DNA of 64,000 nucleotides, taken from Streptomyces sp. MMG1121 (GTDB taxonomy: Bacteria > Actinomycetota > Actinomycetes > Streptomycetales > Streptomycetaceae). A program made the position numbers and the translations under genes. Of this stretch, positions 1 to 64,000 are shown piece by piece. Position 1 is the stretch's first letter. Every line of letters begins with the position of its first letter. The DNA is taken from positions 62,001-126,000 of the forward strand of contig NZ_LGDV01000186.1 of NCBI RefSeq assembly GCF_001280015.1, given 5' to 3'. The notes under the pieces were generated by a model, which saw only the letters and a list, made by a program, of their open reading frames with translations, made no database searches and was not told where the DNA came from.

Positions 1-1
1 C

Positions 2-1255
2 CTGGTCCATGTGCCCGTCAACCAGAACCTCACCGGCGACGACCTGGCGTATCTCGTCACCCAGTCCGGCAGCACCCTCGTGCTCGCCGACCCGGGCCTG
101 GCCGGCCGACTCCCGGACGGGACAGGGGTGTTGCCGCTCAGGGACGCCGAGGACTCGCTCCTGGCGCGGCTTGCCGACGCGCCGCCGTACGACGGGCCGG
201 AACCCCGCGCCGAGGACCTGGTGCAACTGCTCTACACCTCCGGTACCACGGCCCTGCCCAAGGGCGCCATGATGACCCACCGGGCCCTCGTCCACGCGTA
301 CTTGAGCGCCATCACCGCCCTCGACCTGAGCGCCGGCGACCGTCCGGCGCACGCGCTGCCGCTCTACCACTCGGCGCAGATGCACGTGTTCCTGATGCCG
401 TATCTGGCGATCGGCGCGAGCAGCGTCATCCTGGACGCCCCCGACGGGGACCTCCTCTTCGGGCTGATCGAAGCGGGCCGCGTGGACAGCCTGTTCGCGC
501 CGCCCACGGTGTGGATCGGCCTGGCGAACCGGCCCGACTTCGCCACCCGCGACCTCGACGGCCTGCGCAAGGCCTACTACGGCGCCTCGATCATGCCCGT
601 CCCGGTGCTGGAGCGACTGCGGGAACGCCTGCCCGCGCTCGCCTTCTACAACTGCTTCGGGCAGAGCGAGATCGGCCCGCTGGCCACGGTGCTCGCCCCC
701 GGCGAACACGAGGGCCGGCTGGACTCCTGCGGCCGGACCGTGCTCTTCGTCGACGCGCGCGTCGTGGACGACAAGGGCGAGGACGTGCCCGACGGCACCC
801 CGGGCGAAATCGTCTACCGTTCACCGCAGTTGTGCGAGGGCTACTGGGACAAGCCCGACGAGACCGCCGAGGCCTTCCGCGACGGCTGGTTCCACTCCGG
901 CGACCTCGCGGTCCGCGACGCCGACGGCTACTTCACCATCGTGGACCGGGTGAAGGACGTCATCAACTCCGGTGGTGTGCTGGTGGCTTCACGCCAGGTC
1001 GAGGACGCCCTCTACACCCATGACTGTGTCGCGGAGACCGCAGTGATCGGCCTTCCCGACGAGCGCTGGATCGAGGCCGTCACAGCGGTCGTCGTCCCAC
1101 GCGCCGAAGTGACGGAGGATCAGCTCATCGCCCACGTGAAGGAGAGGCTCGCCCCGTTCAAGGCACCCAAACGCGTGCTGTTCGTGGACCGGTTGCCCCG
1201 CAACGCCAGCGGCAAGATCCTCAAGCGCGAACTGCGGGACCGCTTCAGCGGCTGA
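2..1255 (+). CDS. acyl-CoA ligase (AMP-binding), 5' truncated by window edge
   Basis: ATP-dependent acyl-CoA ligase of the ANL superfamily, activating a carboxylic acid through an acyl-adenylate and loading it on CoA in the cytoplasm. The reading frame is open from base 2, so the N-terminus (probably about 90-100 residues) lies outside the window. Visible motifs in order are the phosphate loop YTSGTTALPKGAMM, the acyl-binding region with FGQSEIGP, the adenylate motif WFHSGDLAVRDADGYF, the hinge DRVKDVINSGG and the C-terminal lysine loop NASGKILKR. Substrate cannot be told. It stands near two other CoA ligases (phenylacetate-type and FadD-type), so a degradative role is plausible but inferred. 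The ArsR-like gene downstream is convergent. Confidence 0.88.
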   Translation: MVHVPVNQNLTGDDLAYLVTQSGSTLVLADPGLAGRLPDGTGVLPLRDAEDSLLARLADAPPYDGPEPRAEDLVQLLYTSGTTALPKGAMMTHRALVHAYLSAITALDLSAGDRPAHALPLYHSAQMHVFLMPYLAIGASSVILDAPDGDLLFGLIEAGRVDSLFAPPTVWIGLANRPDFATRDLDGLRKAYYGASIMPVPVLERLRERLPALAFYNCFGQSEIGPLATVLAPGEHEGRLDSCGRTVLFVDARVVDDKGEDVPDGTPGEIVYRSPQLCEGYWDKPDETAEAFRDGWFHSGDLAVRDADGYFTIVDRVKDVINSGGVLVASRQVEDALYTHDCVAETAVIGLPDERWIEAVTAVVVPRAEVTEDQLIAHVKERLAPFKAPKRVLFVDRLPRNASGKILKRELRDRFSG

Positions 1256-1331
1256 CCGCGAAACGGTCGTCGCCGCTGCCCGAGAAGCCGTCGTAGCCGG
1301 TCGACCGAGAGCCGCCAACTCCTGGACGCGG

Positions 1332-1760
1332 TCATGGGTCCGCGCGGCCGGCCGGTACGCGCACGCGCCGGAGAGGCGAGGGGCGCGAGGTGAGGGGTGC
1401 GGGTTGGGGAGGGCAGAGCGACCGGCCGAGCCTCGCGACCAGGTCGGCGATGCGCTGCTCGTCCCGCTCGTAGCAGGCCCACTTGCCCACACGGGTGGCC
1501 CGGACCAGCCGCGCCCGCCGGAGTCCGGCCATACAGGCCGACACCGTCGACTGGGCCGGCCCCGCCTGCGCCCGGATGTGGCTCACGCACACACCCGCCT
1601 CGGCCGGGGCGGCGACGGCCGTATCCGTGGGGAAGCGCCGCTCGGGAGCACGCAGCCAGCGCAGCATCCGCAGCCGCACCGGGTTGGGACGGCCATGCGA
1701 AGACCCATCGTCCTGGTGGTGGGACGGGCGCCCCGCCCTGCCGGTGACCGGCCCGGCCAC
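1332..1760 (-). CDS. ArsR-type winged-helix transcriptional regulator
   Basis: Small helix-turn-helix protein of 142 residues. The core from PVRLRMLRWL through CVSHIRAQAGPAQSTVSACM to RATRVGKWACYERD matches the ArsR winged-helix fold, with recognition helix QSTVSACMAGLRRARL and a wing ending in a Tyr-rich strand. The GTG start lies 9 nt after the stop of the phenylacetate-CoA ligase on the same strand, so the two may be co-transcribed. The first ~30 residues are low complexity and do not look like the family, so the true start could be an internal GTG near Val28. No obvious multi-Cys metal site is present. Ligand and targets unknown. Confidence 0.6.
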   Translation of the reverse strand: MAGPVTGRAGRPSHHQDDGSSHGRPNPVRLRMLRWLRAPERRFPTDTAVAAPAEAGVCVSHIRAQAGPAQSTVSACMAGLRRARLVRATRVGKWACYERDEQRIADLVARLGRSLCPPQPAPLTSRPSPLRRVRVPAGRADP

Positions 1761-1769
1761 AAGGCCGCC

Positions 1770-3074
1770 CTACCCCGCGTCCCGGGACCGCAGGTCCACG
1801 ATGCGGCGGATCTTGCCCACCGACCGTTCCAGCGACTCCGGGTCCACGATCTCCACGTCGACGGAGACCCCGATGCCGTCCTTCACGCCCGCGACGATGG
1901 CCCGGGCCGCCGCCTCGCGCACCTGGGGCGGGGCGTCCGGGCGGGCCTCGGCGCGCACGGTCAGCCGGTCCAGGCGGCCCTCGCGGGTCAGCCGGAGCTG
2001 GAAATGGGGTGCCACCCCGGGCGTGCGGAGCACGACCTCCTCGATCTGGGTCGGGAACAGGTTCACCCCGCGCAGGATCACCATGTCGTCACTGCGCCCG
2101 GTGACCTTCTCCAGCCGCCGGAAGACCCGCGCCGTGCCGGGCAGCAGCCGGGTCAGGTCCCGGGTCCGGTACCGGACGATCGGCATGGCCTCCTTGGTCA
2201 GCGAGGTGAACACCAGCTCGCCCCGCTCGCCGTCCGGCAGCGGCTCGCCCGTGATCGGGTCGACCACCTCCGGATAGAAGTGGTCCTCCCACACCGTCAG
2301 CCCGTCCTTGGTCTCCACGCACTCCTGTGCCACCCCGGGGCCGATCACCTCGGACAGCCCGTAGATGTCGACGGCGTCGATCGCGAACCGCTCCTCGATC
2401 TCGCGCCGCATCTGTTCGGTCCAGGGCTCGGCCCCGAACACGCCGACCCGCAGTGAGCTGGTGCGCGGGTCGATGCCCTGCCGCTCGAACTCGTCCAGCA
2501 GCGTGAGCATGTAGGAAGGGGTCACCATGATCACGGTCGGCTTCAGGTCCCGGATGAGCTGGACCTGCCGGGCGGTCATGCCGCCGGAGGCCGGGACGAC
2601 CGTACAGCCGAGGCGCTCGGCACCGTAGTGGGCACCCAGACCACCGGTGAACAGCCCATAGCCGTAGGCCACATGCACGAGGTCGCCGGGCCGCGCGCCG
2701 GCCGCCCGGAGCGAGCGCGCCACCATGTCGGCCCACATGGAAAGATCGTTGTCCGTATAGCCGACCACCGTGGGCAGACCCGTGGTGCCACTGGAGGCGT
2801 GCAGCCGGCGGATCCGTTCCCGGGGCACGGCGAACATGCCGTACGGGTAGTGCTCCCTGAGGTCGTTCTTGGTCGTGAACGGGAAGCGGGCGAGGTCCGC
2901 GAGCGAACGGCAGTCCTCCGGACGGACACCGGCCTTGTCGAAGGACTCCCGGTAGAACGGCACGTGGTCGTAGGCGTGCCGCAGCGAGGCGCGCAGCCGC
3001 TCCAGCTGAAGCGTCCGCAGCTCGTCGGGCCCGAGCCGTTCACCCGCGTCGAGCAGGTCCGTCGCATCCGCCAT
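1770..3074 (-). CDS. paaK: phenylacetate-CoA ligase
   Basis: Converts phenylacetate (or a related aryl acid) plus CoA and ATP to the aryl-CoA thioester. The 434-residue protein has the PaaK layout: N-terminal LRHAYDHVPFYRESF, the P-loop HASSGTTGLPTVVGYT, the VYGLSE-like segment DAVDIYGLSEVIGPG, the core motif VRYRTRDLTRLLPG and the C-terminal GRSDDMVILRGVNLFPTQIE. The ATG at 3074 is chosen over an upstream in-frame ATG because GGGAGG lies 7 nt before it. None of the paaABCDE oxygenase or downstream beta-oxidation genes of the aerobic phenylacetate pathway is adjacent, so this is an orphan copy. A palindrome sits in its promoter region (see 3110-3125). Confidence 0.9.
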   Translation of the reverse strand: MADATDLLDAGERLGPDELRTLQLERLRASLRHAYDHVPFYRESFDKAGVRPEDCRSLADLARFPFTTKNDLREHYPYGMFAVPRERIRRLHASSGTTGLPTVVGYTDNDLSMWADMVARSLRAAGARPGDLVHVAYGYGLFTGGLGAHYGAERLGCTVVPASGGMTARQVQLIRDLKPTVIMVTPSYMLTLLDEFERQGIDPRTSSLRVGVFGAEPWTEQMRREIEERFAIDAVDIYGLSEVIGPGVAQECVETKDGLTVWEDHFYPEVVDPITGEPLPDGERGELVFTSLTKEAMPIVRYRTRDLTRLLPGTARVFRRLEKVTGRSDDMVILRGVNLFPTQIEEVVLRTPGVAPHFQLRLTREGRLDRLTVRAEARPDAPPQVREAAARAIVAGVKDGIGVSVDVEIVDPESLERSVGKIRRIVDLRSRDAG

Positions 3075-3109
3075 CGAGACGCCTCCCTTGCCGGCCGTAC
3101 ATTCCGGAC

Positions 3110-3125
3110 GACCGATCATTCGGTC
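3110..3125. promoter_or_regulatory. palindromic operator candidate upstream of paaK
   Basis: Perfect inverted repeat GACCGA-TCAT-TCGGTC, 36 nt before the paaK start codon and between divergent genes. TetR-family PaaR repressors of actinobacteria bind CCGA/TCGG-type palindromes, so control by such a repressor is a reasonable inference; no TetR gene is seen in the window. Confidence 0.5.
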
Positions 3126-3225
3126 GATCTGTTCGGGGCCAGTAATTCAGGCCATCCGCGTCCAGGCAAGAGGGCTGCGCGGATTTTCCGGGCGACCCGG
3201 TACCGGTGCCGTCTGCGCAAAAACG

Positions 3226-3255
3226 TTGCACCCGGCCGCCGTGGACCGACATGAT
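3226..3255 (+). promoter_or_regulatory. leaderless promoter for the 3263 hydrolase
   Basis: TTGCAC, an 18-nt spacer and CATGAT lie so that transcription would begin at or next to the ATG at 3263, 7 nt after the -10 box. This supports a leaderless mRNA and decides the start in favour of 3263 over the ATG at 3251, which lies inside the -10 box. Confidence 0.45.
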
Positions 3256-3262
3256 CACGCCC

Positions 3263-4129
3263 ATGCCGACCTTCACCGCGACCGACGGCACCCGGCTCGC
3301 CTACCACCTGCGGGGCGAGGGCGATCCCCTCGTCGTCCTGCCCGGCGGCCCCATGCGTGCCTCCGCCTACTTCGGGGACCTCGGCGGACTGACCGCGCAC
3401 CGCCGGCTGGCCCTGCTCGATCTGCGGGGCACCGGTGACTCCGCGGTGCCGGCGGACCCGGCGACGTACCGCTGCGACCGGATGGTCGACGACGTCGAGG
3501 TGTGGCGCGCACACATGGGCCTGGAGCACATGGATCTGCTCGCCCACTCGGCGGGCGCCGCCCTGGCCATGCTCTACGCGGCCCGCCACCCGCGGCGGAT
3601 CCGGCGCCTGCTGCTGATCACCCCCAACCCGTCCGCCCTGGGCATGCGGGCGAGTTCCGGGGACCGGCTGGCCGCGGCCCGGCTGCGCGCGGACGAGCCC
3701 TGGTTCGCAAAGGCCTTCCCCGCCTTCCGGGCCTGGCTGACGGGCGAGGCGGACTTCGACGACGCGTTCCTGCCCTTCTTCTACGGCCGTTGGGACGCCA
3801 CCGCCCGTGCGCACGCCGACGCCGAGCCGGCACAGACCAACGACGAGGCGGGCGAGCGGTACTTCGCCGACGGCGCCTTCGCGCCCGGCGTGACCCGGGC
3901 CGCCCTCGCCGCGTTGACCGCTCCGGTCCTCGTGCACGCCGGCGAACTCGACGGCGGCCCGCGCCCCGGCCTCGCCCGCCGCACCGCCGAGGCCTTCCCC
4001 GGGGCGCAGGTCAGCGTCCAGCCCCGCGCCGGCCACTTCCCCTGGCTGGACGACCCGCAATGGTTCGTGCACCGCGTCCTCGCCTTCCTCGACGGACCCG
4101 CGGACTTCGCTCTGCTCTCGGCAGAGTAG
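3263..4129 (+). CDS. alpha/beta hydrolase, proline iminopeptidase-like
   Basis: Cytoplasmic alpha/beta-hydrolase of 288 residues. The N-terminal oxyanion segment VVLPGGPMRASAYF resembles the HGGPG motif of proline iminopeptidases, with the His replaced. The nucleophile elbow is LLAHSAGAALAML (AHSAG in place of GxSxG), the acidic residue is likely in HAGELDGGPRPG and the catalytic His in RAGHFPWLDDP. It may be a peptidase or an esterase; the substrate is not visible. There is no Shine-Dalgarno sequence and the ATG is 7 nt from a -10-like box. Another hydrolase follows 37 nt downstream on the same strand. Confidence 0.82.
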   Translation: MPTFTATDGTRLAYHLRGEGDPLVVLPGGPMRASAYFGDLGGLTAHRRLALLDLRGTGDSAVPADPATYRCDRMVDDVEVWRAHMGLEHMDLLAHSAGAALAMLYAARHPRRIRRLLLITPNPSALGMRASSGDRLAAARLRADEPWFAKAFPAFRAWLTGEADFDDAFLPFFYGRWDATARAHADAEPAQTNDEAGERYFADGAFAPGVTRAALAALTAPVLVHAGELDGGPRPGLARRTAEAFPGAQVSVQPRAGHFPWLDDPQWFVHRVLAFLDGPADFALLSAE

Positions 4130-4166
4130 GTACCCACGGCCGGCCCGCCCGGTTACCGTGCCCGGC

Positions 4167-4871
4167 GTGGACACCGTGGAGCCGCACACCATCGAAGCGA
4201 ACGGCATCACCCTGGCCTGCCGGACGTGGGGCCCGCCGGACGCCCCGCCCGTCCTGCTGCTGCACTGCCGGGGCGCCGACGGCGCCGACTGGACGACCGT
4301 CGCCGAACGGCTCGCGGCACCACCGGCTCCGCGCCGCGTGTACGCCCCCGACCTGCGCGGCCACGGACGCAGCGCCTGGCCGGGGGAGTACGGGGTGGAG
4401 GCGATGAGCGACGACATACGCGCCCTGCTGGCCGCCCTCGGCCTGGACAGCGCCGATGTGGTGGGCCACTCGCTGGGCGGCCTGGTCGCCTGCCTGCTGG
4501 CGCAGCGCCACCCCGGTGTCGTACGACGCCTGGTGCTGGAGGACGTCTGCGCACCGGTACCGCTCGACCCGCCCCGGCCGCCCGCCCCGCGACCCGAGGG
4601 GGAGCTGTCGTTCGACTGGGCGATGGTGCGGGCCACCGACGAGCAGCGCAACGCGCCCGACCCTGTGTGGTGGGACCACATGGGCCGGATCGCCATGCCG
4701 ACGTTGGTCATCGGGGGCGGCCCGGCCAGTCTCATCCCGCAGGACCAGGTGGCGCAGCTCGCCGCCCTGATTCCGGACGCCACGCTCGTGACCGTCGACG
4801 CCGGGCACCTGGTGCACCAGCGGCGCCCGGCCCGGTTCCTGGCCGTACTGGAGGAGTTCCTCGCCCGGTGA
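4167..4871 (+). CDS. alpha/beta hydrolase
   Basis: Second alpha/beta hydrolase in tandem, 234 residues, compact. Oxyanion region LLLHCRGADGADW, core PDLRGHGRSAW, nucleophile elbow VVGHSLGGLVACLLAQRHP (GHSLG), and His in VDAGHLVHQRRP near the C-terminus. The GTG at 4167 is preferred because TACCGT lies 7 nt before it, as in leaderless streptomycete genes; the in-frame GTG at 4158 overlaps that box. The gene ends 7 nt before the convergent stop of the sulfatase-fold gene. Substrate unknown; the two neighbouring hydrolases are not close homologues of each other. Confidence 0.82.
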   Translation: MDTVEPHTIEANGITLACRTWGPPDAPPVLLLHCRGADGADWTTVAERLAAPPAPRRVYAPDLRGHGRSAWPGEYGVEAMSDDIRALLAALGLDSADVVGHSLGGLVACLLAQRHPGVVRRLVLEDVCAPVPLDPPRPPAPRPEGELSFDWAMVRATDEQRNAPDPVWWDHMGRIAMPTLVIGGGPASLIPQDQVAQLAALIPDATLVTVDAGHLVHQRRPARFLAVLEEFLAR

Positions 4872-4877
4872 GGGCCT

Positions 4878-6563
4878 TCACCGGTGCGTGCCGGCCCCCG
4901 GCTGTGGTCCGTACGCCGTCAGAAAGCGGTCGCGGAACGCGTCCATCGGCCAGACGGGGGCGTTCGGGGCGGGCTTGAGGCCCTGTGTCCAGCCCCAGCC
5001 GGAGATCCGGTCCAGCACCTTGGGGTCGCGGGCGACGATGGAGACCGGCACGTCCTTGCGGGGGCTGTTCGCGGTGACCGTCGGCACGGGCTGGTGGTCG
5101 CCCAGGAAGACCAGGACCGTGTTCTCGTCGCCGTAGCGCTGAAGGAAGCCGACGAGGCTGTGCAGCGAGTACTCGATGGAGGTGCGGTATGCGGTGCGCA
5201 CGCTCTGCGGGCTCCTCCAGACCTCCTTCTCGTCGTTGCCCTCACGCCTGATCTGCCGGAAGACCGAGCCGTCGCCCAGCTTCGCCCAGTCGACCATGCG
5301 CGGCACGGGCGCCCACGGATAGTGGCTGGAGGTGAGGATGATCTCCGCCATCAGCGGGCCCCGGCCCCGCTTGCCGAACTCCTGGCGCCGGAAGGTGTCC
5401 AGGGCGAACTGGTCCGGCACCTGTGACCAGCCGAAGTCCGGGCCGCGGTAGCCGAGGTGACGGCCGTCGTAGACGTGGTCCAGGCCGAAGAACCGGCCCT
5501 CCGGCCAGGCCACCAGCACGCCGGGCACGATGCCGACCGTGCGCCAGGCGCCGGCCTTGCGGAAGGAGCCGGTGAGCGTGGTGCGGCCGCTGGAGGTGAG
5601 GCTGCGGAACCTCTGCTGGTTGCTGATCCACAGGCCGGACAGGAAGGTCGAGTGGGCCAGCCAGCTGCCGCCCCCCGTCACCGGCGAGCGCAGCCAGCCG
5701 CTGCGGGCCTGGAACCCGGCCGCCTTCAGGCCGGCCGCGCTCTGAGCCAGGACCGCGTCGATGCGCGGGGCCGGCGACGGGTCCTCGATCGCCGAACGCC
5801 CGTAGCTCTCGACGAAGGTGAACAGCACGTCCTTGCCGCGCAGGCCGGTCAGCAGCCGGTCGGGCGGGGTGTGCGCGAAGGCGTCGACGGCGGCCTGGCG
5901 CCGGAAGAGGCGCGCGTCCGCGAGCGAGACGCTGACCTGCCGCGCGCGGTCGCCGAGCAGGTCGGCGTCGATCGTGGCCGCGACCGGCAGGCCCGCGCTG
6001 TGCAGGCCGAGCAGGACACAGGTGACGCATGCGGTGCCCAGGACCAGGGTGCCGCGGACCGCGCGGGCCCGGTGCCGGGCCATCAGCGTCGTCAGCCGGA
6101 CCGCGGCGCCCGTGGTCAGGACGAGCACCGTGACCGCGAGCAGCAGGGCACCCGCGATGGCGGCCAGCTCACCGGCCCGGCCGGACGTCTCGCGCAGATA
6201 GTCCGCCGCGTTGCCCAGCAGGCCCCAGTCCAGCACCAGGTCGAAGGGGCGGAACAGCACCGAATAGAAGCCCATGTCGAGGCACTTGAGCAGGGCGACC
6301 AGCCCGATCAGCACACCGGCGGCCACCGCCCCGGTCCGCCGCGCCCGGGGCGGCACCACGAGCAGCAGGGCGGCGAGCAGGACACCTTCGGCCGGGAGGC
6401 GTACGAACGCGGCCGGAGTGAGGTGGTCGGGCCGGTCCGGCAGCAGCAGCGCGCCCAGCAGGAGCGCGGCCGCCAGGACGGTCGTGCCGATGCTCGCCCC
6501 CCGGCCGATCCGGGTGTGCCGACGGCACCACGCGAACCAGGGACGAGGCGTGGGCTGCGACAC
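4878..6563 (-). CDS. membrane-anchored sulfatase/phosphoglycerol transferase-fold protein
   Basis: Protein of 561 residues with several N-terminal membrane helices (for example GTTVLAAALLLGALLL) followed by an extracellular alkaline-phosphatase-superfamily domain. The domain starts near KDVLFTFVESYGRSAI and ends with VLVFLGDHQPVP, the metal-binding GDH typical of LtaS/OpgB-like enzymes. The usual nucleophilic Thr/Ser should lie near TFLSGLWISNQQ. Such enzymes transfer phosphoglycerol or similar groups onto envelope polymers or hydrolyse such esters; the exact reaction is inferred only. The GTG at 6563 is chosen because GGAAGGA lies 8 nt upstream; the longer open frame adds 55 residues without family similarity. 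Convergent with the hydrolase at 4167. Confidence 0.82.
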   Translation of the reverse strand: MSQPTPRPWFAWCRRHTRIGRGASIGTTVLAAALLLGALLLPDRPDHLTPAAFVRLPAEGVLLAALLLVVPPRARRTGAVAAGVLIGLVALLKCLDMGFYSVLFRPFDLVLDWGLLGNAADYLRETSGRAGELAAIAGALLLAVTVLVLTTGAAVRLTTLMARHRARAVRGTLVLGTACVTCVLLGLHSAGLPVAATIDADLLGDRARQVSVSLADARLFRRQAAVDAFAHTPPDRLLTGLRGKDVLFTFVESYGRSAIEDPSPAPRIDAVLAQSAAGLKAAGFQARSGWLRSPVTGGGSWLAHSTFLSGLWISNQQRFRSLTSSGRTTLTGSFRKAGAWRTVGIVPGVLVAWPEGRFFGLDHVYDGRHLGYRGPDFGWSQVPDQFALDTFRRQEFGKRGRGPLMAEIILTSSHYPWAPVPRMVDWAKLGDGSVFRQIRREGNDEKEVWRSPQSVRTAYRTSIEYSLHSLVGFLQRYGDENTVLVFLGDHQPVPTVTANSPRKDVPVSIVARDPKVLDRISGWGWTQGLKPAPNAPVWPMDAFRDRFLTAYGPQPGAGTHR

Positions 6564-6735
6564 CTGAGGGTCCTTCCGTGCGTGGCCGGGCGCCGGTGCG
6601 GAAGGGACCGGGACCGGCAGCACTCGTCGACCGATCGTCACCGTTGGTGATCGGGTGACGCCCATCGTGCGCACAGGGTAGTCCTCTGACGCCGCCGAGG
6701 AGGCGGGACACCCCGGAGCTCGGGACACCCCGGAG

Positions 6736-8352
6736 CTAGGGACGGTCCGCCGCCACCGCCACTTCGCGTGCCCACCGGTAGTCGGCCTTGCCGCTGGGGG
6801 ACCGCTGGATGGCGTCCGCGATCACCAGCTGGCGAGGGATCTTGTAACCGGCGAGCCGGGTGCGGCAGTGGCTCTGGATGTCGTCCAGGGAGGGGTGTGA
6901 CGCCCCCGCGCGCAACTGCACCACGGCCGCCACGTGGTTGCCCCACATGGTGTCCGGCACCCCGGCGACCAGCGCGTCGTACACGTCCGGATGTGCCTTG
7001 AGCGCCTGTTCGACCTCCTCGGGATAGACCTTCTCGCCACCGGTGTTGATGCACTGCGAGCCCCGGCCGAGCACGGTGACCACGCCGTCCTCGTCGACCG
7101 TCGCCATGTCGCCGAGCAGCACCCAGCGCCGGCCGTCCTTGACGAAGAAGGTCTCGGCGGTCTTGCCCGGGTCGTTGTAGTAGCCGAGCGGCACATGGCC
7201 GCACTGCGCGACCCGGCCGATCTCGCCGACCGCGACGGGCTCGTAGGTCGCCGGATCGACCACCTGCGTACGGGAGTTGACCCGGATGCGGAAGCCGCGC
7301 TCCGGCCCGGAGTCCTCGGTCGCCGTCCCGTTGAAGCCGGACTCGGAGGAGCCGAAGTTGTTCAGCAGCATGGCGTTCGGGACGAGCTCCCGGAACTGCC
7401 GGCGCACCGTCTCCGACATGATCGCGCCGGACGAGGAGACGCTGAACAGGGCCGAGCAGTCGGTGTCCTTCAGCGGCCCGCTCAGCGCGTCGATCAGCGG
7501 CCGGAGCATCGCGTCGCCGACCAGCGACACGCTGGTGACCTTCTCCTTCTCGATGGTCCGCAGTACCTCCTCCGGCACGAACTTGCGGTGCAGCACGACG
7601 CGTTGGCCGAAGTTGAAACCGATGAACGCCGTCAGTGTCGAGGTGCCGTGCATCAGCGGGGGAGTGGGGAAGAAGGTGATCCCGGTGCCCCCGGCCGCGA
7701 CCCGCTCGGCCAGCTCCTGAGGCGTCTTCACCGGCTCCCCGGTCGGCGCCCCGCCGCCCAGACCGGCGAAGAACAGATCCTCCTGACGCCACATCACCCC
7801 CTTGGGCATGCCCGTCGTGCCGCCGGTGTAGATGATGAACTCGTCGTCCCCGGAGCGCGCCGGAAAGCCCCGCTCGGGCGACCCGGCGGCCTCCGCGTCC
7901 GCGAACGGCACCGCACCCGGCACCCCGGCCGCGTCCGGGCCCACGCACAGCAGGTGCCGCAGCCCCCGCGCCCGCGGCAGCGCCCCCGCCACCCGGTCCG
8001 CGAACTCCGCGTCGAAGACCAGCGCGACCAGATCGGCGTCCTGGTAGAGATACACCAACTCCTCTTCGACATAGCGGTAGTTGACGTTGACCGGGACGAT
8101 CCGCGCCTTCAGGCAGGCCAGCACCGTCTGCAGGTACTCGACGCCGTTGTACAGATGCAGACCCAGATGCTCCCCGGGGCGGATCCCGCTGTCGGTGAGG
8201 TGGTGCGCGATGCGGTTGGCGGCCGCGTCCAGCTCCGCGTAGGTCAGACGGCGCTCCGCGCCGGTGCCGGGATGATCGAGGTACACGAGCGCCTCGCGGT
8301 CCGCGGCCACGTCGACGACCGACTCGAACAGATCGGCAAGGTTGTACTCCAC
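6736..8352 (-). CDS. FadD-type acyl-CoA synthetase
   Basis: ATP-dependent acyl-CoA synthetase of 538 residues. Motifs: FIIYTGGTTGMPKGVMW (phosphate loop), NNFGSSESGFNG, the aspartate motif RRWVLLGDMATVDEDG, hinge VLGRGSQCINTGGEKVYPEEVE and the lysine loop SPSGKADYRWA. It resembles the mycobacterial FadD enzymes that activate sterol side chains or other branched acids. The GTG at 8352 is set by AGGAGG 6 nt upstream. It is divergent from the crotonase/DUF35/thiolase operon, with which it probably shares substrates: the ligase would make the CoA ester those proteins process. The shared intergenic region holds the operator candidate at 8460-8474. Confidence 0.9.
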   Translation of the reverse strand: MEYNLADLFESVVDVAADREALVYLDHPGTGAERRLTYAELDAAANRIAHHLTDSGIRPGEHLGLHLYNGVEYLQTVLACLKARIVPVNVNYRYVEEELVYLYQDADLVALVFDAEFADRVAGALPRARGLRHLLCVGPDAAGVPGAVPFADAEAAGSPERGFPARSGDDEFIIYTGGTTGMPKGVMWRQEDLFFAGLGGGAPTGEPVKTPQELAERVAAGGTGITFFPTPPLMHGTSTLTAFIGFNFGQRVVLHRKFVPEEVLRTIEKEKVTSVSLVGDAMLRPLIDALSGPLKDTDCSALFSVSSSGAIMSETVRRQFRELVPNAMLLNNFGSSESGFNGTATEDSGPERGFRIRVNSRTQVVDPATYEPVAVGEIGRVAQCGHVPLGYYNDPGKTAETFFVKDGRRWVLLGDMATVDEDGVVTVLGRGSQCINTGGEKVYPEEVEQALKAHPDVYDALVAGVPDTMWGNHVAAVVQLRAGASHPSLDDIQSHCRTRLAGYKIPRQLVIADAIQRSPSGKADYRWAREVAVAADRP

Positions 8353-8459
8353 CGCTCCTCCTGACCCGGGCAGTCCTGACGAAGAAAGGTGAGAACCATC
8401 GCTTCGCCGGTCATCAGAGCAAAGGGCGCCGCAACTGTGAAGGGTGCGCGCCAATAAAT

Positions 8460-8474
8460 CTGACTGACTGTCAG
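8460..8474. promoter_or_regulatory. inverted repeat between divergent fadD and crotonase operons
   Basis: CTGAC-TGACT-GTCAG, perfect 5-bp arms around a 5-nt centre, in the 188-bp region between the FadD start (8352) and the crotonase start (8541). Position and symmetry suit a TetR-type operator controlling both directions. It does not match the KstR motif as I know it. Confidence 0.45.
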
Positions 8475-8540
8475 AAAACCCTTGAAGTGCCTCCCCGCCT
8501 ACTGCAACCTGTTCTCGTTCTCACCGAGGGGAGATGGCCC

Positions 8541-9341
8541 ATGGGCGGGACGGAACACCTCACCGTGCGGCGCGAGGGCGCCACACTGGTGCTCACACTC
8601 AACCGGCCCGACGCCCGGAACGCGCTCTCGCTTCCGATGCTCGTCGGCCTCTACGACGGCTGGCTCGAGGCCGACGCGGACGAAGGGATCCGCTCGATCG
8701 TGCTCACCGGAGCCGGCGGATCCTTCTGCGCCGGCATGGACCTGAAGGCCCTCGCCGGCAACGGCATGCAGGGCGAGCACTACCGCGACCGGCTCAAGGC
8801 CGATCCCGACCTGCACTGGAAGGCGATGCTGCGCCACCACCGCCCGCGCAAACCGGTGCTCGCCGCCGTCGAGGGGTACTGCGTCGCGGGCGGCACCGAG
8901 ATCCTCCAGGGCACCGACATCCGGGTCGCGGGCCAGTCCGCGACCTTCGGCCTGTTCGAGGTCAGGCGCGGCCTGTTCCCGATCGGCGGCTCCACCGTCC
9001 GGCTGCAACGCCAGATCCCGCGCACCCACGCCCTGGAGATGCTGCTCACCGGACGGCCCTACACCGCCCAGGAGGCCGCCGGCATCGGTCTGATCGGCCA
9101 CGTCGTCCCCGACGGCAGCGCGCTCGACAAGGCGTTGGAGATCGCCGAGCGGATCAACGCCTGCGGCCCGCTCGCCGTCGAGGCCGTCAAGGCCTCCGTG
9201 TACGAGACGGCCGAGCTCACCGAGACCGACGGCCTCGCGGCCGAACTCGCGCGCGGCTGGCCGGTCTTCGACACCGCCGACGCCAAGGAGGGCGCCCGCG
9301 CCTTCGCGGAGAAGCGGCCCCCCGTCTACAAGCGCGCCTGA
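8541..9341 (+). CDS. enoyl-CoA hydratase/isomerase (crotonase) family protein
   Basis: Crotonase-fold protein of 266 residues acting on a CoA thioester, probably by hydration or isomerisation. The two oxyanion-hole segments are SFCAGMDLKAL and AAVEGYCVAGGTEIL; the ILQGTDIRVAGQSATFGLFEVRRGLFP block is typical. The second catalytic acid position reads GLFPIGGST, so the exact chemistry cannot be fixed. ATG 8541 is chosen for GGGGAG 7 nt upstream; an earlier in-frame ATG lacks a ribosome site. It is the first gene of a tight operon with the DUF35 protein (22-nt gap) and two thiolase-fold genes that overlap by 4 nt each. Confidence 0.88.
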   Translation: MGGTEHLTVRREGATLVLTLNRPDARNALSLPMLVGLYDGWLEADADEGIRSIVLTGAGGSFCAGMDLKALAGNGMQGEHYRDRLKADPDLHWKAMLRHHRPRKPVLAAVEGYCVAGGTEILQGTDIRVAGQSATFGLFEVRRGLFPIGGSTVRLQRQIPRTHALEMLLTGRPYTAQEAAGIGLIGHVVPDGSALDKALEIAERINACGPLAVEAVKASVYETAELTETDGLAAELARGWPVFDTADAKEGARAFAEKRPPVYKRA

Positions 9342-9363
9342 ACCGCCGAAGGAGTCCTCAAGG

Positions 9364-10305
9364 ATGTCCGAAGTCCTCCAAGCCCCCCTCGTGGTCGAGT
9401 TCCCGTTCACCCGCTCGCTGGGCCCCGTGCAGAGCGCCTTCCTCACCGGCCTGCGCGAACGCGTCGTCCTCGGCGTGCGGACCGCCGACGGACGCACCCT
9501 CGTCCCACCCGTCGAGTACGACCCCGTCACCGCCGAGGAGATCCGCGACCTGGTCGAGGTCGCCCCCACGGGCACGGTCACCTCCTGGGCCTGGAACCCC
9601 CGGCCCCGGCGCGGCCAGCCCCTCGACGGGCCGTTCGCCTGGGTCCTGGTCCGGCTCGACGGCGCCGACACCGCCCTCCTGCACACCCTCGACGCCCCCG
9701 GCCCCGATGCCGTGCGCTCCGGCATGCGGGTGCGCGTCCGCTGGGCCGCGGAGCGTACCGGCGCCATCACCGACATCGCCTGCTTCGAGCCGTACGACGG
9801 AGAGCCCGTCCGGCCCGGCGGCCACACCGGCGAGTTCGAGAACCCGCTCACCGGGATCGTCGCCCCCGCCCGCCTCGACTACACCTACTCGCCCGGCCGC
9901 GCCCAGTCCGCCTACATCGGCGCCCTCTCCGCACACCGCACCGTCGGCGAACGCTGCCCCTCCTGCCGCAAGGTGTACGTCCCGCCGAGGGGTGCGTGCC
10001 CCACATGTGGCGTGGCCACAGCCGAACAGGTCGAAGTAGGTCCTCGCGGCACAGTGACCACCTACTGCATCGTCAACATCAAGGCCAAGAACCTCGACAT
10101 CGAAGTCCCCTACGTCTACGCCCACATCGCGCTCGACGGCGCCGACCTCGCCCTGCACGCCCGGATCGGCGGCATCCCCTACGACCAGGTGCGCATGGGC
10201 CTGCGCGTCGAGCCGGTGTGGACCGAGGGAGCCCGCTACCCCGACCACTACCGGCCCACCGGCGAGCCCGACGCGGACTACGAGACGTACAAGGAGCTGC
10301 TGTGA
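9364..10305 (+). CDS. DUF35 OB-fold/zinc-ribbon protein (tandem), acyl-CoA associated
   Basis: 313-residue protein with an N-terminal OB-fold-like half (residues ~60-140) and a C-terminal rubredoxin-like zinc ribbon CPSCRKVYVPPRGACPTCG (~199-217) followed by an OB fold. This DUF35 arrangement is the one found as a partner of thiolase-like Ltp enzymes, for example in the ChsH2-Ltp2 aldolase of mycobacterial cholesterol degradation. Its gene overlaps the following thiolase-fold gene by GTGA at 10302-10305, which implies coupled translation and complex formation. Catalytic partner function is inferred from family and context; the protein has no obvious active site of its own. GGAG lies 9 nt before ATG. 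Confidence 0.85.
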   Translation: MSEVLQAPLVVEFPFTRSLGPVQSAFLTGLRERVVLGVRTADGRTLVPPVEYDPVTAEEIRDLVEVAPTGTVTSWAWNPRPRRGQPLDGPFAWVLVRLDGADTALLHTLDAPGPDAVRSGMRVRVRWAAERTGAITDIACFEPYDGEPVRPGGHTGEFENPLTGIVAPARLDYTYSPGRAQSAYIGALSAHRTVGERCPSCRKVYVPPRGACPTCGVATAEQVEVGPRGTVTTYCIVNIKAKNLDIEVPYVYAHIALDGADLALHARIGGIPYDQVRMGLRVEPVWTEGARYPDHYRPTGEPDADYETYKELL

Positions 10306-11372
10306 CCAGCGAAGAAGCCCCCGCCGCCCGGGACATCGCCGTCGTCGCCTTCGCCCAGAGCGACCACCGCCGCTCCACGGAGGAGTCCTCCGAGGCCGAG
10401 ATGCTCATGCCGGTCCTGCACGACGTGCTCGCGCAGACCGGCCTGAAGGCCGCCGACATCGGCTTCACCTGCTCCGGCTCCAGCGATTACCTCGCCGGCC
10501 GGGCCTTCTCCTTCACCCTCGCCCTCGACGGCGTCGGCGCCTGGCCGCCGATCTCCGAGTCGCACGTCGAGATGGACGGCGCCTGGGCCCTGTACGAGGC
10601 CTGGACCAAACTGCTCACCGGCGACGCCGACACCGCGCTCGTCTACTCCTACGGCAAGTGCTCACCCGGCTCCGTGCGGGACGTACTGACCCGCCAGCTC
10701 GACCCGTACTACGTCGCCCCACTGTGGCCCGACTCCATAGCCCTGGCCGCTCTGCAGGCACAGGCCCTCATAGATGCCAGCCACACCGACGAACCGGCAC
10801 TCGCGGCCGTCGGCGCCCGTAGCCGCGCCGACGCGCAAGACAACCCGCACGCCCAGCTCAAGGGCCCTGTCCCACAGGGTGACTACGTCGTACGGCCGCT
10901 GCGCACCGGCGACTGCCCGCCCGTCGGCGACGGCGCCGCCGCCGTGATCCTCGCGGCGGGGGAGCAGGCCCGCCGGCTGTGCGCGCGGCCCGCCTGGATC
11001 CGGGGCATCGACCACCGCATCGAGGCACACGGCCTCGGCGTCCGTGACCTCACCGACTCGCCCTCCGCGCGACTCGCCGCGCAGAAGGCAGGCGCCTTCG
11101 AACGACCCGTCGACACGGCCGAGTTGCACGCACCCTTCAGCGCCCAGGAGGTCGTCCTGCGCCAGGCGCTCCGCCTCGGCGACGACGTGCGCGTCAACCC
11201 CTCCGGCGGGGCACTGGCCGCCAACCCCGTCATGGCCGCCGGACTCATCCGCATCGGCGAGGCCGCCGCCCGCATCCACCGCGGCGCATCCGACCGCGCC
11301 CTCGCCCACGCCACCTCCGGCCCCTGCCTCCAGCAGAACCTGGTCGCCGTACTCGAAGGGGATCCACGATGA
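10302..11372 (+). CDS. thiolase-fold lipid-transfer-type protein lacking the catalytic Cys (1)
   Basis: 356 residues, thiolase fold as in Ltp/SCP-x thiolase domains: VGDGAAAVILA, HAPFSAQEVVLRQALRLG and NPSGGALAANPVMAAGL in the C-terminal half are diagnostic. At the position of the nucleophilic Cys the helix reads HVEMDGAWALYEA, with no Cys. Cys-less members of this family (Ltp2) act as retro-aldolases with a DUF35 partner rather than as thiolases, so a side-chain aldolase or non-decarboxylating Claisen role is inferred. Start GTG overlaps the DUF35 stop; AAGGAG lies upstream. Overlaps the next gene by ATGA. Confidence 0.85.
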   Translation: MTSEEAPAARDIAVVAFAQSDHRRSTEESSEAEMLMPVLHDVLAQTGLKAADIGFTCSGSSDYLAGRAFSFTLALDGVGAWPPISESHVEMDGAWALYEAWTKLLTGDADTALVYSYGKCSPGSVRDVLTRQLDPYYVAPLWPDSIALAALQAQALIDASHTDEPALAAVGARSRADAQDNPHAQLKGPVPQGDYVVRPLRTGDCPPVGDGAAAVILAAGEQARRLCARPAWIRGIDHRIEAHGLGVRDLTDSPSARLAAQKAGAFERPVDTAELHAPFSAQEVVLRQALRLGDDVRVNPSGGALAANPVMAAGLIRIGEAAARIHRGASDRALAHATSGPCLQQNLVAVLEGDPR

Positions 11373-12535
11373 GCAAGGAGCCCGTGGCCGTCACAGGAAT
11401 CGGCCAGACCAAGCACGTGGCCGCCCGCCGGGACGTGTCGATCGCCGGACTCGTCCGCGAGGCTGCCGGGCGGGCCCTGGAGGACGCCGAGTTGACCTGG
11501 GCCGACATCGACGCCGTCGTCATCGGCAAGGCGCCCGACTTCTTCGAGGGCGTGATGATGCCCGAGCTGTACCTCGCCGACGCCCTCGGCGCCGTCGGCA
11601 AGCCCATGCTCCGAGTGCACACCGCCGGCTCCGTCGGCGGATCCACCGCGCTCGTCGCCGCCAACCTGGTCGCCGCCCGCGTCCACGGCACGGTCCTCAC
11701 CCTCGCCTTCGAGAAGCAGTCCGAGTCGAACGCCATGTGGGGACTTTCCCTGCCCATCCCCTTCCAGCAGCCCCTGCTCGCCGGGGCGGGCGGCTTCTTC
11801 GCCCCGCACGTGCGCGCCTACATGCGGCGCAGCGGTGCCCCCGACACCATCGGCTCCCTCGTCGCCTACAAGGACCGGCGCAACGCCCTGAAGAACCCCT
11901 ACGCCCATCTCCACGAGCACGACCTCACACTGGAGAAGGTCCAGGCCTCGCCCATGTTGTGGGACCCCATCCGCTACTCCGAGACCTGCCCCTCCTCCGA
12001 CGGCGCCTGCGCCATGGTCCTCACCGACCGCGCCGGAGCCGCCCGCGCCCCCCGGCCGCCCGCCTGGATGCTCGGCGGCGCCATGCGCAGCGAACCGACC
12101 CTGTTCGCGGGCAAGGACTTCGTCTCCCCGCAGGCCGGCAAGGACTGCGCCGCCGACGTCTACCGGCAGGCTGGCATCGCCGACCCGCGCCGGGACATCG
12201 ACGCCGTCGAGATGTACGTGCCGTTCTCCTGGTACGAGCCCATGTGGCTGGAGAACCTGGGCTTCGCCGAGGAGGGTGAGGGCTGGAAGCTCACCGAGTC
12301 CGGGGTGACCGAACTCGACGGTGACCTGCCCGTCAACATGTCGGGAGGCGTGCTGTCCACCAACCCCATCGGCGCCTCCGGCATGATCCGCTTCGCCGAG
12401 GCGGCGCTCCAGGTGCGCGGCCAGGCCGGGGAACACCAGGTGGACGGCGCCCGGAAGGTACTCGGGCACGCCTACGGCGGCGGCTCGCAGTTCTTCTCCA
12501 TGTGGCTCGTGGGAGCACGGCCGCCGGAGTCCTGA
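11369..12535 (+). CDS. thiolase-fold lipid-transfer-type protein lacking the catalytic Cys (2)
   Basis: 388 residues, second thiolase-fold protein of the operon. Typical segments: VTGIGQTKH at the N-terminus, CPSSDGACAMVLTD, VEMYVPFSWYEPMWLENLG, NMSGGVLSTNPIGASGM and the tail HAYGGGSQFFSMWLV, which is the signature of Ltp2-like proteins. The nucleophile region is RVHTAGSVGGSTAL, where Ser or Gly stands at the thiolase Cys position. With the preceding subunit and the DUF35 protein it may form a hetero-oligomeric lyase or condensing enzyme. Last gene of the operon; start ATG overlaps the previous stop. Confidence 0.87.
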   Translation: MSKEPVAVTGIGQTKHVAARRDVSIAGLVREAAGRALEDAELTWADIDAVVIGKAPDFFEGVMMPELYLADALGAVGKPMLRVHTAGSVGGSTALVAANLVAARVHGTVLTLAFEKQSESNAMWGLSLPIPFQQPLLAGAGGFFAPHVRAYMRRSGAPDTIGSLVAYKDRRNALKNPYAHLHEHDLTLEKVQASPMLWDPIRYSETCPSSDGACAMVLTDRAGAARAPRPPAWMLGGAMRSEPTLFAGKDFVSPQAGKDCAADVYRQAGIADPRRDIDAVEMYVPFSWYEPMWLENLGFAEEGEGWKLTESGVTELDGDLPVNMSGGVLSTNPIGASGMIRFAEAALQVRGQAGEHQVDGARKVLGHAYGGGSQFFSMWLVGARPPES

Positions 12536-12617
12536 AAGTCCTTCCCACGTGGCCTGTCGGCCGTCGGAAGCGGTCGCTAGGCTGAGCCGCGGACGACGAA
12601 CCGGGAGGAGCACGGAC

Positions 12618-12860
12618 GTGGCCGAGAGCACCATCCAGCAGCAGCCGCTCAAGGGCTGGGACAAGCCGGACCTGGACCTCAGCAAGGCCGACTGGCAGTC
12701 CAGCAGCCGGGGTCTGGGCGATGTCCAGATCGCGTTTGTCGAGGGCTTCATCGCGATGCGCAACAGCGGCAGCCCGGAGAGTCCCTCCCTGATCTTCACG
12801 CCCGCGGAATGGGGCGCCTTCGTCTCGGGCGCGCGGGAAGGGGAGTTCGACCTCACCTGA
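12618..12860 (+). CDS. DUF397 protein
   Basis: 80-residue DUF397 protein. The C-terminal stretch AMRNSGSPESPSLIFTPAEW then GAFVSGAREGEFD is the standard end of this streptomycete family, which is usually encoded next to an XRE/HTH (WhiJ-like) regulator and probably modulates it. Here no HTH partner is adjacent, and the usual N-terminal WRKSSYS motif is diverged (ADWQSSSRGLGD). A -10-like TAGGCT is at 12578-12583 and GGGAGGAG lies 7 nt before the GTG, which decides the start over an upstream in-frame ATG. Confidence 0.85.
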   Translation: MAESTIQQQPLKGWDKPDLDLSKADWQSSSRGLGDVQIAFVEGFIAMRNSGSPESPSLIFTPAEWGAFVSGAREGEFDLT

Positions 12861-12981
12861 GCCGGACCGGGGGCATACCGGGCGGATTTCCGGACACGCG
12901 ACCAACAGCGCCCCACGGGAGCCGAGCCTGCGTCAGGCTGGCACCAGCAAGGGGAAGGTCGTGTTCCGGAGGTGAGGAACG

Positions 12982-13881
12982 ATGAGCACTGAGCCGGTCA
13001 TCGCCGCGGTCGACGGTTCGGACGACAGCCTGGGCGCGCTGGACTGGGCCGTCGACGCCGCCCGGCGCCGCGCGGCACCGCTGCGCGTGGTGCACGTACG
13101 GCAGTACGCCGCCTGGGGCCAGGCCGACGTACTGGTCGCCGGGCCGCCCGACGCGCAGGGCGACCCGGTCCTGGACGAGGTGCGCGCCCGGCTCGCGGGC
13201 ACCGGCGAACCCGCCGCGGAGTACGTCGCCCTGGAGGGCGTACCCGGCGCCGTCCTGCCCGAACTCGGCACCGACGCCCAGCTGTTGGTCCTCGGCTCGC
13301 GGGGCCGCGGCGGCTTCGCCAGCCTGCTGCTCGGCTCCAACGGCCTCGCCGCCGCCCGGGACGCCGACTGCCCGGTGGTCGTCGTACCCCGGCCCGGCCG
13401 CGAGGTGCACGGGGACGGGCCGACCGAGCCCGGGCCCCGGGTGGTCGTCGGCCTGCACGCCGACAGCCCCGACGACGCCACCCTCGCGTTCGCCTTCGCC
13501 GAGGCCGCCCTGCGCGCGGCCCGGGTGCAGGTGATCGCCGCCTACCCGTGGCCCGTACAGACCTGGTCCGCACCCGGCCAGCTGATCCCGCCCGCGGTCG
13601 ACCAGGAGGCCGTCGAGAGCGAGACCCGCGCGCTCGCCGAAGGCTTCCTCGCACCCCACCGCAAGCGGCACCCCGAGGTCCGCGCCGACACCGAGGCAGT
13701 GCCGGGCGACGCGGCCGGGCACCTCGTCGCCGCCTCCCAGGACGCCGACCTGGTCGTCGTCGGCCGTCACCGGCGCCGCCTGCTCGCCCCCGCCCGCATG
13801 ATGGGCTCGGTCACCCAGGCCGTCCTGCTGCACGCCGCGAGCCCGATCGCGGTGGTACCGCCGGCACCACTGGAGCAGTGA
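12982..13881 (+). CDS. tandem universal stress protein
   Basis: 299 residues with two UspA domains (about 1-140 and 150-299). Domain 1 begins PVIAAVDGSDDSLGALDWAV and has the ATP-binding signature GSRGRGGFASLLLGSNG. Domain 2 ends with VVGRHRRRLLAPARMMGSVT, where the glycine-rich loop is altered, so the second site may not bind ATP. Tandem Usp proteins of streptomycetes are cytoplasmic and are commonly induced in dormancy, hypoxia or stationary phase. GAGGTGAGG just before the ATG serves as ribosome site. Single-gene unit. Confidence 0.93.
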   Translation: MSTEPVIAAVDGSDDSLGALDWAVDAARRRAAPLRVVHVRQYAAWGQADVLVAGPPDAQGDPVLDEVRARLAGTGEPAAEYVALEGVPGAVLPELGTDAQLLVLGSRGRGGFASLLLGSNGLAAARDADCPVVVVPRPGREVHGDGPTEPGPRVVVGLHADSPDDATLAFAFAEAALRAARVQVIAAYPWPVQTWSAPGQLIPPAVDQEAVESETRALAEGFLAPHRKRHPEVRADTEAVPGDAAGHLVAASQDADLVVVGRHRRRLLAPARMMGSVTQAVLLHAASPIAVVPPAPLEQ

Positions 13882-14219
13882 GCGGTGCCCGCCCGGCCCG
13901 TGCCGCGCCCCGGCCCACGGCGCCCCGCACCCGCGGCTCCGGCGACCGCACCCGCCTGGCGCAGCGACCGGGACGGACCCGGCGACGCCCGGGAGCCGGC
14001 GCCCGTACCGCCGGCCGGTCGCACCGCCGGCGCCCTCCGGACGAACCTGGCGGGCCTCGGGCCCGGCACCCGCACGGCCCCCCGATCGCGCCCACGCCGC
14101 CACTTGACCGCGCCCGCACCGGCCCCGCGCGACACCCGTGCCGGCGGCCCCGGCCCGGGCACCGCGTCGCCGGGCGCCCGCAGGTCACCCAGGAGAGCCC
14201 GGGCACGTACCATGGCCGC
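13882..14219. other. intergenic spacer with no recognisable gene
   Basis: 338 bp of extremely GC-rich, Arg/Pro/Gly-rich reading frames on both strands. None resembles a protein family. The last 20 bases hold the TACCAT -10-like element of the next gene. No convincing hairpin, repeat or RNA gene was found. Confidence 0.6.
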
Positions 14220-14717
14220 ATGTCGTTCCTCCGCCGCCGCAGCGCCACTCCTGCCGGGCCCGACTTCGACGTGCTGGCCATGGACCCGGGTGACTGGCCG
14301 GGCAACCTCGGCGCGGGCCTGCTGCCCGCCCCCGACGGCACCTGCCAGGGTGTCTTCCTGCGCTACGACCTCTTCGGCGGCCGCGGCCCCGCGATGATCA
14401 TCGGCAACCTGCCCGAGGGCTCTCCGGCCCGCGAGGTCGACGAGGGAGAGATCCCCTTCGAGGTGGGCCAGCTGCTCCTCGCGCTGGAGAACGACGAGGA
14501 GGTCATCGTCGTCGGCACCGAGGACACCCCGGTGCTCCAGGGCGACAACCTCCTGATCGTGCGGCGGCTCAAGTTGTCCGAGAGCCGGATCTCCTGCGTG
14601 CAGTTCGACCGCAGCGACGGCGTCCTCGTGACCATCGCCGCCTGGGACCGCCCCATCACGGACGACCTGTACGCCCTGCTGAAGCCGCTCCCGGCGGAGC
14701 TTTTCCAGCAGGGCTGA
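14220..14717 (+). CDS. conserved hypothetical protein (actinobacterial)
   Basis: 165-residue cytoplasmic protein starting MSFLRRRSATPAGPDFDV. No membrane segment or signal peptide and no known catalytic motif. It has a central acidic patch (EVDEGEIPFEVGQLLLALEN then DEEVIVVG) and ends LLKPLPAELFQQG. I recall it as a protein conserved among streptomycetes without assigned function, and give no name. The ATG is 6 nt after TACCAT, suggesting a leaderless message; the long upstream extension of the frame is low complexity and is rejected. Confidence 0.8.
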   Translation: MSFLRRRSATPAGPDFDVLAMDPGDWPGNLGAGLLPAPDGTCQGVFLRYDLFGGRGPAMIIGNLPEGSPAREVDEGEIPFEVGQLLLALENDEEVIVVGTEDTPVLQGDNLLIVRRLKLSESRISCVQFDRSDGVLVTIAAWDRPITDDLYALLKPLPAELFQQG

Positions 14718-14731
14718 GGCACCGCGGCCGG

Positions 14732-16702
14732 CTAGCCGGCCGAGCGCTGCAGAGTGACGTCCGCCGCGCGGACGAACCCGACCCGGTGACCGTACTGGAT
14801 CTCGTAATACAGGTCCTTGCCCACCACGACCCGGTGCGAGTCGGTGGTGAAGGTGACCGAGTAGTCGTACTCGCCCGGCACCTCGTCACCGACCACGTAC
14901 CTCTGCCCGGCCGCGATCGTGTACGACAGCGGTACGACCGACTGCACGGGGACGCCCGCCGGATAGGCCTCCTTCTCCGGGTAGGCGCGGCCGTACACCG
15001 GGATGCTCGCGAGTCCCTCCTTCGGCGTCACCGTCAGCCCCTTCGCCGGCACCGCCGTCGGCGCCTTCGACGGGTTCCGGAACCAGGCCTTCTGCCCGAG
15101 GTACCAGATGGCCGTCCAGTCGCCCCAGCGGTCCGCGACCGCGTACTGCTGGCCGGTGGCGGCCCGGGAGGACAGGTCGTTCACATCGATGGTCGGGTCC
15201 TTGCCCAGGCCGATGTCCTTGATCAGCGGGGCGCTCGTGTCGTGGTCCGAGTACAGCCGCACCTCGCTGGAGCCGTGTGCGGCGCAGGGCTCGCCCGACG
15301 TGGTGCAGCCCGTGTACGCCGGCTGGTTCGAGGCGTAGTCCGGCAGGATCGTCACCAGACCGGACCGCTTGCCCGCGGTGCGTTCGAAGGGGTGGCCCAG
15401 CAACTGGAAGTAGTGCCGCCAGTCCCAGTACGGACCCGGATCCGTGTGCATGCCGGGGATGGTGGACGTCGTCGGGCCGGGCACGTTGTCGTGGCCCAGG
15501 ATGTGCTGCCGGTCCAGCGGGATGTCGTACGTCCGGCTCAGGTACTTCACCAGCCGCGCCGAGGACCGGTACATCGCCTCCGTGTACCAGGCGTCCGGGT
15601 TGGCGAGGAAACCTTCATGCTCGATGCCGACGGACGTGGCGTTGACGTACCAGTTGCCCGCGTGCCAGGCCACGTCCTTCGCCTTCACATGCTGGGCGAT
15701 CAGACCGTCCGTGGAGCGGATCGTGTAGTTCCACGACACATAGGTCGGGTCCTGGATGAGGTTCAGCACCCCGTCCCAGGTGCCCTCCGTGTCATGGATG
15801 ACGATGTACTTGATGCTCTGTGACACCGGCCGGTCACCGAGGTCGTGGTTGCCGTAGTCGTTGTTGCCGAACTGGGCGTACGGCGCCCACACCGCCTCGC
15901 AGGACACCGACCTCGGGCATTCGACGCCGTCCGTGGGAAGCGTGCGCAGGCCGGCCCGCTTCAGCTGGGCGGTGTCGGCGGCCAGCCGCGGCTGCGCGGC
16001 CAGCGCGACCAACTGGCCGTCGTCCGTGGTGCGCTCCTCACCCGTGTGCAGGACGTCGTACACGTCGTTCGCGTACGCCGCCGCGGTCGCGGTGTCGTCC
16101 GCGCCGGAGAAACGGGCCACCGCGCCGTACCAGTCGGCGGGGTCGGCGCTCAGCGGCTCCCCCAGCTGTTTCTGCGCGGCGGCGAGCAGGGCGGCGCCGC
16201 CGGTCACGTTCGCCGTCGGGTCGGTGCGCAGCTTCTCGGCGGACAGGCCCGTCAGCCGCGCCGCCTTCACCAGCGTCTTCAGCCGGGCCGGGAGCGCGGA
16301 CTCGGCCGGCACCTCGATGCCGGGGTGTACGGCCGGGCGGGCGCCGTCGCCGCGGGCGTCCTCGGTGCCCTCGGCGTAGTGCTCCGTGGCGGCGATCGCG
16401 GTCCGGGCGTCGGTGAGATGCATGGGGCCGTAGCCGCCGGTCACGCTCGGCGCGCCGGCGTGCCAGTCCCAGCGGGACTGGAGGTAGGAGACGGCCAGCA
16501 GCACACTCTGCGGCACGTGGTACTCGGCCGAGGCGGTGGCGAAGGCCTGTTGCAGCCGGCCCGCGGAGGAGTCGGCGGTGCTCTGCGCGGGGGCCGCGCC
16601 GAGCAGCGGCAGCAGCAGAGCGGCGGAGGCGAGCGGGACAGCAGCCCGCCGTAGATGTCTGTGGCCGGGAGTGGACGTGGGATCGGTGGCGGAACCTCGC
16701 AA
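14732..16702 (-). CDS. secreted N-acetylmuramoyl-L-alanine amidase
   Basis: 656-residue exported peptidoglycan hydrolase. Sec-type signal at residues ~15-42 (RRAAVPLASAALLLPLLGAA). An N-terminal domain (~50-240) precedes the amidase_2 zinc domain: IKYIVIHDTEGTWDG (first His ligand), VAWHAGNWYVN, SVGIEHEGF (catalytic Glu), and ILGHDNVPGPTTS with MHTDPGPYWDW (further ligands). C-terminal beta repeats resemble SH3-like wall-binding modules. The start is a TTG at 16702 because AGGAGG lies 5 nt before it and the signal peptide then begins properly; no ATG or GTG suits. Convergent with the gene at 14220. Confidence 0.9.
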   Translation of the reverse strand: MRGSATDPTSTPGHRHLRRAAVPLASAALLLPLLGAAPAQSTADSSAGRLQQAFATASAEYHVPQSVLLAVSYLQSRWDWHAGAPSVTGGYGPMHLTDARTAIAATEHYAEGTEDARGDGARPAVHPGIEVPAESALPARLKTLVKAARLTGLSAEKLRTDPTANVTGGAALLAAAQKQLGEPLSADPADWYGAVARFSGADDTATAAAYANDVYDVLHTGEERTTDDGQLVALAAQPRLAADTAQLKRAGLRTLPTDGVECPRSVSCEAVWAPYAQFGNNDYGNHDLGDRPVSQSIKYIVIHDTEGTWDGVLNLIQDPTYVSWNYTIRSTDGLIAQHVKAKDVAWHAGNWYVNATSVGIEHEGFLANPDAWYTEAMYRSSARLVKYLSRTYDIPLDRQHILGHDNVPGPTTSTIPGMHTDPGPYWDWRHYFQLLGHPFERTAGKRSGLVTILPDYASNQPAYTGCTTSGEPCAAHGSSEVRLYSDHDTSAPLIKDIGLGKDPTIDVNDLSSRAATGQQYAVADRWGDWTAIWYLGQKAWFRNPSKAPTAVPAKGLTVTPKEGLASIPVYGRAYPEKEAYPAGVPVQSVVPLSYTIAAGQRYVVGDEVPGEYDYSVTFTTDSHRVVVGKDLYYEIQYGHRVGFVRAADVTLQRSAG

Positions 16703-16942
16703 TGCGGCCTCCTGTGACGGGCGGGCGTGGCGGGGTGTGCGGCGCCAAGCTGGGTCAGTGGTACCGGCTTGCCGACGATCCGTCAATAATGCATTCGGGT
16801 CGTTGATTTCCCACGTCACGGAGGGTTTCGGCGAGTTTCGCCACGGCGGTGCGCGGGCCTGCGGGGCGTCACTGGCGTACACCAGTGACCGCGCCGGGCA
16901 CGGCCGGGATTCGGGGCCGAACGGGCTTCGGGCCGGGACGGG

Positions 16943-16988
16943 CGAAGGTCCGCGGCGCGCCGCCGCTCTGGCGCGCCGCGGACCTTCG
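16943..16988 (-). terminator. strong terminator of the phosphotransferase-like gene
   Basis: Perfect 19-bp inverted repeat with arms CGAAGGTCCGCGGCGCGCC (16943-16961) and its complement (16970-16988), 8-nt loop. It starts 6 nt beyond the stop codon at 16995. No U-run follows, as is usual for streptomycete terminators. Confidence 0.85.
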
Positions 16989-16994
16989 TCCCCG

Positions 16995-18140
16995 TCAGCG
17001 AGTGCCGACCGCCGCTCGGACGGCCTTGCGGGCCATCTGGCAGTCGTCGTGCAGCCGCCGGAGCAGCAGCCGCTGTTCCTCGCCGGACGGCGCGGCGCCC
17101 GGGTGGGCAGTGCCCGGTGCCGCCGGGGCCGTGTCGTGCATCGAACGCTGCACGGCCGTCTCGTACGTACGGATCTCGCGGGTCAGCAGCAGCATCAGAT
17201 TCACCAGGAAGGCGTCCCGGGAGGACGGGCCCGCCGACTGGGCGATCTGGCTGATCTGCCGCCGGGCCGCCGGGGCGTCCCCGAGGACCAGCCACAGCGT
17301 CGCCAGGTCGTACCCCGGCAGATACCAGCCCGCGTGCTCCCAGTCCACCAGCACTGGACCGGCTGGTGACAGCAGGATGTTCGAGAGCAGGGCGTCGCCG
17401 TGGCAGAACTGGAGCATGCCGTGCCGACCCACCTCGTGGGCGATGCCGTGCAGCAGCTTCTGGAGGTCACCGAGATCCCGGTCGGTGAGCAGGCCCAGCT
17501 CGTGGAACCGGGAGATGCGGGCGCCGTAGTCCAGCGGCATGTCGAACGTGCCCGCCGGGGGCCGCCAGGCGTTCACCCGGCAGATCGCGCCCAGCGCCGC
17601 CCGGATGTCCGGGCGGGGCGGTGCCTCCACCGGATGGCGCTGGAGCGCCGCCACACGGCCCGCCATCCGCTCGATCACCAGGGTGCCGTTGTCCGGATCC
17701 GCCGCGATCAGCCGGGGCACGCGGACCGGGGGCCGGTGCCGGACGAACGAGCGGTATGCGGCTATTTCGTGGCGGATCTGCTCGGCCCAGGCCGGCGAGT
17801 GGTCCAACAGACACTTGGCCACGGCCGTGCTGCGCCCCGTCGTCCCGACGATGAGGACGGACCGCCCGCTGCGCCGCAGCACCTGCACCGGAGCGAACTC
17901 CGGACAGATCCGGTGCACCGACGCGATCGCGGAGCGCAGTTGCGCGCCCTGGGGACCGGACAAGTCGAGTCTCCCGCTGAGCGGTGGCGTGCCGGGCTGG
18001 CCCGGGATCCTCCGGGGCCGGCCCGCGCCCAGCACGGGTCCGCCCGGACGCGCCACCGGGTCGAGGAACGGTCCGCCGCCCGCCGGTCGGGGGCGCAGCG
18101 GCCGGGGCGGGGCGGACACGGAGGACGATGCTGCGTACAT
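16995..18140 (-). CDS. aminoglycoside phosphotransferase-family (kinase-like) protein
   Basis: 381 residues with an APH/choline-kinase fold. Segments: [20 protein letters not shown] (ATP-binding strand and Lys), VERMAG-type linker [14 protein letters not shown], catalytic loop [16 protein letters not shown] (HGD...N) and metal-binding [14 protein letters not shown]. Such proteins phosphorylate small alcohols or antibiotics; here no resistance context is seen and a developmental or housekeeping role is as likely. It is divergent from the NsdA-family regulator. ATG 18140 is used; AAGGGA lies about 10 nt upstream. A 19-bp hairpin terminator follows directly. Confidence 0.83.
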
Positions 18141-18388
18141 GGGAGATACAGATCCCTTCGTGTGCCTGCTGTGCCTGCCTGAAAGTCCTGCGCGCAGCCC
18201 GGCCCGGCCGATCGGGAACACCCTGGGGAATGTCCCTCGAGGTGACCGGGTCGGGGTGGCGCTTTCCTACCTGACACCGGATGCCCAGTGGCACACCATC
18301 TGGCGCACCCTGGCGAACCGTGGCGAATAGTCGCCCGGCAACCTCCACGGGGCTACTGTCAACTCAGCCGAGAACCTGGGGGCTTGAT

Positions 18389-19879
18389 GTGAGCGGACAA
18401 CCCAACACCCGTCTGGCGGACCTGTTCGGCCTGGCCGGCTGGTCGAAGGGCGAACTCGCGAGACTGGTCAACAAGCAGGCGGCGGCCATGGGCCACCCCC
18501 AGTTGTCGACCGACACCTCCCGGGTCCGCCGCTGGATCTACATGGGAGAGATCCCGCGCGATCCCGTGCCACGGGTGCTGGCGGCCCTGTTCACCGAGCG
18601 TCTCGGCCGTGTCGTGACCATGGAGGACCTCGGTCTGGTGCGGCACGGGCGTAACGGGAAACGGCAGGGCGACGGGATCGACGAACATCCCGACGGCGTG
18701 CCGTGGGCGCCCGAACGCACCGCCGCGGTCCTCACCGAATTCACGGGAATGGACCTCATGCTCAACCGACGCGGCTTGGTGGGCGCGGGTGCCGCGCTCG
18801 CCGCGGGATCCACACTCAGCAGCGCCATGCACGACTGGTTGCACACCGACCCGGCCCTGAAGGCCGACGCCCCCGTCCTCGACGACCCCCTGCACGCCGA
18901 CCCCGCTGGGTTCGACCGCTACGAGGCCGCCCCCATCGGATCACAGGAGATCGAGGAACTGGAGCGCTCGGTCGAGGTGTTCCGCGCCTGGGACGCGGCC
19001 CGCGGCGGCGGGCTTCAGCGCAAGGCGGTCGTGGGCCAGCTCAACGAGGTGGGCGGCATGCTCGCCTACCACCACCCACCCCATCTCCAGCGGCGCCTGT
19101 GGGGCGTCGCCGCCAACCTCGCCGTCCTCGCGGGCTGGATGTCGCACGACGTCGGCCTGGAGCCCACGGCCCAGAAGTACTTCGTCATCGCCGCCCATGC
19201 GGCCCGTGAGGGCGGCGACCGGCCCCGCGCGGGGGAGGCCCTGTCCCGCGCGGCCCGGCAGATGGTGCACCTCGGCCGGCCCGACGACGCCCTGGACCTG
19301 ATGAAACTCGCCCAGTCCGGAGCGGGCGAGCGCCTGCAGCCGCGCACGAAGGCGATGTTCCACACGATCGAGGCCTGGGCGCAGGCGTCGATGGGCAAGG
19401 GCCAGGCGATGCGCCGCACCCTCGGTCAGGCGGAGGACCTCTTCGTCTCGGACCGGCAGGACGTGGCACCGCCGGACTGGATGCAGACCTTCAAGGACGA
19501 GGATCTGTACGGCATGCAGGCCCTCGCCTACCGCACGCTGGCGGAGTTCGACCCGGCCGCGGCCGCGCACGCCCAGTACTACGCGGACAAGGCGCTCGCC
19601 CTGCGTATCGACGGGCGGGAGCGGTCGAAGATCTTCGACCATCTGTCCATGGCGTCGGCCTGCTTCCTCGCCGACGACCCCGAACAGGCCGACCGCTACG
19701 CACGCCTCGCCCTGATGTCGATGGGCTCGAACTCCTCCCGTCGCACCTGGGACCGGCTGCGCCAGATGTACCGGCTGACCGCGGAGTACGCCGGCTATCC
19801 GAAGATCCACGAACTGCGGGAGGAGATCAGGCTCGCCCTGCCCCGGCCCCGGGCCAAGGGAGACAGCGCACAGGCGTGA
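18389..19879 (+). CDS. NsdA-family TPR-like regulator
   Basis: 496-residue regulator. The N-terminal segment WSKGELARLVNKQAAAMGHP, then DTSRVRRWIYMGEIPRDPVP, is the diagnostic helix-turn-helix-like part of streptomycete NsdA, a negative regulator of sporulation and antibiotic production in S. coelicolor. The remainder (from ~150) is helical with TPR-like repeats such as AGEALSRAARQMVHLGRPDD. NsdA has several paralogues, so the specific orthologue is not claimed. The GTG at 18389 is preceded by GGGGG; upstream frame is not conserved. Divergent from the phosphotransferase-like gene, with 248 bp between. Confidence 0.85.
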   Translation: MSGQPNTRLADLFGLAGWSKGELARLVNKQAAAMGHPQLSTDTSRVRRWIYMGEIPRDPVPRVLAALFTERLGRVVTMEDLGLVRHGRNGKRQGDGIDEHPDGVPWAPERTAAVLTEFTGMDLMLNRRGLVGAGAALAAGSTLSSAMHDWLHTDPALKADAPVLDDPLHADPAGFDRYEAAPIGSQEIEELERSVEVFRAWDAARGGGLQRKAVVGQLNEVGGMLAYHHPPHLQRRLWGVAANLAVLAGWMSHDVGLEPTAQKYFVIAAHAAREGGDRPRAGEALSRAARQMVHLGRPDDALDLMKLAQSGAGERLQPRTKAMFHTIEAWAQASMGKGQAMRRTLGQAEDLFVSDRQDVAPPDWMQTFKDEDLYGMQALAYRTLAEFDPAAAAHAQYYADKALALRIDGRERSKIFDHLSMASACFLADDPEQADRYARLALMSMGSNSSRRTWDRLRQMYRLTAEYAGYPKIHELREEIRLALPRPRAKGDSAQA

Positions 19880-19932
19880 GCGCACAGGCATAGCGGGCCC
19901 GTGCGCTCAGTTCACCTGACAACAGCCAGAGT

Positions 19933-21372
19933 TCACCCGGTCACCCTGGCGACGAGTACACACGCGTCGTCCTCGCGTCCGGCCCCGCCGAACTCCTCGA
20001 CCAGCGTCCGGACGCAGTCCTGCGCGGTGCGCGCCGCGCCGAACCGTGGGGCGAGGTCGAGCAGTCGGTCCACGGCGGCCGTCGTGACGTGCCCCGGCAC
20101 CAGTCCGTCGGTGTGCAGCAGCAGGAGGTCGCCCGGCCGCAGGGTCTCCTCGGCCTGCCCGTAGACGGCACCCGAGGTGGCGCCGAGCAGTACACCGTCC
20201 GGTGCGGTCAGCACGCGCCCCGTCCCGTCGCGGAACAGCAGCGGGGCGGGGTGTCCTGCCTGCGCCCATACCAGCGTGTGGGTCTCGGGCCGGTAGCGGC
20301 AGCACACGGCGCTGCCCAGGGCGGGCTGCACGGTGGCGTCCAGTAGCTGGTTGAGCATGCCGAGGAGTTCTCCGGGGCGGCTGCCGGCCAGCGCCATGCC
20401 GCGTACGGCACCGAGCAGCATCGCCATGCCCGTGGCGACGGCCACGCCGTGTCCGGTGAGGTCGCCGACGCTGAGCAGGCTCTCGCCGTCGGGCAGGTCC
20501 AGCGCGTCGTACCAGTCGCCGCCGATCAGCGCGCTCGTCGCCGCCGGCAGATGGTGGGCGGCGAGATCGAGGGTGCGCGGTCCCTGGTGCGGGAGTCGCA
20601 GGGAGCCGAGCCAGGGCGGCAGCACGGCTTCCTGCAGCTCGGCCGCGATCCGGTGCTCGGTCCGCTCCTGCCGACGCCGGCGATGCAGTGAGTCACGGGT
20701 CTCGCGCACCGTCCGCTGGCTGCGGCGCAGTTCGCTGACGTCGCGCAGCACGGCCCACATCGAGGCGGTGCCGCCGTCGGCGCCGAGCACGGGCTCGCCC
20801 ATCATGTGCACCGTACGCACGGAGCCGTCGGGCCGTACGACGCGGAACTCGCCGTCGATCGGCCTGCCGTCGACCAGGCAGCCCGTCACCATGCCGGTCA
20901 GCCTCGGCCGGTCCTCCTCCAGGACCAGCGAGGGCAGCTCGTCCAGGGTGAGGGCGGGGTCGGCGGGGTCGCGGCCGAGGATCTGGTACAGCTCGCCGGA
21001 CCAGGTGGCCTCGTCCGTCAGCAGGTTCCACTCCGCGCTGCCGACCCGGCTGAGCAGCGAGCCGCGCGGGACGGCGGCCGGCACGGAGCGGACGCCGGGC
21101 GCCGCCGCAGGTTCGGCCGGGGCCTCGGGCATGGGGTCCGGGCCGTCCCGGAGCTGGGCCAAGTGCGCGTCCAGGTCGTTCAGTTGATGCAGGGCGAGGT
21201 CGTACAGTGCGCGCTGCCAGCGGTCCTCCGGGTCCGCGCCGGCGCTCCGGGCGTCCCGCCGTACGGCGTCCACGTCGCCCTTGAGCTGTCGCGTCTGCGT
21301 GATCAACGCCTCGACCGAGCCGCGCCCGGGTGGCTGGGCGGCTGGGTGGCCCGCGGAGACTGGGGACGGCAT
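19933..21372 (-). CDS. PAS domain PP2C (SpoIIE-type) serine phosphatase
   Basis: 479 residues. N-terminal helical stretch (~20-75), a PAS/PAC domain (~110-235; VGSAEWNLLTDEATWSGELY, FRVVRPDGSVRTVHMMGEPV), a linking coiled segment and a C-terminal SpoIIE phosphatase domain starting LQEAVLPPWLGSLRLP, with metal-site motifs IGGDWYDAL, VGDLTGHGVAVA and HTDGLVPG, ending REDDACVLVARV. Such RsbU-like enzymes dephosphorylate anti-anti-sigma factors in partner-switching control of sigma-B-type factors. No anti-sigma or antagonist gene is adjacent, so it is an orphan sensor; the PAS domain suggests a small-molecule or redox input. GGAG 6 nt before ATG 21372. Confidence 0.92.
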   Translation of the reverse strand: MPSPVSAGHPAAQPPGRGSVEALITQTRQLKGDVDAVRRDARSAGADPEDRWQRALYDLALHQLNDLDAHLAQLRDGPDPMPEAPAEPAAAPGVRSVPAAVPRGSLLSRVGSAEWNLLTDEATWSGELYQILGRDPADPALTLDELPSLVLEEDRPRLTGMVTGCLVDGRPIDGEFRVVRPDGSVRTVHMMGEPVLGADGGTASMWAVLRDVSELRRSQRTVRETRDSLHRRRRQERTEHRIAAELQEAVLPPWLGSLRLPHQGPRTLDLAAHHLPAATSALIGGDWYDALDLPDGESLLSVGDLTGHGVAVATGMAMLLGAVRGMALAGSRPGELLGMLNQLLDATVQPALGSAVCCRYRPETHTLVWAQAGHPAPLLFRDGTGRVLTAPDGVLLGATSGAVYGQAEETLRPGDLLLLHTDGLVPGHVTTAAVDRLLDLAPRFGAARTAQDCVRTLVEEFGGAGREDDACVLVARVTG

Positions 21373-21721
21373 GACGCACTCCGTTGGGGGGACGATACGG
21401 CCAAGCAGGACGGGGGGACCGTTACGACTGTGGCACAGCCCGCGACGCCCTGTAAGGGATTTGGCAACACACGATACGGTGGTGCTTCCGGCATATGCCA
21501 GAGTCTTCCCGGAGCGATCCGCGGGCGCGAATGACGTACGCGCCGGGCGGGTCAAGTCGTAGAAATCCTACGAGAGTTGGCACGGTTGGACGATTTTCGT
21601 GTAGCGATCACCCATATGTTCGACGCACCGGTGTTCGCATGTGTTGTCGACCGGCCTGTACCCGTCGAACTCTGACCGGATTTGGCGGCATGCGAAGGGC
21701 CTTTGCGCACTCCATATAGGC
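21373..21721. promoter_or_regulatory. divergent regulatory region between phosphatase and SsgA-like genes
   Basis: 349 bp without a gene and less GC-rich than its surroundings, suggesting promoters in both directions. It contains the inverted repeat TCGTAG-AAATC-CTACGA at 21557-21573 and, toward the SsgA-like gene, TTGGCA-17 nt-TGTAGC at 21576-21604. The palindrome may be an operator for a developmental regulator; the protein is unknown. Confidence 0.4.
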
Positions 21722-22135
21722 ATGGACACCACTGTCGAACAGCCCGTGCTCGCCCGGCTCATCACCGCGGAGGACCAGGAGATCCCCGTGTCGGCCACGC
21801 TGCGCTACGCCACGGACGATCCGCTCGCCGTCTTCGTGGACTTCCCCGCCGAGGCCTCCCTGGAGGGCGAGGACGTCACCTGGACCTTCGCACGCTCCCT
21901 GCTCGACCAGGGGCTGCGGGCCCCGGCCGGCCATGGGGACGTGCAGATATGGCCGTACGGGCGCACCCGGACGGTCATCGAGTTCCACTCGCCGCACGGT
22001 CTCGCCCTGCTGCAGTTCCACGCCCTGACGCTGCGCCGCTTCCTGCTGCGTACCTACGACGTGGTGGCTCCCGGACAGGAGGATCTGACAAGGGTGGTGG
22101 AGCGGGGGCTGTGCGCCTTGTTCGGCGGGGTGTGA
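21722..22135 (+). CDS. SsgA-like sporulation and cell division protein (SALP)
   Basis: 137-residue protein of the SsgA/SsgB family found only in morphologically complex actinomycetes. Starts MDTTVEQPVLARLITAEDQE and has the family core SATLRYATDDPLAVFVDF, TWTFARSLLDQGLRAPAGHG and DVQIWPYG, ending LRRFLLRTYDVVAPGQE. SALPs guide septum placement and peptidoglycan remodelling during sporulation; SsgB recruits FtsZ. Which paralogue this is cannot be said from sequence alone. There is no clear ribosome site; the ATG at 21722 is chosen because family similarity begins there. Divergent from the SpoIIE phosphatase. Confidence 0.9.
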   Translation: MDTTVEQPVLARLITAEDQEIPVSATLRYATDDPLAVFVDFPAEASLEGEDVTWTFARSLLDQGLRAPAGHGDVQIWPYGRTRTVIEFHSPHGLALLQFHALTLRRFLLRTYDVVAPGQEDLTRVVERGLCALFGGV

Positions 22136-22160
22136 GCGGCGTCGGCTGTATTTGACTTTT

Positions 22161-22182
22161 GTTCATCTTCGGCTCACCGCGC
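22161..22182 (+). promoter_or_regulatory. PHO box (PhoP binding site) upstream of phospholipase C
   Basis: Two adjacent 11-nt direct repeat units, GTTCATCTTCG and GCTCACCGCGC, fit the streptomycete PhoP consensus G-T/G-TCAYYYRSG. They lie 82 nt before the phospholipase ATG, where a -35-overlapping activator site would be. Induction under phosphate starvation is inferred. Confidence 0.7.
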
Positions 22183-22263
22183 GGGTATGGACCTCGACGG
22201 CCACCCCGTGCACCCTGGCGCGCGGTGTGCCGCAGGGGCACTCCGGTGACGAGGACGAGGCGA

Positions 22264-24288
22264 ATGACACCGATCAGCCGAAGAGGCTTCGTGGGGCTGG
22301 GCGCAACGGTCGCGGCGGGCGTGGCGCTGGGTGCCGGCACGCGGACGGCTGCCGCCGCGTCGACCACGGCGACCGGCACGATCCAGGACGTCAAGCACGT
22401 GGTGATCCTCATGCAGGAGAACCGCAGCTTCGACCACTACTTCGGCCGTCTGAAGGGTGTGCGCGGCTTCGACGACCGCAGTGGGATCACCCTGAGCGGC
22501 GGCTACCCGGTCTTCAACCAGCCGAACGGGCTGGGCCGCCAGTACCCGTGGAAGCTGAGCGCGACCCCGTCCGCCGGCGGCACGGACGGCGAGACCCTGG
22601 CCCAGTGCAACGGCGACCTGCCGCACTCGTGGTCCTCGCAGCACTCCGCGTGGAACAAGGGCCGCATGGACAACTGGGTCTCCGGCGTCGGCAACGTCCG
22701 CTCGCTCGGCTACCTGGACCGCTCCGACATCCCGTTCCACTACGCGCTCGCGGACAACTACACCATCTGCGACGCCTACTTCTGCTCCACACTCAGCGCC
22801 ACCGGCCCGAACCGGACGTACCTGTGGAGCGGCAAGGTCGACTCCTCCAGCTACGACGGCGGCGACGAGTCCGGCCTGACCTGGCAGAACTACGCGGAGG
22901 CGCTCCAGGGCGCCGGGGTGAGCTGGAAGGTCTACCAGAACACGGCCGACAACTACGGCGACAACGCCTGCGCCTACTTCAAGAACTTCACCAACGCCAA
23001 GCCGGGCGACCCGCTGTACGACCGGGGCATGTCCTCGGTGCCGAAGGCGACCGGCTCGACCCCGGACGACATCGCCGCCGCCATCAAGGCCGACGTCCTC
23101 GCGGGCACCCTGCCGCAGGTCTCCTGGATCGTGCCCAACCAGGCCTTCTCCGAGCACCCGTACGCCCCGCCCGGCGACGGTGCCCACTTCGTCAGCCTCG
23201 TCTACCAGGCCCTCGCCGCCGACCAGGACGTGTTGGACTCCACCGTCCTGTTCCTCAACTACGACGAGAACGACGGCTACTTCGACCACGTGCCCCCGCC
23301 GGCGCCGCCCGCCGGGACGGCCGGGGAGTTCCTCAACGGGGTGCCCTACGGCTTCGGCTTCCGCGTACCCATGATCGTCATCTCGCCCTGGACACGCGGC
23401 GGCTGGGTCTCTTCGGAGGTCTTCGAGCACACCTCGGTGCTGCGCTTCCTGGAGACCTGGACCACGGCTGTGGGCACACCCGCCAAGTGCGCCAACATCA
23501 GCGACTGGCGGCGCAAGGTGAGCGGCGATCTGACCAGGGTCTTCGACTTCGCCAACCCGGTCCACGGCGCGGTCTCCCTGCCCGCGACCAGCGTCATAGG
23601 CATCGACACCTGCGGTCCGCTGCCCAACCCGGCGCCGACCGACAACGTCCTGCCCGCGCAGGAGCCCGGCACCCGGCCCGCCCGCGCGCTGCCGTACCAG
23701 CCGAACGGCTACCTGGACCACCTGGAGTTCGACGCGGCCGGCAAGACCCTCGCCTGGTTCACCATGACCAACCAGGGCACGCCGGCGTCCCGGGCGGCCC
23801 ACTTCTCCATCCACCCGAACGCCTACCGCGACACCACGCCCTTCCAGTACACGGTCGACGCGGGCGGCACCGCCTCCGACTTCTTCAACATCGGCACCGG
23901 CTTCGGCGGCGGCAAGTACGACCTGTCCATGGTCGGCCCCAACCGCTTCCTGCGCCGCTTCCAGGGCGACGCCACCAAGGCCGGCAAGTCGGTCGAGGTG
24001 AGCACCCGCTACGCCGTCGAGCCCGGCACCGGCAAACTCGCGATCTACTTCAAGATGACCAACTCCGGTACGGCATCGGTGAAGTTCACCATCACCTCCA
24101 ACCACTACCGCGGCGACGGTCCCTGGACCTACACCGTCGCCGCGGGCGGCTCGACGGAGGACTTCTTCAACGCCGTCGCGTACCAGAACGGCTGGTACGA
24201 CTTCACGGTGACCGTCGACTCCGACGCGACGTGGTCGCGCCGGTTCACCGGGCACCTGGAGACGGGCGCCGCGAGCGTCAGCGGCTGA
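22264..24288 (+). CDS. Tat-exported phospholipase C (phosphocholine-type)
   Basis: 674-residue phosphoesterase cleaving phospholipid head groups outside the cell to release phosphate esters. Twin-arginine signal [20 protein letters not shown], then the acid-phosphatase/PLC domain with [17 protein letters not shown] (metal and Thr/Asn region), [36 protein letters not shown] and [13 protein letters not shown]. Two C-terminal DUF756 beta domains follow from ~470. ATG 22264 is used because the PHO-box promoter overlaps any earlier start and the Tat signal begins there; GAGG lies 8 nt upstream. A PHO box predicts PhoR-PhoP control. Ends inside the 3' end of the convergent oxidoreductase (11-bp overlap). 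Confidence 0.93.
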
Positions 24289-25303
24289 CCCGGGCGTACA
24301 GGTCCGGGCGCGGGGCGAGTCCGACGGCCACCCGGCCGCCGGTCTCCAGCGCCCGGACCCCCGCCTCGGCGACGGCGGAGGCCGCGTAGCCGTCCCAGAC
24401 GCCCGGGCCGGTGACCTCGCCGCGCCGGGTGGCGTCGACCCAGCTCTGCACCTCGCGGTCGTAGGCGGCGGCGAAACGGACGAGATAGTCCTGCGCCACC
24501 TCCTCGCGCGCGCCGCCGCCGGTGGTGACGACCATGGTGTGCTCGTCGCCGATCCGGGCGCTGCCCCGCTCGCACACGGCCTCGCAGCGCACCTGGTAGC
24601 CGAAGCCGCAGTTCACGAAGACCTCGACGTCGACCAGCGCACCCCGTTCGGTCTCCAACAGCACGAACTGCGGGTCGAGCAGGCCGGCGGGGGCGCCCGA
24701 GGACGGCGTGGGACGCAGCACGGTCACCGCCGTCAGCTCCTGCCCGAGCAGCCAGCGGGCCGCGTCGATCTCGTGCGAGACCGAGCTGTTGACCAGCATG
24801 GCGCTGGTGAAGTGGGCCGGCGAGGAGACGTTGCGGTGGGTGCAGTGCAGCATCAGCGGCCGCCCCAGGCTGCCCCCGTCCAGCATGTTCTTCAGCCGCA
24901 GGTACTCGGCGTCGTAGCGGCGCATGAAACCGATCTGCGCCAGCCGGCGGCCCAGCCGCGCCTCGGCCTCCACGACCCGCAGCGCGCCGGTGGAGTCCGG
25001 CACCATGGGCTTCTCGCACAGCACCGGCAGGCCCCGGGCGAACGCGGCGAGCAGGGCATCCTCGTGCGCCGGGCCGGGGGAGGCGATCAGCACGGCCGTG
25101 ACGCCGGGTGCGTCGAGCGCGGCCTCCGCCTCCGTGTGCACGCTGACCCCGTCGAGACCGGCCACCGCGTCCTTCGCCCGCTCGACATCGGGGTCGGCCA
25201 CGGCCGCGACCCTGGCTCCGCTCACCACCTGGTCGAGACGTCGTATGTGATCGGCCCCCATGTGTCCCGCACCCAGTACCGCCACACCCAGCAGGTCACC
25301 CAT
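24278..25303 (-). CDS. Gfo/Idh/MocA family oxidoreductase (inositol dehydrogenase-like)
   Basis: NAD(P)-dependent sugar or cyclitol dehydrogenase of 341 residues. Rossmann motif [17 protein letters not shown], signature [13 protein letters not shown] (the EKP catalytic Lys), and the substrate-side motif [16 protein letters not shown] with the Asp/His of inositol 2-dehydrogenases. A mutarotation-type C-terminal beta domain follows. Oxidation of myo-inositol or a related cyclitol is likely but not proven; no iol genes are adjacent. GGGAG lies 7 nt before ATG. It overlaps the phospholipase gene tail by 11 bp, so transcripts from the two will be complementary at their ends. Confidence 0.9.
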
Positions 25304-25374
25304 GCGCGCGCTCCCTTACGCCGACGATCACGCCGTAGAGTACGCCGCGCAGGGAGCGCTGCCGGGGGAGTCGA

Positions 25375-26469
25375 TCAGTACCGCAGGACCGCCGCGATCC
25401 CGTCGGCGTCGCCCAGGGTGCCGTCGGGCACGAAGCGGACGTCGGCGCCGGTCTCCAGGCACTGCTCGACGATCTCGTCCACGATGTCGTCGCGGGCGTC
25501 CAGGTCACCGGCCGCGGCCGGCATCAGATGCTCGCCGAGGTCACGGACGGCCGCCCGGAAGTTCTCCTCCACGGCGAGCAGCCGGACCCGGCCGTCGCGG
25601 GCGCTCTGCCACAGTTCGTCCAGGCCGGCCGCGTACGTCCGGCGGCCGCGGGCCGAGGTCAGCTCCCGCACCACGGACGTGGTGTCCTTGCGGGCCTCCG
25701 CCTCCAGCACCGGCAGCAGCGCCTGCCACACGGCGTCGGGACCGGCGTGCGCGAGGCCGCCGTGCGGGACCTGGACGGCGTTTCTGGCCACGCTGCCGGC
25801 CTCGTCCAGCAGCGACAGCGCCGCCTGTTCCCCGGTGACGTAGAGGGGCCGGGGCTGGTCGCGCAGGAGCGCGGCCATGGCGGTGTCCGCCTCGCGCAGG
25901 AACTGGCGCGTGCCCTCGTCGCGGAAGGTGCTCGGCTGGTCGCCGATCTGCATCTGGCGCTCCGCGTCGAAGTTCTGCTGCCGGCGCTCCAGCGGGAAGC
26001 CGGCGGACCCGTCGGGCACGACCCGGTCCTCGCCGCCGCTCCACAGGGTGATGCGGTCCGCGGAGACCGACAGCACCCAGAAGGGCCGTTCGGCGGCCTG
26101 CGCGGCGACCAGGTTGCGGGTGAGGAAGGTGTCCGAGAGCACCACGCGCTCGGGGACGGTGCGGGCCAGGGACCAGACCTGGTGCTCACCCGGGGCGGCG
26201 AAGATCACCAGGCCGTCCTCGGCGTGCGCCAGGTCCACCTCCGCCAGCGCCCGGTCGAGCTGGGCCACGACGTCGTTGCGCCGCTCACGGGTGACGGAGG
26301 GGTCGGCCTCCAGGCGTTTGCGCGCCTCGGTGACGACATTGCGCAGCCGTACGGGATCCTGCCCGTTCTCCGGTTCACGGCGGTGTGTCGGGGTCAGTAC
26401 GGACACCGCCGGGTAGGGACGCGGGCGCCGCAGTTCGGCCAGGGTCGCGGGACTCAGTGCGTGCTCCAT
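25375..26469 (-). CDS. baeRF (bacterial archaeo-eukaryotic release-factor-like) protein
   Basis: 364 residues resembling the baeRF family, stand-alone relatives of eRF1 domains that are widespread in actinobacteria. Starts MEHALSPATLAELRRPRPYP and PAVSVLTPTHRREPENGQDP, the family N-terminus; the C-terminus DIVDEIVEQCLETGADVRFV, then DGTLGDADGIAAVLRY, matches the L7Ae-like end of eRF1-type folds. Proposed roles concern ribosome rescue or peptidyl-tRNA handling but are not demonstrated. ATG 26469 has no Shine-Dalgarno; TATCGT lies 6 nt before it, consistent with a leaderless mRNA, so the longer open frame is rejected. Divergent from a hydrolase gene. Confidence 0.8.
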   Translation of the reverse strand: MEHALSPATLAELRRPRPYPAVSVLTPTHRREPENGQDPVRLRNVVTEARKRLEADPSVTRERRNDVVAQLDRALAEVDLAHAEDGLVIFAAPGEHQVWSLARTVPERVVLSDTFLTRNLVAAQAAERPFWVLSVSADRITLWSGGEDRVVPDGSAGFPLERRQQNFDAERQMQIGDQPSTFRDEGTRQFLREADTAMAALLRDQPRPLYVTGEQAALSLLDEAGSVARNAVQVPHGGLAHAGPDAVWQALLPVLEAEARKDTTSVVRELTSARGRRTYAAGLDELWQSARDGRVRLLAVEENFRAAVRDLGEHLMPAAAGDLDARDDIVDEIVEQCLETGADVRFVPDGTLGDADGIAAVLRY

Positions 26470-26626
26470 GACAGCACGATAGGGCGGAATCACGGGTACG
26501 GCATTCGGGGTAAACCGGGCCGGGCGCGCGGCGGGGCCGTGCGGCGCGCGACGGTGACGCGACGCCCGGCGGACGGCTACCGTACCCGTCAGTAACCAGA
26601 CCGCAGCGCATACCAGGAGGCCACCC

Positions 26627-27406
26627 ATGCCGCAGTTCGACGTCGCCGGAGCGGTCCTGACATACGACGACGAGGGCCTTCGTGACGCGCGGGAGGTGCC
26701 CGTGGTGTTCGTGCACGGCTGGACCGCGAACCGGCACCGCTGGGACCACCAGACGGCGCACTTCTCCGCGAGACGCCGGGTCATCCGGCTGGACCTGCGC
26801 GGGCACGGGGAGAGCACGGGGGCCGGCGTGCGCACGATCGCGGAGCTGGCGGACGACGTGCTCGCCCTGCTCGATCACCTGGAGGCCGAACGGTTCGTGC
26901 TGGTCGGCCACTCCATGGGAGGGATGATCGCGCAGACCATCGCCCTCGCCCGTCCCGAGCGGGTGGAGCGCATGGTGCTGGTCGGCTCCATCGGCCGGAT
27001 GACGTACAGCCGCGGCCGCGGGCTCCTCATGGCCGTCTCCACCCTGGTGCCGTTCAGGCTGTTCGTGGCGGCCAACGTCCAGCGGGCCTTCGCACCCGGT
27101 CACCCGCGCGAGGAGATCCGTGCGCACATCCGCGCCGCGGCCGGCATCCCGCGCGAGGTCGTCATGACGCTGTACGGCGCCATGCGGGCCTTCGACGTCC
27201 TGGACCGGGCCGACGAGATCCGCACGCCCACCCTGATGGTGCACGGCTACCACGATGTCCAGCTGCCGGTGCGGCAGATGCTGCGGATGGCCAAGGCCTA
27301 CCCGGACGCGGTCGTCCGGATCCTCGACGCCGGTCATGAGCTGCCGGTGGAGAGGCCGGCCGAGCTGACCGCGGCCCTGGACCGGTTCCTGACCGGAAAG
27401 GTCTGA
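26627..27406 (+). CDS. alpha/beta hydrolase
   Basis: 259-residue alpha/beta hydrolase. Oxyanion motif VVFVHGWTANRHRW, LDLRGHGES, nucleophile elbow LVGHSMGGMIAQTIALARP (GHSMG), Asp in TLMVHGYHDVQLP and His in LDAGHELPVERP. Layout suits an esterase, lactonase or non-haem peroxidase-type hydrolase; substrate unknown. AGGAGG lies 6 nt before the ATG, so translation is probably efficient. The divergent neighbour is the baeRF gene. Confidence 0.88.
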   Translation: MPQFDVAGAVLTYDDEGLRDAREVPVVFVHGWTANRHRWDHQTAHFSARRRVIRLDLRGHGESTGAGVRTIAELADDVLALLDHLEAERFVLVGHSMGGMIAQTIALARPERVERMVLVGSIGRMTYSRGRGLLMAVSTLVPFRLFVAANVQRAFAPGHPREEIRAHIRAAAGIPREVVMTLYGAMRAFDVLDRADEIRTPTLMVHGYHDVQLPVRQMLRMAKAYPDAVVRILDAGHELPVERPAELTAALDRFLTGKV

Positions 27407-27685
27407 CCTGCGGCGCGCTTGGGGAAGTTTTTGCCTCTGGCCGGTTCCGGGCGGCGGAGGCCCGGTCCTGCCGCCCCCGCCGGATTTCGCACGGGCAAAA
27501 AGCGGCCGAAACTGTGAGGGAGGCGAGGGGGATCGTGTTACGTCCGCGTTGACTGCCTCGGGCAACTGACGGACGCTCGTCATATAGGTGCTCGATACAA
27601 CTGGTTTGTCGGCCGGATCCGTCTCCTCGCGGAAAGCGCAGGCGGGCACCGGATCCGGGCGCGAACCGGAGGCAGGAGGTAGCGC

Positions 27686-29527
27686 ATGTGCGGCATCACC
27701 GGATGGGTGTCCTACGACCGTGACCTGACCACCGAGGCCACCACATTGCATGCGATGACCGAGACGATGGCCTGCCGTGGCCCGGACGACCGCGGCACCT
27801 GGACCGAGGGCCCGGCCGCCCTCGGACACCGCCGTCTCGCGATCATCGACCTTCCCGGCGGACGCCAGCCGATGTCCCTGCTGACCCCCCAGGGAACCAT
27901 CGCCATGGTCTACTCCGGGGAGGCCTACAACTTCACCGAACTGCGCCGCGAACTCGAAGGCCGGGGCCACCGGTTCAGCACCGACTCCGACACCGAGGTC
28001 GTCCTGCACGGCTACCTCGAATGGGGTGACGCGGTCGCCGAACGCCTCAACGGCATGTACGCGTTCGCCGTATGGGACGGCCGTCACGACAAGCTCGTGA
28101 TGATCCGCGACCGTATGGGCATCAAGCCGTTCTACTTCTACCCCACCGCCGACGGCGTCCTGTTCGGCTCCGAGCCCAAGGCCGTCCTCGCCAACCCGCT
28201 GGCCCGCCGCCGGGTCACGCTGGACGGCCTGCGCGAGCTGTTCGTCATGATCAAGACACCTGGGCACGCGATCTGGGACGGCATGCGCGAGGTGGAGCCC
28301 GGCACCGTCGTCACCGTCGACCGCTCCGGTATCAGCACGCGTGTCTACTGGCGGCTGCGGACCCTCGCGCACACCGACGACCGCGACACCACCATCACCA
28401 CCGTGCGCTCCCTCCTCGACGACATCGTGCGCCGCCAGTTGGTCGCCGACGTGCCGCGCTGCACGCTGCTCTCCGGCGGCCTCGACTCCTCCGCGATGAC
28501 CGCGATCGCCGCCCGGCAACTCGCCGAACAGGGCGAGCAGGTCCGCAGTTTCGCCGTCGACTTCGTCGGCCAGACCGACAACTTCGTCGCCGACGAACTG
28601 CGCGGCACCCCCGACACGCCCTTCGTGCACGACGTCGCCAAGCTCGCGCAGACCGACCACCAGGACATCGTGCTGGACGCCCAGTCTCTGGCCGACCCCG
28701 CCGTGCGCGCCCAGGTGATCCGCGCCCGCGATCTGCCGGCCGGCTTCGGCGACATGGACTCCTCGCTGCTGCTGCTCTTCCGCGCCATCCGCGAGAAGTC
28801 CACGGTGGCCCTGTCCGGCGAGTCCGCCGACGAGGTCTTCGGCGGCTACCTGCAGTTCTTCGACGAGGAGGCGCGCCGCGCCGACACCTTCCCCTGGCTG
28901 GTGCGCTTCGGGCAGCACTTCGGCGACGACAGCGACGTCCTGCGCGGCGACCTGACCAAGTCGCTCGACCTGCCGGGCTACATCGCCGACGGCTACCGGA
29001 CCGCCGTCGCCGCGGTCGACCGGCTGGACGGCGAGAGCGACTTCGAGTACCGGATGCGGCAGATCAGCCATATGCACCTGACCCGCTTCGTACGCGCCCT
29101 GCTCGACCGCAAGGACCGGATGAGCATGGCCGTGGGTCTGGAGGTCCGGGTGCCGTTCTGCGACCACCGGCTGGTCGAGTACGTCTACAACGCCCCCTGG
29201 GCCCTGAAGTCCTTCGACGGCCGGGAGAAGAGCCTGCTGCGCGAGGCGGCCGCGGACGTCCTGCCGCGCTCGGTGTACGACCGGGTGAAGAGCCCGTACC
29301 CCTCCACCCAGGACCCGCTGTACGCCGTCGCCCTGCAGGAGCAGGTCAAGGACCTGCTCTCCCGGCCCTCGCACCCGGTCTTCGACCTGGTCGACCGCGA
29401 CCGGGTCCGGCAGGCCGCCGAACGCGAGACACCGGTCAGCACCCAGGTGGCCCGGCGCGGTCTGGAGCGCACCCTGGACATCGCGGGCTGGCTGGACGCC
29501 TACACCCCCGAGGTGGTGCTCAGCTGA
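27686..29527 (+). CDS. asnB: asparagine synthetase, glutamine-hydrolysing
   Basis: 613-residue class II amidotransferase converting Asp, Gln and ATP to Asn. N-terminal glutaminase domain starts MCGITGWVSYD with the nucleophilic Cys2 exposed after Met removal. The synthetase domain has the pyrophosphate loop TLLSGGLDSSAMTAI, ALSGESADEVFGGYLQFFDE and DRKDRMSMAVGLEVRVPFCD. Length fits the AsnB family. Streptomycetes often carry more than one copy, some serving antibiotic or siderophore pathways; nothing around it suggests such a pathway here. AGGAGG lies 6 nt before ATG. The 279-bp upstream region has no clear promoter I would defend. It overlaps the DUF4232 gene tail by 8 bp. Confidence 0.95.
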   Translation: MCGITGWVSYDRDLTTEATTLHAMTETMACRGPDDRGTWTEGPAALGHRRLAIIDLPGGRQPMSLLTPQGTIAMVYSGEAYNFTELRRELEGRGHRFSTDSDTEVVLHGYLEWGDAVAERLNGMYAFAVWDGRHDKLVMIRDRMGIKPFYFYPTADGVLFGSEPKAVLANPLARRRVTLDGLRELFVMIKTPGHAIWDGMREVEPGTVVTVDRSGISTRVYWRLRTLAHTDDRDTTITTVRSLLDDIVRRQLVADVPRCTLLSGGLDSSAMTAIAARQLAEQGEQVRSFAVDFVGQTDNFVADELRGTPDTPFVHDVAKLAQTDHQDIVLDAQSLADPAVRAQVIRARDLPAGFGDMDSSLLLLFRAIREKSTVALSGESADEVFGGYLQFFDEEARRADTFPWLVRFGQHFGDDSDVLRGDLTKSLDLPGYIADGYRTAVAAVDRLDGESDFEYRMRQISHMHLTRFVRALLDRKDRMSMAVGLEVRVPFCDHRLVEYVYNAPWALKSFDGREKSLLREAAADVLPRSVYDRVKSPYPSTQDPLYAVALQEQVKDLLSRPSHPVFDLVDRDRVRQAAERETPVSTQVARRGLERTLDIAGWLDAYTPEVVLS

Positions 29528-30053
29528 GGCCGATGGCCCGGTCCGCGGCCGCCGCCGTGGGCTGCCACCACGTCGTCACCGGCTCCCACACCAGGACCCG
29601 TGTCCCGGTGCCGAGCCGGCCAGCCGTGAAGGAGCGGCCCCGGTGCGCGGCCGAGGCGGCCACGGTGAGGCTGTCCGTCCGGCGGGCCTCGCGGTCCGCC
29701 GGGTCGGCGATGGTGCGCACGTCCGCGTAGACGGTCGCGCCCGCCGCGAGCCGGTAGCCGCCGGTGCTGCCCGCCGGCACCGGCAGCGCCGCCCCGTCCA
29801 GGTTCCCGAAGGTCACCGTGGGCACCCGGTCCACGGCGCACGCGCGGGCGCCGGGGTTGGCGACGCTCATGCGCACCACGGCCGGGTCCCCGGGCACGGC
29901 CTTCGCCCGGACCGTCAAGGACGCCTCGGCGCAGCGGACGGGCCGCGCCCGATCCGTGGGGGCCGTGGCGGTCGTGACTGCGTGGCTCGGCTGTGCGGCC
30001 AGCAACACGGCCGCCGCGGCGACGGGTACGGCGAGGGCGGCGCGGATGCGCAT
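29520..30053 (-). CDS. secreted DUF4232 protein
   Basis: 177-residue exported protein with signal peptide MRIRAALAVPVAAAAVLLAA and cleavage near AQPSHA. The mature part is a DUF4232 beta-sandwich: RCAEASLTVRAKAVPGDPAV, VANPGARACAVDRVPTVTFG with two Cys likely forming a disulfide, and a Thr/Trp-rich end. Function unknown; the family is abundant among secreted actinobacterial proteins. GGGAG lies 9 nt before ATG. Followed upstream on the same strand by the secreted peptidase gene at 30106, whose stop is 52 nt from this start, so the two may form one operon. Confidence 0.88.
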   Translation of the reverse strand: MRIRAALAVPVAAAAVLLAAQPSHAVTTATAPTDRARPVRCAEASLTVRAKAVPGDPAVVRMSVANPGARACAVDRVPTVTFGNLDGAALPVPAGSTGGYRLAAGATVYADVRTIADPADREARRTDSLTVAASAAHRGRSFTAGRLGTGTRVLVWEPVTTWWQPTAAAADRAIGLS

Positions 30054-30105
30054 GATGGTCTCTCCCTGTGGTGGTCACGTACGGGGTACGGCGGCCGAAG
30101 TGTCA

Positions 30106-31755
30106 TCAGTCGTCGGTGGTCGTCGTCACGCTCCAGTCGCCCCCGTCGGCCGGGCAGGAGCTGCCGCTCGGGGGCAGGGAGCCGTAGAGCAGGAAGTCGT
30201 CGGTCTCGTGATGGACGCACATGGAGGAGGCGTACCCGGTGTGGCCGTCACCCTTGTTGTCGAGCACCACCGCCGACGGCCCGAGCCGCGCGGCCGTCTC
30301 CACGGTCCACCGGTACGGCGTCGCCGGATCGCCGCGCGTGCCCACGAGCAGCATCTTCGCGGTGTCGACGTTCTTCACCCGGTCGCGGATGAAGTCGGTG
30401 CCCCTGGGGCGGCCGTAGCACATGAGCAACTGGGTGAGCCGGTAGCGGCCGAAGACCGGGGAGGCCTGCTCGTACGTGCCCAGCAGGTCCTTGAGGTCCT
30501 TGGTGAGCCGGGCGCCGTCGGGCCGGTCGGGGTCGTCCGCGCAGTTGATCGCCGTCAGTGCGGCCGGCAGGTTGTCCGCGGGGATGTCCTGCGGATCGAC
30601 CAGGCCGCCGTCCTTGCGGGGTCCGGCAGGGGAGGTCGCTGCCGTTGCCTTCACCGCCGCCGTGCCCGGGCGGAGCGGCAGGCCGACGCCGTCGGCGGCG
30701 AAGCTCAGCACGCCCCGGGTGTCGTCGTCCTGGACCAGCGAGGCCAGCGCCCGCTCCAGCGAGGGCCACAGCTGCTTGCTGTACAGGGCCTGGCTGATGG
30801 CGCCCACCAGGTCCTGGCCGGAGAACGAGGCGCCGAAGTCCGTGGGGGCCGGTTTCTCGTCGAGCGCGTTCACCAGCCGGACGATCCGGTCCCCGGCCGC
30901 GCGCCGGTCCTGGCCGAACGGACAGGCGACGTCCGCCGTACACCAGTCCAGGAAATCGTCCAGCGCGGTCTGCTGCCCCGCGGCCCCCGCCGCCCCCTGG
31001 GCGGACAGCGGCTCGGTCAGGGTGTCCACGCCGTCGAGGGCGAACCGGCCGACCTTGTGCGGGAACTGTGCCGCGTACACCGCGCCGAGCCGTGTTCCGT
31101 AGGAGAAACCCAGGTAGTTGAGCTTCTTGTCGCCGAGTGCCTGGCGGATGACGTCCAGGTCGCGGGAGACGTTCACGGTGCCTATGTGGGCCAGTACCGG
31201 GCCGGAGTAGCGGGCACACTCGGCGGCGTCCTGCCGCACGCGTTGGAGCAGCGCCTGCGGATGACTGAGGTCGGCGTGGTCGTCCGTCGTGCCCGAGGGC
31301 TCGTCGCCACCCTCACCGCAGCTGACGGGGGAGGAGCGGCCGACCCCGCGCGGGTCGAAGGTGACCACGTCGTATCCGTTGGTCAGATCCATGAACTCCT
31401 TTCCGTCAGCGGCGAGTTCACTGATGCCGGGCCCGCCGGGACCACCGAAGTTCAGCAGGACCGAGCCCTGTGACGCGCCGGTGGCCCGGTAGCGGGCCAG
31501 GGCGATGTCGAGGGTGCCCGAACGGGGCCGGGCGTAGTCGAGCGGGACGGTGACCTTGGCGCACTGCAGGTCCTTCGGCATGTCCGTGCCCTTGCAGGGC
31601 GACCAGGTCGGTTGCTGCCGGTAGAACCGGGACAGGTCGGGCTGCGGCCGCTCGGCGGCGGCCGCGGGCAGCCCGGCGCCGAGCAGCGCCAGCGTGAGGA
31701 CTCCGGCACCCGCGCAGCGCCGCACGGCGGGCCGTGTGGTCAGCTTGGCCAGCAT
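30106..31755 (-). CDS. secreted tripeptidyl aminopeptidase-like alpha/beta hydrolase
   Basis: 549-residue exported serine peptidase of the streptomycete SlpD/SlpE, tripeptidyl aminopeptidase type (S33). Signal peptide VRRCAGAGVLTLALLGAGLP ends near AAAAE. Catalytic features: oxyanion motif VLLNFGGPGGPGIS, YDVVTFDPRGVGRSSPV, nucleophile elbow YLGFSYGTRLGAVYA (GxSxG), Asp in LLVGTRGDPATPYRW and His in DNKGDGHTGYASS. The C-terminal Cys residues (near MCVHH and SSCPADGG) probably form a disulfide. It trims N-terminal tripeptides from extracellular proteins. GGGAGGC lies 6 nt before the ATG. DUF4232 gene follows on the same strand. Confidence 0.92.
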   Translation of the reverse strand: MLAKLTTRPAVRRCAGAGVLTLALLGAGLPAAAAERPQPDLSRFYRQQPTWSPCKGTDMPKDLQCAKVTVPLDYARPRSGTLDIALARYRATGASQGSVLLNFGGPGGPGISELAADGKEFMDLTNGYDVVTFDPRGVGRSSPVSCGEGGDEPSGTTDDHADLSHPQALLQRVRQDAAECARYSGPVLAHIGTVNVSRDLDVIRQALGDKKLNYLGFSYGTRLGAVYAAQFPHKVGRFALDGVDTLTEPLSAQGAAGAAGQQTALDDFLDWCTADVACPFGQDRRAAGDRIVRLVNALDEKPAPTDFGASFSGQDLVGAISQALYSKQLWPSLERALASLVQDDDTRGVLSFAADGVGLPLRPGTAAVKATAATSPAGPRKDGGLVDPQDIPADNLPAALTAINCADDPDRPDGARLTKDLKDLLGTYEQASPVFGRYRLTQLLMCYGRPRGTDFIRDRVKNVDTAKMLLVGTRGDPATPYRWTVETAARLGPSAVVLDNKGDGHTGYASSMCVHHETDDFLLYGSLPPSGSSCPADGGDWSVTTTTDD

Positions 31756-31961
31756 CGATCGCCTCCCGGGACGCCTGTCGCGGACCGGGCACGGCGCCCT
31801 CGGATCACCATAAGCGGGCCCCGGAGCGCCCGCCTCCGGACGAGCGGGACGCTGTCCGATGCCATACGCTTTGCACTTTTTACGCCCTCTTATTGATCAT
31901 TGAGAGGCTTTACGTGCGGTTCGATAACAGTGTCGCTCGACGGGGTGAAAGACCGATAAGC

Positions 31962-31989
31962 CATAACTCGCATGGTTCGCCTGCGTTCT
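31962..31989 (+). promoter_or_regulatory. sigma-BldN-like promoter of the chaplin gene
   Basis: CATAAC, a 16-nt spacer and CGTTCT fit the published sigma-BldN consensus CGTAAC-N16-CGTTGA at 9 of 12 positions. Chaplin genes are known BldN targets, and the element lies about 50 nt before the ATG. Confidence 0.5.
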
Positions 31990-32039
31990 ACGGGGTGCGG
32001 GTGACTGCCCGCTACGACGTCTGGAAGGCAGGGAACCCT

Positions 32040-32696
32040 ATGAGACGGGCAACCCGAAACGGAGTGATCGCCCTCGCCGCCGCCTCCGGAGCGATGGCCG
32101 TGACGCTGCCGGTGTCGGCCGCGTTCGCGGCCGACGGCGCGGATGCCGACGGCACCGCGGCCGGCTCGCCCGGGCTGATCTCCGGCAACGGCATCCAGCT
32201 CCCGGTGCACGTGCCGGTGAACGTGTGCGGCAACACCGTGAACGTGGTGGGGCTGTTGAACCCCGCGTCGGGCAACGCCTGCGCGAACCGCGCCGCGGGC
32301 AGGAGCGGGGCGTCGGCGTCCGGCGGCGCGTCCGCCCACGGCGGCACGAAGGACTCGCCCGGGGTGCTCTCCGGCAACGGCATCCAGCTCCCCGTGGACC
32401 TGCCGGTGAACGTCAGCGGCAACAGCGTCAACGTGGTCGGCATCGGAAACCCGGCCACGGGCAACCAGTCGGTCAACGGCCCCGTCGAGCACCCCCGCAC
32501 ACCCCGGCACCCGCACACCCCGGCCCCCACGCCGCCGGTGCCCGTGCGGCACCGCCCGGCCGCGCCCGAGCCGACGGTGTCCTCCCTGGCCCACACCGGT
32601 GCCGACGCCACCGTCCCCGCCGTCGCCGGCAGCGCCGCGTTCCTCCTCAGCGGCGCGATCCTCTACCGCCGCTTCCGCCCGGGCCGCTCCCGCTGA
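32040..32696 (+). CDS. long chaplin with LAXTG sortase signal
   Basis: 218-residue cell-wall chaplin, the amyloid-forming coat protein of aerial hyphae. Signal peptide GVIALAAASGAMAVTLPVSA, then two chaplin domains. Domain 1 (SPGLISGNGIQLPVHVPVNV, CGNTVNVVGLLNPASGNAC) keeps the Cys pair; domain 2 (SPGVLSGNGIQLPVDLPVNV, SGNSVNVVGIGNPATGNQS) has Ser in both places. A Pro/His-rich spacer leads to LAHTG, a hydrophobic helix AVAGSAAFLLSGAILY and a basic tail, the class E sortase signal. This matches ChpA-C-type long chaplins. The ATG follows AGGGAA closely. A BldN-like promoter lies upstream and a terminator downstream. Confidence 0.93.
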   Translation: MRRATRNGVIALAAASGAMAVTLPVSAAFAADGADADGTAAGSPGLISGNGIQLPVHVPVNVCGNTVNVVGLLNPASGNACANRAAGRSGASASGGASAHGGTKDSPGVLSGNGIQLPVDLPVNVSGNSVNVVGIGNPATGNQSVNGPVEHPRTPRHPHTPAPTPPVPVRHRPAAPEPTVSSLAHTGADATVPAVAGSAAFLLSGAILYRRFRPGRSR

Positions 32697-32712
32697 ACTC
32701 CCCCCACCCGCA

Positions 32713-32744
32713 AGGCCCCACCGGACGCCGGCCCGGTGGGGCCT
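32713..32744 (+). terminator. terminator after the chaplin gene
   Basis: 12-bp perfect stem, arms AGGCCCCACCGG (32713-32724) and its complement (32733-32744), 8-nt loop, starting 16 nt after the chaplin stop and before the next promoter. Confidence 0.75.
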
Positions 32745-32769
32745 CGCCGCGACGCGGTAGGTTGATCCG

Positions 32770-33279
32770 GTGACGGACGGCATACGGGGGCGGTGGCGGG
32801 CGCTGCCGCGCTGGGCCCGCCGGGTTCTCGTGGTCTACGCCGCCGGACTCGTGGAGGGGACCGGCGACCACGCCGTCGTCCTCGCGCGCGGCGGACCGCA
32901 CGCCTACGCGGGCTTCGGCCCGCCGCCGCTGCAGGTGTTCTTCGTCGCCCTGGTCGTCCTCGACCCGCTCGCCGCCGCCCTGACCCTGCGGCTACGGCCC
33001 TCGGGCATCCGGCTGGCGGCCGGGGTGATGACGCTGGACGTCCTCGCCAACTGGTACGTCAACCGGGCCTGGGTGAAGGCGAATCCCCAGGAACTGCTGC
33101 AGCCGGTGGGGCTTTTGCCCATCACCCTCTTCGGGCTGTTCGTCCTCGCGACGGCGCTGCCGCTGCTCCGTACGGTCGCCGGTGGCGCAACGGCCGATCT
33201 CCCCGTGGCGCGGCCCCCGTCGATCCGGAAGGATGCGGCACGGCAATCCGGTCCCGACGGAAATGGAGCTCACCGATGA
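32770..33279 (+). CDS. small integral membrane protein, unknown function
   Basis: 169 residues with about four hydrophobic segments (for example LQVFFVALVVLDPLAAALTL and LLPITLFGLFVLATALPLLR) and a hydrophilic basic tail. No family recognised. The GTG is 7 nt after TAGGTT, pointing to a leaderless mRNA. Its stop overlaps the ATG of the GNAT gene (ATGA, 33276-33279), so the two are translationally coupled; a functional link is inferred only from this. Confidence 0.75.
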   Translation: MTDGIRGRWRALPRWARRVLVVYAAGLVEGTGDHAVVLARGGPHAYAGFGPPPLQVFFVALVVLDPLAAALTLRLRPSGIRLAAGVMTLDVLANWYVNRAWVKANPQELLQPVGLLPITLFGLFVLATALPLLRTVAGGATADLPVARPPSIRKDAARQSGPDGNGAHR

Positions 33280-34130
33280 CCCCTGCGGCCCCCCACGACC
33301 TCGTCGTCACCCAGGCCACCCTCGCCGACTGGCCGGTGATCGCCGGGTGGGCGGCGGCGGAGGGCTGGAATCCCGGGGTGTGCGACGGGCCCGCGTTCTT
33401 CGCTCAGGATCCCGCCGGGTTCTTCCTCGGACGGATCGACGGGGAGCCGGTGTCGGCCATCTCGGTCGTCACCTACGGCCCCGACTACGCCTTCCTCGGC
33501 TGCTACCTGGTCCGCCCCGATCTGCGCGGCCACGGCCACGGCCTCACCACCTGGAAGACCGCCCTGGCCCATGCCGGGAACCGTACCGTCGGCCTGGACG
33601 GAGTCGTCGCCCAGCAGGACAACTACCGCCAGTCCGGCTTCGAACTCGCCTACCGCACCGTCCGGTTCACCGGCACCGCCCCCAAGGACGAGTCGCCCGC
33701 CGGCGTCCGGCCGGCCCGTTCCGCCGACCTCGCCGCGATCACCGCCTACGACGGCGTCTGCCAGCCGGCCGACCGGCCGCGCTTCCTCGCCGAGTGGCTC
33801 ACCGGCCCCGGCCACCGGGCCTTCGTCCGCCACGACGGCGAGCGCCTCACCGGCTACGGCGTGCTCCGCCCCGGCCACGACAGCCTGCGCATCGGCCCGC
33901 TGTTCGCCGACACCGCCGAGGACGCCCGGGCCCTGTTCGCCGCCCTCACCGCCGAGGCCGCCGGACGCGAGGTCGCCATCGACGTGCCCGAACCGAACGC
34001 GGCCGGCGCCGTCCTCGCCGAAGAGGCCGGATTCCGCGCCTCCTTCGAGACCGCCCGCATGTACACCGGTCCGGTCCGCGCGCACGCCCGGCACCGGGTG
34101 TTCGGCGTCACCAGTCTCGAACTGGGCTGA
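33276..34130 (+). CDS. GNAT-family N-acetyltransferase (tandem)
   Basis: 284-residue acetyl-CoA-dependent acyltransferase with two GNAT-like halves. The N-terminal half (1-130) has the motif A equivalent CYLVRPDLRGHGHGLTTWKT (RGxGHG), and the C-terminal half begins VRPARSADLAAITAYDG and ends with the YitH-like segment LAEEAGFRASFETARMYTG. Substrate unknown. Coupled by ATGA overlap to the membrane protein upstream; GGAG lies 7 nt before the ATG. The downstream deaminase gene is convergent, 12 nt away. Confidence 0.85.
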   Translation: MTPAAPHDLVVTQATLADWPVIAGWAAAEGWNPGVCDGPAFFAQDPAGFFLGRIDGEPVSAISVVTYGPDYAFLGCYLVRPDLRGHGHGLTTWKTALAHAGNRTVGLDGVVAQQDNYRQSGFELAYRTVRFTGTAPKDESPAGVRPARSADLAAITAYDGVCQPADRPRFLAEWLTGPGHRAFVRHDGERLTGYGVLRPGHDSLRIGPLFADTAEDARALFAALTAEAAGREVAIDVPEPNAAGAVLAEEAGFRASFETARMYTGPVRAHARHRVFGVTSLELG

Positions 34131-34142
34131 GTGGCAAGGGAG

Positions 34143-34619
34143 TTACGACCGGAAACGGCGCCGGTGCAGCTCCCGCACCTGCTCCACCAGCTCCGGCACC
34201 GGTCCCTCCACGGTCACGCCGGGCGCGACCTCGTGGACGGGCAGTGGCCGCACCGGAGCCTCAGGCACACCCCACTCGGCCAGCCAGCGGGTCAGTTGAG
34301 CGGCGGAGGCGACGTACACGATACGGCCGAGCCCCACCCAGGCGTGCGCGGCCGCGCACATCGGGCAGTGCTCGCCGGAGGTGTAGACGGTGGCCCCCGC
34401 CCGCTCCTCGGGCGTCAGACGCGCGGCCGACCAGCGGGCCAGCTCGTACTCGGGGTGGCGGGTGTGGTCCCCGCCGGCCACCCGGTTGCGGTCCTCGGCC
34501 CGCACCGTGCCGTCCGCCGCCACGAGCACCGACCCGAAGGGCTCGTCACCGGCGTCCAGCGCCTCGCCCGCCAGCTCCACGCAACGGCGCAGATGCCGCA
34601 GCTCACTGTCCTTCACCAT
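34143..34619 (-). CDS. nucleoside/guanine deaminase-like protein (CMP/dCMP deaminase family)
   Basis: 158-residue zinc-dependent cytidine-deaminase-fold enzyme. Motifs: EPFGSVLVAADGTV, the first ligand with catalytic acid in RHPEYELARWSAA (usual HAE is replaced by PEY, an oddity), and the second ligand pair SGEHCPMCAAAHAWVG (PCxxC-type, here HCPMC). It resembles guanine and tRNA-type deaminases; the altered HAE site makes activity uncertain. AGGAGG lies 10 nt before ATG 34619 and the gene start overlaps the end of the MFS transporter by 17 nt, so translation is coupled and a transporter-enzyme pair is implied. Confidence 0.8.
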   Translation of the reverse strand: MVKDSELRHLRRCVELAGEALDAGDEPFGSVLVAADGTVRAEDRNRVAGGDHTRHPEYELARWSAARLTPEERAGATVYTSGEHCPMCAAAHAWVGLGRIVYVASAAQLTRWLAEWGVPEAPVRPLPVHEVAPGVTVEGPVPELVEQVRELHRRRFRS

Positions 34620-35913
34620 GACCCACCGACCTCCTGACGGCATGATCTCCGGCGGTGCATGGTACGGCCACCCGGCCGGGCCCGGCCGGCTGGTCCGCCT
34701 CCGGGGCGACGGCGCGCCGCACGGCCGGGAAGGCGTGGCGGCGGCCCGCCGCGACCGTCGTGAGCGCCAGCACGACCGGCACCAGCGCGGTCCACGGCAG
34801 GGCGCCGGCGCCCCGTGCGTCCAGCGCCACCCCGCCGGTGAGCGAGCCGGCCGCGATGCCCGCGTTGTAGACCGTCGTCTGCAGCGAGGTCGCCACATCG
34901 GCGTCGGCCGGGCCCGAGGCGTCGACCAGCGCGGTCTGGATCAGTGTGGGCGCCCCGCCGAAGGCGATGCCCCACAGGGCGACCGCGCCGACCAGCACCG
35001 CGTGGGCTCCCGCAGCCAGGCCCAGCACCAGCAGCACGCCCGTGAACACGCCGAGCGCCACCAGCAGCGTGCGGCGCGGCCACCGGTCGATCAGCACCCC
35101 GGTGAGCCAGATCCCGGCCACCGTGGCCGTCCCGAACACCGCGAGCAGCAGGCCCGTACGGGCGTATCCCACATGTGCGGCGAACGGGGCGACGTACGTG
35201 TACATCACCTGGTGTCCCAGCAGCAGGAACAGGGTCACGGACAGCACCGGGCGGATCCCGGGGCGCCGTGCGACCCGGCCGAGCGGCACGCGCGCGTGCC
35301 GCGGTTCGCCGGGGAAGCCGGGCACGCGCAGCCGTATCCACACCACGAGCAGCACGGCGAGCACGGCCAGCGTGCCGAAGGCCGCCCGCCAGCCCACGGC
35401 ACCGGCCAGCGCGGTACCGGCGGGCACCCCGAGGGACAGGGCGAGGGTGATCCCGGCGAGCACGATCGCGATGGCCCGACCGCGTCGCTCGGCCGGCACC
35501 ATCCGGGCCGCGTAGCCGGCCAGCATGGCCCACAGCGTGCCGCCCATCGCCCCGGCCAGCAGGCGGGCGGCGAAGGTGAGCGGGTACGACGAGGACAGCG
35601 CGACCAGCGCGTCGCTGACCGCGAACCCGAGCAGCGCCCCGCACAGCACCGGCCGCCGCGGCAGCCCGCGCAGCGCCGCGGTGACCGGGACCGCGGCCAC
35701 GAAGGACGCGGCCGCGTAGGCGGTGACGAGGAAGCCGATCCGGGATTCGGCGACCCCCAGCGGCCGGGCCATCGAGGGCAGCAGCCCGGCCGGCAGGAGT
35801 TCCGTCATGACGGCGGTGAACGCGGCGCAGGACAGGGCGAGCAGCCCCGGCCACGCCAGTTGACCGCCCTTGACCTGGGATGACGTAGAGGACGACGTGG
35901 AAAACACTGTCAT
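34603..35913 (-). CDS. MFS transporter (AraJ/Cml-type drug or sugar efflux)
   Basis: 436-residue major facilitator with 12 predicted membrane helices. Typical elements: TELLPAGLLPSMARPLGV near helix 1 (MTE.LP motif of AraJ/CmlA-type exporters), LVTAYAAASFVAAVPVTAAL, RLLAGAMGGTLWAMLAGYAA, and the second-half motif DRWPRRTLLVALG. Proton-coupled efflux of a drug or sugar is likely. The start region ATG 35913 is divergent from a MerR regulator that is probably its controller; the palindrome at 35930-35947 lies between. The 3' end overlaps the deaminase gene start. Confidence 0.9.
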   Translation of the reverse strand: MTVFSTSSSTSSQVKGGQLAWPGLLALSCAAFTAVMTELLPAGLLPSMARPLGVAESRIGFLVTAYAAASFVAAVPVTAALRGLPRRPVLCGALLGFAVSDALVALSSSYPLTFAARLLAGAMGGTLWAMLAGYAARMVPAERRGRAIAIVLAGITLALSLGVPAGTALAGAVGWRAAFGTLAVLAVLLVVWIRLRVPGFPGEPRHARVPLGRVARRPGIRPVLSVTLFLLLGHQVMYTYVAPFAAHVGYARTGLLLAVFGTATVAGIWLTGVLIDRWPRRTLLVALGVFTGVLLVLGLAAGAHAVLVGAVALWGIAFGGAPTLIQTALVDASGPADADVATSLQTTVYNAGIAAGSLTGGVALDARGAGALPWTALVPVVLALTTVAAGRRHAFPAVRRAVAPEADQPAGPGRVAVPCTAGDHAVRRSVGHGEGQ

Positions 35914-35929
35914 GCGACCATGGTCGGAG

Positions 35930-35947
35930 CTTCACATCAGTGTGAAG
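35930..35947. promoter_or_regulatory. MerR-type palindromic operator
   Basis: CTTCACA-TCAG-TGTGAAG, perfect 7-bp arms, midway between the divergent MFS (35913) and MerR (35972) genes. On the minus strand TTGACC (35952-35947) adjoins it, so the palindrome would fill the long spacer of an MFS promoter, the arrangement MerR regulators untwist. Confidence 0.6.
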
Positions 35948-35971
35948 GTCAAACATGTGTCGGGAGACCAT

Positions 35972-36343
35972 ATGCGGATCGGTGAACTGTCGCGCCGCAC
36001 GGGGGTCCCCACCCGGCTGCTGCGCTACTACGAGGAACAGGATCTGCTCCACCCCGAGCGCGCCGACAACGGCTACCGCAGCTACCCCGAGTCCACGGTG
36101 GCCGACGTCCAGCAGATCCGCGGCCTGCTCGACTCCGGGCTCACCACCGAGATGATCCGCGCGATCCTGCCCTACCTCTCCGGGCCCGGCGAGCTGCACC
36201 CGCCCGCCGAGTGCGTGAGCCCGCAGACGGCTGACCTGCTCCAGGGCCACATCGACCGGATCCAGGCGCGCATCGACTGCCTGGCCCGCAATCGCGACCG
36301 GCTCAGCGCCTACCTCGCCGTCGTACGGCCCAACGCGCGGTAA
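35972..36343 (+). CDS. MerR-family transcriptional regulator
   Basis: 123 residues. N-terminal winged HTH MRIGELSRRTGVPTRLLRYY, EEQDLLHPERADNGYRSYPE is unmistakable; the C-terminal helix LLQGHIDRIQARIDCLARNR is the dimerising coiled coil. There is no metal-binding Cys cluster after the coil, so a drug or organic ligand is more likely than a metal. ATG 35972 is set by GGGAG 5 nt upstream; the longer frame would start within the operator. Predicted to control the divergent MFS exporter and deaminase. Confidence 0.92.
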   Translation: MRIGELSRRTGVPTRLLRYYEEQDLLHPERADNGYRSYPESTVADVQQIRGLLDSGLTTEMIRAILPYLSGPGELHPPAECVSPQTADLLQGHIDRIQARIDCLARNRDRLSAYLAVVRPNAR

Positions 36344-36383
36344 TCCCGTTGCCCGGCCGGAGCGGACCTGCTCAGCTGGACGC

Positions 36384-37160
36384 ATGGATCACACAGCGGT
36401 ACTCGCCCTCTACGACCGGGACGTGCGCGAGCACGCCAGGCCCGACGGGTCCGGTGCCCGGGTCGAACGCGTCGGCGCGGTGGTGCGCCAGGTCGCGGAC
36501 GCGCAGGGCTGGAACGGCGTGCTCTGGAGCGACGTGGACGAGGCGGGCGCCGACCGGGCGATCCGCGACCAGATCGCCCACTTCACCGGACTCGGCCGGG
36601 ACTTCGAGTGGAAGCTCTACGGTCACGACCGGCCGGCGGATCTGGGCGCCCGGCTCACGGCCGCCGGTTTCCGCGCCGAGCCCGAGGAGACACTGCTCGT
36701 CGCCGAGGCAGGCCGGCTCGGACCGGACGCCGAACCGCCCACGGGCATCCGGCTCGTGGAGGCCTGCGACGCGGCCGGCGTCGACCTCGTCGTGGACGTG
36801 CACGAGAAGGCCTTCGGCACCGACGGCACCCGGCTGCGGCACCGGCTGCTCGCCCGGCTGGCCGCCGATCCCGACACGGTCGTCGCCGTGGTCGCGCTCG
36901 CCGGCGCGGAACCGGTCAGCGCCGCCCGCATGGAGTTGGTGCCCGGCACCCCGTTCGCCGGGCTGTGGGGCGGCGGCACCGTCGAGGCCTGGCGCGGCCG
37001 GGGCATCTACCGCGCCCTGGTCGCCCACCGGGCCCGCGTCGCCGCCGCCCACGGCTACCGCTATCTCCAGGTCGACGCCTCACCCATGAGCCGCCCGATC
37101 CTCGAGCGCCTCGGCTTCCATGCGCTGAGCACCACGACGCCGTATCTCTACGGCGCCTGA
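36384..37160 (+). CDS. GNAT-family N-acetyltransferase
   Basis: 258-residue acetyltransferase. The C-terminal GNAT core is clear: PGTPFAGLWGGGTVEAWRGR then GIYRALVAHRARVAAAHGYR (motif A RGRGIY), followed by LQVDASPMSRPILERLGFH, typical for this family. The N-terminal 110 residues look like a degenerate second GNAT domain. Substrate unknown. No Shine-Dalgarno sequence precedes the ATG. It follows the MerR gene by 40 nt on the same strand, but coregulation is not evident. Convergent with the small membrane protein at 37162. Confidence 0.87.
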   Translation: MDHTAVLALYDRDVREHARPDGSGARVERVGAVVRQVADAQGWNGVLWSDVDEAGADRAIRDQIAHFTGLGRDFEWKLYGHDRPADLGARLTAAGFRAEPEETLLVAEAGRLGPDAEPPTGIRLVEACDAAGVDLVVDVHEKAFGTDGTRLRHRLLARLAADPDTVVAVVALAGAEPVSAARMELVPGTPFAGLWGGGTVEAWRGRGIYRALVAHRARVAAAHGYRYLQVDASPMSRPILERLGFHALSTTTPYLYGA

Positions 37161-37161
37161 C

Positions 37162-37428
37162 TCAGCGGCGGGCCCGCGTCCGGCGGTCCAGCGCCGCGAT
37201 CCCGAGCGCGGCCAGGCCGATCTGGATGAACCACTCGATCCAGTCGGGCCCCTTGGTGTCGGCGACCCCGAACCCGGCGGCGACGGCCGAGCCCAGCAGC
37301 GCGGCCACGATGCCGACCACGAGCGTCCACAGGATGCCGATGTGCTGTCGCCCGGGGACGACCAGGCGCCCCAGGAGACCGATGATGAGTCCGATGACAA
37401 TGGCGCTGATGATGCCCGAGATCTCCAT
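37162..37428 (-). CDS. GlsB/YeaQ/YmgE (transglycosylase-associated) membrane protein
   Basis: 88-residue stress-response membrane protein. Starts MEISGIISAIVIGLIIGLLG, then RLVVPGRQHIGILWTLVVGI and a third hydrophobic helix, the typical three-helix GlsB layout with PGRQ motif. Family members respond to acid, salt or envelope stress; molecular role is not established. AAGGGG lies 5 nt before ATG 37428. The gene is divergent from the secreted protein at 37641, so the PHO-like elements in between could in principle act on either. Confidence 0.87.
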   Translation of the reverse strand: MEISGIISAIVIGLIIGLLGRLVVPGRQHIGILWTLVVGIVAALLGSAVAAGFGVADTKGPDWIEWFIQIGLAALGIAALDRRTRARR

Positions 37429-37494
37429 GTCCACCCCTTTTGGTGTTGCCTCCCGATACCTTCTGCCCACCGTGAGCGGAGGCACTCCGCACCG

Positions 37495-37536
37495 GTTCAT
37501 TGCCGGGACTTTCTGTTCACCGGCCCTTCATGCCAT
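37495..37536 (+). promoter_or_regulatory. PHO-like direct repeats upstream of a secreted protein gene
   Basis: GTTCATTGCCG (37495-37505), then GTTCACCGGCC (37515-37525) directly followed by CTTCATGCCAT (37526-37536). The last two form a 22-nt tandem resembling a PhoP box; the first unit is 20 nt upstream, as in complex PHO boxes. Weaker than the one at 22161. Confidence 0.45.
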
Positions 37537-37556
37537 GTACCTTTCAACAAATCGAC

Positions 37557-37588
37557 GCGTGTAGAACCCTCAATCCGGTTCTACGCGC
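37557..37588 (+). promoter_or_regulatory. leader hairpin or operator before the secreted protein gene
   Basis: GCGTGTAGAACC (37557-37568) and GGTTCTACGCGC (37577-37588) pair at 11 of 12 positions plus one G-U, with an 8-nt loop. It lies 53 nt before the ATG, so it could be a 5' UTR stem or a dyad operator around GTAGAACC. Confidence 0.45.
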
Positions 37589-37640
37589 GCAGACTTGGCG
37601 CCCGCACCGCCTCTCCCCACCCCTCACGGAGGTTCGCCGG

Positions 37641-39101
37641 ATGCTTGGATCCAGGAGATCCCGCCGCAGACTCACCACCGCCCTGGCCGGATTCGGGCTG
37701 CTCCTCACCGGAGCCGCCGTCCAGGTCGGCAGTGGCAGCACCCCCGCCCACGCGGCGACCACGCATCGCGTCCTGTTCGACAACGCCCACGCCGAGACGG
37801 CCGGCAACGCCGACTGGATCATCTCCACCAGCCAGCCCGACCCGCTCGGCCAGGACTCCTCCCCGTCCGCCGAGACGGACTGGACCGGCGCCCTCTCCTC
37901 CTGGGGTGTGGCGCTGCAGAAGACCGGCAACTACAGCCTGAAGACGCTGCCTTCGGGCTCCAGCCTCAGCTACGGCGGCTCGTCCTCGACCGACCTGTCG
38001 AACTTCGACACGCTGGTCCTGCCGGAGCCCAACACGCTGTTCACGAGCGCCGAGAAGACGGCGATCATGAACTTCGTGAAGAACGGCGGCGGTCTGTTCA
38101 TGATCTCCGACCACACCGGGGCCGACCGCAACAACGACGGCAAGGACGCGGTCCAGATCCTCAACGATCTGATGACGAACAACAGCGTCGACTCCACCGA
38201 CCCGTTCGGCTTCTCGATCGACTCGCTGAACATCGCCTCCGGCTACCCGGCCGCGATCAGCGACAGCACTGACCCGGTCCTGCACGGGTCCTTCGGCACG
38301 GTCACCAAGAGCCTCATCGCCAACGGCACGACCGCCACCCTCAAGCCCGCCGACAACTCCGCCGTCAAGGGCCTGGTCTACCGGAGCGGTTATTCCGGCA
38401 ACACCGGTGCCTTCTTCCTCACCAGCACCTTCGGCAGCGGCCGCGTCGCCTTCTGGGGCGACAGTTCCCCGATCGACGACGGCACCGGCCAGTCCGGCAA
38501 CACCCTATACGACGGCTGGAACGACTCCGGCGCCACCAACGCGGCCCTCGCGCTCAACGCCACCGAGTGGCTCTCCGGCGCGAGCGGCAGCAGCGGCGGG
38601 GGCGGAGGAGGCGGCGGCACCGGCACCTGCACCGCCGCCCAGCTCCTCGGCAACAGCGGCTTCGAGTCGGGCAACTCCACCTGGAGCGCCACGAGCGGTG
38701 TCATCACCAACTCCACGAGCGAGGCGGCCCGTTCGGGCTCGTACTACGCCTGGCTCGACGGCAACGGCACCGCCACCACCGACACCCTCTCCCAGTCGGT
38801 GACCGTCCCGTCCGGCTGCACCTCGGCCAAGCTCGGCTTCTACCTGCACATCGACACGGCCGAGACCACGACCAGCACCGCCTACGACACGCTCAAGGTC
38901 CAGGTGCTGAACAGCTCCGGCACGGTCCTGGGCACCCTGGCCACGTACTCGAACCTCGACGCGGCCTCCGGCTACACCCAGCGCAGCCTCGACCTCAGCA
39001 GCTACGCCGGGCAGAGTGTCACCCTGAAGTTCACCGGTACCGAGGGCTCGAAGTACCAGACGTCGTTCGTCATCGACGACACCGCGCTCAACGTCGCCTG
39101 A
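37641..39101 (+). CDS. secreted two-domain protein (GATase-like domain plus jelly-roll domain)
   Basis: 486-residue exported protein. Signal peptide RRLTTALAGFGLLLTGAAVQ ends near AHAAT. Residues ~45-300 form a class I GATase-like domain of the secreted DUF4350/ThuA type (VLFDNAHAETAGNADWIIST, FVKNGGGLFMISDHTGADRN, GRVAFWGDSSPIDDG). A nine-glycine linker follows, then a C-terminal beta jelly-roll (NSGFESGNSTWSATSG to SFVIDDTALNV) like those at the end of secreted streptomycete hydrolases, probably for carbohydrate or surface binding. Catalytic activity is not evident. GGAGG 8 nt before ATG sets the start. PHO-like repeats upstream suggest phosphate control. Confidence 0.82.
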   Translation: MLGSRRSRRRLTTALAGFGLLLTGAAVQVGSGSTPAHAATTHRVLFDNAHAETAGNADWIISTSQPDPLGQDSSPSAETDWTGALSSWGVALQKTGNYSLKTLPSGSSLSYGGSSSTDLSNFDTLVLPEPNTLFTSAEKTAIMNFVKNGGGLFMISDHTGADRNNDGKDAVQILNDLMTNNSVDSTDPFGFSIDSLNIASGYPAAISDSTDPVLHGSFGTVTKSLIANGTTATLKPADNSAVKGLVYRSGYSGNTGAFFLTSTFGSGRVAFWGDSSPIDDGTGQSGNTLYDGWNDSGATNAALALNATEWLSGASGSSGGGGGGGGTGTCTAAQLLGNSGFESGNSTWSATSGVITNSTSEAARSGSYYAWLDGNGTATTDTLSQSVTVPSGCTSAKLGFYLHIDTAETTTSTAYDTLKVQVLNSSGTVLGTLATYSNLDAASGYTQRSLDLSSYAGQSVTLKFTGTEGSKYQTSFVIDDTALNVA

Positions 39102-39114
39102 GCCGGACAACCGC

Positions 39115-39145
39115 GCGGGGGTGGGCCGACCGGGCCCACCCCCGC
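39115..39145. terminator. bidirectional terminator between convergent genes
   Basis: 13-bp perfect stem GCGGGGGTGGGCC (39115-39127) with its complement at 39133-39145 and a 5-nt loop. It occupies the 49-bp gap between the secreted protein stop (39101) and the glucosaminidase stop (39151), so it can serve both. Confidence 0.8.
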
Positions 39146-39150
39146 CGTCG

Positions 39151-41874
39151 TCATCCCGCCGGAACCGTCCGCTCCGGCGTGTTCCAGCCGGAGACCCGCA
39201 CGCCCGGTGCCGAACCGTGCAGATCGGCCGTCCGGCAGTCGGCGGTCAGCGTCACCGACTCGCCCGGCCACAGGCTCACCTCGTTGTCCGACCAGCGCAC
39301 CGGAAGCACCGGCTCGCCCCGTGCGTCCACGAGATGCACGTCCGTCAGCAGGGCCGGGGTCTTCCCGCTCCCGGTGTTGCGCAGGGTGACCGTGGTGGTC
39401 GTCGTGCCGTCCGACGACTGGGTGTCCGCCGTGGCCGACACCGGCACCTGCGCCATCGAGGCGAGCCCCGTGAGATCGGCGTAGCCCGTCGTCGGGGTGT
39501 AGTACCAGGTGGTGCCGGACCAGTCGAGGGTGTCGGGCCGGGTGGAGAGCCAGTACACGTTCCGGCTCACCTCCTTGCCGTCCGCGTCCGTCAGGACCAG
39601 GCGCAGCAGATACGTCGTCGACAGCCCGCTCGCCGAGGCCGGCAGGGTGAGCGGGGTGGTGTGTGCGCCGTCGCCGGTCACCGAGACACCGCGCACCGAC
39701 GTGTCGTACTTCTGTGTGCCGTCGGGGTTGAACAGCGTGGCCCGTGCGGTCAGTCCGCGGACCGCGTCGTGCCGGTTGTTCACGACCGCGACCGAGCGGT
39801 TGTCGTACCCGTACTGGATGTGCAGCGGCTCGTTCGCCTTCTTCGCGCCGAAGTAGGATCCGCCCTGGTCGAGATAGCGGTCCGTCAGCTGCCAGTGCAG
39901 GGACGTCCAGCCGCTGTTGAACATCCAGTGGATGACCCCGGTGGCGGGCTTCGAGGAGTCGGTCGCGCCCCGCTCGTACGCCTCGAACTGGGCGCGGACG
40001 TTCTCGTACTGGGCCAGCTGGGCCTTGCGCACATAGTCGGCGAGGCTCGTCGGGGCGCCGTAGCGGCCGGTGAGGGCTTTGTCGTAGATCTTGAGCGTGC
40101 CGAAGACGGGCGACGGCGAGCGGTGGTACTGCTGGGCGGCCGGGTCCTTCCAGAGGGTGTCGAGTTCGGCCGGGGTCAGCATGCGGCGCAGGGTGTCGAG
40201 GGTGGGGATGCTCGGGCCCGCACTGGTCTCGGAGTTGAAGCCGGTGGCCCCGCCCTCGCGCTTGGCGTACCAGTAGCCCGGCGGCACCCAGTCGTACGGA
40301 CCGGTCATCTTCATGCCCGAACTGCCCAGTTGGGGAGAGGAGTTGTCGGAGGCCGCGGAGACCACCGGGGCGGTCCAGTCGGCGGCCTTCAGGGCGTCCA
40401 GATACGTCTTCTCGATCTTGGCGTCGGGGGCGAAGTCGCTGCCGATCAGGAAGGAGATCACGCTGGGGTGGTCGCGCAGCCGGGCGGCCTCGGCGGCCAT
40501 GGACGCCTTCGCCACCGGATAGTCGGCGTCGGTCCACGGCTCCCCGGGCTCGTTGGTGCCATTGACGTTGCCCTCCCACTTGTCGCAGCACTCCCAGCCC
40601 GGCAGGGTGAGCACGCCGTAGCGGTCGGCCAGGTCGAAGAACTCGTCCGGCTCCAGATGGCCCTCCAGACGGATCGTGTTCAGACCCAGGTCGACGGCGT
40701 ACTTCAGCCGGTCCTCGGCGTAACGGCTGTCCCAGCGCAGGAACTCGTCGGGCGACCAGCCGCCGCCCTTGATCAGCAGCTTGCGGCCGTTGACGCTGTA
40801 CTGGCGGGCGCCGTCGGCGTTCAACGGGGCCCGGACGTCGCGGATGCCGAAACTCTCGTGCGCGGTGTCCGACGTCGCGGCGGCGACGGACGCGGTCAGA
40901 TCGAGGCCGTACAGCGGCTGTTGGCCCATCCCGGCCGGCCACCACACCTTCGGCGCCCTCAGGTGCAGGGCAGGGGTGTCGGCGGGGGAGAAGGTGACGG
41001 TCTTCGTCTCGTGTGCGGCGAGCGGGACCTGTCGGGTGAAGCGCGTCCGGCCGATGGCGCCGGTGATCTCGGCCGTGACCGGTGCGCCGGTGTCGTTGCG
41101 GGCCTCGGCCTTCACCGTCAGGTCGGCGGTGGCGAGGGAGGGCAGGGCCAGCTTGGTGAGCACGTGCGCGTCGCGCAGCGCGACCGGGCCGCCCCTGCGC
41201 ACCAGGACGTCCCGGACGATTCCCATGTTCCGGTCGGGCGGCGGCTGGAGCCAGTCGATCCAGCCCATGGTCAGATCCTTGTCCGGGTCGTTGGGCCGGA
41301 TCCGGAAGGCGACCGTGTTGGTGCCCGCCGCGACCAGTGGGGTGACGTCGAGTTCGTGGTGGGTGGAGGAGCCGGTGACGTCCTTGGCGGTCGCCACCTG
41401 GTGGCCGTTGACGTAGACGTCGGCCGCCGAGACGACTCCGTCGAAGTCGAGATAGGTGCGCCGGGCGGTGTCCGGGACGGTGAAGTCGGAGCGGTACCAC
41501 CAGGGGACCTGGAAGTCGGCCTTCGGGATCTTCTGCTGGTTGGCCGAGTAGAACGGGTCGGCGTAGACGCCGTCGGCGAGCAGCGCGGCCAGCACCGTGG
41601 AGCGGGGGCCCGCCGGATACCAGCCCTTCGCCGGATAGCCGGGCGAGGAGACGGCGGCGGCGGAGTCGGTGACCTTCGCCGAGGACTGGATGGCGTATCC
41701 GGTGAGAGGCGTGCCGGTGCCCGCGACGGAGGGGACGTGGGTGACCCGGGCGGGCCGGTGCCGCGGCGCCGGCTGCCGGGCACCGGCCCAGGCGCCGGCG
41801 GTCAGGGAGGCGAGCAGGCCGAGGGCGAGCGCCGTGACGGCGTACCGGCGGGCGGGAGCGGGGCGAGGGAACAC
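39151..41874 (-). CDS. csxA: exo-beta-D-glucosaminidase, GH2, secreted
   Basis: 907-residue exported glycosidase removing glucosamine from the non-reducing end of chitosan oligomers. Signal peptide YAVTALALGLLASLTAGAWA. GH2 layout: sugar-binding jelly roll (VPWWYRSDFTVPD, DGVVSAADVYVNGHQVA), immunoglobulin-like domain, then the TIM barrel with IKGGGWSPDEFLRWDSRYAE. The acid/base site reads FLIGSDFAPD (~480): Ser-Asp replaces the usual Asn-Glu, which is the hallmark of the exo-glucosaminidase subgroup and separates it from mannosidases. The nucleophile is the Glu in GFNSETSAG (~549). GTG start with GGAG 8 nt upstream. A ROK-type operator lies at 41893. Confidence 0.92.
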   Translation of the reverse strand: MFPRPAPARRYAVTALALGLLASLTAGAWAGARQPAPRHRPARVTHVPSVAGTGTPLTGYAIQSSAKVTDSAAAVSSPGYPAKGWYPAGPRSTVLAALLADGVYADPFYSANQQKIPKADFQVPWWYRSDFTVPDTARRTYLDFDGVVSAADVYVNGHQVATAKDVTGSSTHHELDVTPLVAAGTNTVAFRIRPNDPDKDLTMGWIDWLQPPPDRNMGIVRDVLVRRGGPVALRDAHVLTKLALPSLATADLTVKAEARNDTGAPVTAEITGAIGRTRFTRQVPLAAHETKTVTFSPADTPALHLRAPKVWWPAGMGQQPLYGLDLTASVAAATSDTAHESFGIRDVRAPLNADGARQYSVNGRKLLIKGGGWSPDEFLRWDSRYAEDRLKYAVDLGLNTIRLEGHLEPDEFFDLADRYGVLTLPGWECCDKWEGNVNGTNEPGEPWTDADYPVAKASMAAEAARLRDHPSVISFLIGSDFAPDAKIEKTYLDALKAADWTAPVVSAASDNSSPQLGSSGMKMTGPYDWVPPGYWYAKREGGATGFNSETSAGPSIPTLDTLRRMLTPAELDTLWKDPAAQQYHRSPSPVFGTLKIYDKALTGRYGAPTSLADYVRKAQLAQYENVRAQFEAYERGATDSSKPATGVIHWMFNSGWTSLHWQLTDRYLDQGGSYFGAKKANEPLHIQYGYDNRSVAVVNNRHDAVRGLTARATLFNPDGTQKYDTSVRGVSVTGDGAHTTPLTLPASASGLSTTYLLRLVLTDADGKEVSRNVYWLSTRPDTLDWSGTTWYYTPTTGYADLTGLASMAQVPVSATADTQSSDGTTTTTVTLRNTGSGKTPALLTDVHLVDARGEPVLPVRWSDNEVSLWPGESVTLTADCRTADLHGSAPGVRVSGWNTPERTVPAG

Positions 41875-41892
41875 GGGGCTTTCTCCAGCCTC

Positions 41893-41912
41893 GTAAAGTT
41901 AGGAAACTTTAC
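41893..41912. promoter_or_regulatory. ROK/CsnR-type operator upstream of csxA
   Basis: Perfect dyad GTAAAGTT-AGGA-AACTTTAC, 19 nt before the csxA start. Its core TAGGAAACTTTA resembles the CsnR box of streptomycete chitosanase genes. A related sequence is found at 43207-43225. Confidence 0.75.
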
Positions 41913-41982
41913 TAACCTGGTTCAAGCTAGGGCGCCGCACGGGGCGTGTCAATGACCGTGGACGGCGCCGGACTTCGGTGTC

Positions 41983-43185
41983 TCAGGCGCCGGCCGCCCT
42001 GCGCTCGAAGACCAGGTCGCGGGCCGTGTCCAGGGCCGTGGCCACCGCACCCAGCAGCACCGCGTCCTCGCCGAGCCGGCTCGGGGCGATCGTCGGCCGC
42101 AGCGGCGTGAGGGCGCGCACCCGCTCCTGGACGGGGCGCAGCAGCAGGTCGACGCTGTGGCCGACACCGCCGCCGAGCACCACAAGGTCCGGGTCGAGCA
42201 CGGCGGCGGCCGCCGCCACGGTGTGTGCGATCCGCTCGCCCTCCAGCTCCACCGCCCGCACGGCGGCCGGATTGCCCTGCCGGGCCGCGTCGAAGACGGC
42301 CTTCGCCGTGAGCTGGCCGCTCATCCCGAACTGCCGGGCGGCCTCCACCACGGCCACCCCCGACACCGCGTCCTCCAGTCGCTCCGGCTTCTGCCGCCCC
42401 GGCCAGGGCAGGAAGCCGATCTCGCCGGCCAGTCCGTGCGCCCCCGTGAACAGCCGTCCCTCGCTGACGACGCCCATGCCGAGGCCGGTGCCGATGAGGA
42501 TGTACGCGAACAGCCGGCTGCCTGTGCCGACGCCGTAGGTGTACTCGCCGAGCGCGGCGAGGTTGGCGTCGTTGTGCACCTCCAGGGGCACGCCCAGCTC
42601 CTCGCGCATCCGGTCGACCAGCCCCGCGCGCCCCCAGCCCGGCAGATGCATCGCGTACCGCACGCGCCGCTGCCGCTCGTCGTACACGCCCGGTGTGCCG
42701 ATCACCCCGTGCACCACGTCGGCCCGGTCGACGCCCGAACGGGCGATCACCTGGCGGGCTGTGTCCACGACCAGGTCGGCCAGCGCACCGGAGGTGCGGG
42801 CCCGGTTGCGTACGTCGGCCCGGGCGACGACCGTGCCGTCCAGGTCGGCCACGGCCACCCGCAGCCAGCCCCGGCCGATGTCGACGCCGAGGGCGTGTCC
42901 GGCGGCCGGGTCGGGGGCGTAGAGCACGGCGGTGCGCCCGCGCTCCGGGGCGTGCGTGCCGACCTCGTGCACCAGGCCGGCCTCGGCGAGCGAGGCCAGC
43001 GCGCTGGAGACCGTCGGCTTCGACAGTCCGGTCTCGCGGGCCAGTTGTGCCCGTGAGGCGGCACCCCGGGCGCGCAGCCGGTCCAGCAGCAGCCGCTCGT
43101 TGGTGCTGCGCAGGCGCCGACGGTTCCAGGGCTGTTCCTGCTGCTCTATGACATCGCTGGCGCCCATCGCCCCATTCTCACGCAT
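41983..43185 (-). CDS. ROK-family transcriptional repressor
   Basis: 400-residue sugar-responsive repressor. Winged HTH (~25-80): RLRSTNERLLLDRLRARGAA, SRAQLARETGLSKPTVSSAL. ROK domain (~95-390): LGVDIGRGWLRVAVADLDG, VIGTPGVYDE, VHNDANLAALGEYTYG, ILIGTGLGMGVV, and GAHGLAGEIGFLPWPG. The zinc motif CxCGxxGCxE of classic ROK proteins is missing after GEIG; the protein has almost no Cys. Likely binds glucosamine or its phosphate and represses csxA and the divergent permease. ATG 43185 is given; ATG 43167 with GGGG upstream is an alternative. Lies 108 nt upstream of csxA on the same strand. Confidence 0.92.
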   Translation of the reverse strand: MRENGAMGASDVIEQQEQPWNRRRLRSTNERLLLDRLRARGAASRAQLARETGLSKPTVSSALASLAEAGLVHEVGTHAPERGRTAVLYAPDPAAGHALGVDIGRGWLRVAVADLDGTVVARADVRNRARTSGALADLVVDTARQVIARSGVDRADVVHGVIGTPGVYDERQRRVRYAMHLPGWGRAGLVDRMREELGVPLEVHNDANLAALGEYTYGVGTGSRLFAYILIGTGLGMGVVSEGRLFTGAHGLAGEIGFLPWPGRQKPERLEDAVSGVAVVEAARQFGMSGQLTAKAVFDAARQGNPAAVRAVELEGERIAHTVAAAAAVLDPDLVVLGGGVGHSVDLLLRPVQERVRALTPLRPTIAPSRLGEDAVLLGAVATALDTARDLVFERRAAGA

Positions 43186-43206
43186 TCTCTACGGATACTT
43201 GACGCC

Positions 43207-43225
43207 GCTAGTAAGGCTCCTTAAC
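43207..43225. promoter_or_regulatory. second ROK operator candidate, divergent ROK/permease promoter
   Basis: GTTAAGGAGCCTTACTAGC on the minus strand agrees with the csxA site (GTTAGGAAACTTTACTAAC) at 14 of 19 positions and contains the dyad TAAGG-CT-CCTTA. It lies between the ROK gene and the APC permease, so it could autoregulate the repressor and control the permease. Confidence 0.6.
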
Positions 43226-43305
43226 TTTATCGCGCAGCCAGCCCGGTCCGGGCGTGTCACCCCCGCAGACACGCGGCCCGCGTGCCCGTCGCGTCAGGAG
43301 TCCCC

Positions 43306-44739
43306 ATGTCCGGTAGCCCGCCGCCCCCGGGTGGTTTCGTCCGTCGTGTCGGCCTGTTCCAGGCCACGGCCATCAACATGAGTCAGATGTGCGGTATCGG
43401 CCCGTTCGTCACGATCCCGCTGATGGTCGCCGCGTTCGGCGGCCCGCAGGCGGTCGTCGGCTTCGTCGCGGGCGCGGTCCTCGCGCTGTGCGACGGACTG
43501 GTCTGGGCCGAGCTGGGTGCCTCGATGCCCGGTTCCGGCGGCAGTTACGTCTATCTGCGCCAGGCCTTCCAGTACCGCACCGGGCGGCTCATGCCGTTCC
43601 TGTTCGTGTGGACGGCGATGCTCTTCATCCCGTTGATCATGTCCACGGGCGTGGTCGGTTTCGTGCAGTACCTGGGCTATCTGGCCCCGCATCTCGGCCG
43701 GACGGCGGGGGACCTGATCGGCCTCGGCATCATCGTGCTGGTCGTGGTCCTGCTGTGGCGCGGCATCGAGCACATCGCCCGGATCACCGCGGTGATGTGG
43801 GCCGTGATGATCGCCTCCGTGCTGCTGGTGATCGCCGCCGCGGCCTCCGACTTCAGCCCGCACCTGGCCTTCAGCTACCCGTCGGGCGCCTTCGACCTGA
43901 CGGGCAACCACTTCTGGCTCGGCTTCGCCGGGGGCCTGACCATCGGCATCTACGACTACCTCGGCTACAACACCACGGCCTACATGGGCGCCGAGATCAA
44001 GGACCCGGGCCGCAACCTCCCGCGCTCCATCCTCTATTCGATCGTCGGCATCATGGCGATCTACCTGCTGCTCCAGATCGGCACCCTCGGGGTGATCGAC
44101 TGGCACCGGATGACCGACCCCCATGACATCGCCTCGACCTCGGTGGCCTCCGCCGTACTGGAGAAGACCTGGGGCAAGGGCGCCGCCGACACGGTGACCG
44201 TGCTGATCCTCATCACCGCGTTCGCCTCGGTCTTCACCGGTCTGCTCGGCGGCTCCCGGGTGCCCTACGACGCCGCCCGCGACCGCGTCTTCTTCCGGCC
44301 CTACGAGAAGCTGCACCCCGAGCACCGCTTCCCGATGCTCGGCCTGGCGACCATGGGCGTGATCACCGCCATCGGCTTCCTGATCGGCCGCCACACCGAT
44401 CTCGCCACGCTGATCCAGCTGTTGACCACGGTGATGGTCATCGTCCAGGCGCTCGCCCAGATCATCGCCCTCACCGTGCTGCGCAAGCGGCAGCCGACCC
44501 TGCGCCGCCCGTACCGGATGTGGCTCTACCCGCTGCCGAGCATCCTCGCGTTCGTCGGCTGGTGCGTGATCTACGGCTACGCGGACAGGAACTCCCCGGG
44601 GCGCCACCCCATCGAGTGGTCCCTGGCCTGGCTGGCCCTCGGCTGCGTGGCCTTCCTGGTCTGGGCCCGGCTGGAGAAGGTGTGGCCGTTCGGGGCGAAG
44701 GAGATCGCCGAGGAGTACAAGGCCCTCGAGATGAGCTGA
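43306..44739 (+). CDS. APC-family amino acid/amine permease
   Basis: 477-residue inner-membrane transporter with about 12 helices. The first helix reads NMSQMCGIGPFVTIPLMVAA (GIGPF, the unwound substrate-binding segment of APC carriers); ELGASMPGSGGSYVYLRQAF and YDYLGYNTTAYMGAEIKDPG then RNLPRSILYSI are family signatures. Substrate is not readable; an amino acid is normal, and an amino sugar would be unusual. Shared operator sequence and divergent orientation tie it to the ROK repressor and csxA, so uptake of an amine released from chitosan is a hypothesis. AGGAG 5 nt before ATG 43306. Confidence 0.88.
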   Translation: MSGSPPPPGGFVRRVGLFQATAINMSQMCGIGPFVTIPLMVAAFGGPQAVVGFVAGAVLALCDGLVWAELGASMPGSGGSYVYLRQAFQYRTGRLMPFLFVWTAMLFIPLIMSTGVVGFVQYLGYLAPHLGRTAGDLIGLGIIVLVVVLLWRGIEHIARITAVMWAVMIASVLLVIAAAASDFSPHLAFSYPSGAFDLTGNHFWLGFAGGLTIGIYDYLGYNTTAYMGAEIKDPGRNLPRSILYSIVGIMAIYLLLQIGTLGVIDWHRMTDPHDIASTSVASAVLEKTWGKGAADTVTVLILITAFASVFTGLLGGSRVPYDAARDRVFFRPYEKLHPEHRFPMLGLATMGVITAIGFLIGRHTDLATLIQLLTTVMVIVQALAQIIALTVLRKRQPTLRRPYRMWLYPLPSILAFVGWCVIYGYADRNSPGRHPIEWSLAWLALGCVAFLVWARLEKVWPFGAKEIAEEYKALEMS

Positions 44740-44786
44740 GGGGTGCAAGTCCCTTGAACTGAGGTAGGGTTACCGCAGTCTTCACG

Positions 44787-44825
44787 AGCCTCCCCGGACC
44801 GGACGCCACGTCCGCCGGGGAGGCT
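44787..44825 (+). promoter_or_regulatory. long hairpin sequestering the ribosome-binding site of the GNAT gene
   Basis: Outer arms AGCCTCCCCGG (44787-44797) and CCGGGGAGGCT (44815-44825) are perfectly complementary; inner arms CGGACG (44800-44805) and CGTCCG (44809-44814) continue the stem, giving 17 bp with a 2-nt bulge and a 3-nt loop. The right arm contains GGGGAGG, 9 nt before ATG 44833, so the stem would hide it. It may also terminate the permease transcript. Confidence 0.75.
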
Positions 44826-44832
44826 GCGTTCC

Positions 44833-45345
44833 ATGACCGATTCATTCTCCGCGGACGTGATCGTCCGCCCCGCGACCCTCCAGGACCGGCCCACCGTCGA
44901 ACGGCTGTGGCTGATGTTCCACCACGACCTGTCCGAGTTCCGGGGCGCTCTGCCCCGCCCGGACGGCACCTTCCGCGACGAACGGGTCGCGTACGCCTTC
45001 ACCCGGCCCGGCTGGGCGCCGTACCTGTTCCTGCGCGGCGAGCGTCCGGCCGGCTTCGCGTTCGTGCGCGGACTGGACGGGCCGGTGCGGGTGCTCAACA
45101 GCTTCTTCGTCGCGCGCGGTGCGCGGCGGAGCGGGGTCGGGACGCGGGCCGTGCGCGACGTGCTGCGCCGGCATCCCGGGAACTGGGAGATCGCGTTCCA
45201 GGACGACAACCCGGCCGCCGCACGGTTCTGGCCGCACGTCGCCCGGGACCTCGCCCAGGACGCCTGGACGCGCGAGCTCCGGCCGGTACCCGACCGGCCG
45301 GAGCTGTCCCCGGACGTGTGGATCTCGTTCGCCGTGACCGGCTGA
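44833..45345 (+). CDS. GNAT-family N-acetyltransferase
   Basis: 170-residue acetyltransferase. VIVRPATLQDRPTVERLWLM begins the fold; the acetyl-CoA loop is FFVARGARRSGVGTRAVRDV (RRSGVG); IAFQDDNPAAARFWPHVARD is the typical C-terminal part, where the side-chain donor is positioned. Resembles small-molecule or aminoglycoside-type acetyltransferases, but the substrate is unknown. Its only good ribosome site, GGGGAGG, lies in the right arm of a 17-bp hairpin, so translation is predicted to be weak unless the stem is opened. Confidence 0.87.
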   Translation: MTDSFSADVIVRPATLQDRPTVERLWLMFHHDLSEFRGALPRPDGTFRDERVAYAFTRPGWAPYLFLRGERPAGFAFVRGLDGPVRVLNSFFVARGARRSGVGTRAVRDVLRRHPGNWEIAFQDDNPAAARFWPHVARDLAQDAWTRELRPVPDRPELSPDVWISFAVTG

Positions 45346-45356
45346 GCGGAGCAGGG

Positions 45357-46079
45357 TTACCGGGCCTGCGCGGGCTCCGGCGTGGCGTCGCTCTTGTCCG
45401 GCTGCGGCCGCGGGGCCGGCCGCTCGTCGGAGGCGTCCTTCGTCGGCGCGGGCTTCGGCGCGTCGTAGGCCGGGGCGTCGACCCAGGAGCTCAGCCGGCC
45501 GTCGGGCTGGAGGGCCACGTGGAGCCCGTTGTTCTCGCCGTACGCGGTGCGGTCCTTGGCGACGAGGGTGTCGATCTTGGAGCCGTGGGCGTAGATGTCG
45601 GCCTCGTAGTGGTGGGCGCCGATCTTGTAGACCTTGCCGGTCGAGACGTCGTCGGCCAGTGTCGTTATGGAGACGAGGATCCGCTTGGTGACGGGCTGCG
45701 GCTTGGGCTTCGGCTTCGACTCGGTCCGCTCGACCCAGGACGTCACCTTGCCGTTCGGGTGCAGGGTGACGTGCAGGCCGTTGCTCTGGCCGTGAACCGG
45801 CTTGCCCTTGGTGATGAGGGTCCCGTACTTCTCGCCCTTCGCCCAGATGTCCGCCTCGAAGCGGTGCTTGCCGGTCTTGTAGACCTTCGCGACGGAGACC
45901 TTGTCCGCGAGCCGCACCGTCTTGACGAGGTGGCCCTTGTCCTTGCAGTGGGCCGAGGCGTGGGAGACGGGCGCCGACTCGGGGGCGGTGGCGGCGAACG
46001 CGCCGCCCGCGGAGGCGGCGAGAACGGCGGTGGCGCCCGCGGCGACGAGGGTGGTGCGCAGGGTGCAAAGAGCACGCAT
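45357..46079 (-). CDS. secreted protein with duplicated ~65-residue domain, unknown function
   Basis: 240 residues with signal peptide LRTTLVAAGATAVLAASAGG (cleavage near AFAAT). Two tandem copies of a domain: LADKVSVAKVYKTGKHRFEA ... GQSNGLHVTLHPNGKVTSWV and LADDVSTGKVYKIGAHHYEA ... GENNGLHVALQPDGRLSSWV, joined by a Lys/Pro linker. A Pro/Lys/Asp-rich tail follows. I do not recognise a family; the repeated NGLHV.L.P.G...SWV strand pattern suggests a beta domain on the cell surface. GAAGGAC 8 nt before ATG 46079 decides the start; the much longer open frame upstream is rejected. Confidence 0.8.
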   Translation of the reverse strand: MRALCTLRTTLVAAGATAVLAASAGGAFAATAPESAPVSHASAHCKDKGHLVKTVRLADKVSVAKVYKTGKHRFEADIWAKGEKYGTLITKGKPVHGQSNGLHVTLHPNGKVTSWVERTESKPKPKPQPVTKRILVSITTLADDVSTGKVYKIGAHHYEADIYAHGSKIDTLVAKDRTAYGENNGLHVALQPDGRLSSWVDAPAYDAPKPAPTKDASDERPAPRPQPDKSDATPEPAQAR

Positions 46080-46257
46080 CGGTGACTGTCCTTCGATCGG
46101 TTTCGTTCGTCGGTGTGTCTTCGACGCTACGGACCCTCCATCAAGGTCACCCATACGCCGTGTAACAGGTGTTTGTAGCGTTCGACTCAAATCGGCGCAT
46201 AATCCACGGTTCAATCGATGAAACGATGGGAGATCCTGCCGTCGTGCCTGGTCATCC

Positions 46258-46287
46258 TTGACATGCAAGTAATTGCCTGCATAACGT
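46258..46287 (+). promoter_or_regulatory. promoter with embedded ArsR-type operator
   Basis: TTGACA and TAACGT separated by 18 nt. The spacer holds the inverted repeat ATGCA-N10-TGCAT (46263-46282), so the repressor would block polymerase directly. It lies about 30 nt before the ArsR-SRPBCC start and suggests autoregulation. Confidence 0.6.
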
Positions 46288-46316
46288 GGAGTGTGCGATC
46301 GGAGGAGGGCACCGGG

Positions 46317-47084
46317 ATGGACCAGGTCTTCAAAGCGCTGGCGGACGACACACGCAGACGCCTGCTGGACCGGCTCCACGAGAACAACGGCCAGACCCTG
46401 GGTGAGCTGTGCGAGCGCATCGCCATGACGCGCCAGTCCGTCACCCAGCACCTGGCCGTCCTGGAGGCCGCGAACCTGATCAGCACGGTGCGGCGGGGGC
46501 GGGAAAAGCTGCACTACCTCAACCCCGTGCCGCTCCATGAGATCCAGGAGCGGTGGATCGACAAGTTCGAGCGCCCGCGCCTGAGCGCGCTCGGTGCCCT
46601 CAAGCGACGAGCCGAGGAAGCCATGACCGACAAGCCCAGCTTCGTATACGTCACCTACATCGCCAGCACCCCCGAGAAGGTCTGGGAGGCGCTCACCGAC
46701 GCCGACCTCACGGCCGCGTACTGGGGCCACCGCAACGTCTCCGACTGGCAGCCCGGCTCCCGCTGGGAGCATGTGCGCACCGACGGATCCGGCATCGCCG
46801 ACGTCGTCGGCCGGGTCGTGCTGAGCGAGCCGCCGACCCGGCTGGTCACCACCTGGGCCGCGCCCGGCGAGGAGGACCGGGAGGACCGGCACTCCCGGGT
46901 CACCTTCGAGATCCGGCCCCACGAGGACATCGTCCGGCTGACCGTCGTCCACGAGGATCTCAACGACGAGGGCGAGCGCTCGGACGCCGCCGCGGGCTGG
47001 CCGGCCGTGCTGTCCAACCTCAAGTCGCTGCTGGAGACCGGGCGGACGCTGCCGCAGGAGCCGTGGCTGGTGCCGGGCCGCTGA
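46317..47084 (+). CDS. ArsR HTH fused to SRPBCC (AHSA1) domain
   Basis: 255-residue two-domain protein. Residues 1-100 are an ArsR winged helix (MDQVFKALADDTRRRLLDRL, TLGELCERIAMTRQSVTQHL, RRGREKLHYLNPVPLHEIQE). Residues ~110-255 are an AHSA1-type START/SRPBCC lipid-like-binding domain (VYVTYIASTPEKVWEALTDA, AYWGHRNVSDWQPGSRWEHV, ending PAVLSNLKSLLETG). Usually these are separate adjacent genes; here they are one chain, so the ligand-binding domain may sense a hydrophobic compound directly. GGAGGAG about 9 nt before ATG 46317. The start beyond the promoter rules out the longer frame. Confidence 0.92.
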   Translation: MDQVFKALADDTRRRLLDRLHENNGQTLGELCERIAMTRQSVTQHLAVLEAANLISTVRRGREKLHYLNPVPLHEIQERWIDKFERPRLSALGALKRRAEEAMTDKPSFVYVTYIASTPEKVWEALTDADLTAAYWGHRNVSDWQPGSRWEHVRTDGSGIADVVGRVVLSEPPTRLVTTWAAPGEEDREDRHSRVTFEIRPHEDIVRLTVVHEDLNDEGERSDAAAGWPAVLSNLKSLLETGRTLPQEPWLVPGR

Positions 47085-47580
47085 GCAGGCACGGGCGGGG
47101 GCGGGCCCCCCCCCCGGGACCGCCCCCCCCGCTCCCTTCTCCCTTTTTCCCTCTCCCGCCACCCCCCCGGGGTGCTCTTTTCCCCCCTGCCCGCGCCGAC
47201 CCAACCCCGCCGATGACGATGTTGTTGATGATCACGCCCTTGTCGGGGCCGCTGCCCACGATCCAGGGAGCGATGATCAACCAGATGCCCATGGCGCACA
47301 TGGCCCAGCTGAGGCCGTACATCCGCTCGGGAGCCCTGGTGAAACCGAGTGCCAGCAGGCCTATCGCTATGCCCAGGATCAGGTTGTGGGCCATGAGCGC
47401 GGGCTGGCTCGTCGCGTAGTGCACGATCCACGGAGATGCCGCGCAGTACAGACCGAGCAGGAAGACCGGCCCGTCCACTAGTGCGACATCGCGACCGCCG
47501 AGCATGCGGGCGTAGCGGTCCCGCATTTCGGAGACATCGGGGTGAGTCATCATATCACCCCTGTGCGAGACGTTGGCCAT
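47020..47580 (-). CDS. SPW-repeat membrane protein with aberrant 3' end
   Basis: Integral membrane protein with two SPW repeats: SPWIVHYATSQPALMAHNLI, then MCAMGIWLIIAPWIVGSGPD, after an N-terminal MTHPDVSEMRDRYARM. Family members have four helices; function is unknown. After IINNIVIGGVGS the frame enters the homopolymer stretch and continues as a Gly/Arg/Pro-rich tail, even overlapping the ArsR-SRPBCC gene. That tail is not a family feature, so the real gene probably ends differently near 47200. GGAG 7 nt before ATG 47580. About 125 residues (47206-47580) can be trusted. Confidence 0.7.
   Translation of the reverse strand: MANVSHRGDMMTHPDVSEMRDRYARMLGGRDVALVDGPVFLLGLYCAASPWIVHYATSQPALMAHNLILGIAIGLLALGFTRAPERMYGLSWAMCAMGIWLIIAPWIVGSGPDKGVIINNIVIGGVGSARAGGKRAPRGGGGRGKKGEGSGGGGPGGGARPRPCLLSGPAPATAPAAASARSPAAT
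47085..47205. other. homopolymer-rich low-complexity stretch (suspected assembly or sequencing fault)
   Basis: Runs of C and T such as eleven and nine C, five T, seven C and six C in a row occur within 120 bases, unlike anything else in the window. The stretch lies just after the ArsR-SRPBCC stop and replaces the expected 3' part of the SPW gene. Natural streptomycete intergenic DNA seldom looks like this. Confidence 0.7.
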
Positions 47581-47819
47581 GACTCGTCTCCTTTGACTTC
47601 GCAGGCCAGACGGCGTCTGGTGCGGTGTGAGATAAGCACCGCTTGCTTCCAGTTTGCTCTTATTTCTTCTTTATGTGTAGACCTGTCCCGCGCCGGCCCC
47701 GGCCCAGGACGCCGGTCGCCGCTCCGATGTCCGGCCCCCTGGTCGTAGACCGTGCTCCGGAGGCCGCCCCGCCGTCAGTTCCCGGGCCCGGTGCGCGAAA
47801 GCCGTGTGCGGGTCCCGCG

Positions 47820-48193
47820 CCGCCCGCGGTACCGAGTCCGGAGCATCAGCAGTGCCCGGGACGCGTCGTCCACCAGTGGCCGGGAGGTGATCAGGCCGGG
47901 CCGCTCCAACGGATCCCGGGTGACGCCGGCGTCCGGCAGCGCCGTCGCCCCGAGCCCCTCGGCTCGCCCCCCTCTGCGCCGTCCACGCGGCGCCCGCGGG
48001 TACGTCGTCCTCGCCCAGATGGTTGACCAGCCGGCACGCTCACGACGGGCGGCAGCCGCTCCCGGCCCGGCGCGGACCGCTTCCGCTCCAGCAGGTCGAC
48101 GCCTGGTCCCCGTTCCGGATTCCGCACGGTCTCGCTCAACGCGGGCTGGGGCAGGCGCAGTTCGCCGCCGGCCCGGCGCAGCGGACCGAGCCG
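47820..48193 (-). pseudogene. LysR-family regulator remnant, middle missing
   Basis: Minus-strand reading shows part of a LysR HTH, GELRLPQPALSETVRNPERG followed by GVDLLERKRSA (48166-48070), and in another frame a LysR-like C-terminus GLGATALPDAGVTRDPLERP, LVDDASRALLML (47965-47820). About 100 bases separate them instead of the ~600 expected, so the effector-binding domain is lost and the frame is broken. No start codon with a proper LysR N-terminus is seen. Its place, divergent from the sfnG remnant, suggests it once regulated the sulfur genes. Confidence 0.6.
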
Positions 48194-48332
48194 GGTCGCG
48201 GCCGCAGGGCATGCCGGCCGCTCGGGCCGCACCGCCGCGGAATGCGGGGCCCGCCGGATCCGGTTCAAGGGGTTTCCTGTCACGCCTTCGTGAAATTCGC
48301 TGGTCCGCGATACGAGACCGGCCGGGTTTTCC

Positions 48333-48362
48333 TTGACGGTCCTCGCGGGCGGCTGCCACGAT
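48333..48362 (+). promoter_or_regulatory. promoter of the sulfur-locus leader peptide
   Basis: TTGACG and CACGAT with an 18-nt spacer; the -10 box ends 7 nt before the leader ATG at 48370, so the leader would be translated from a leaderless mRNA. Confidence 0.4.
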
Positions 48363-48369
48363 CGGCGGC

Positions 48370-48453
48370 ATGACGATGCGACTGGACCTCACGCGGCGAC
48401 GCCATGTCGACCTCGCGCGTGTCTCCAGCGCCTCCTGTCGCGCCGCGGCCTGA
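48370..48453 (+). CDS. leader peptide of sulfur-scavenging operon
   Basis: 27-codon ORF: MTMRLDLTRRRHVDLARVSS followed by ASCRAAA and TGA. The pattern (basic start, RRRHVDL.R, SA/S.CR near the end) is that of the small actinobacterial leader peptides found upstream of sulfur-uptake and sulfonate genes, whose Cys codon is thought to sense cysteinyl-tRNA supply and thereby control the downstream genes. It lies 131 nt before the sfnG remnant start. A second in-frame ATG at 48376 is possible. Unlike the enzyme genes after it, this ORF looks intact. Too short for normal gene calling. Confidence 0.72.
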   Translation: MTMRLDLTRRRHVDLARVSSASCRAAA

Positions 48454-48584
48454 CCGCCCCACCTGCTCCGATCCGCCGCGCTCCGCTCCGCTCCGGCACC
48501 GTCTGAATTACCCGGCACTTTCCCGCGCGTGGAATTCGGCATGCCCGGAAACATCACCGAGCAATTCCGCACCAGGAGTTCCGG

Positions 48585-48921
48585 ATGCCCGCAACGCCCG
48601 TGAAATCCGCCCACTGGGTCCCCAAGGTCAGCGGGGGACTTGTCACCAGCACGATCGAGCAGCGCACCGACCGGGAATACGCCGACGGCCGGCAACCGGC
48701 CGTCCGCGCCGAGCACAACGGGCTCGACCACGCCCTCGGTCAGGTCCGGTACGTGGCCGGTTGCGGCGCCGCATGCCGGGGCGGCCGCTTCGCCGTGCAC
48801 GTCGTATCGGGCCGGTCGAACGGCGAGTGCACGGCGCTCGGCGAGCGTCGGCTGGAACACGACGAACGACACCGCCGCTCTGAGGAGTTCATCATCGCCC
48901 CGCGGACGATCCGGACCGACG
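48585..48921 (+). pseudogene. sfnG: sfnG (dimethylsulfone monooxygenase) remnant with in-frame internal deletion
   Basis: FMNH2-dependent LLM-type sulfone monooxygenase remnant. AGGAG 6 nt before ATG 48585 and the start MPATPVKSAHWVPKVSGGLV, STIEQRTDREYADGRQ are well preserved (WVPNVSGGLV.STIEQRTD in SfnG). LDHALGQVRYVAGCGAACRG then jumps in frame to GRFAVHVVSGRSNGECTALG, ERRLEHDERHRRSEEFI, which in the family follows about 45 residues later. After ~112 residues homology stops where the FMN reductase part begins in another frame. About two thirds of the enzyme, including the barrel's C-terminal half, is missing. Confidence 0.75.
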
Positions 48922-49257
48922 TCCGTGCCGAACTCGCCGGTGACGTACTCCGGTGTGCTCAAGGCGCTGCTCGACCTGATCCCTCAGTGCGCGCTCACCG
49001 GCAAGACCGTATTGCCGCTCGCCACCGGTGGCTCCACCGCACATGTCCTCGCCATCGACTACGCGCTGCGCCCGGTGCTGAACTCCATGGGTGCTGCCCA
49101 CATAGTCCAGGGCTGGTTCACCCTCGACAAGGACATCACCGTACGCGAGGACGGCTCGCTGGCCCTCGCCCCGGCCACCGCCGAGGCGCTCGGCCAGGGG
49201 GTGGACCAGTTCTCGGCCGCCCTCGGCCGGACCCCGGTCCTCGCGGCGACGAGCTGA
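48922..49257 (+). pseudogene. NADPH-dependent FMN reductase (MsuE/SsuE-type), C-terminal half only
   Basis: C-terminal half of a flavodoxin-like FMN reductase that supplies FMNH2 to SsuD/SfnG. Clear family sequence: VTYSGVLKALLDLIPQCALT, GKTVLPLATGGSTAHVLAID, YALRPVLNSMGAAHIVQGWF, TLDKDITVREDGSLALAPAT, EALGQGVDQFSAAL. The N-terminal ~75 residues, with the FMN phosphate loop, are absent; the fragment is joined out of frame to the sfnG remnant and has no start of its own. TGA at 49255-49257. Confidence 0.8.
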
Positions 49258-49265
49258 ACGGCTCC

Positions 49266-49690
49266 ATGACCGCGCACGTCATCGCGGACGACACCGAGGC
49301 ACTCGGCGTCGCGGCGGCACCGGCCACGGATTCCACGCCGGGGCCGCCGAGCAGGACGCCGAACGCCGGTCAGCCCGGGCCGAGTTGGACCGGTTGTCCC
49401 GCTCCGGGCTGCTCGCCGTGACCGTGCCCGCCGAAGCCCGCCGAACACGGCGGAGCCGACGCCGCGCCGCGACCCCCGCAGAAATCCTCCGGCCGCCACA
49501 CGTGCAGGACATCGGCCCCCGCCCACCCGTTGCCCGCCCGCCACCGCTCGACGAGGCGCTTCGCACCGCACCTTTCCCCGCCCCGCCCCGCCCCGGCCCG
49601 CCCGCTGGAAGATCCAGCACCTGGGCCGGTACGCGCTGACCGGAACCCGGCCGCCCCGCCACGGCCTGCTCCGACGCACGATCCCGAACG
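49266..49690 (+). pseudogene. sfnB: sfnB (acyl-CoA dehydrogenase-like sulfur oxidoreductase), only both ends left
   Basis: SfnB-type flavoprotein remnant. ATG 49266 opens MTAHVIADDTEALGVAAAPA; a frameshift then leads to GAAEQDAERRSARAELDRLS, RSGLLAVTVPAE, and a 10-nt tandem duplication (CCCGCCGAAG, 49426-49445) shifts the frame again before AEHGGAD. After ~130 bases of unassignable sequence the family C-terminus reappears: RWKIQHLGRYALTGTRPPRH, GLLRRT (49603-49680). The flavin and substrate domains, about 300 residues, are gone. Confidence 0.7.
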
Positions 49691-49700
49691 GAGACCCCAC

Positions 49701-50843
49701 GTGTCCCTCACCTTCCACTGGTTCCTGCCCACCAACGGCGACAGCCGTCACGTCGTCGGCGGCGGCCACGGCACCCCGGCGACCGCATCCGGCCGGGACC
49801 GGCCGCCCACGGTCGCCTATCTGAGCCAGATCGCCCGGGCCGCCGAGTTCCTCGGCTTCGCCGGCGCGCTCACCCCGACCGGGGCCTGGTGCGAGGACGC
49901 GTGGCTGACCACCGCCATGGTCAGCCAGAACTCCGAGCGGCTGAAGTTCCTGGTCGCCTTCCGGCCCGGCTCCGTCTCGCCGACGCTCGCCGCGCAGATG
50001 GCGTCCACCTTCCAGCGGCAGACCGGCGGACGGCTGCTGCTCAACGTCGTCACCGGCGGCGAGAACCACGAGCAGCGGGCCTACGGCGACTTCCTCGACA
50101 AGGACGCCCGCTACCGCCGTACCGGCGAATTCCTGCACATCGTGCGCCAGTTGTGGGACGGCAAGAGCGTCGACCTGCACGGCGAGCACCTGCGGGTCGA
50201 GGAGGCGAAGCTCAGCCGGGTGCCCGACCCCGTGCCCGAGGTGTACTTCGGCGGCTCCTCGCCCGCCGCAGGCGAGGTCGCGGCCCGGTACGCCGACGTG
50301 TACCTCACCTGGGGCGAGCCGCCTGCCCAGGTCGCCGAGAAGATCGCCTGGATCCGCGGGCTGGCCGCGGAGCACGGACGTACGCTGCGCTTCGGCATCC
50401 GGCTGCACGTCATCACCCGGGACACCGCCGCCGAGGCCTGGGCGGAGGCGGACCGGCTGCTCGACGGCTTCGATCCGGAGACGGTGCGGGCCGTGCAGGC
50501 GGGGCTCGCCCGCAGCGAGTCCGAGGGCCAGCAGCGGATGCTCGCCCTGCACGGCGGCAGCCGGGAGAGCCTGGAGATCCACCCCAACCTGTGGGCCGGC
50601 ATCGGGCTGGTGCGCGGCGGCGCGGGCACGGCGCTGGTCGGCAGCCACGACGAGGTCGTGGAGCGGATCAAGGAGTACCACGCCCTCGGCATCGACGAGT
50701 TCGTCCTCTCCGGCTACCCGCATCTGGAGGAGGCGTACTGGTTCGGCGAGGGCGTGCTGCCCCGGCTCGCCGCACAGGGACTGTGGACACATCCCGCCAG
50801 CCACGCGTCCGCTGCCCCGGCCCAGGTACCGTTCGCGGGCTGA
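49701..50843 (+). CDS. ssuD: FMNH2-dependent alkanesulfonate monooxygenase
   Basis: 380-residue LLM-class monooxygenase cleaving alkanesulfonates to aldehyde and sulfite when sulfate is scarce; needs reduced FMN from a partner reductase. Starts VSLTFHWFLPTNGDSRHVVG; then EFLGFAGALTPTGAWCEDAW, LKFLVAFRPGSVSPTLAAQM, RLLLNVVTGGENHEQRAYGD, YFGGSSPAAGEVAARYADVY and VGSHDEVVERIKEYHALGID, all SsuD landmarks including the flavin-contact Cys region. Full length and without defects, unlike every other gene of the locus. GTG at 49701 with GGAG 7 nt upstream. Its own reductase gene is broken, so activity would need FMNH2 from elsewhere. Confidence 0.92.
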   Translation: MSLTFHWFLPTNGDSRHVVGGGHGTPATASGRDRPPTVAYLSQIARAAEFLGFAGALTPTGAWCEDAWLTTAMVSQNSERLKFLVAFRPGSVSPTLAAQMASTFQRQTGGRLLLNVVTGGENHEQRAYGDFLDKDARYRRTGEFLHIVRQLWDGKSVDLHGEHLRVEEAKLSRVPDPVPEVYFGGSSPAAGEVAARYADVYLTWGEPPAQVAEKIAWIRGLAAEHGRTLRFGIRLHVITRDTAAEAWAEADRLLDGFDPETVRAVQAGLARSESEGQQRMLALHGGSRESLEIHPNLWAGIGLVRGGAGTALVGSHDEVVERIKEYHALGIDEFVLSGYPHLEEAYWFGEGVLPRLAAQGLWTHPASHASAAPAQVPFAG

Positions 50844-50876
50844 CCGGCCGGCACCGGCAGAGCGACCCGGCCCCGG

Positions 50877-51322
50877 GACTACTCCGCCGCGCCGACGCCG
50901 GTCGTGGCCCCGAACCGGGCGGTCGCGGTGGCCGAGGCCGAGGGGCCGGGCCGGGCGCTCGACCTGGTCGACGCGCCGGGCCTCGGCCGCTACCACGTGC
51001 TGCACGCCGTCCGCGCCGACCTGCTGCGCCGGCTGGGCCGGTCCGTCGAGGCGGCGACGGAGTACGGCCTGGCCGCCCCCGGTCGTGGCCCCGAACCGGG
51101 CGGTCGCGGTGGCCGAGGCCGAGGGGCCGGGCCGGACGCTCGACCTGGTCGACGCGCCGGGCCTCGGCCGCTACCACGTGCTGCACCGTCCGCGCCGACC
51201 TGCTGCGCCGGCTGGGCCGGTCCGCCGGGGCGGCGACGGAGTACGGCCTGGCCGCCGGACGGGCCGGGAGCGCGGCCGAACGGGCGTATCTGGAGCGGCG
51301 CCTGCGTGACCTCGGCCTGTGA
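50877..51322 (+). pseudogene. ECF sigma factor C-terminus, tandemly duplicated remnant
   Basis: The sequence reads DYSAAPTPVVAPNRAVAVAE, LVDAPGLGRYHVLHAVRADL, LRRLGRSVEAATEYGLAA, the helical C-terminal extension of the DUF6596-type ECF sigma factors (normally NPVVALNRAVAVAE...YHLLHAVRADLLRRLGR). No sigma-2 or sigma-4 region is present. The segment occurs twice, 181 nt apart, in different frames, and the second copy carries a 2-nt deletion before ending AAERAYLERRLRDLGL and TGA at 51322. Cannot be functional as a sigma factor. Confidence 0.72.
50898..51257 (+). repeat. 181-bp direct tandem repeat
   Basis: Copy 1 50898-51078 and copy 2 51079-51257 are nearly identical (few substitutions, one 2-nt deletion near 51186). 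The period of 181 is not a multiple of 3, so the duplication itself shifts the reading frame. Confidence 0.9.
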
Positions 51323-51444
51323 GCGTCGTCACCTGCCGCGGCCCGCGGAATTAACTTGAGGACATGAAAGGTTGGTAATTGCATCTGACCCTGTGAGCCC
51401 TAGGCCCGGGCCGTACCGGCCCATGCACCACCAGCGAGGCACCC

Positions 51445-52767
51445 GTGAGCCACCCTGCCATCGAGCAGCCCGCCGACACCGTGGCCCGGCTGCGCGCCAC
51501 CTTCGCCACCGGCCGCACCAAGCCCGTCGAGTGGCGCACCGAGCAGCTGCGCCGCCTGCGCGCGATGCTCACGGAACGCGGCGCCGACCTCGCCGCCGCC
51601 CTCCATGCCGACCTGGGCAAGAGCCGTACCGAGGCCTACCGCACCGAGATCGACTTCACGATCCGCGAGATCGACCACACCCTGGAGCACCTGGCGGACT
51701 GGCTGCGTCCCGAGCCCGCGCCCGTCCCGGCCCACCTCGGCGCCGACGCGACGGCCTGGACGCAGTACGACCCGCTCGGCGTCGTCCTCGTCGTCGCCCC
51801 CTGGAACTACCCGGCGCAGCTCCTGCTCGCCCCCATGGTCGGCGCGCTGGCCTCCGGCAACGCGGTGGTCGCCAAACCGAGCGAGCTGGCCCCGGCCACC
51901 TCGGCCGTGCTGGCCGACCTGATCCCCGCCTACCTCGACACCGACGCCGTCGCGGTGGTCGAGGGCGGCATCCCGCAGACCACGGCCCTGCTGGCCGAGC
52001 GCTTCGACCACATCTTCTACACCGGCAACGGCACCGTCGGCCGTATCGTGATGCGCGCCGCGGCCGAGCACCTCACCCCGGTCGTCCTCGAACTGGGCGG
52101 CAAGTCCCCGGTGTTCGTGGACCGTGATGCCGATCTCGACGTGGTCGCGGACCGGCTCGCCCGCGGCAAGTTCCTCAACGCCGGGCAGACCTGCGTCGCC
52201 CCCGACTACGTCCTGACCGACCCGGAGACCGCCGCCGCCCTGGAGCCCGCTCTGGTGCGCGCCGTAGAGAAGCTGTTCGGCGCGGACCCGGCCGAGTCGC
52301 CGGAGTACGGCCGGATCATCAACGAACGCCACTTCGACCGGCTGAGCGCCCTGCTCGACTCGGGCCGGGTGGCGGTGGGCGGCGCGAGCGACCGCGCCGC
52401 CAAGTACATCGCGCCGACGGTCCTGGCGGACGTCCACCCGACGTCGCCCGTCATGCGCGAGGAGATCTTCGGCCCGATCCTGCCGATCGTCACCGTGCCC
52501 GGCCTGGACGAGGCGATCGCCTTCATCAACGACCGTGACAAGCCGCTCGCGCTCTACGTCTTCAGCGAGTCCGCGGACACGCGCGGCCGCCTCGCCGCCG
52601 AGACGTCCTCCGGCGGCCTCGGCTACGGTCTTCCCCTCGCCCACCTCACCGTCTCCGACCTGCCGTTCGGCGGCGTGGGAGAGAGCGGCATGGGCAACTA
52701 CCACGGCCGCTACTCCATCGAGACCTTCAGCCACCGCAAGGCGGTCCTGGACAAGCCGTTGGGCTGA
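51445..52767 (+). CDS. aldehyde dehydrogenase family protein
   Basis: 440-residue NAD(P)-dependent aldehyde dehydrogenase of the short class 3 type. Motifs: [20 protein letters not shown] (cofactor entrance), ILGGNAVV-like [20 protein letters not shown], general base [12 protein letters not shown], nucleophile [17 protein letters not shown] and [11 protein letters not shown]. Oxidises aliphatic or aromatic aldehydes; an aldehyde released by SsuD could be one substrate, but that is inference from proximity. GTG start at 51445 with GAGG upstream. An aldo/keto reductase follows 40 nt later. Confidence 0.92.
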
Positions 52768-52807
52768 TCCGGTTGCGTGGCGGCCCGGATGTGCGAAGAT
52801 CCGCCGG

Positions 52808-53713
52808 ATGACCGCTGAAACGATCACCGCAGACGCGTCCGGCACCTGGAAACTCGGCGACCTGCCCGTCCACCGCATCGGCTTCGGAGCGATGCGGCTG
52901 ACGGGCAGCGCCGCCTTCCATCTGGGCACCCCCAGCAGCCGGGACCGCTCGATATCCGTACTGCGCCGGGCGATGGAGCTCGGCGTGAACCACATCGACA
53001 CGGCCGCCTTCTACTTCTCGGCGACGCGCTCGGCCAACGAACTGATCAACACGGCCCTGGCCCCGTACGCCGACGACCTGGTCATCACCACCAAGGTCGG
53101 CCCCTTCCGGGACTACCACGGCGAGTGGGGCACCTCGGCCCGGCCCGACCAGCTGCGCGGCCACGTCGAGGAGAACCTGCGCCAGCTCGGCCGCGACCAC
53201 CTCGACGTCGTCAACCTGCGCCGGATGCGCCAGGACTCGATCGCCGAACACTTCGGCGCGCTCGCCGAACTGCGCGAGGCCGGCCTGATCCGCCACCTCG
53301 GCATCTCCGGCGTCGAACCGCGCCACCTCGCCGAGGCCCTGGAGATCGCCCCGGTCGTGTGCGTCCAGAACCGCTACGCCCTCGACCGTCCCGACCCGGT
53401 CGACGACGAGATGCTGCGCCTGTGCGGCGAACACGGCATCGCGTTCGTACCCTTCTACGCCGTCGCCGGCGAGGCCGGCCCGCGGGCGGCGGCCGACACG
53501 CACGACGACGAGGTACGGGCCATCGCCGACGCCCACGGGGCGAGCCCCACACAGATCCGCATCGCCTGGACCCTCCACCAGGGCCCGCACGTCCTCGCCA
53601 TCCCCGGCACCGGAAACCCCGACCACCTCGCGGAGAACATCGCCGCGGGAGTGGTACGCCTCACGGCGACCGAACTGTCCCGACTGAACGCCCTGCACGC
53701 CGGGGGTCGTTGA
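52808..53713 (+). CDS. aldo/keto reductase
   Basis: 301-residue NADPH-dependent oxidoreductase with TIM-barrel fold. HRIGFGAMRLTGSAAFHLGT, GVNHIDTAAFYFSATRSANE (catalytic Asp and Tyr), LVITTKVGPFRDYHGEW (Lys), and the cofactor segment LAIPGTGNPDHLAENIAAG at the C-terminus. The motif at the catalytic His reads VVNLRRMRQDS, where most family members have LxHxP or similar, so the His is replaced by Arg, as in a known subset. Substrate unknown. The ATG has no Shine-Dalgarno. Possibly co-transcribed with the aldehyde dehydrogenase. Confidence 0.9.
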   Translation: MTAETITADASGTWKLGDLPVHRIGFGAMRLTGSAAFHLGTPSSRDRSISVLRRAMELGVNHIDTAAFYFSATRSANELINTALAPYADDLVITTKVGPFRDYHGEWGTSARPDQLRGHVEENLRQLGRDHLDVVNLRRMRQDSIAEHFGALAELREAGLIRHLGISGVEPRHLAEALEIAPVVCVQNRYALDRPDPVDDEMLRLCGEHGIAFVPFYAVAGEAGPRAAADTHDDEVRAIADAHGASPTQIRIAWTLHQGPHVLAIPGTGNPDHLAENIAAGVVRLTATELSRLNALHAGGR

Positions 53714-53891
53714 CCGGTTGCCCAGGGGGCGTGCACGCGGTCACCGTCCCGCTCCGCGCCGAGGCCCGCCTGCTCGGCCGTCGCCCCGCCCTCGTCAATC
53801 CGAGCCCCCGCGTTCCCGGCAGCCGCCCCGCCCGCCCCCGGCCCTCCCGCCATGGGCAGGCGGGTGCGCGGCCGTGCGGAGGCTCGGTTGA

Positions 53892-53905
53892 CTACCATCG
53901 TGTAG
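53892..53905. promoter_or_regulatory. BlaI-type operator candidate
   Basis: CTAC-CATCGT-GTAG, a short dyad 51 nt before the BlaI start, resembles the ACA/TGT-GTAG palindromes bound by actinobacterial BlaI proteins. Autoregulation is the usual arrangement. Confidence 0.5.
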
Positions 53906-53955
53906 ACGGACTCCCGGGCCGGGGCCGTGGACGAGGACGGGGTGAGGGACGTTTC

Positions 53956-54336
53956 ATGACCGAGGCGAAGGACGAGCGCCGGCCGGCCGGTGAGCTCGAG
54001 GCGACTGTCATGGCCGCGCTCTGGGCCGCCGGTGTGCCCCAGACACCCGGCGAGGTCCAGTCGAGCCTCGGCGCGGACCTGGCCCGGACGACGGTGACGA
54101 CGATCCTCACGCGCCTGCACGAGAAGGGGGTCGTCGACCGGCACCGTCAGGGCCGTGGCTTCGCCTACTTCCCGGTCAGGGACGTGCCGGACGCCCAGGG
54201 CCTCACCGCGCGCCGTATGCACAGCGAGCTGGACCGGGACAGCGACCGCGAGGCCGTACTCGCCCGCTTCGTCGCCCAGCTCAGCCCGAACGACGAACGC
54301 ATCCTGCGGGACCTGCTCGAATCCGACGAACGATGA
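53956..54336 (+). CDS. BlaI/MecI/CopY-family repressor
   Basis: 126-residue penicillinase-repressor-type winged helix: GELEATVMAALWAAGVPQTP, DLARTTVTTILTRLHEKGVV and DRHRQGRGFAYFPVRD form the HTH and wing; the C-terminal helices (LARFVAQLSPNDERILRDLL) dimerise and normally contain the cleavage site for the partner protease. GAGGGAC 5 nt before ATG. The stop overlaps the ATG of the M56-type peptidase (ATGA, 54333-54336), the standard BlaI-BlaR1-like pair of actinobacteria. Confidence 0.93.
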   Translation: MTEAKDERRPAGELEATVMAALWAAGVPQTPGEVQSSLGADLARTTVTTILTRLHEKGVVDRHRQGRGFAYFPVRDVPDAQGLTARRMHSELDRDSDREAVLARFVAQLSPNDERILRDLLESDER

Positions 54337-55259
54337 CCGCACTGCTTCTGCTGCCCCTGCTGCTGCCCTTCGCCCTGCCGGCCCTGGCCCGTCGGGCCCT
54401 GGACCGGTTCGCCCCGGTCGCCGCGCTGTGGGCCGTCACCGTCTGTGCCGTGGTCCTCGCCGGCTGTTCGCTGGCCGCGCTCGGCGCGTTCGTCCTGATC
54501 GGGCTGCTCAAGCTCCCCCTCTTCGCCGCGCTCGGCGAGCTGGTCCGCCCGCTGCACACCGCCTCGGACCTTGTCGTCCTGCCGGCCGCCGCGACCTCGG
54601 TCGGCGTGCTCGCCGTGTGCGGCTGGACCCTCGTCCGTTCGGCGCTGCACCAGACCCGCGCCTTCCGCGCGGCCCGCACCCAGGCCGGGCGCGGCCCCGC
54701 CGCCGGCGACCTGTGCGTCGTCGACTCGCCCCGCCCGGACGCCTACGCCCTGCCCGGCCGCCCGCACCGCATCGTCGTCACCACCGCCATGCTGCGCAGC
54801 CTGGACGGTCGCGAGCGGGAGGCGCTGTTCGCGCACGAGCGAGCACACAACGACGGCGGTCACCACTACTTCCTCGTCGCCGCCGAACTCGCCGCGCACT
54901 GCCACCCCGCCCTGCGCCCGGTCCGCGAGACGATCCGCCTCGCCGTCGAGCGCGTCGCCGACGAGGCCGCCGCGGCCCGGGTCGGCGACCGGCGGCTGAT
55001 CGCCCGGGCCATCGCCCGCGCGGCCCTCGCCGTCCAGAGCACCCCCCGCGAGCGCCCCGACTTCGCGCCCGCCGCGACCACCGGCCCCGTCCCGCAGCGC
55101 GTCCAGGCGCTGCTCGCCGCCCCGCGAGCCCCCCGTACTGGCCGCACGATCGCCGCCCTCCTTCTCGTCTGCACCGTCGTCTCGTGCGGGGCCTCGGCCA
55201 CCGGAATGGCCGACTTCCACCACCGTGTGGAGATCGCCCAGGGCGACGAGACGCCCTGA
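54333..55259 (+). CDS. M56 family membrane metallopeptidase (BlaR1-like, without sensor domain)
   Basis: 308-residue membrane peptidase. Three to four hydrophobic helices (LLLLPLLLPFALPALARRAL; FVLIGLLKLPLFAALGELV) precede the zinc-peptidase site FAHERAHNDGGHHY (HExxH) with the third ligand region in AVERVADEAAAAR. A C-terminal helix GRTIAALLLVCTVVSCG anchors it. Unlike staphylococcal BlaR1 there is no penicillin-binding sensor domain, so the signal is unknown. It is expected to cleave or inactivate the co-encoded BlaI repressor. No beta-lactamase gene is adjacent. Confidence 0.92.
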   Translation: MTALLLLPLLLPFALPALARRALDRFAPVAALWAVTVCAVVLAGCSLAALGAFVLIGLLKLPLFAALGELVRPLHTASDLVVLPAAATSVGVLAVCGWTLVRSALHQTRAFRAARTQAGRGPAAGDLCVVDSPRPDAYALPGRPHRIVVTTAMLRSLDGREREALFAHERAHNDGGHHYFLVAAELAAHCHPALRPVRETIRLAVERVADEAAAARVGDRRLIARAIARAALAVQSTPRERPDFAPAATTGPVPQRVQALLAAPRAPRTGRTIAALLLVCTVVSCGASATGMADFHHRVEIAQGDETP

Positions 55260-55339
55260 CGTCGCCCGCCCCGGGACACCCCGTGGCAGCCCGGTGGCAA
55301 CGCGCGTAGAACAGCGTGCGGAACAGGACTGGCGCCCCC

Positions 55340-55359
55340 GAGGTTTTACGTATAACCTC
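55340..55359. promoter_or_regulatory. palindrome in the promoter of the VOC gene
   Basis: GAGGTT-TTACGTAT-AACCTC, perfect 6-bp arms with an almost symmetrical centre, 31 nt before the VOC start. It is likely an operator, possibly of a MerR-type or TetR-type regulator encoded elsewhere; TTACGTATAA may include the -10 box. Confidence 0.6.
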
Positions 55360-55390
55360 ACCGGCTAACCACCCCCACCGGAAGGTCCCG

Positions 55391-55783
55391 ATGCGACGCG
55401 TCGCCCTGGTCACCCTCGTCGTCGACGACTACGACGAGGCCATCCGCTTCTACACCGGGGCCCTCGGCTTCCGTCTGGCCGAGGACGCCCCGCGCCCCGA
55501 CGGCTCCCGCTGGGTCGTCGTCGAGCCCGACGGTGCCGCAGCCGGTACCGGGCTGCTCCTCGCCCGTGCCAAGGGCGAGGAGCAGCGGGCCCGCGTCGGC
55601 GACCAGACCGGTGGCCGGGTCGGCTTCTTCCTGCACACCGACGACTTCGCCCGCGACCACGCCCGGATGACCGCGGCCGGAGTGACCTTCCTGGAAGAGC
55701 CGCGCCACGAGCCCTACGGCTCCGTCGCGGTCTTCCAGGACCTGTACGGCAACCGCTGGGACCTGCTCCAGCCCGCCGCCTGA
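55391..55783 (+). CDS. VOC-family (glyoxalase/bleomycin resistance-type) protein
   Basis: 130-residue vicinal oxygen chelate protein with two beta-alpha-beta-beta modules: [40 protein letters not shown] and [20 protein letters not shown], ending [20 protein letters not shown] with the conserved DxxGN.W. Metal ligands (His/Glu) at the usual strands are only partly present, so binding of a toxic compound or a lyase role is equally likely. GGAAGG 5 nt before ATG 55391. Adenosine deaminase follows 35 nt downstream and could be co-transcribed. Confidence 0.88.
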
Positions 55784-55818
55784 ACACCGCCGAACCACTC
55801 GCCGAGGAAAGCCCTGCC

Positions 55819-56898
55819 ATGACCGTGTCCCGCATCGACACCGAGATCCTCCGCCGGCTCCCCAAGGCCGTGCTGCACGACCACCTCGACGGCGGCCTGC
55901 GCCCCGCCACCGTCGTCGAGCTCGCGGCGGCGGCCGGCCACGCCCTGCCCACCACCGACCCCGACGAGCTGGCCGCCTGGTACGTCGAGGCCGCCAACTC
56001 CGGCGACCTGGTCCGCTACATCGCCACGTTCGAGCACACCCTCGCCGTCATGCAGACCCGCGAGGGCCTGCTGCGCACGGCCGAGGAGTACGTGCTGGAC
56101 CTCGCCGCCGACGGCGTCGTCTACGCCGAGGTGCGCTACGCCCCCGAGCTGAACACGAACGGCGGGCTGTCGCTGAGCGAGGTCGTGGAGGCCGTCCAGG
56201 AGGGGCTCGCCGCCGGCATGGCCAAGGCGGCCGCCGCCGGCACCCCCGTGCGGGTCGGTACCCTGCTGTGCGGCATGCGGATGTTCGACCGGGTCCGCGA
56301 GGCCGCCGACCTGGCCGTCGCCTACCGCGACGCCGGTGTCGTCGGCTTCGACATAGCAGGCGCCGAGGACGGCTTCCCGCCCGCCGAGCATCTGGCCGCC
56401 TTCGAGCACCTGCGCCGCGAGAACGTCCCCTTCACCATCCACGCCGGTGAGGCGCACGGCCTGCCCAGCATCCACCAGGCCCTCCAGGTGTGCGGCGCCC
56501 AGCGCATCGGCCACGGTGTCCGCATCACCGAGGACATCCCCGACCTCGCGGCCGGCAAGCTCGGCCGGCTCGCCTCCTGGGTGCGCGACCGCCGTATCGC
56601 GCTGGAGATGTGCCCCACCTCCAACCTGCAGACCGGCTGCGCCACCTCGATCGCCGAGCACCCGATCACGGCCCTGAAGAACCTCGGCTTCCGGGTCACC
56701 CTCAACACCGACAACCGGCTGGTGTCGGGGACGACGATGACCCGGGAGATGTCCCTGCTGGTCGAGGAGGCGGGCTGGACCGTCGAGGACCTGCGTACGG
56801 TCACGGTGAACGCCCTCAAGAGCGCGTTCATCCCGTTCGAGGAGCGCAACGCCCTCATCCAGGACGTGGTCCTGCCGGGTTACGCGGCCGCGCTCTGA
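55819..56898 (+). CDS. add: adenosine deaminase
   Basis: 359-residue zinc enzyme deaminating adenosine to inosine for purine salvage. Motifs in order: [15 protein letters not shown] (HxH metal pair), [42 protein letters not shown] (His ligand and catalytic Glu), GVRITEDIP, and [16 protein letters not shown] (catalytic Asp region). Length and motifs match the bacterial add family. GAGGAAAG lies before the ATG at about 10 nt. The 3' end overlaps the convergent DinB gene by 19 bp. Confidence 0.95.
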
Positions 56899-57395
56899 AC
56901 GAGCCCCCTGAGGTAGGCGGCCTGTCCGACGTGCTGAAGGTCGTCGGACAGGACGCTCACCAGGCGGACGCCCAGCGTGACCGGAGGGTCCCAGCGCTCG
57001 TCCACGACCCGTTCCAGGTCCTTGGCGGCGAGCGAGCGCAGCGCGCCGAGGGTCTGCTCGTGGACCGCGTCGTAGTACCCGGTCAGCAGGCCGGCCGACT
57101 CGACCCGCACCTTGGCGACCTTCGCGGCGCTGTGCCCGTACCCGGTGTCGTGGCGGGGCAGGTCGAGGCCGAAGCGTTTCTCCCAGTCCTGGGTCAGCCA
57201 GACCTGGTCCAGGTCGAAGGCGTCGGCGATGTGGTCGTCCTGCACGCGGGTGAGGTGCCAGACCAGCCAGGCGACGGAGTTGGCGTCGGGCGCCGGGCGG
57301 TGGTTCAGGGCGTCCGGTCCGAGGCCGTCGAGGGCGGCATGGACTTCTTCCTGGATGCGGCCGTAGCCGTCGATGAGGATGTCCTTTGCATGCAT
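56880..57395 (-). CDS. DinB/DUF664 family protein (mycothiol transferase-like)
   Basis: 171-residue four-helix-bundle protein of the DinB/DUF664 type; related actinobacterial members are mycothiol-dependent S-transferases or isomerases. Metal-binding His positions visible: [20 protein letters not shown] (first His), and [20 protein letters not shown] at the C-terminus (another His). The N-terminus [20 protein letters not shown] is family-typical. ATG 57395 has GGTGG 6 nt upstream; an ATG four codons earlier is possible. Convergent, overlapping the adenosine deaminase end by 19 bp. Confidence 0.85.
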
Positions 57396-57574
57396 AAGGA
57401 CCACCATCGCGCATCCACCGCCGTCATGCCTCCGAAATCCGGCCGCCGTGCAAGCCCGGCGGCACGCGTCTCCGGCTCGCCGGTGAAGTCCTGCGCCGCG
57501 AGGACCTCTTGCGGGGCGGGTGCTCTCATGACCTGTTCCCCCTGAACCGTCGCCGTAGTGGCTGACGGCCCCCA

Positions 57575-58489
57575 TCAGGAGGCCTGGGGCTCCTCCCGGG
57601 ACGGTCCCAGCTCCCCCGTCTCCAGGAGGGTGACGAGCGCGCGGGCGGCGGGGCTCGTGGACCGGTCCGGCGGCAGCAGGGCCACCGTCTCGTACTCCGT
57701 CTCGCCCGTCCCCTTCAGCGGGAGCGCCGCGAGCGAGGGCCGCTTGTGCCGGAAGTGCCGGGGAACGACGGCGATCCCCAGGTTCTCGTCCACCAGGTCC
57801 AGGAGGCTGTGCACGTCGTTCACCTCCAGCGCGACCGTGCGCCGTACCCCGGCCGTGGTGAACGCGGCGTCGGTCGTGCGCCGCGGGCCCCAGTCCGGAT
57901 GGAAGTCGACGAAGACCTCCCCGGCCAGATCCCCGGGGGTGAGCACCGCGCCCGCCGAGGCCAGCCGGTGGCCGGGATGGCACAGCACGGTCATCGGCTC
58001 GCTCGTGAGCGCCACCGAGCGCAGCTGGTCGCTGTCCGCCTGGGTGCGGTAGGCGAAGGCGAGGTCGAGCCGGCCGGCCGCGACCTCCTCGGCCAGCGCG
58101 CCCGAACCCGCCTGCCGCAGCCGGATCTCCACGTCCGGATGCCGCCCCCGGAACGCGGCCAGCAGTCGTGCCGGGTGCACGCCCGCGATGCACTGCTCGG
58201 TACCCAGTGCCAGCGTGCCGCGCAGCACGCCCTGCACCGCCGCCACCGCCTCGTGCGCCGAGCGCACCTGCGCCAGGATCCGCTCGGCCTCCGCCAGCAG
58301 CGCGTGCCCCGCCTCGGTCAGCGTCACCCGCCGGGTGGTCCGCACGAACAGCGGCGCCCGCAGCTCCCGTTCCAGCGCCCTGATCGACGCCGACAAGCCC
58401 GACTGGGACACCATCAGGCGTTCGGCGGCCCGGGTGAAATGCTGGTCCTCGGCGACCGCGACGAAGTGCTGGAGATGACGCAGTTCCAT
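57575..58489 (-). CDS. LysR-family transcriptional regulator
   Basis: 304-residue LysR regulator. HTH MELRHLQHFVAVAEDQHFTR, AAERLMVSQSGLSASIRALE, FVRTTRRVTLTEAGHALLAE, then the effector-binding domain (LALGTEQCIAGVHPARLLAA, ... LVDENLGIAVVPRHFRHKRP). Ligand unknown. Divergent from an aldo/keto reductase that starts 111 nt away and is its likely target. No Shine-Dalgarno; the ATG at 58489 begins the conserved N-terminus. Confidence 0.93.
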   Translation of the reverse strand: MELRHLQHFVAVAEDQHFTRAAERLMVSQSGLSASIRALERELRAPLFVRTTRRVTLTEAGHALLAEAERILAQVRSAHEAVAAVQGVLRGTLALGTEQCIAGVHPARLLAAFRGRHPDVEIRLRQAGSGALAEEVAAGRLDLAFAYRTQADSDQLRSVALTSEPMTVLCHPGHRLASAGAVLTPGDLAGEVFVDFHPDWGPRRTTDAAFTTAGVRRTVALEVNDVHSLLDLVDENLGIAVVPRHFRHKRPSLAALPLKGTGETEYETVALLPPDRSTSPAARALVTLLETGELGPSREEPQAS

Positions 58490-58509
58490 GATTGAGAAGC
58501 CTAGCCGCT

Positions 58510-58525
58510 GAATTCCATCGCATTC
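58510..58525. promoter_or_regulatory. possible LysR binding site between divergent genes
   Basis: GAAT-TCCATCGC-ATTC, a short dyad in the 111-bp divergent region between the LysR gene and the aldo/keto reductase. Fits the loose T-N11-A style of LysR sites, but is short. Confidence 0.3.
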
Positions 58526-58600
58526 TCCTGTTGGACCGCTGCGTGCGGCTCGGTGAAGAGTGGCGCGGGTAGACCGTGTGCCAACCCCTCTGGAGTCGCG

Positions 58601-59593
<993 letters not shown>

Positions 59594-59609
59594 GCCCGCC
59601 GGGCGAGGA

Positions 59610-59682
59610 GAGCGGCGGTCAGGAGGCGAGCGGCGGTCAGGGCGTGAGCGGGCGGTCAGGGCGTGAGCCGCGGTCAGGAGGT
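59610..59682. repeat. four-unit 18-19-bp tandem repeat at convergent gene ends
   Basis: Units GAGCGGCGGTCAGGAGGC (59610), GAGCGGCGGTCAGGGCGT (59628), GAGCGGGCGGTCAGGGCGT (59646) and GAGCCGCGGTCAGGAGGT (59665). The last unit includes the SDR stop codon (59674-59676, read on the minus strand), so the repeat looks like serial copying of that gene's final codons. Confidence 0.85.
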
Positions 59683-60657
59683 GAGCCGCTCGCTCACCTC
59701 CCACAGCCGGGCCGCGGCCCGCGGGTCGACCGCGTGCGGCAGCACCCCGGGCCGCCCCGCCTCCGCGTACCACGCGGCCTCGTCCTCGGCGGCCACCACC
59801 GGGCTGATGTCGCAGTTCTCGCAGTAGACACCGCCCAGTGCGTCGAGCCGAGCACTGGTGGCGCACCACACGCTGGTCGCCGCTCCCTGGGCGACGGTCT
59901 TCTGCTGCCGGGCGGGATCGCGCACCGGGCGGCCCTCCGCGTCGACGGCGCCGGCCGCCCTCAGGGTCTCCTCGGAGAGGTACTTGGCGAGACCGGTGTC
60001 GACGATCTGGCCGGGGTGCACGGAGAACGCCCGCACACCCTCCGCCCGGCCCCGCCGGTCCAGTTCCACGGCGAACAGCGCGTTGGCCGTCTTGGACTGC
60101 CCGTAAGCGAGGAACGGCTCGTAGGCCCGGTGTTCGAAGTGCAGATCGTCGAAGACGACGGGCGAGAAGCGGATGCCCCGCGAGGACACCGAGACCACGC
60201 GCGCCCCGCGGGCCGCCACCAGGGCGGGCCACAGCCGTTTCACGAGCTGGAAGTGCCCGAGGTGGTTCGTGGCGAACTGCGCCTCGTAGCCCCGCGTGTC
60301 CCGCCGCAGCGGGGTCGCCATGATCCCCGCGTTGTTCACGAGGATGTGCAACGGACGCCCGCAGGCCAGGAACGTCCCGGCGAAGGCGTCGACGGACGCC
60401 GGGTCGATCAGGTCCATCGGCTCGACCTCGACGCAGTCGACCTCCTTCAGCGCGGCGCGGGCACGCTCCGGGTCCCGGGCCGGTACGACGACCTCGGCGC
60501 CGGCCGCCCGGAGAACGCGGGCGGTCTCCAGGCCGATGCCCGAGGAGCCGCCGGTGACGATCGCCACCCTGCCGGTCAGGTCGATGCCCCTGATCACCTC
60601 CTCGGCGGTGGACGCGGCATCGAAGCCGGAGTGCAGGGGCTGCTGTGGGGTGGCCAT
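59674..60657 (-). CDS. short-chain dehydrogenase/reductase
   Basis: 327-residue SDR of the retinol-dehydrogenase/protochlorophyllide-like long type. Cofactor loop GRVAIVTGGSSGIGLETARV (TGxxxGIG), NNAG motif HILVNNAGIMATPL, active site VSVSSRGIRFSP (Ser) and AYGQSKTANALFAVELDRRG (YxxxK, here YGQSK), PGQIVDTGLAKYL. Substrate unknown. ATG 60657 is preferred over 60684 because GAGGAAA lies 8 nt before it. Divergent from an AraC-type regulator, which is the probable controller. Its 3' end lies in the tandem repeat. Confidence 0.9.
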   Translation of the reverse strand: MATPQQPLHSGFDAASTAEEVIRGIDLTGRVAIVTGGSSGIGLETARVLRAAGAEVVVPARDPERARAALKEVDCVEVEPMDLIDPASVDAFAGTFLACGRPLHILVNNAGIMATPLRRDTRGYEAQFATNHLGHFQLVKRLWPALVAARGARVVSVSSRGIRFSPVVFDDLHFEHRAYEPFLAYGQSKTANALFAVELDRRGRAEGVRAFSVHPGQIVDTGLAKYLSEETLRAAGAVDAEGRPVRDPARQQKTVAQGAATSVWCATSARLDALGGVYCENCDISPVVAAEDEAAWYAEAGRPGVLPHAVDPRAAARLWEVSERLTS

Positions 60658-60720
60658 GACGGGTGTTTCCTCGCTGTGTGCCATGCGACCACCGTAGATC
60701 CGCCGATCCGGACGATGAAT

Positions 60721-60757
60721 GCTTGAACGTGCGCGCTACTTGCGTGATAGTTCGAGC
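60721..60757. promoter_or_regulatory. wide-spaced dyad in the SDR/AraC divergent region
   Basis: GCTTGAAC (60721-60728) and GTTCGAGC (60750-60757) pair at 7 of 8 positions around 21 nt; the right arm abuts the AraC ATG at 60758. Could be an AraC half-site pair or a repressor site; low certainty. Confidence 0.35.
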
Positions 60758-61693
60758 ATGTCCGGCGATCCTCTCTCCGACGCCCTCGCCGTGGCGGACG
60801 CGCGCGGGGTGTTCTCCGGCGGTTTCACGGCCGGCGGCCGCTGGGCGATCCGCCTGCGGGGGCGCGACAGGCTGAAGGTGAACGTCGTGGCGCGGGGCGG
60901 CTGTCTGCTCGTCGCCGAGGACGGCGCCGAACCCGTCGCCCTGTCCGAGGGCGACGTCGTCGTCTCCGACGGGCGGCGGTCGTACGTCCTGTGCAGCGAG
61001 CCCGGACTGGTGCCGGTCGAACCGGCGGACGTCACCGTGGATCCGCTCACCCGTATGGGGACGCTCGGCGAGGGCGAGGACGTGGTGTGCGTCTCCGGGC
61101 ACATCGACCTCAGCCGGGACAGTGGCGATCTGCTGCGCCGGGCCCTGCCCGAGCTGATCCACGTGCGCTCCACGGCCGCCGAGGCGCCGGTGCTGCGCTG
61201 GCTCACCCGGCAGCTCATGGCGGAGATGGCGGCCGGCCGGGCCGGCTCCGCCTTCTCCTCGGACCACCTGGCCCAGCTGATGTTCGTCCAGGTGCTGCGG
61301 GCCTGCCTCGGCGAGGCCGGGAGTACCCCCTCCGGGGGAGGTCTGCCGCCCGGCTGGCTGCGGGCCCTGGCGGACGAGCGGCTGGCCCCGGCCCTGCGCC
61401 TGATGCACGCCGACCCGGCCCACCCCTGGCGCCTCGCCGAGCTGGCCGCGGCCGCCGCGATGTCCCGGACCACCTTCGCCGTCCGCTTCCGCCAGGCCGC
61501 GGGAGTGCCGCCGCTGACGTATCTGCAGAACTGGCGCATGAGCCTGGCCGCCCGTGCCCTCAGGGAGGACGCCGTCCCGGTGGCGGCACTGGCCCGCTCG
61601 GTCGGGTACGGCTCCGAGAGCGCCTTCAGCAACGCCTTCAAACGCACCGTCGGCGTGGCGCCCCGCCGCTACCGGGAGACGGCCAGGAGCTGA
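60758..61693 (+). CDS. AraC-family transcriptional regulator
   Basis: 311 residues: N-terminal cupin-like sensor domain of the AraC_binding_2 type (~5-190: FTAGGRWAIRLRGRDRLKVN, LVAEDGAEPVALSEGDVVVS) and C-terminal double HTH (PWRLAELAAAAAMSRTTFAV, RFRQAAGVPPLTYLQNWRMS, ARSVGYGSESAFSNAFKRTV, GVAPRRYR). Cupin-AraC regulators usually control a divergent or adjacent oxidoreductase, here the SDR. A short GC dyad (CCCCC-TCC-GGGGG, 61326-61338) codes for the Ser/Gly/Pro linker between domains. No ribosome site; ATG 60758 is chosen because similarity starts there. Confidence 0.92.
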   Translation: MSGDPLSDALAVADARGVFSGGFTAGGRWAIRLRGRDRLKVNVVARGGCLLVAEDGAEPVALSEGDVVVSDGRRSYVLCSEPGLVPVEPADVTVDPLTRMGTLGEGEDVVCVSGHIDLSRDSGDLLRRALPELIHVRSTAAEAPVLRWLTRQLMAEMAAGRAGSAFSSDHLAQLMFVQVLRACLGEAGSTPSGGGLPPGWLRALADERLAPALRLMHADPAHPWRLAELAAAAAMSRTTFAVRFRQAAGVPPLTYLQNWRMSLAARALREDAVPVAALARSVGYGSESAFSNAFKRTVGVAPRRYRETARS

Positions 61694-61776
61694 GCCGCCC
61701 CGCGCGGTGCGCTCCGGGCGCTCGCGCACCGCGGCTGACCTGCGCACGGGGCGGACCCGTCACGGGCCGGTGGGTG

Positions 61777-62160
61777 TCAGGCACCCGCCGGCACCCGGTC
61801 CAGGAAGCCCAGGACCTGCCGGATACGGCCCTCGGCGTCCAGGGTGACCACGTCGAACCCGGCGACCGGCGCCGAACTGTCGGCCTCGCTCACCAGCTCC
61901 CAGCCGAAGCGCGCGGTGTCGTGGTGGCCGTCCACCGTGCCGAGCGGGCGGAAGACGAACCCGGGGAACTGCTCGTGGGCCGCGGCGATCACGGCGGCCA
62001 CACCCTCGTGGCCGCGGACGTCGGCGAGCGGGTCGGTGTAACCGCCGTCCACGGTCCACGCGGCGGCGACCGCCTTCTTCAGCGCTTCCGGCTCGGTGGC
62101 GTTCCAGGCCTCGAAGTAACGGGCGGCGGCGCTCTCGTAACGGTCGGTGTTCACGGACAT
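61777..62160 (-). CDS. NTF2-like (SnoaL-type) protein
   Basis: 127-residue NTF2-fold protein: RYFEAWNATEPEALKKAVAA near the N-terminus, AWTVDGGYTDPLADVRGHEG (acidic pocket), RPLGTVDGHHDTARFGWELV and AGFDVVTLDAEGRIRQVLGF at the end. Members include polyketide cyclases, ketosteroid isomerase relatives and non-enzymatic binders; no function can be given. GGAGG about 10 nt before ATG 62160. Stands alone between the AraC gene (convergent) and an unrelated hypothetical gene. Confidence 0.88.
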   Translation of the reverse strand: MSVNTDRYESAAARYFEAWNATEPEALKKAVAAAWTVDGGYTDPLADVRGHEGVAAVIAAAHEQFPGFVFRPLGTVDGHHDTARFGWELVSEADSSAPVAGFDVVTLDAEGRIRQVLGFLDRVPAGA

Positions 62161-62476
62161 GGCGAATCAGCCTCCATCGAGGTCGTATCTGCTGGTCGGG
62201 CCCGGATCGAGGAGCTTGTTCGATCCGGTGTGACCACCATGCCGCAGGCCCGCGGGGCGGGTCGATTACCTCCCCGGTAATGCCGGGGGCTCCTCCACCC
62301 TGGTGCATTTCGGTCGTAAACGGGCATCGAATATGCCAACAGGCTGGCCGGAAAGTCATGGTGACAGTGTTTCGGGAGAGGCGATACTCGAACGTCAGGG
62401 GCACTTCACCGCACAGGAGCCGCACGGGAACCGAGGTCTCGGCCGGCACACCAGCGAGGCGACGGGGGAGTGAGAC
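62161..62476. other. divergent intergenic region, no gene
   Basis: 316 bp between the NTF2-like and hypothetical genes. It is AT-richer than average (about 62310-62400), as expected for promoters in two directions, but no -35/-10 pair, operator or hairpin stands out. Confidence 0.5.
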
Positions 62477-62887
62477 GTGCACGACGAATTCCTGTGCCAT
62501 GTCACCGCGTACGGCATGTGCGACGGCCGGCGCATCGGAGTACCGCTCGGCACCTATCGCGCGCCCACGCTGGCCCTGGCCCTGTGGTGGTTACGGGACC
62601 GGGCGTCCTGGATCGCCGAGCGGCTCGACCCCAGTCCGCAGGACCCCGCCTTCCCCGGGGGCGCGCTGGTGCCGGTCGCCGAGACGGTCGCCGACGTCCC
62701 CTCCCTGCTGCGTGCCTGGTGTGCCGACGACGTCCGGCAGGAGCTGGTGGCCGACGAACTGGCGGGCGGCCGGCTGGTGCGGATCGCCGCCCGTGACGAC
62801 ACCACCGAGTACGAACTGCTCGCCGAGTCCGTCGACGCCCTCCGGATGCAGCGCACCCTGCCCGTCCTCGTCGTACCCGTCGCCTGA
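62477..62887 (+). CDS. hypothetical protein
   Basis: 136-residue soluble protein, MHDEFLCHVTAYGMCDGRRI at the start and ELLAESVDALRMQRTLPVLV near the end. No signal peptide, membrane helix or familiar motif. Acidic, with Trp-rich ALALWWLRDRASWIAERLD. Good ribosome site GGGGGAG 6 nt before the GTG and codon use like the neighbours support it as real. I do not recognise the family. The upstream 316 bp (62161-62476) is relatively AT-rich near 62330-62400 and probably carries its promoter. Confidence 0.7.
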   Translation: MHDEFLCHVTAYGMCDGRRIGVPLGTYRAPTLALALWWLRDRASWIAERLDPSPQDPAFPGGALVPVAETVADVPSLLRAWCADDVRQELVADELAGGRLVRIAARDDTTEYELLAESVDALRMQRTLPVLVVPVA

Positions 62888-62960
62888 CACGTGTCCGTGC
62901 GCGTCGGCCCGCCCACCCTCGGAACGGCGCACTGATGAACGAATCGGTACAATTCTGACC

Positions 62961-64000
62961 ATGGCGGAGCGGTGGGTCGCCCCGACGGCGCCCGAACTCG
63001 TCCTGGAGACCGACGCGGGCTCCACGGTGATGAGCCCGGGCCGTGACTACCACGTCGGACGTGACCCGTTGAGCGACATCGTCTTCGACGATGCCCGGGT
63101 CTCATGGCACCACGCCGTCCTGCGCTGCGACCACGATCACTGGACCCTGGCGGACCAGCACAGCACCAACGGCACCTACGCCGACGGCCGCCGGATCGAG
63201 GAATGGAGCGTCCGTCCCGGCAGCGAGATCCGCTTCGGCAACCCCGCCGACGGCCCCCGCGCGGTACCGGCCGGCGCCCCGGAAACCGCCCCCCACCGCC
63301 CCCGCGCGGCGTCACCGCCCCAGCCCACCGGCACCTTCCGCCGCCCCACCAGCGTCCACCCGCTGCCCCTGCGCACCGTCAGCATCGGCCGCGCACCCGA
63401 CAACGACCTCGTGGTGGACGATCTGATCGTCTCCCGCCGCCACGCCGAACTGCGCGCCCACCCCGACGGCACGCACGAGATCGCCGACCTCGGCAGCCAC
63501 AACGGCACCTACCTCAACGGCCGGCCCGTCACCCGCGCCGCCGTCGGCCCCGGCGACGTAATCGGCATCGGGCACTCCGCGTTCTGCCTGGTCGGCGAGG
63601 AACTCCAGGAGTACGTCGACACCGGCGAGGTCTCCCTCGACGTCCAGGACCTCACCGTCGCCGTCGACGCCGGCCGCACGGTGCTCCTCGACGACGTGTC
63701 CTTCCCGGTGGGGGAGAAATGCCTGCTCGCGGTCGTCGGACCGAGCGGCGCCGGCAAGTCCACGCTGCTGAACGCCCTGACCGGACAGCGGCCCGCCGAC
63801 CGTGGCACCGTCCTGTACGACGGCCGCGACCTCTACCGCGACTACGCCGAACTGCGCCAGCGCATCGGCCTGGTCCCGCAGGACGACATCCTGCACCCCC
63901 AGCTCACCGTGCGCGCCGCCCTCACCTACGCCGCCGAGCTGCGCTTCCCCGAGGACACCGACCCGGCCGAGCGGCAGGCCCGGGTGGACGAGGTCATCCG
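62961..64000 (+). CDS. FHA-FHA-ABC transporter ATP-binding protein (Rv1747-like), 3' truncated by window
   Basis: Open to the window end. Residues ~1-95: first FHA domain (LETDAGSTVMSPGRDYHVGR, VSWHHAVLRCDHDHWTLADQ, STNGTYADGR). After a Pro/Arg-rich linker, second FHA domain (LRTVSIGRAPDNDLVVDDLI, VSRRHAELRAH, SHNGTYLNGRPV). Then an ABC ATPase with Walker A VVGPSGAGKSTLLNALTGQR and Q-loop GLVPQDDILHPQLTVRAALT. This is the layout of mycobacterial Rv1747, an exporter phosphorylated by Ser/Thr kinase PknF and binding it through FHA domains; a membrane domain should follow. TACAAT 7 nt before ATG indicates a leaderless mRNA. Confidence 0.92.
   Translation, partial: MAERWVAPTAPELVLETDAGSTVMSPGRDYHVGRDPLSDIVFDDARVSWHHAVLRCDHDHWTLADQHSTNGTYADGRRIEEWSVRPGSEIRFGNPADGPRAVPAGAPETAPHRPRAASPPQPTGTFRRPTSVHPLPLRTVSIGRAPDNDLVVDDLIVSRRHAELRAHPDGTHEIADLGSHNGTYLNGRPVTRAAVGPGDVIGIGHSAFCLVGEELQEYVDTGEVSLDVQDLTVAVDAGRTVLLDDVSFPVGEKCLLAVVGPSGAGKSTLLNALTGQRPADRGTVLYDGRDLYRDYAELRQRIGLVPQDDILHPQLTVRAALTYAAELRFPEDTDPAERQARVDEVI

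Follow-up and report, generated by a model that had tools for sequence, protein, structure and literature searches.

Remnants of a sulfone/sulfonate assimilation operon upstream of an intact ssuD gene in a Streptomyces genome

In the window, the whole 64,000-nucleotide stretch of Streptomyces sp. MMG1121 DNA that was analyzed, pieces of a LysR regulator gene, sfnG, an FMN reductase gene, and sfnB precede a complete ssuD gene, and a duplicated gene stub follows it.

47764..47963, minus strand: C-terminal remnant of the LysR regulator gene (tblastn matches to LysR residues 249-292 and 295-319; blastn matches to relatives end at 47963)
48035..48283, minus strand: N-terminal (helix-turn-helix) remnant of the LysR regulator gene (tblastn match to LysR residues 1-88, E 3e-25)
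48370..48453, plus strand: short leader ORF of 27 amino acids with the C-terminal sequence SSASCRAAA (NCBIfam NF042934; ORF also in relatives)
48585..48771, plus strand: 5' remnant of sfnG (dimethylsulfone monooxygenase), from alignment to intact sfnG
48780..48943, plus strand: second sfnG remnant, in frame with the first past a 132-base deletion (alignment, tblastn)
48944..48946, no strand: deletion junction between sfnG and the reductase gene (2174 bases absent by comparison with genome G141)
48946..49257, plus strand: 3' half and stop codon of the FMN reductase gene (SsuE/MsuE; tblastn match to MsuE 76-184, 81%; Pfam FMN_red)
49266..49496, plus strand: 5' remnant of sfnB with a frameshift (alignment and tblastn to intact sfnB)
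49597..49671, plus strand: 3' remnant of sfnB, its last 25 codons (tblastn match to SfnB 371-395, 84%)
49701..50843, plus strand: intact ssuD (FMNH2-dependent alkanesulfonate monooxygenase-like), 380 amino acids (best NCBIfam matches are SsuD models)
50886..51322, plus strand: C-terminal stub of an ECF sigma factor gene, part of it tandem-duplicated with a 181-base step (repeats; tblastn matches to residues 324-386 and 364-405 of the sigma protein of genome G170)

Using the intact proteins of a relative (locus L038) as tblastn queries, we matched LysR residues 1-88 to positions 48283-48035, 249-292 to 47963-47832, and 295-319 to 47838-47764; SfnG residues ~5-188, with a gap, to 48564-48983; MsuE/SsuE residues 76-184 to 48928-49254; SfnB residues 24-58 to 49331-49435 and 371-395 to 49597-49671; and SsuD residues 1-380 to 49701-50837. 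The LysR, SfnG, reductase, and SfnB matches are not due to chance, because their best E-values are 3e-25, 8e-41, 5e-55, and 2e-11, respectively. In relatives, the intact block consists of a divergent LysR gene, a short Cys-bearing leader ORF, sfnG, the FMN reductase gene, sfnB, and ssuD, and the window remnants fall in the same order. These searches and collinear operons agree with an earlier sequence-only reading, which had placed pieces resembling the LysR, SfnG, MsuE/SsuE, and SfnB families in this order before a whole ssuD gene and had described a LysR gene that keeps its helix-turn-helix and C-terminus, a reductase gene reduced to its second half, and an sfnB gene reduced to its two ends.

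The in-frame jump noted at the same time in sfnG is the 132-base deletion at 48771/48780. Separate deletions in each gene, as had been proposed, account for the locus only in part: not all lesions are separate, since a single deletion with its junction at 48943-48946 took away the missing 3' stretch of sfnG together with the reductase gene's 5' half. This deletion spans 2174 bases compared to G141 and 936 bases compared to G011, which does not have an extra gene found there, and the Pfam FMN_red match on the reductase remnant covers positions 84-150 of 152. Compared to intact orthologs, the coding frames of LysR, sfnG, the reductase gene, and sfnB are truncated or frameshifted, as in pseudogenes. 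Nor is the damage bounded by 47820..50843, as first described: by comparison with G170, the acyl-CoA dehydrogenase and YCII genes 3' of ssuD are gone, and the ECF sigma gene is mostly missing, leaving the duplicated stub. A piece of the sfnB remnant (49515-49575) shared with G033 was considered as a sign of common descent and dropped; it also occurs in L052, L068, L089, L082, and L122 and lies partly outside sfnB. No second copy of the operon was found in the genome, and no close SfnG, SfnB, or SsuE/MsuE protein is encoded elsewhere in it.

Profile scores assign the proteins of the intact relative to known families. SfnG of L038 scored 632 bits against TIGR04021 (cut-off 383), SfnB scored 558 bits against TIGR04022 (cut-off 431), and the reductase scored 229 bits against the SsuE model TIGR03567 (cut-off 164) but only 92 bits against the MsuE model (cut-off 212.5), suggesting by this test that it is SsuE rather than MsuE. 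The window SsuD scored 463 bits against TIGR03565, below the cut-off of 518.2, as did the L038, L058, and L165 proteins (463-471 bits). SsuD models, at 463-473 bits and all below their cut-offs, are the best NCBIfam matches of the window protein and likewise of the three relatives tested, and we call the window gene SsuD-like by this best match. Judging from these families, SfnG in the intact relatives would oxidize dimethyl sulfone, SfnB would act on the SfnG product, SsuD would free sulfite from sulfonates, and the FMN reductase would feed all three.

Substitution patterns on the window lineage distinguish the remnants from ssuD. Rates of change at codon positions 1/2/3 were.134/.177/.134 for LysR and.138/.134/.125 for SfnG (both pieces of each),.069/.144/.185 for SfnB,.055/.021/.125 for MsuE, and.008/.011/.046 for SsuD. 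Branch omega for the window was 0.61 for LysR (background 0.134; LRT 21.4 against equality, which is rejected, and 1.9 against neutrality, which is not), 0.21 for SfnG (0.049; LRT 16.1), 0.14 for SfnB (0.050; LRT 6.4), 0.064 for MsuE (0.051; LRT 0.1), and 0.067 for SsuD (0.046; LRT 1.0). Constraint is thus relaxed for LysR and SfnG, judged by flat codon positions, and for LysR, SfnG, and SfnB, judged by raised omega, but not for the reductase half, which we read as recent loss. On a control branch (L058), omega for LysR (0.163), SfnG (0.019), SfnB (0.041), and MsuE (0.041) was not above background by the test; for SsuD it was 0.093 (LRT 4.3). Omega = 1 was rejected for the SfnG (LRT 16.6) and SfnB (LRT 23.3) remnants, at odds for SfnG with flat codon-position rates that indicate neutrality; we read these rejections as reflecting an early, functional part of the branch and a codon-frequency model ill-suited to dead genes. 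The LysR and SfnG rate of ~0.13 is some three times the ssuD third-position rate of 0.046 in the same lineage, an excess that is only partly explained. ssuD itself is under purifying selection: wherever an alignment column is conserved in 98% or more of the other rows, the window protein carries the conserved residue, as is also true of 49 more of the 106 rows. Finally, the window has derived changes in common with genome G326 (locus L175), numbering 7 at 61 sites in what remains of sfnG, 4 at 264 reductase sites, 5 at 139 sites of the LysR C-terminus, and 3 at 65 sfnB sites. The rows nearest the window, G326 and G267, have a whole reductase gene; support for where the window falls on the ssuD tree is weak (bootstrap 47 in one tree, SH-aLRT 90 in another).

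Loss of the sulfone genes is frequent among relatives. The 80 named loci were chosen as closest by SsuD (the best 80 of at least 586 relatives and at least 597 stretches), and further loci came from genus-wide matches that fell almost entirely in the reductase half, a choice favoring loci with a reductase gene. Final scoring began with 198 loci including the window, from which we dropped 14 that lacked a full-length ssuD (70% identity) and 21 with an identical ssuD; the presence of ssuD across the series reflects this choice of loci. A gene was scored as intact when one open match crossed at least 88% of the reference, and the window sfnG, missed by the automatic cut-off, was scored by hand. 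Among 163 related loci, 62 of the 162 scored for sfnB had lost the gene or carried a broken copy, requiring at least 32 state changes on the ssuD tree; the same held for sfnG in 74 of 155 (37 changes). The reductase gene was whole in 155 of 160 scored relatives, a set picked in part by reductase matches. Of the 80 named loci alone, 44 had an intact sfnB, 13 a remnant of it, and 23 none, and the reductase gene was intact in 76 of the 78 scored.

Remnants of sfnB occur in 16 of 106 loci, counting the window. Retention across these 16 broken copies, in successive 40-residue bins, was.41,.25,.09,.06,.09,.12,.14,.17,.33, and.54. Simulated deletions confined between two kept genes gave.36-.40 in the first bin,.06-.13 inside, and.42-.44 in the last bin for mean lengths of 300 and 600, and.33,.10-.14, and.35 for a mean length of 100. 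Broken sfnB copies therefore tend to keep their ends, as such confined deletions predict, although most keep one end, both being partly kept in just 4 of 16, and the L078 copy keeps its middle by the same count. The pattern had been called odd for ordinary decay; with remnants this common and end retention as predicted, it is ordinary gene decay and not unusual among relatives.

Do short repeats explain the missing middles? Recombination between repeated GC-rich words, excising gene interiors, had been put forward, and the deletions do cluster. Thirteen of 25 eroded loci yielded 22 junctions, which we compared with 43 intact loci. Junction ambiguity had a median of 1 base and was absent at 9 of the 22; the mean of 1.5, raised by two outliers, compares with a null mean of 0.85. 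The outliers have 5 and 13 ambiguous bases, whereas ~3% of random pairs reach 4, and one further deletion, in the L175 sfnG remnant, lies by eye at a 7-base word in an intact relative. The flanks of the 5-base junction match badly (26 of 65 bases), while those of the 13-base junction, in L078, do not (8 of 63). The only window junction clean enough to be entered has 1 ambiguous base, and the genes decayed at different times. Recombination between such words is therefore very unlikely to have shaped the locus.

It is highly unlikely that the genes are whole in the cell and that assembly dropped low-coverage, GC-rich segments, another earlier suggestion. The assembly is in 272 contigs, C/G runs near 47088-47200 look hard to sequence, and only a single assembly shows the window reductase junction: the best 120 of 3338 protein matches cover the reductase half alone (52-53% of the query), none with the window junction, and among matches listed from 392 genomes of the genus, none from another genome crosses it. 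Dropped segments, however, would not cause the substitution load on the pieces. Drop-out is unlikely for LysR, sfnG, and sfnB because drift in LysR and sfnG shows no preference among the three codon positions and the 7 derived sfnG changes recur in a remnant that G326 has of its own; moreover, outside this locus the window is mostly collinear with G170, and 15 other loci have sfnB remnants. That the remnants are kept for a function, for instance as spacer DNA or as a small reductase fusion product like the 146-residue open frame of G170, which joins about the first 44 sfnG codons in frame to reductase codons 72-184, fits the unraised omega of the window reductase half but is extremely unlikely, as the two deletions have different end points, the window join is out of frame by coordinates, both lack the first half of the FMN_red domain, and the reductase gene is whole in the 155 relatives counted above.

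We conclude, with a probability of roughly 0.9, that a sulfone/sulfonate assimilation operon has genuinely decayed here, one step at a time. The recent collapse first envisaged is real as a collapse but stepwise, and recent only in part. Selection on the sulfone part would have lapsed; sfnG and probably LysR would have lost function earliest and then drifted, already unconstrained when the G326 lineage split off, with sfnB probably next and the 5' half of the reductase gene last. The dead DNA would then have been taken out by deletions. Any that reached genes still under selection would presumably be purged, so that dead stretches would be lost mainly from the middle, with their edges left in place. 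In the window, the leader ORF and ssuD are retained, and FMNH2 for SsuD probably comes from another reductase; the genome has 12 other FMN_red and 7 Flavin_Reduct matches. We infer that the strain has lost the dimethyl-sulfone phenotype.

Attenuators with Cys-rich leader peptides are described in mycobacteria (Canestrari et al., 2020, as cited in passages of PMC9031893 and PMC13236596). Like them, the window has a short ORF with a Cys codon near its end ahead of a sulfur operon, and this leader scores 32 bits against the general model NF042934, 'putative leader peptide' (cut-off 27). Unlike them, it has a single Cys and falls below the cut-off of 45 bits for Ms4527A (25.3) and Ms5788A (24.6), NCBIfam families that we take to be the peptides of the Canestrari et al. 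attenuators. Attenuation here is putative; promoter/terminator scans gave nothing, terminator-like sites included, and Rfam gave no match, results that are neutral as to cysteine-responsive attenuation.

Most intact relatives have an adjacent Cys pair in the leader. Among loci with a leader, the pair was present in 57 of 77 intact loci compared to 17 of 47 without sfnG and sfnB (Fisher 5.8e-5) or, counting any loss, 29 of 63 (Fisher 9.0e-4); the class without a pair includes leaders with two or more non-adjacent Cys. Independent pairs on supported branches gave 4.2 with and 0.9 against for loss of both genes (median p 0.29) and 4.1 with and 1.3 against for any loss (median p 0.45). A Pagel-type LRT of 11.9 on 124 rows was reached by 1 of 60 parametric bootstraps, and a smaller, earlier locus set gave Fisher 0.0013 and pairs of 3.2 versus 0.9. 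The window, with one Cys and a dead module, fits such a link. It is conceivable, if doubtful, that the Cys-Cys leader goes with the whole sulfone module and that lineages with pairless leaders are more prone to losing sfnG and sfnB, in which case a change in regulation would precede and prepare loss of the module; we regard this link as a lead and do not claim it as shown.

Decay of bacterial operons by deletion-biased pseudogene erosion is known in general, and the present case resembles it in relaxed constraint followed by successive deletions, in non-coding substitution patterns in the remnants, and in many losses across related lineages. It differs in presenting several stages at one locus within one genus and an end-keeping pattern that fits deletions restricted to the interval between kept genes. 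In Pseudomonas, passages of PMC13352529 describe the sulfone and sulfonate genes sfnFG, msuEDC, and ssuEADCBF and report for MsuE that one reductase serves several monooxygenases. The SfnG, SfnB, and SsuE families also recur in the intact Streptomyces relative, and SsuD is the best match of the window ssuD, but in these Streptomyces the genes sit together in a single block preceded by a divergent LysR gene and a Cys-bearing leader ORF, and in the window only ssuD is whole. The candidate leader link aside, the locus adds little to the biology of sulfur use. Its value lies in a graded natural series within one genus, with the operon intact, partly eroded, or fully removed, which can serve to date gene decay and to probe why the ends of eroded genes persist.

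In the relatives of this genome (9.45 Mb, 272 contigs; closest named relatives of the window, Streptomyces), a conserved block comprised LysR, encoded on the minus strand, and, on the plus strand, a short leader ORF, sfnG, an FMN reductase gene, sfnB, and ssuD. In some relatives, a putative acyl-CoA-dehydrogenase-like gene, judged from its translation, lay between sfnG and the reductase gene. NCBIfam models named the intact proteins of one relative (L038) as dimethylsulfone monooxygenase SfnG, an SsuE-type FMN reductase, and SfnB. The pieces in the window followed the order of the intact block.

Remnants of the operon in the window
LysR: residues 1–88 and 249–319
sfnG: up to about codon 188, containing a 132-base in-frame deletion
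FMN reductase: from about codon 78 onward
sfnB: 5' end with a frameshift, plus the last 25 codons
ssuD: whole

Comparison with relatives thus bears out the sequence-only reading of four genes in pieces and an intact ssuD, but not its gene-by-gene deletions throughout, as a single deletion took the sfnG 3' end together with the 5' part of the reductase gene. On the 3' side of ssuD, the window also lacked an acyl-CoA dehydrogenase gene and a YCII gene and kept only a tandemly duplicated stub of an ECF sigma gene (50886–51322; 181-base step, copies 96–97% identical), a rather recent duplication within dead DNA. An approximately 60-base piece of the sfnB remnant (49515–49575) recurred in other loci, twice in L052, where it flanked the reductase gene on either side. 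Long C and G runs right after a gene end at 47088–47200 are possibly a sequencing weak spot. Outside this locus, the window was largely collinear with the related genome G170: 38 of 56 crude gene calls had a single unbroken match over >90%, and the other 18 included those of the operon locus and some wholly absent. Collinearity broke at 13882–14170, 52773–52790, 57504–57575, and 59598–59673, where G170 has ~0.6 to 9.5 kb more DNA.

Erosion of the operon is common among related ssuD-bearing loci. In a survey of 163 distinct loci, all required to carry ssuD and part chosen by reductase matches, sfnB was intact in 100, a remnant in 21, absent from 41, and unscored in 1; corresponding counts were 81, 16, 58, and 8 for sfnG, 155, 3, 2, and 3 for the reductase, and 85, 12, 37, and 29 for LysR. 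On a tree of ssuD only, these states required at least 32, 37, 5, and 34 changes, respectively, minimum counts that cannot separate loss from gain, although the remnants do show loss. The pattern had at first looked odd for ordinary decay, and it is not. At an early stage, sfnG was frameshifted (L066, L068); at a middle stage, both ends of sfnB were left (L067, L082, L125, and the window); at a late stage, in Streptomyces sp. SA15 (L116), the leader started ~260 bases ahead of ssuD, and a search between the two for LysR, sfnG, reductase, and sfnB found none. In G279 (L176), loss has reached the last gene as well: ssuD lacked its first 244 residues, kept 245–380, and adjoined an sfnB remnant. 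In G170 (L165 3209–3649), about the first 44 sfnG codons were fused in frame to reductase codons 72–184, and the resulting open frame spans 146 aa; this locus also has a disrupted LysR, whereas its sfnB and ssuD are whole.

Across 16 broken sfnB copies, the window's included, the retained share peaked at the two ends and was lowest in the interior, with pieces of both ends in 4 and of one end in most; by this count L078 kept the middle. Simulated random deletions barred from crossing into neighboring genes gave a similar end-keeping shape. The proposal that recombination between short repeated GC-rich words excised the middles is very improbable and not needed, because ambiguity at 22 deletion junctions had a median of 1 base and a mean of 1.5 (with two outliers) against a null mean of 0.85, even though the better outlier has well-matching flanks and one further junction, in the G326 locus (L175), falls by eye at a 7-base word.

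Decay of the locus was evident in substitution patterns. Changes in the window were counted by codon position at sites identical in three close intact relatives, and branch models gave omega for the window branch.

Change rates at codon positions 1/2/3, and omega on the window branch versus background
LysR:.134/.177/.134, flat; 0.61 versus 0.134
SfnG:.138/.134/.125, flat; 0.21 versus 0.049
SfnB:.069/.144/.185, partly flat; 0.14 versus 0.050
Reductase:.055/.021/.125, coding-like; 0.064 versus 0.051
SsuD:.008/.011/.046, coding-like; 0.067 versus 0.046

The two measures ranked the genes in nearly the same order. An omega of 1 was rejected for SfnG and SfnB, which counts against a wholly neutral branch for both, but not for LysR; a control branch (L058) had raised omega in SsuD only (0.093, likelihood-ratio test 4.3). 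In the dead pieces of LysR and sfnG (47832–48943), changes leaned to G and C, with T>C and A>G together making up 21/46 in LysR and 19/41 in sfnG, although mutation in bacteria is usually regarded as biased to A and T.

G326, another genome, carries its own broken copy of the operon. At 61 comparable sfnG sites, 7 derived changes were common to both, 4 were in the window alone, and 1 was in G326 alone. Only 4 were common at 264 reductase sites. Constraint on sfnG had therefore probably lapsed before the two diverged; for LysR (5 common changes at 139 sites) this is less clear. The reductase gene is still whole in both G326 and G267, so the window's reductase deletion is probably younger. Given the flat changes in LysR and SfnG and the derived changes common to G326, segments dropped in assembly hardly explain the locus.

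SsuD in the window departed at no column conserved in ≥98% of other rows, which held for 50 of the 106 rows overall, and was about as close to family models as three relatives. A search of the genome for a second SsuE/MsuE-type reductase found none, and the window's own is gone; a protein among the genome's 12 further FMN_red and 7 Flavin_Reduct matches could supply SsuD instead. Several monooxygenases reportedly draw on MsuE in Pseudomonas and Acinetobacter (PMC13352529), so the consequences of losing a single reductase could be broad if it is not replaced.

The 27-aa ORF at 48370–48453 scored above the cut-off of NCBIfam NF042934 ('putative leader peptide') and fell below the cut-offs of the Cys-rich leader families Ms4527A and Ms5788A. 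In M. smegmatis, small ORFs that contain contiguous Cys codons act as cysteine-responsive attenuators (Canestrari et al., as cited in PMC9031893). An S. lividans study lists eight leaders, none of them as Cys-dependent (PMC8079986). Such a leader was present in 77/79 intact loci versus 47/59 without sfnG and sfnB, and an adjacent Cys pair in 57/77 versus 17/47 of these leaders; once kinship is allowed for, support for an association of Cys pair and module is weak and mixed.

No published account of erosion at this locus appeared among the matches listed, which is no proof of absence. The locus is real, well explained, and ordinary in kind, and it is good material for the study of gene decay.
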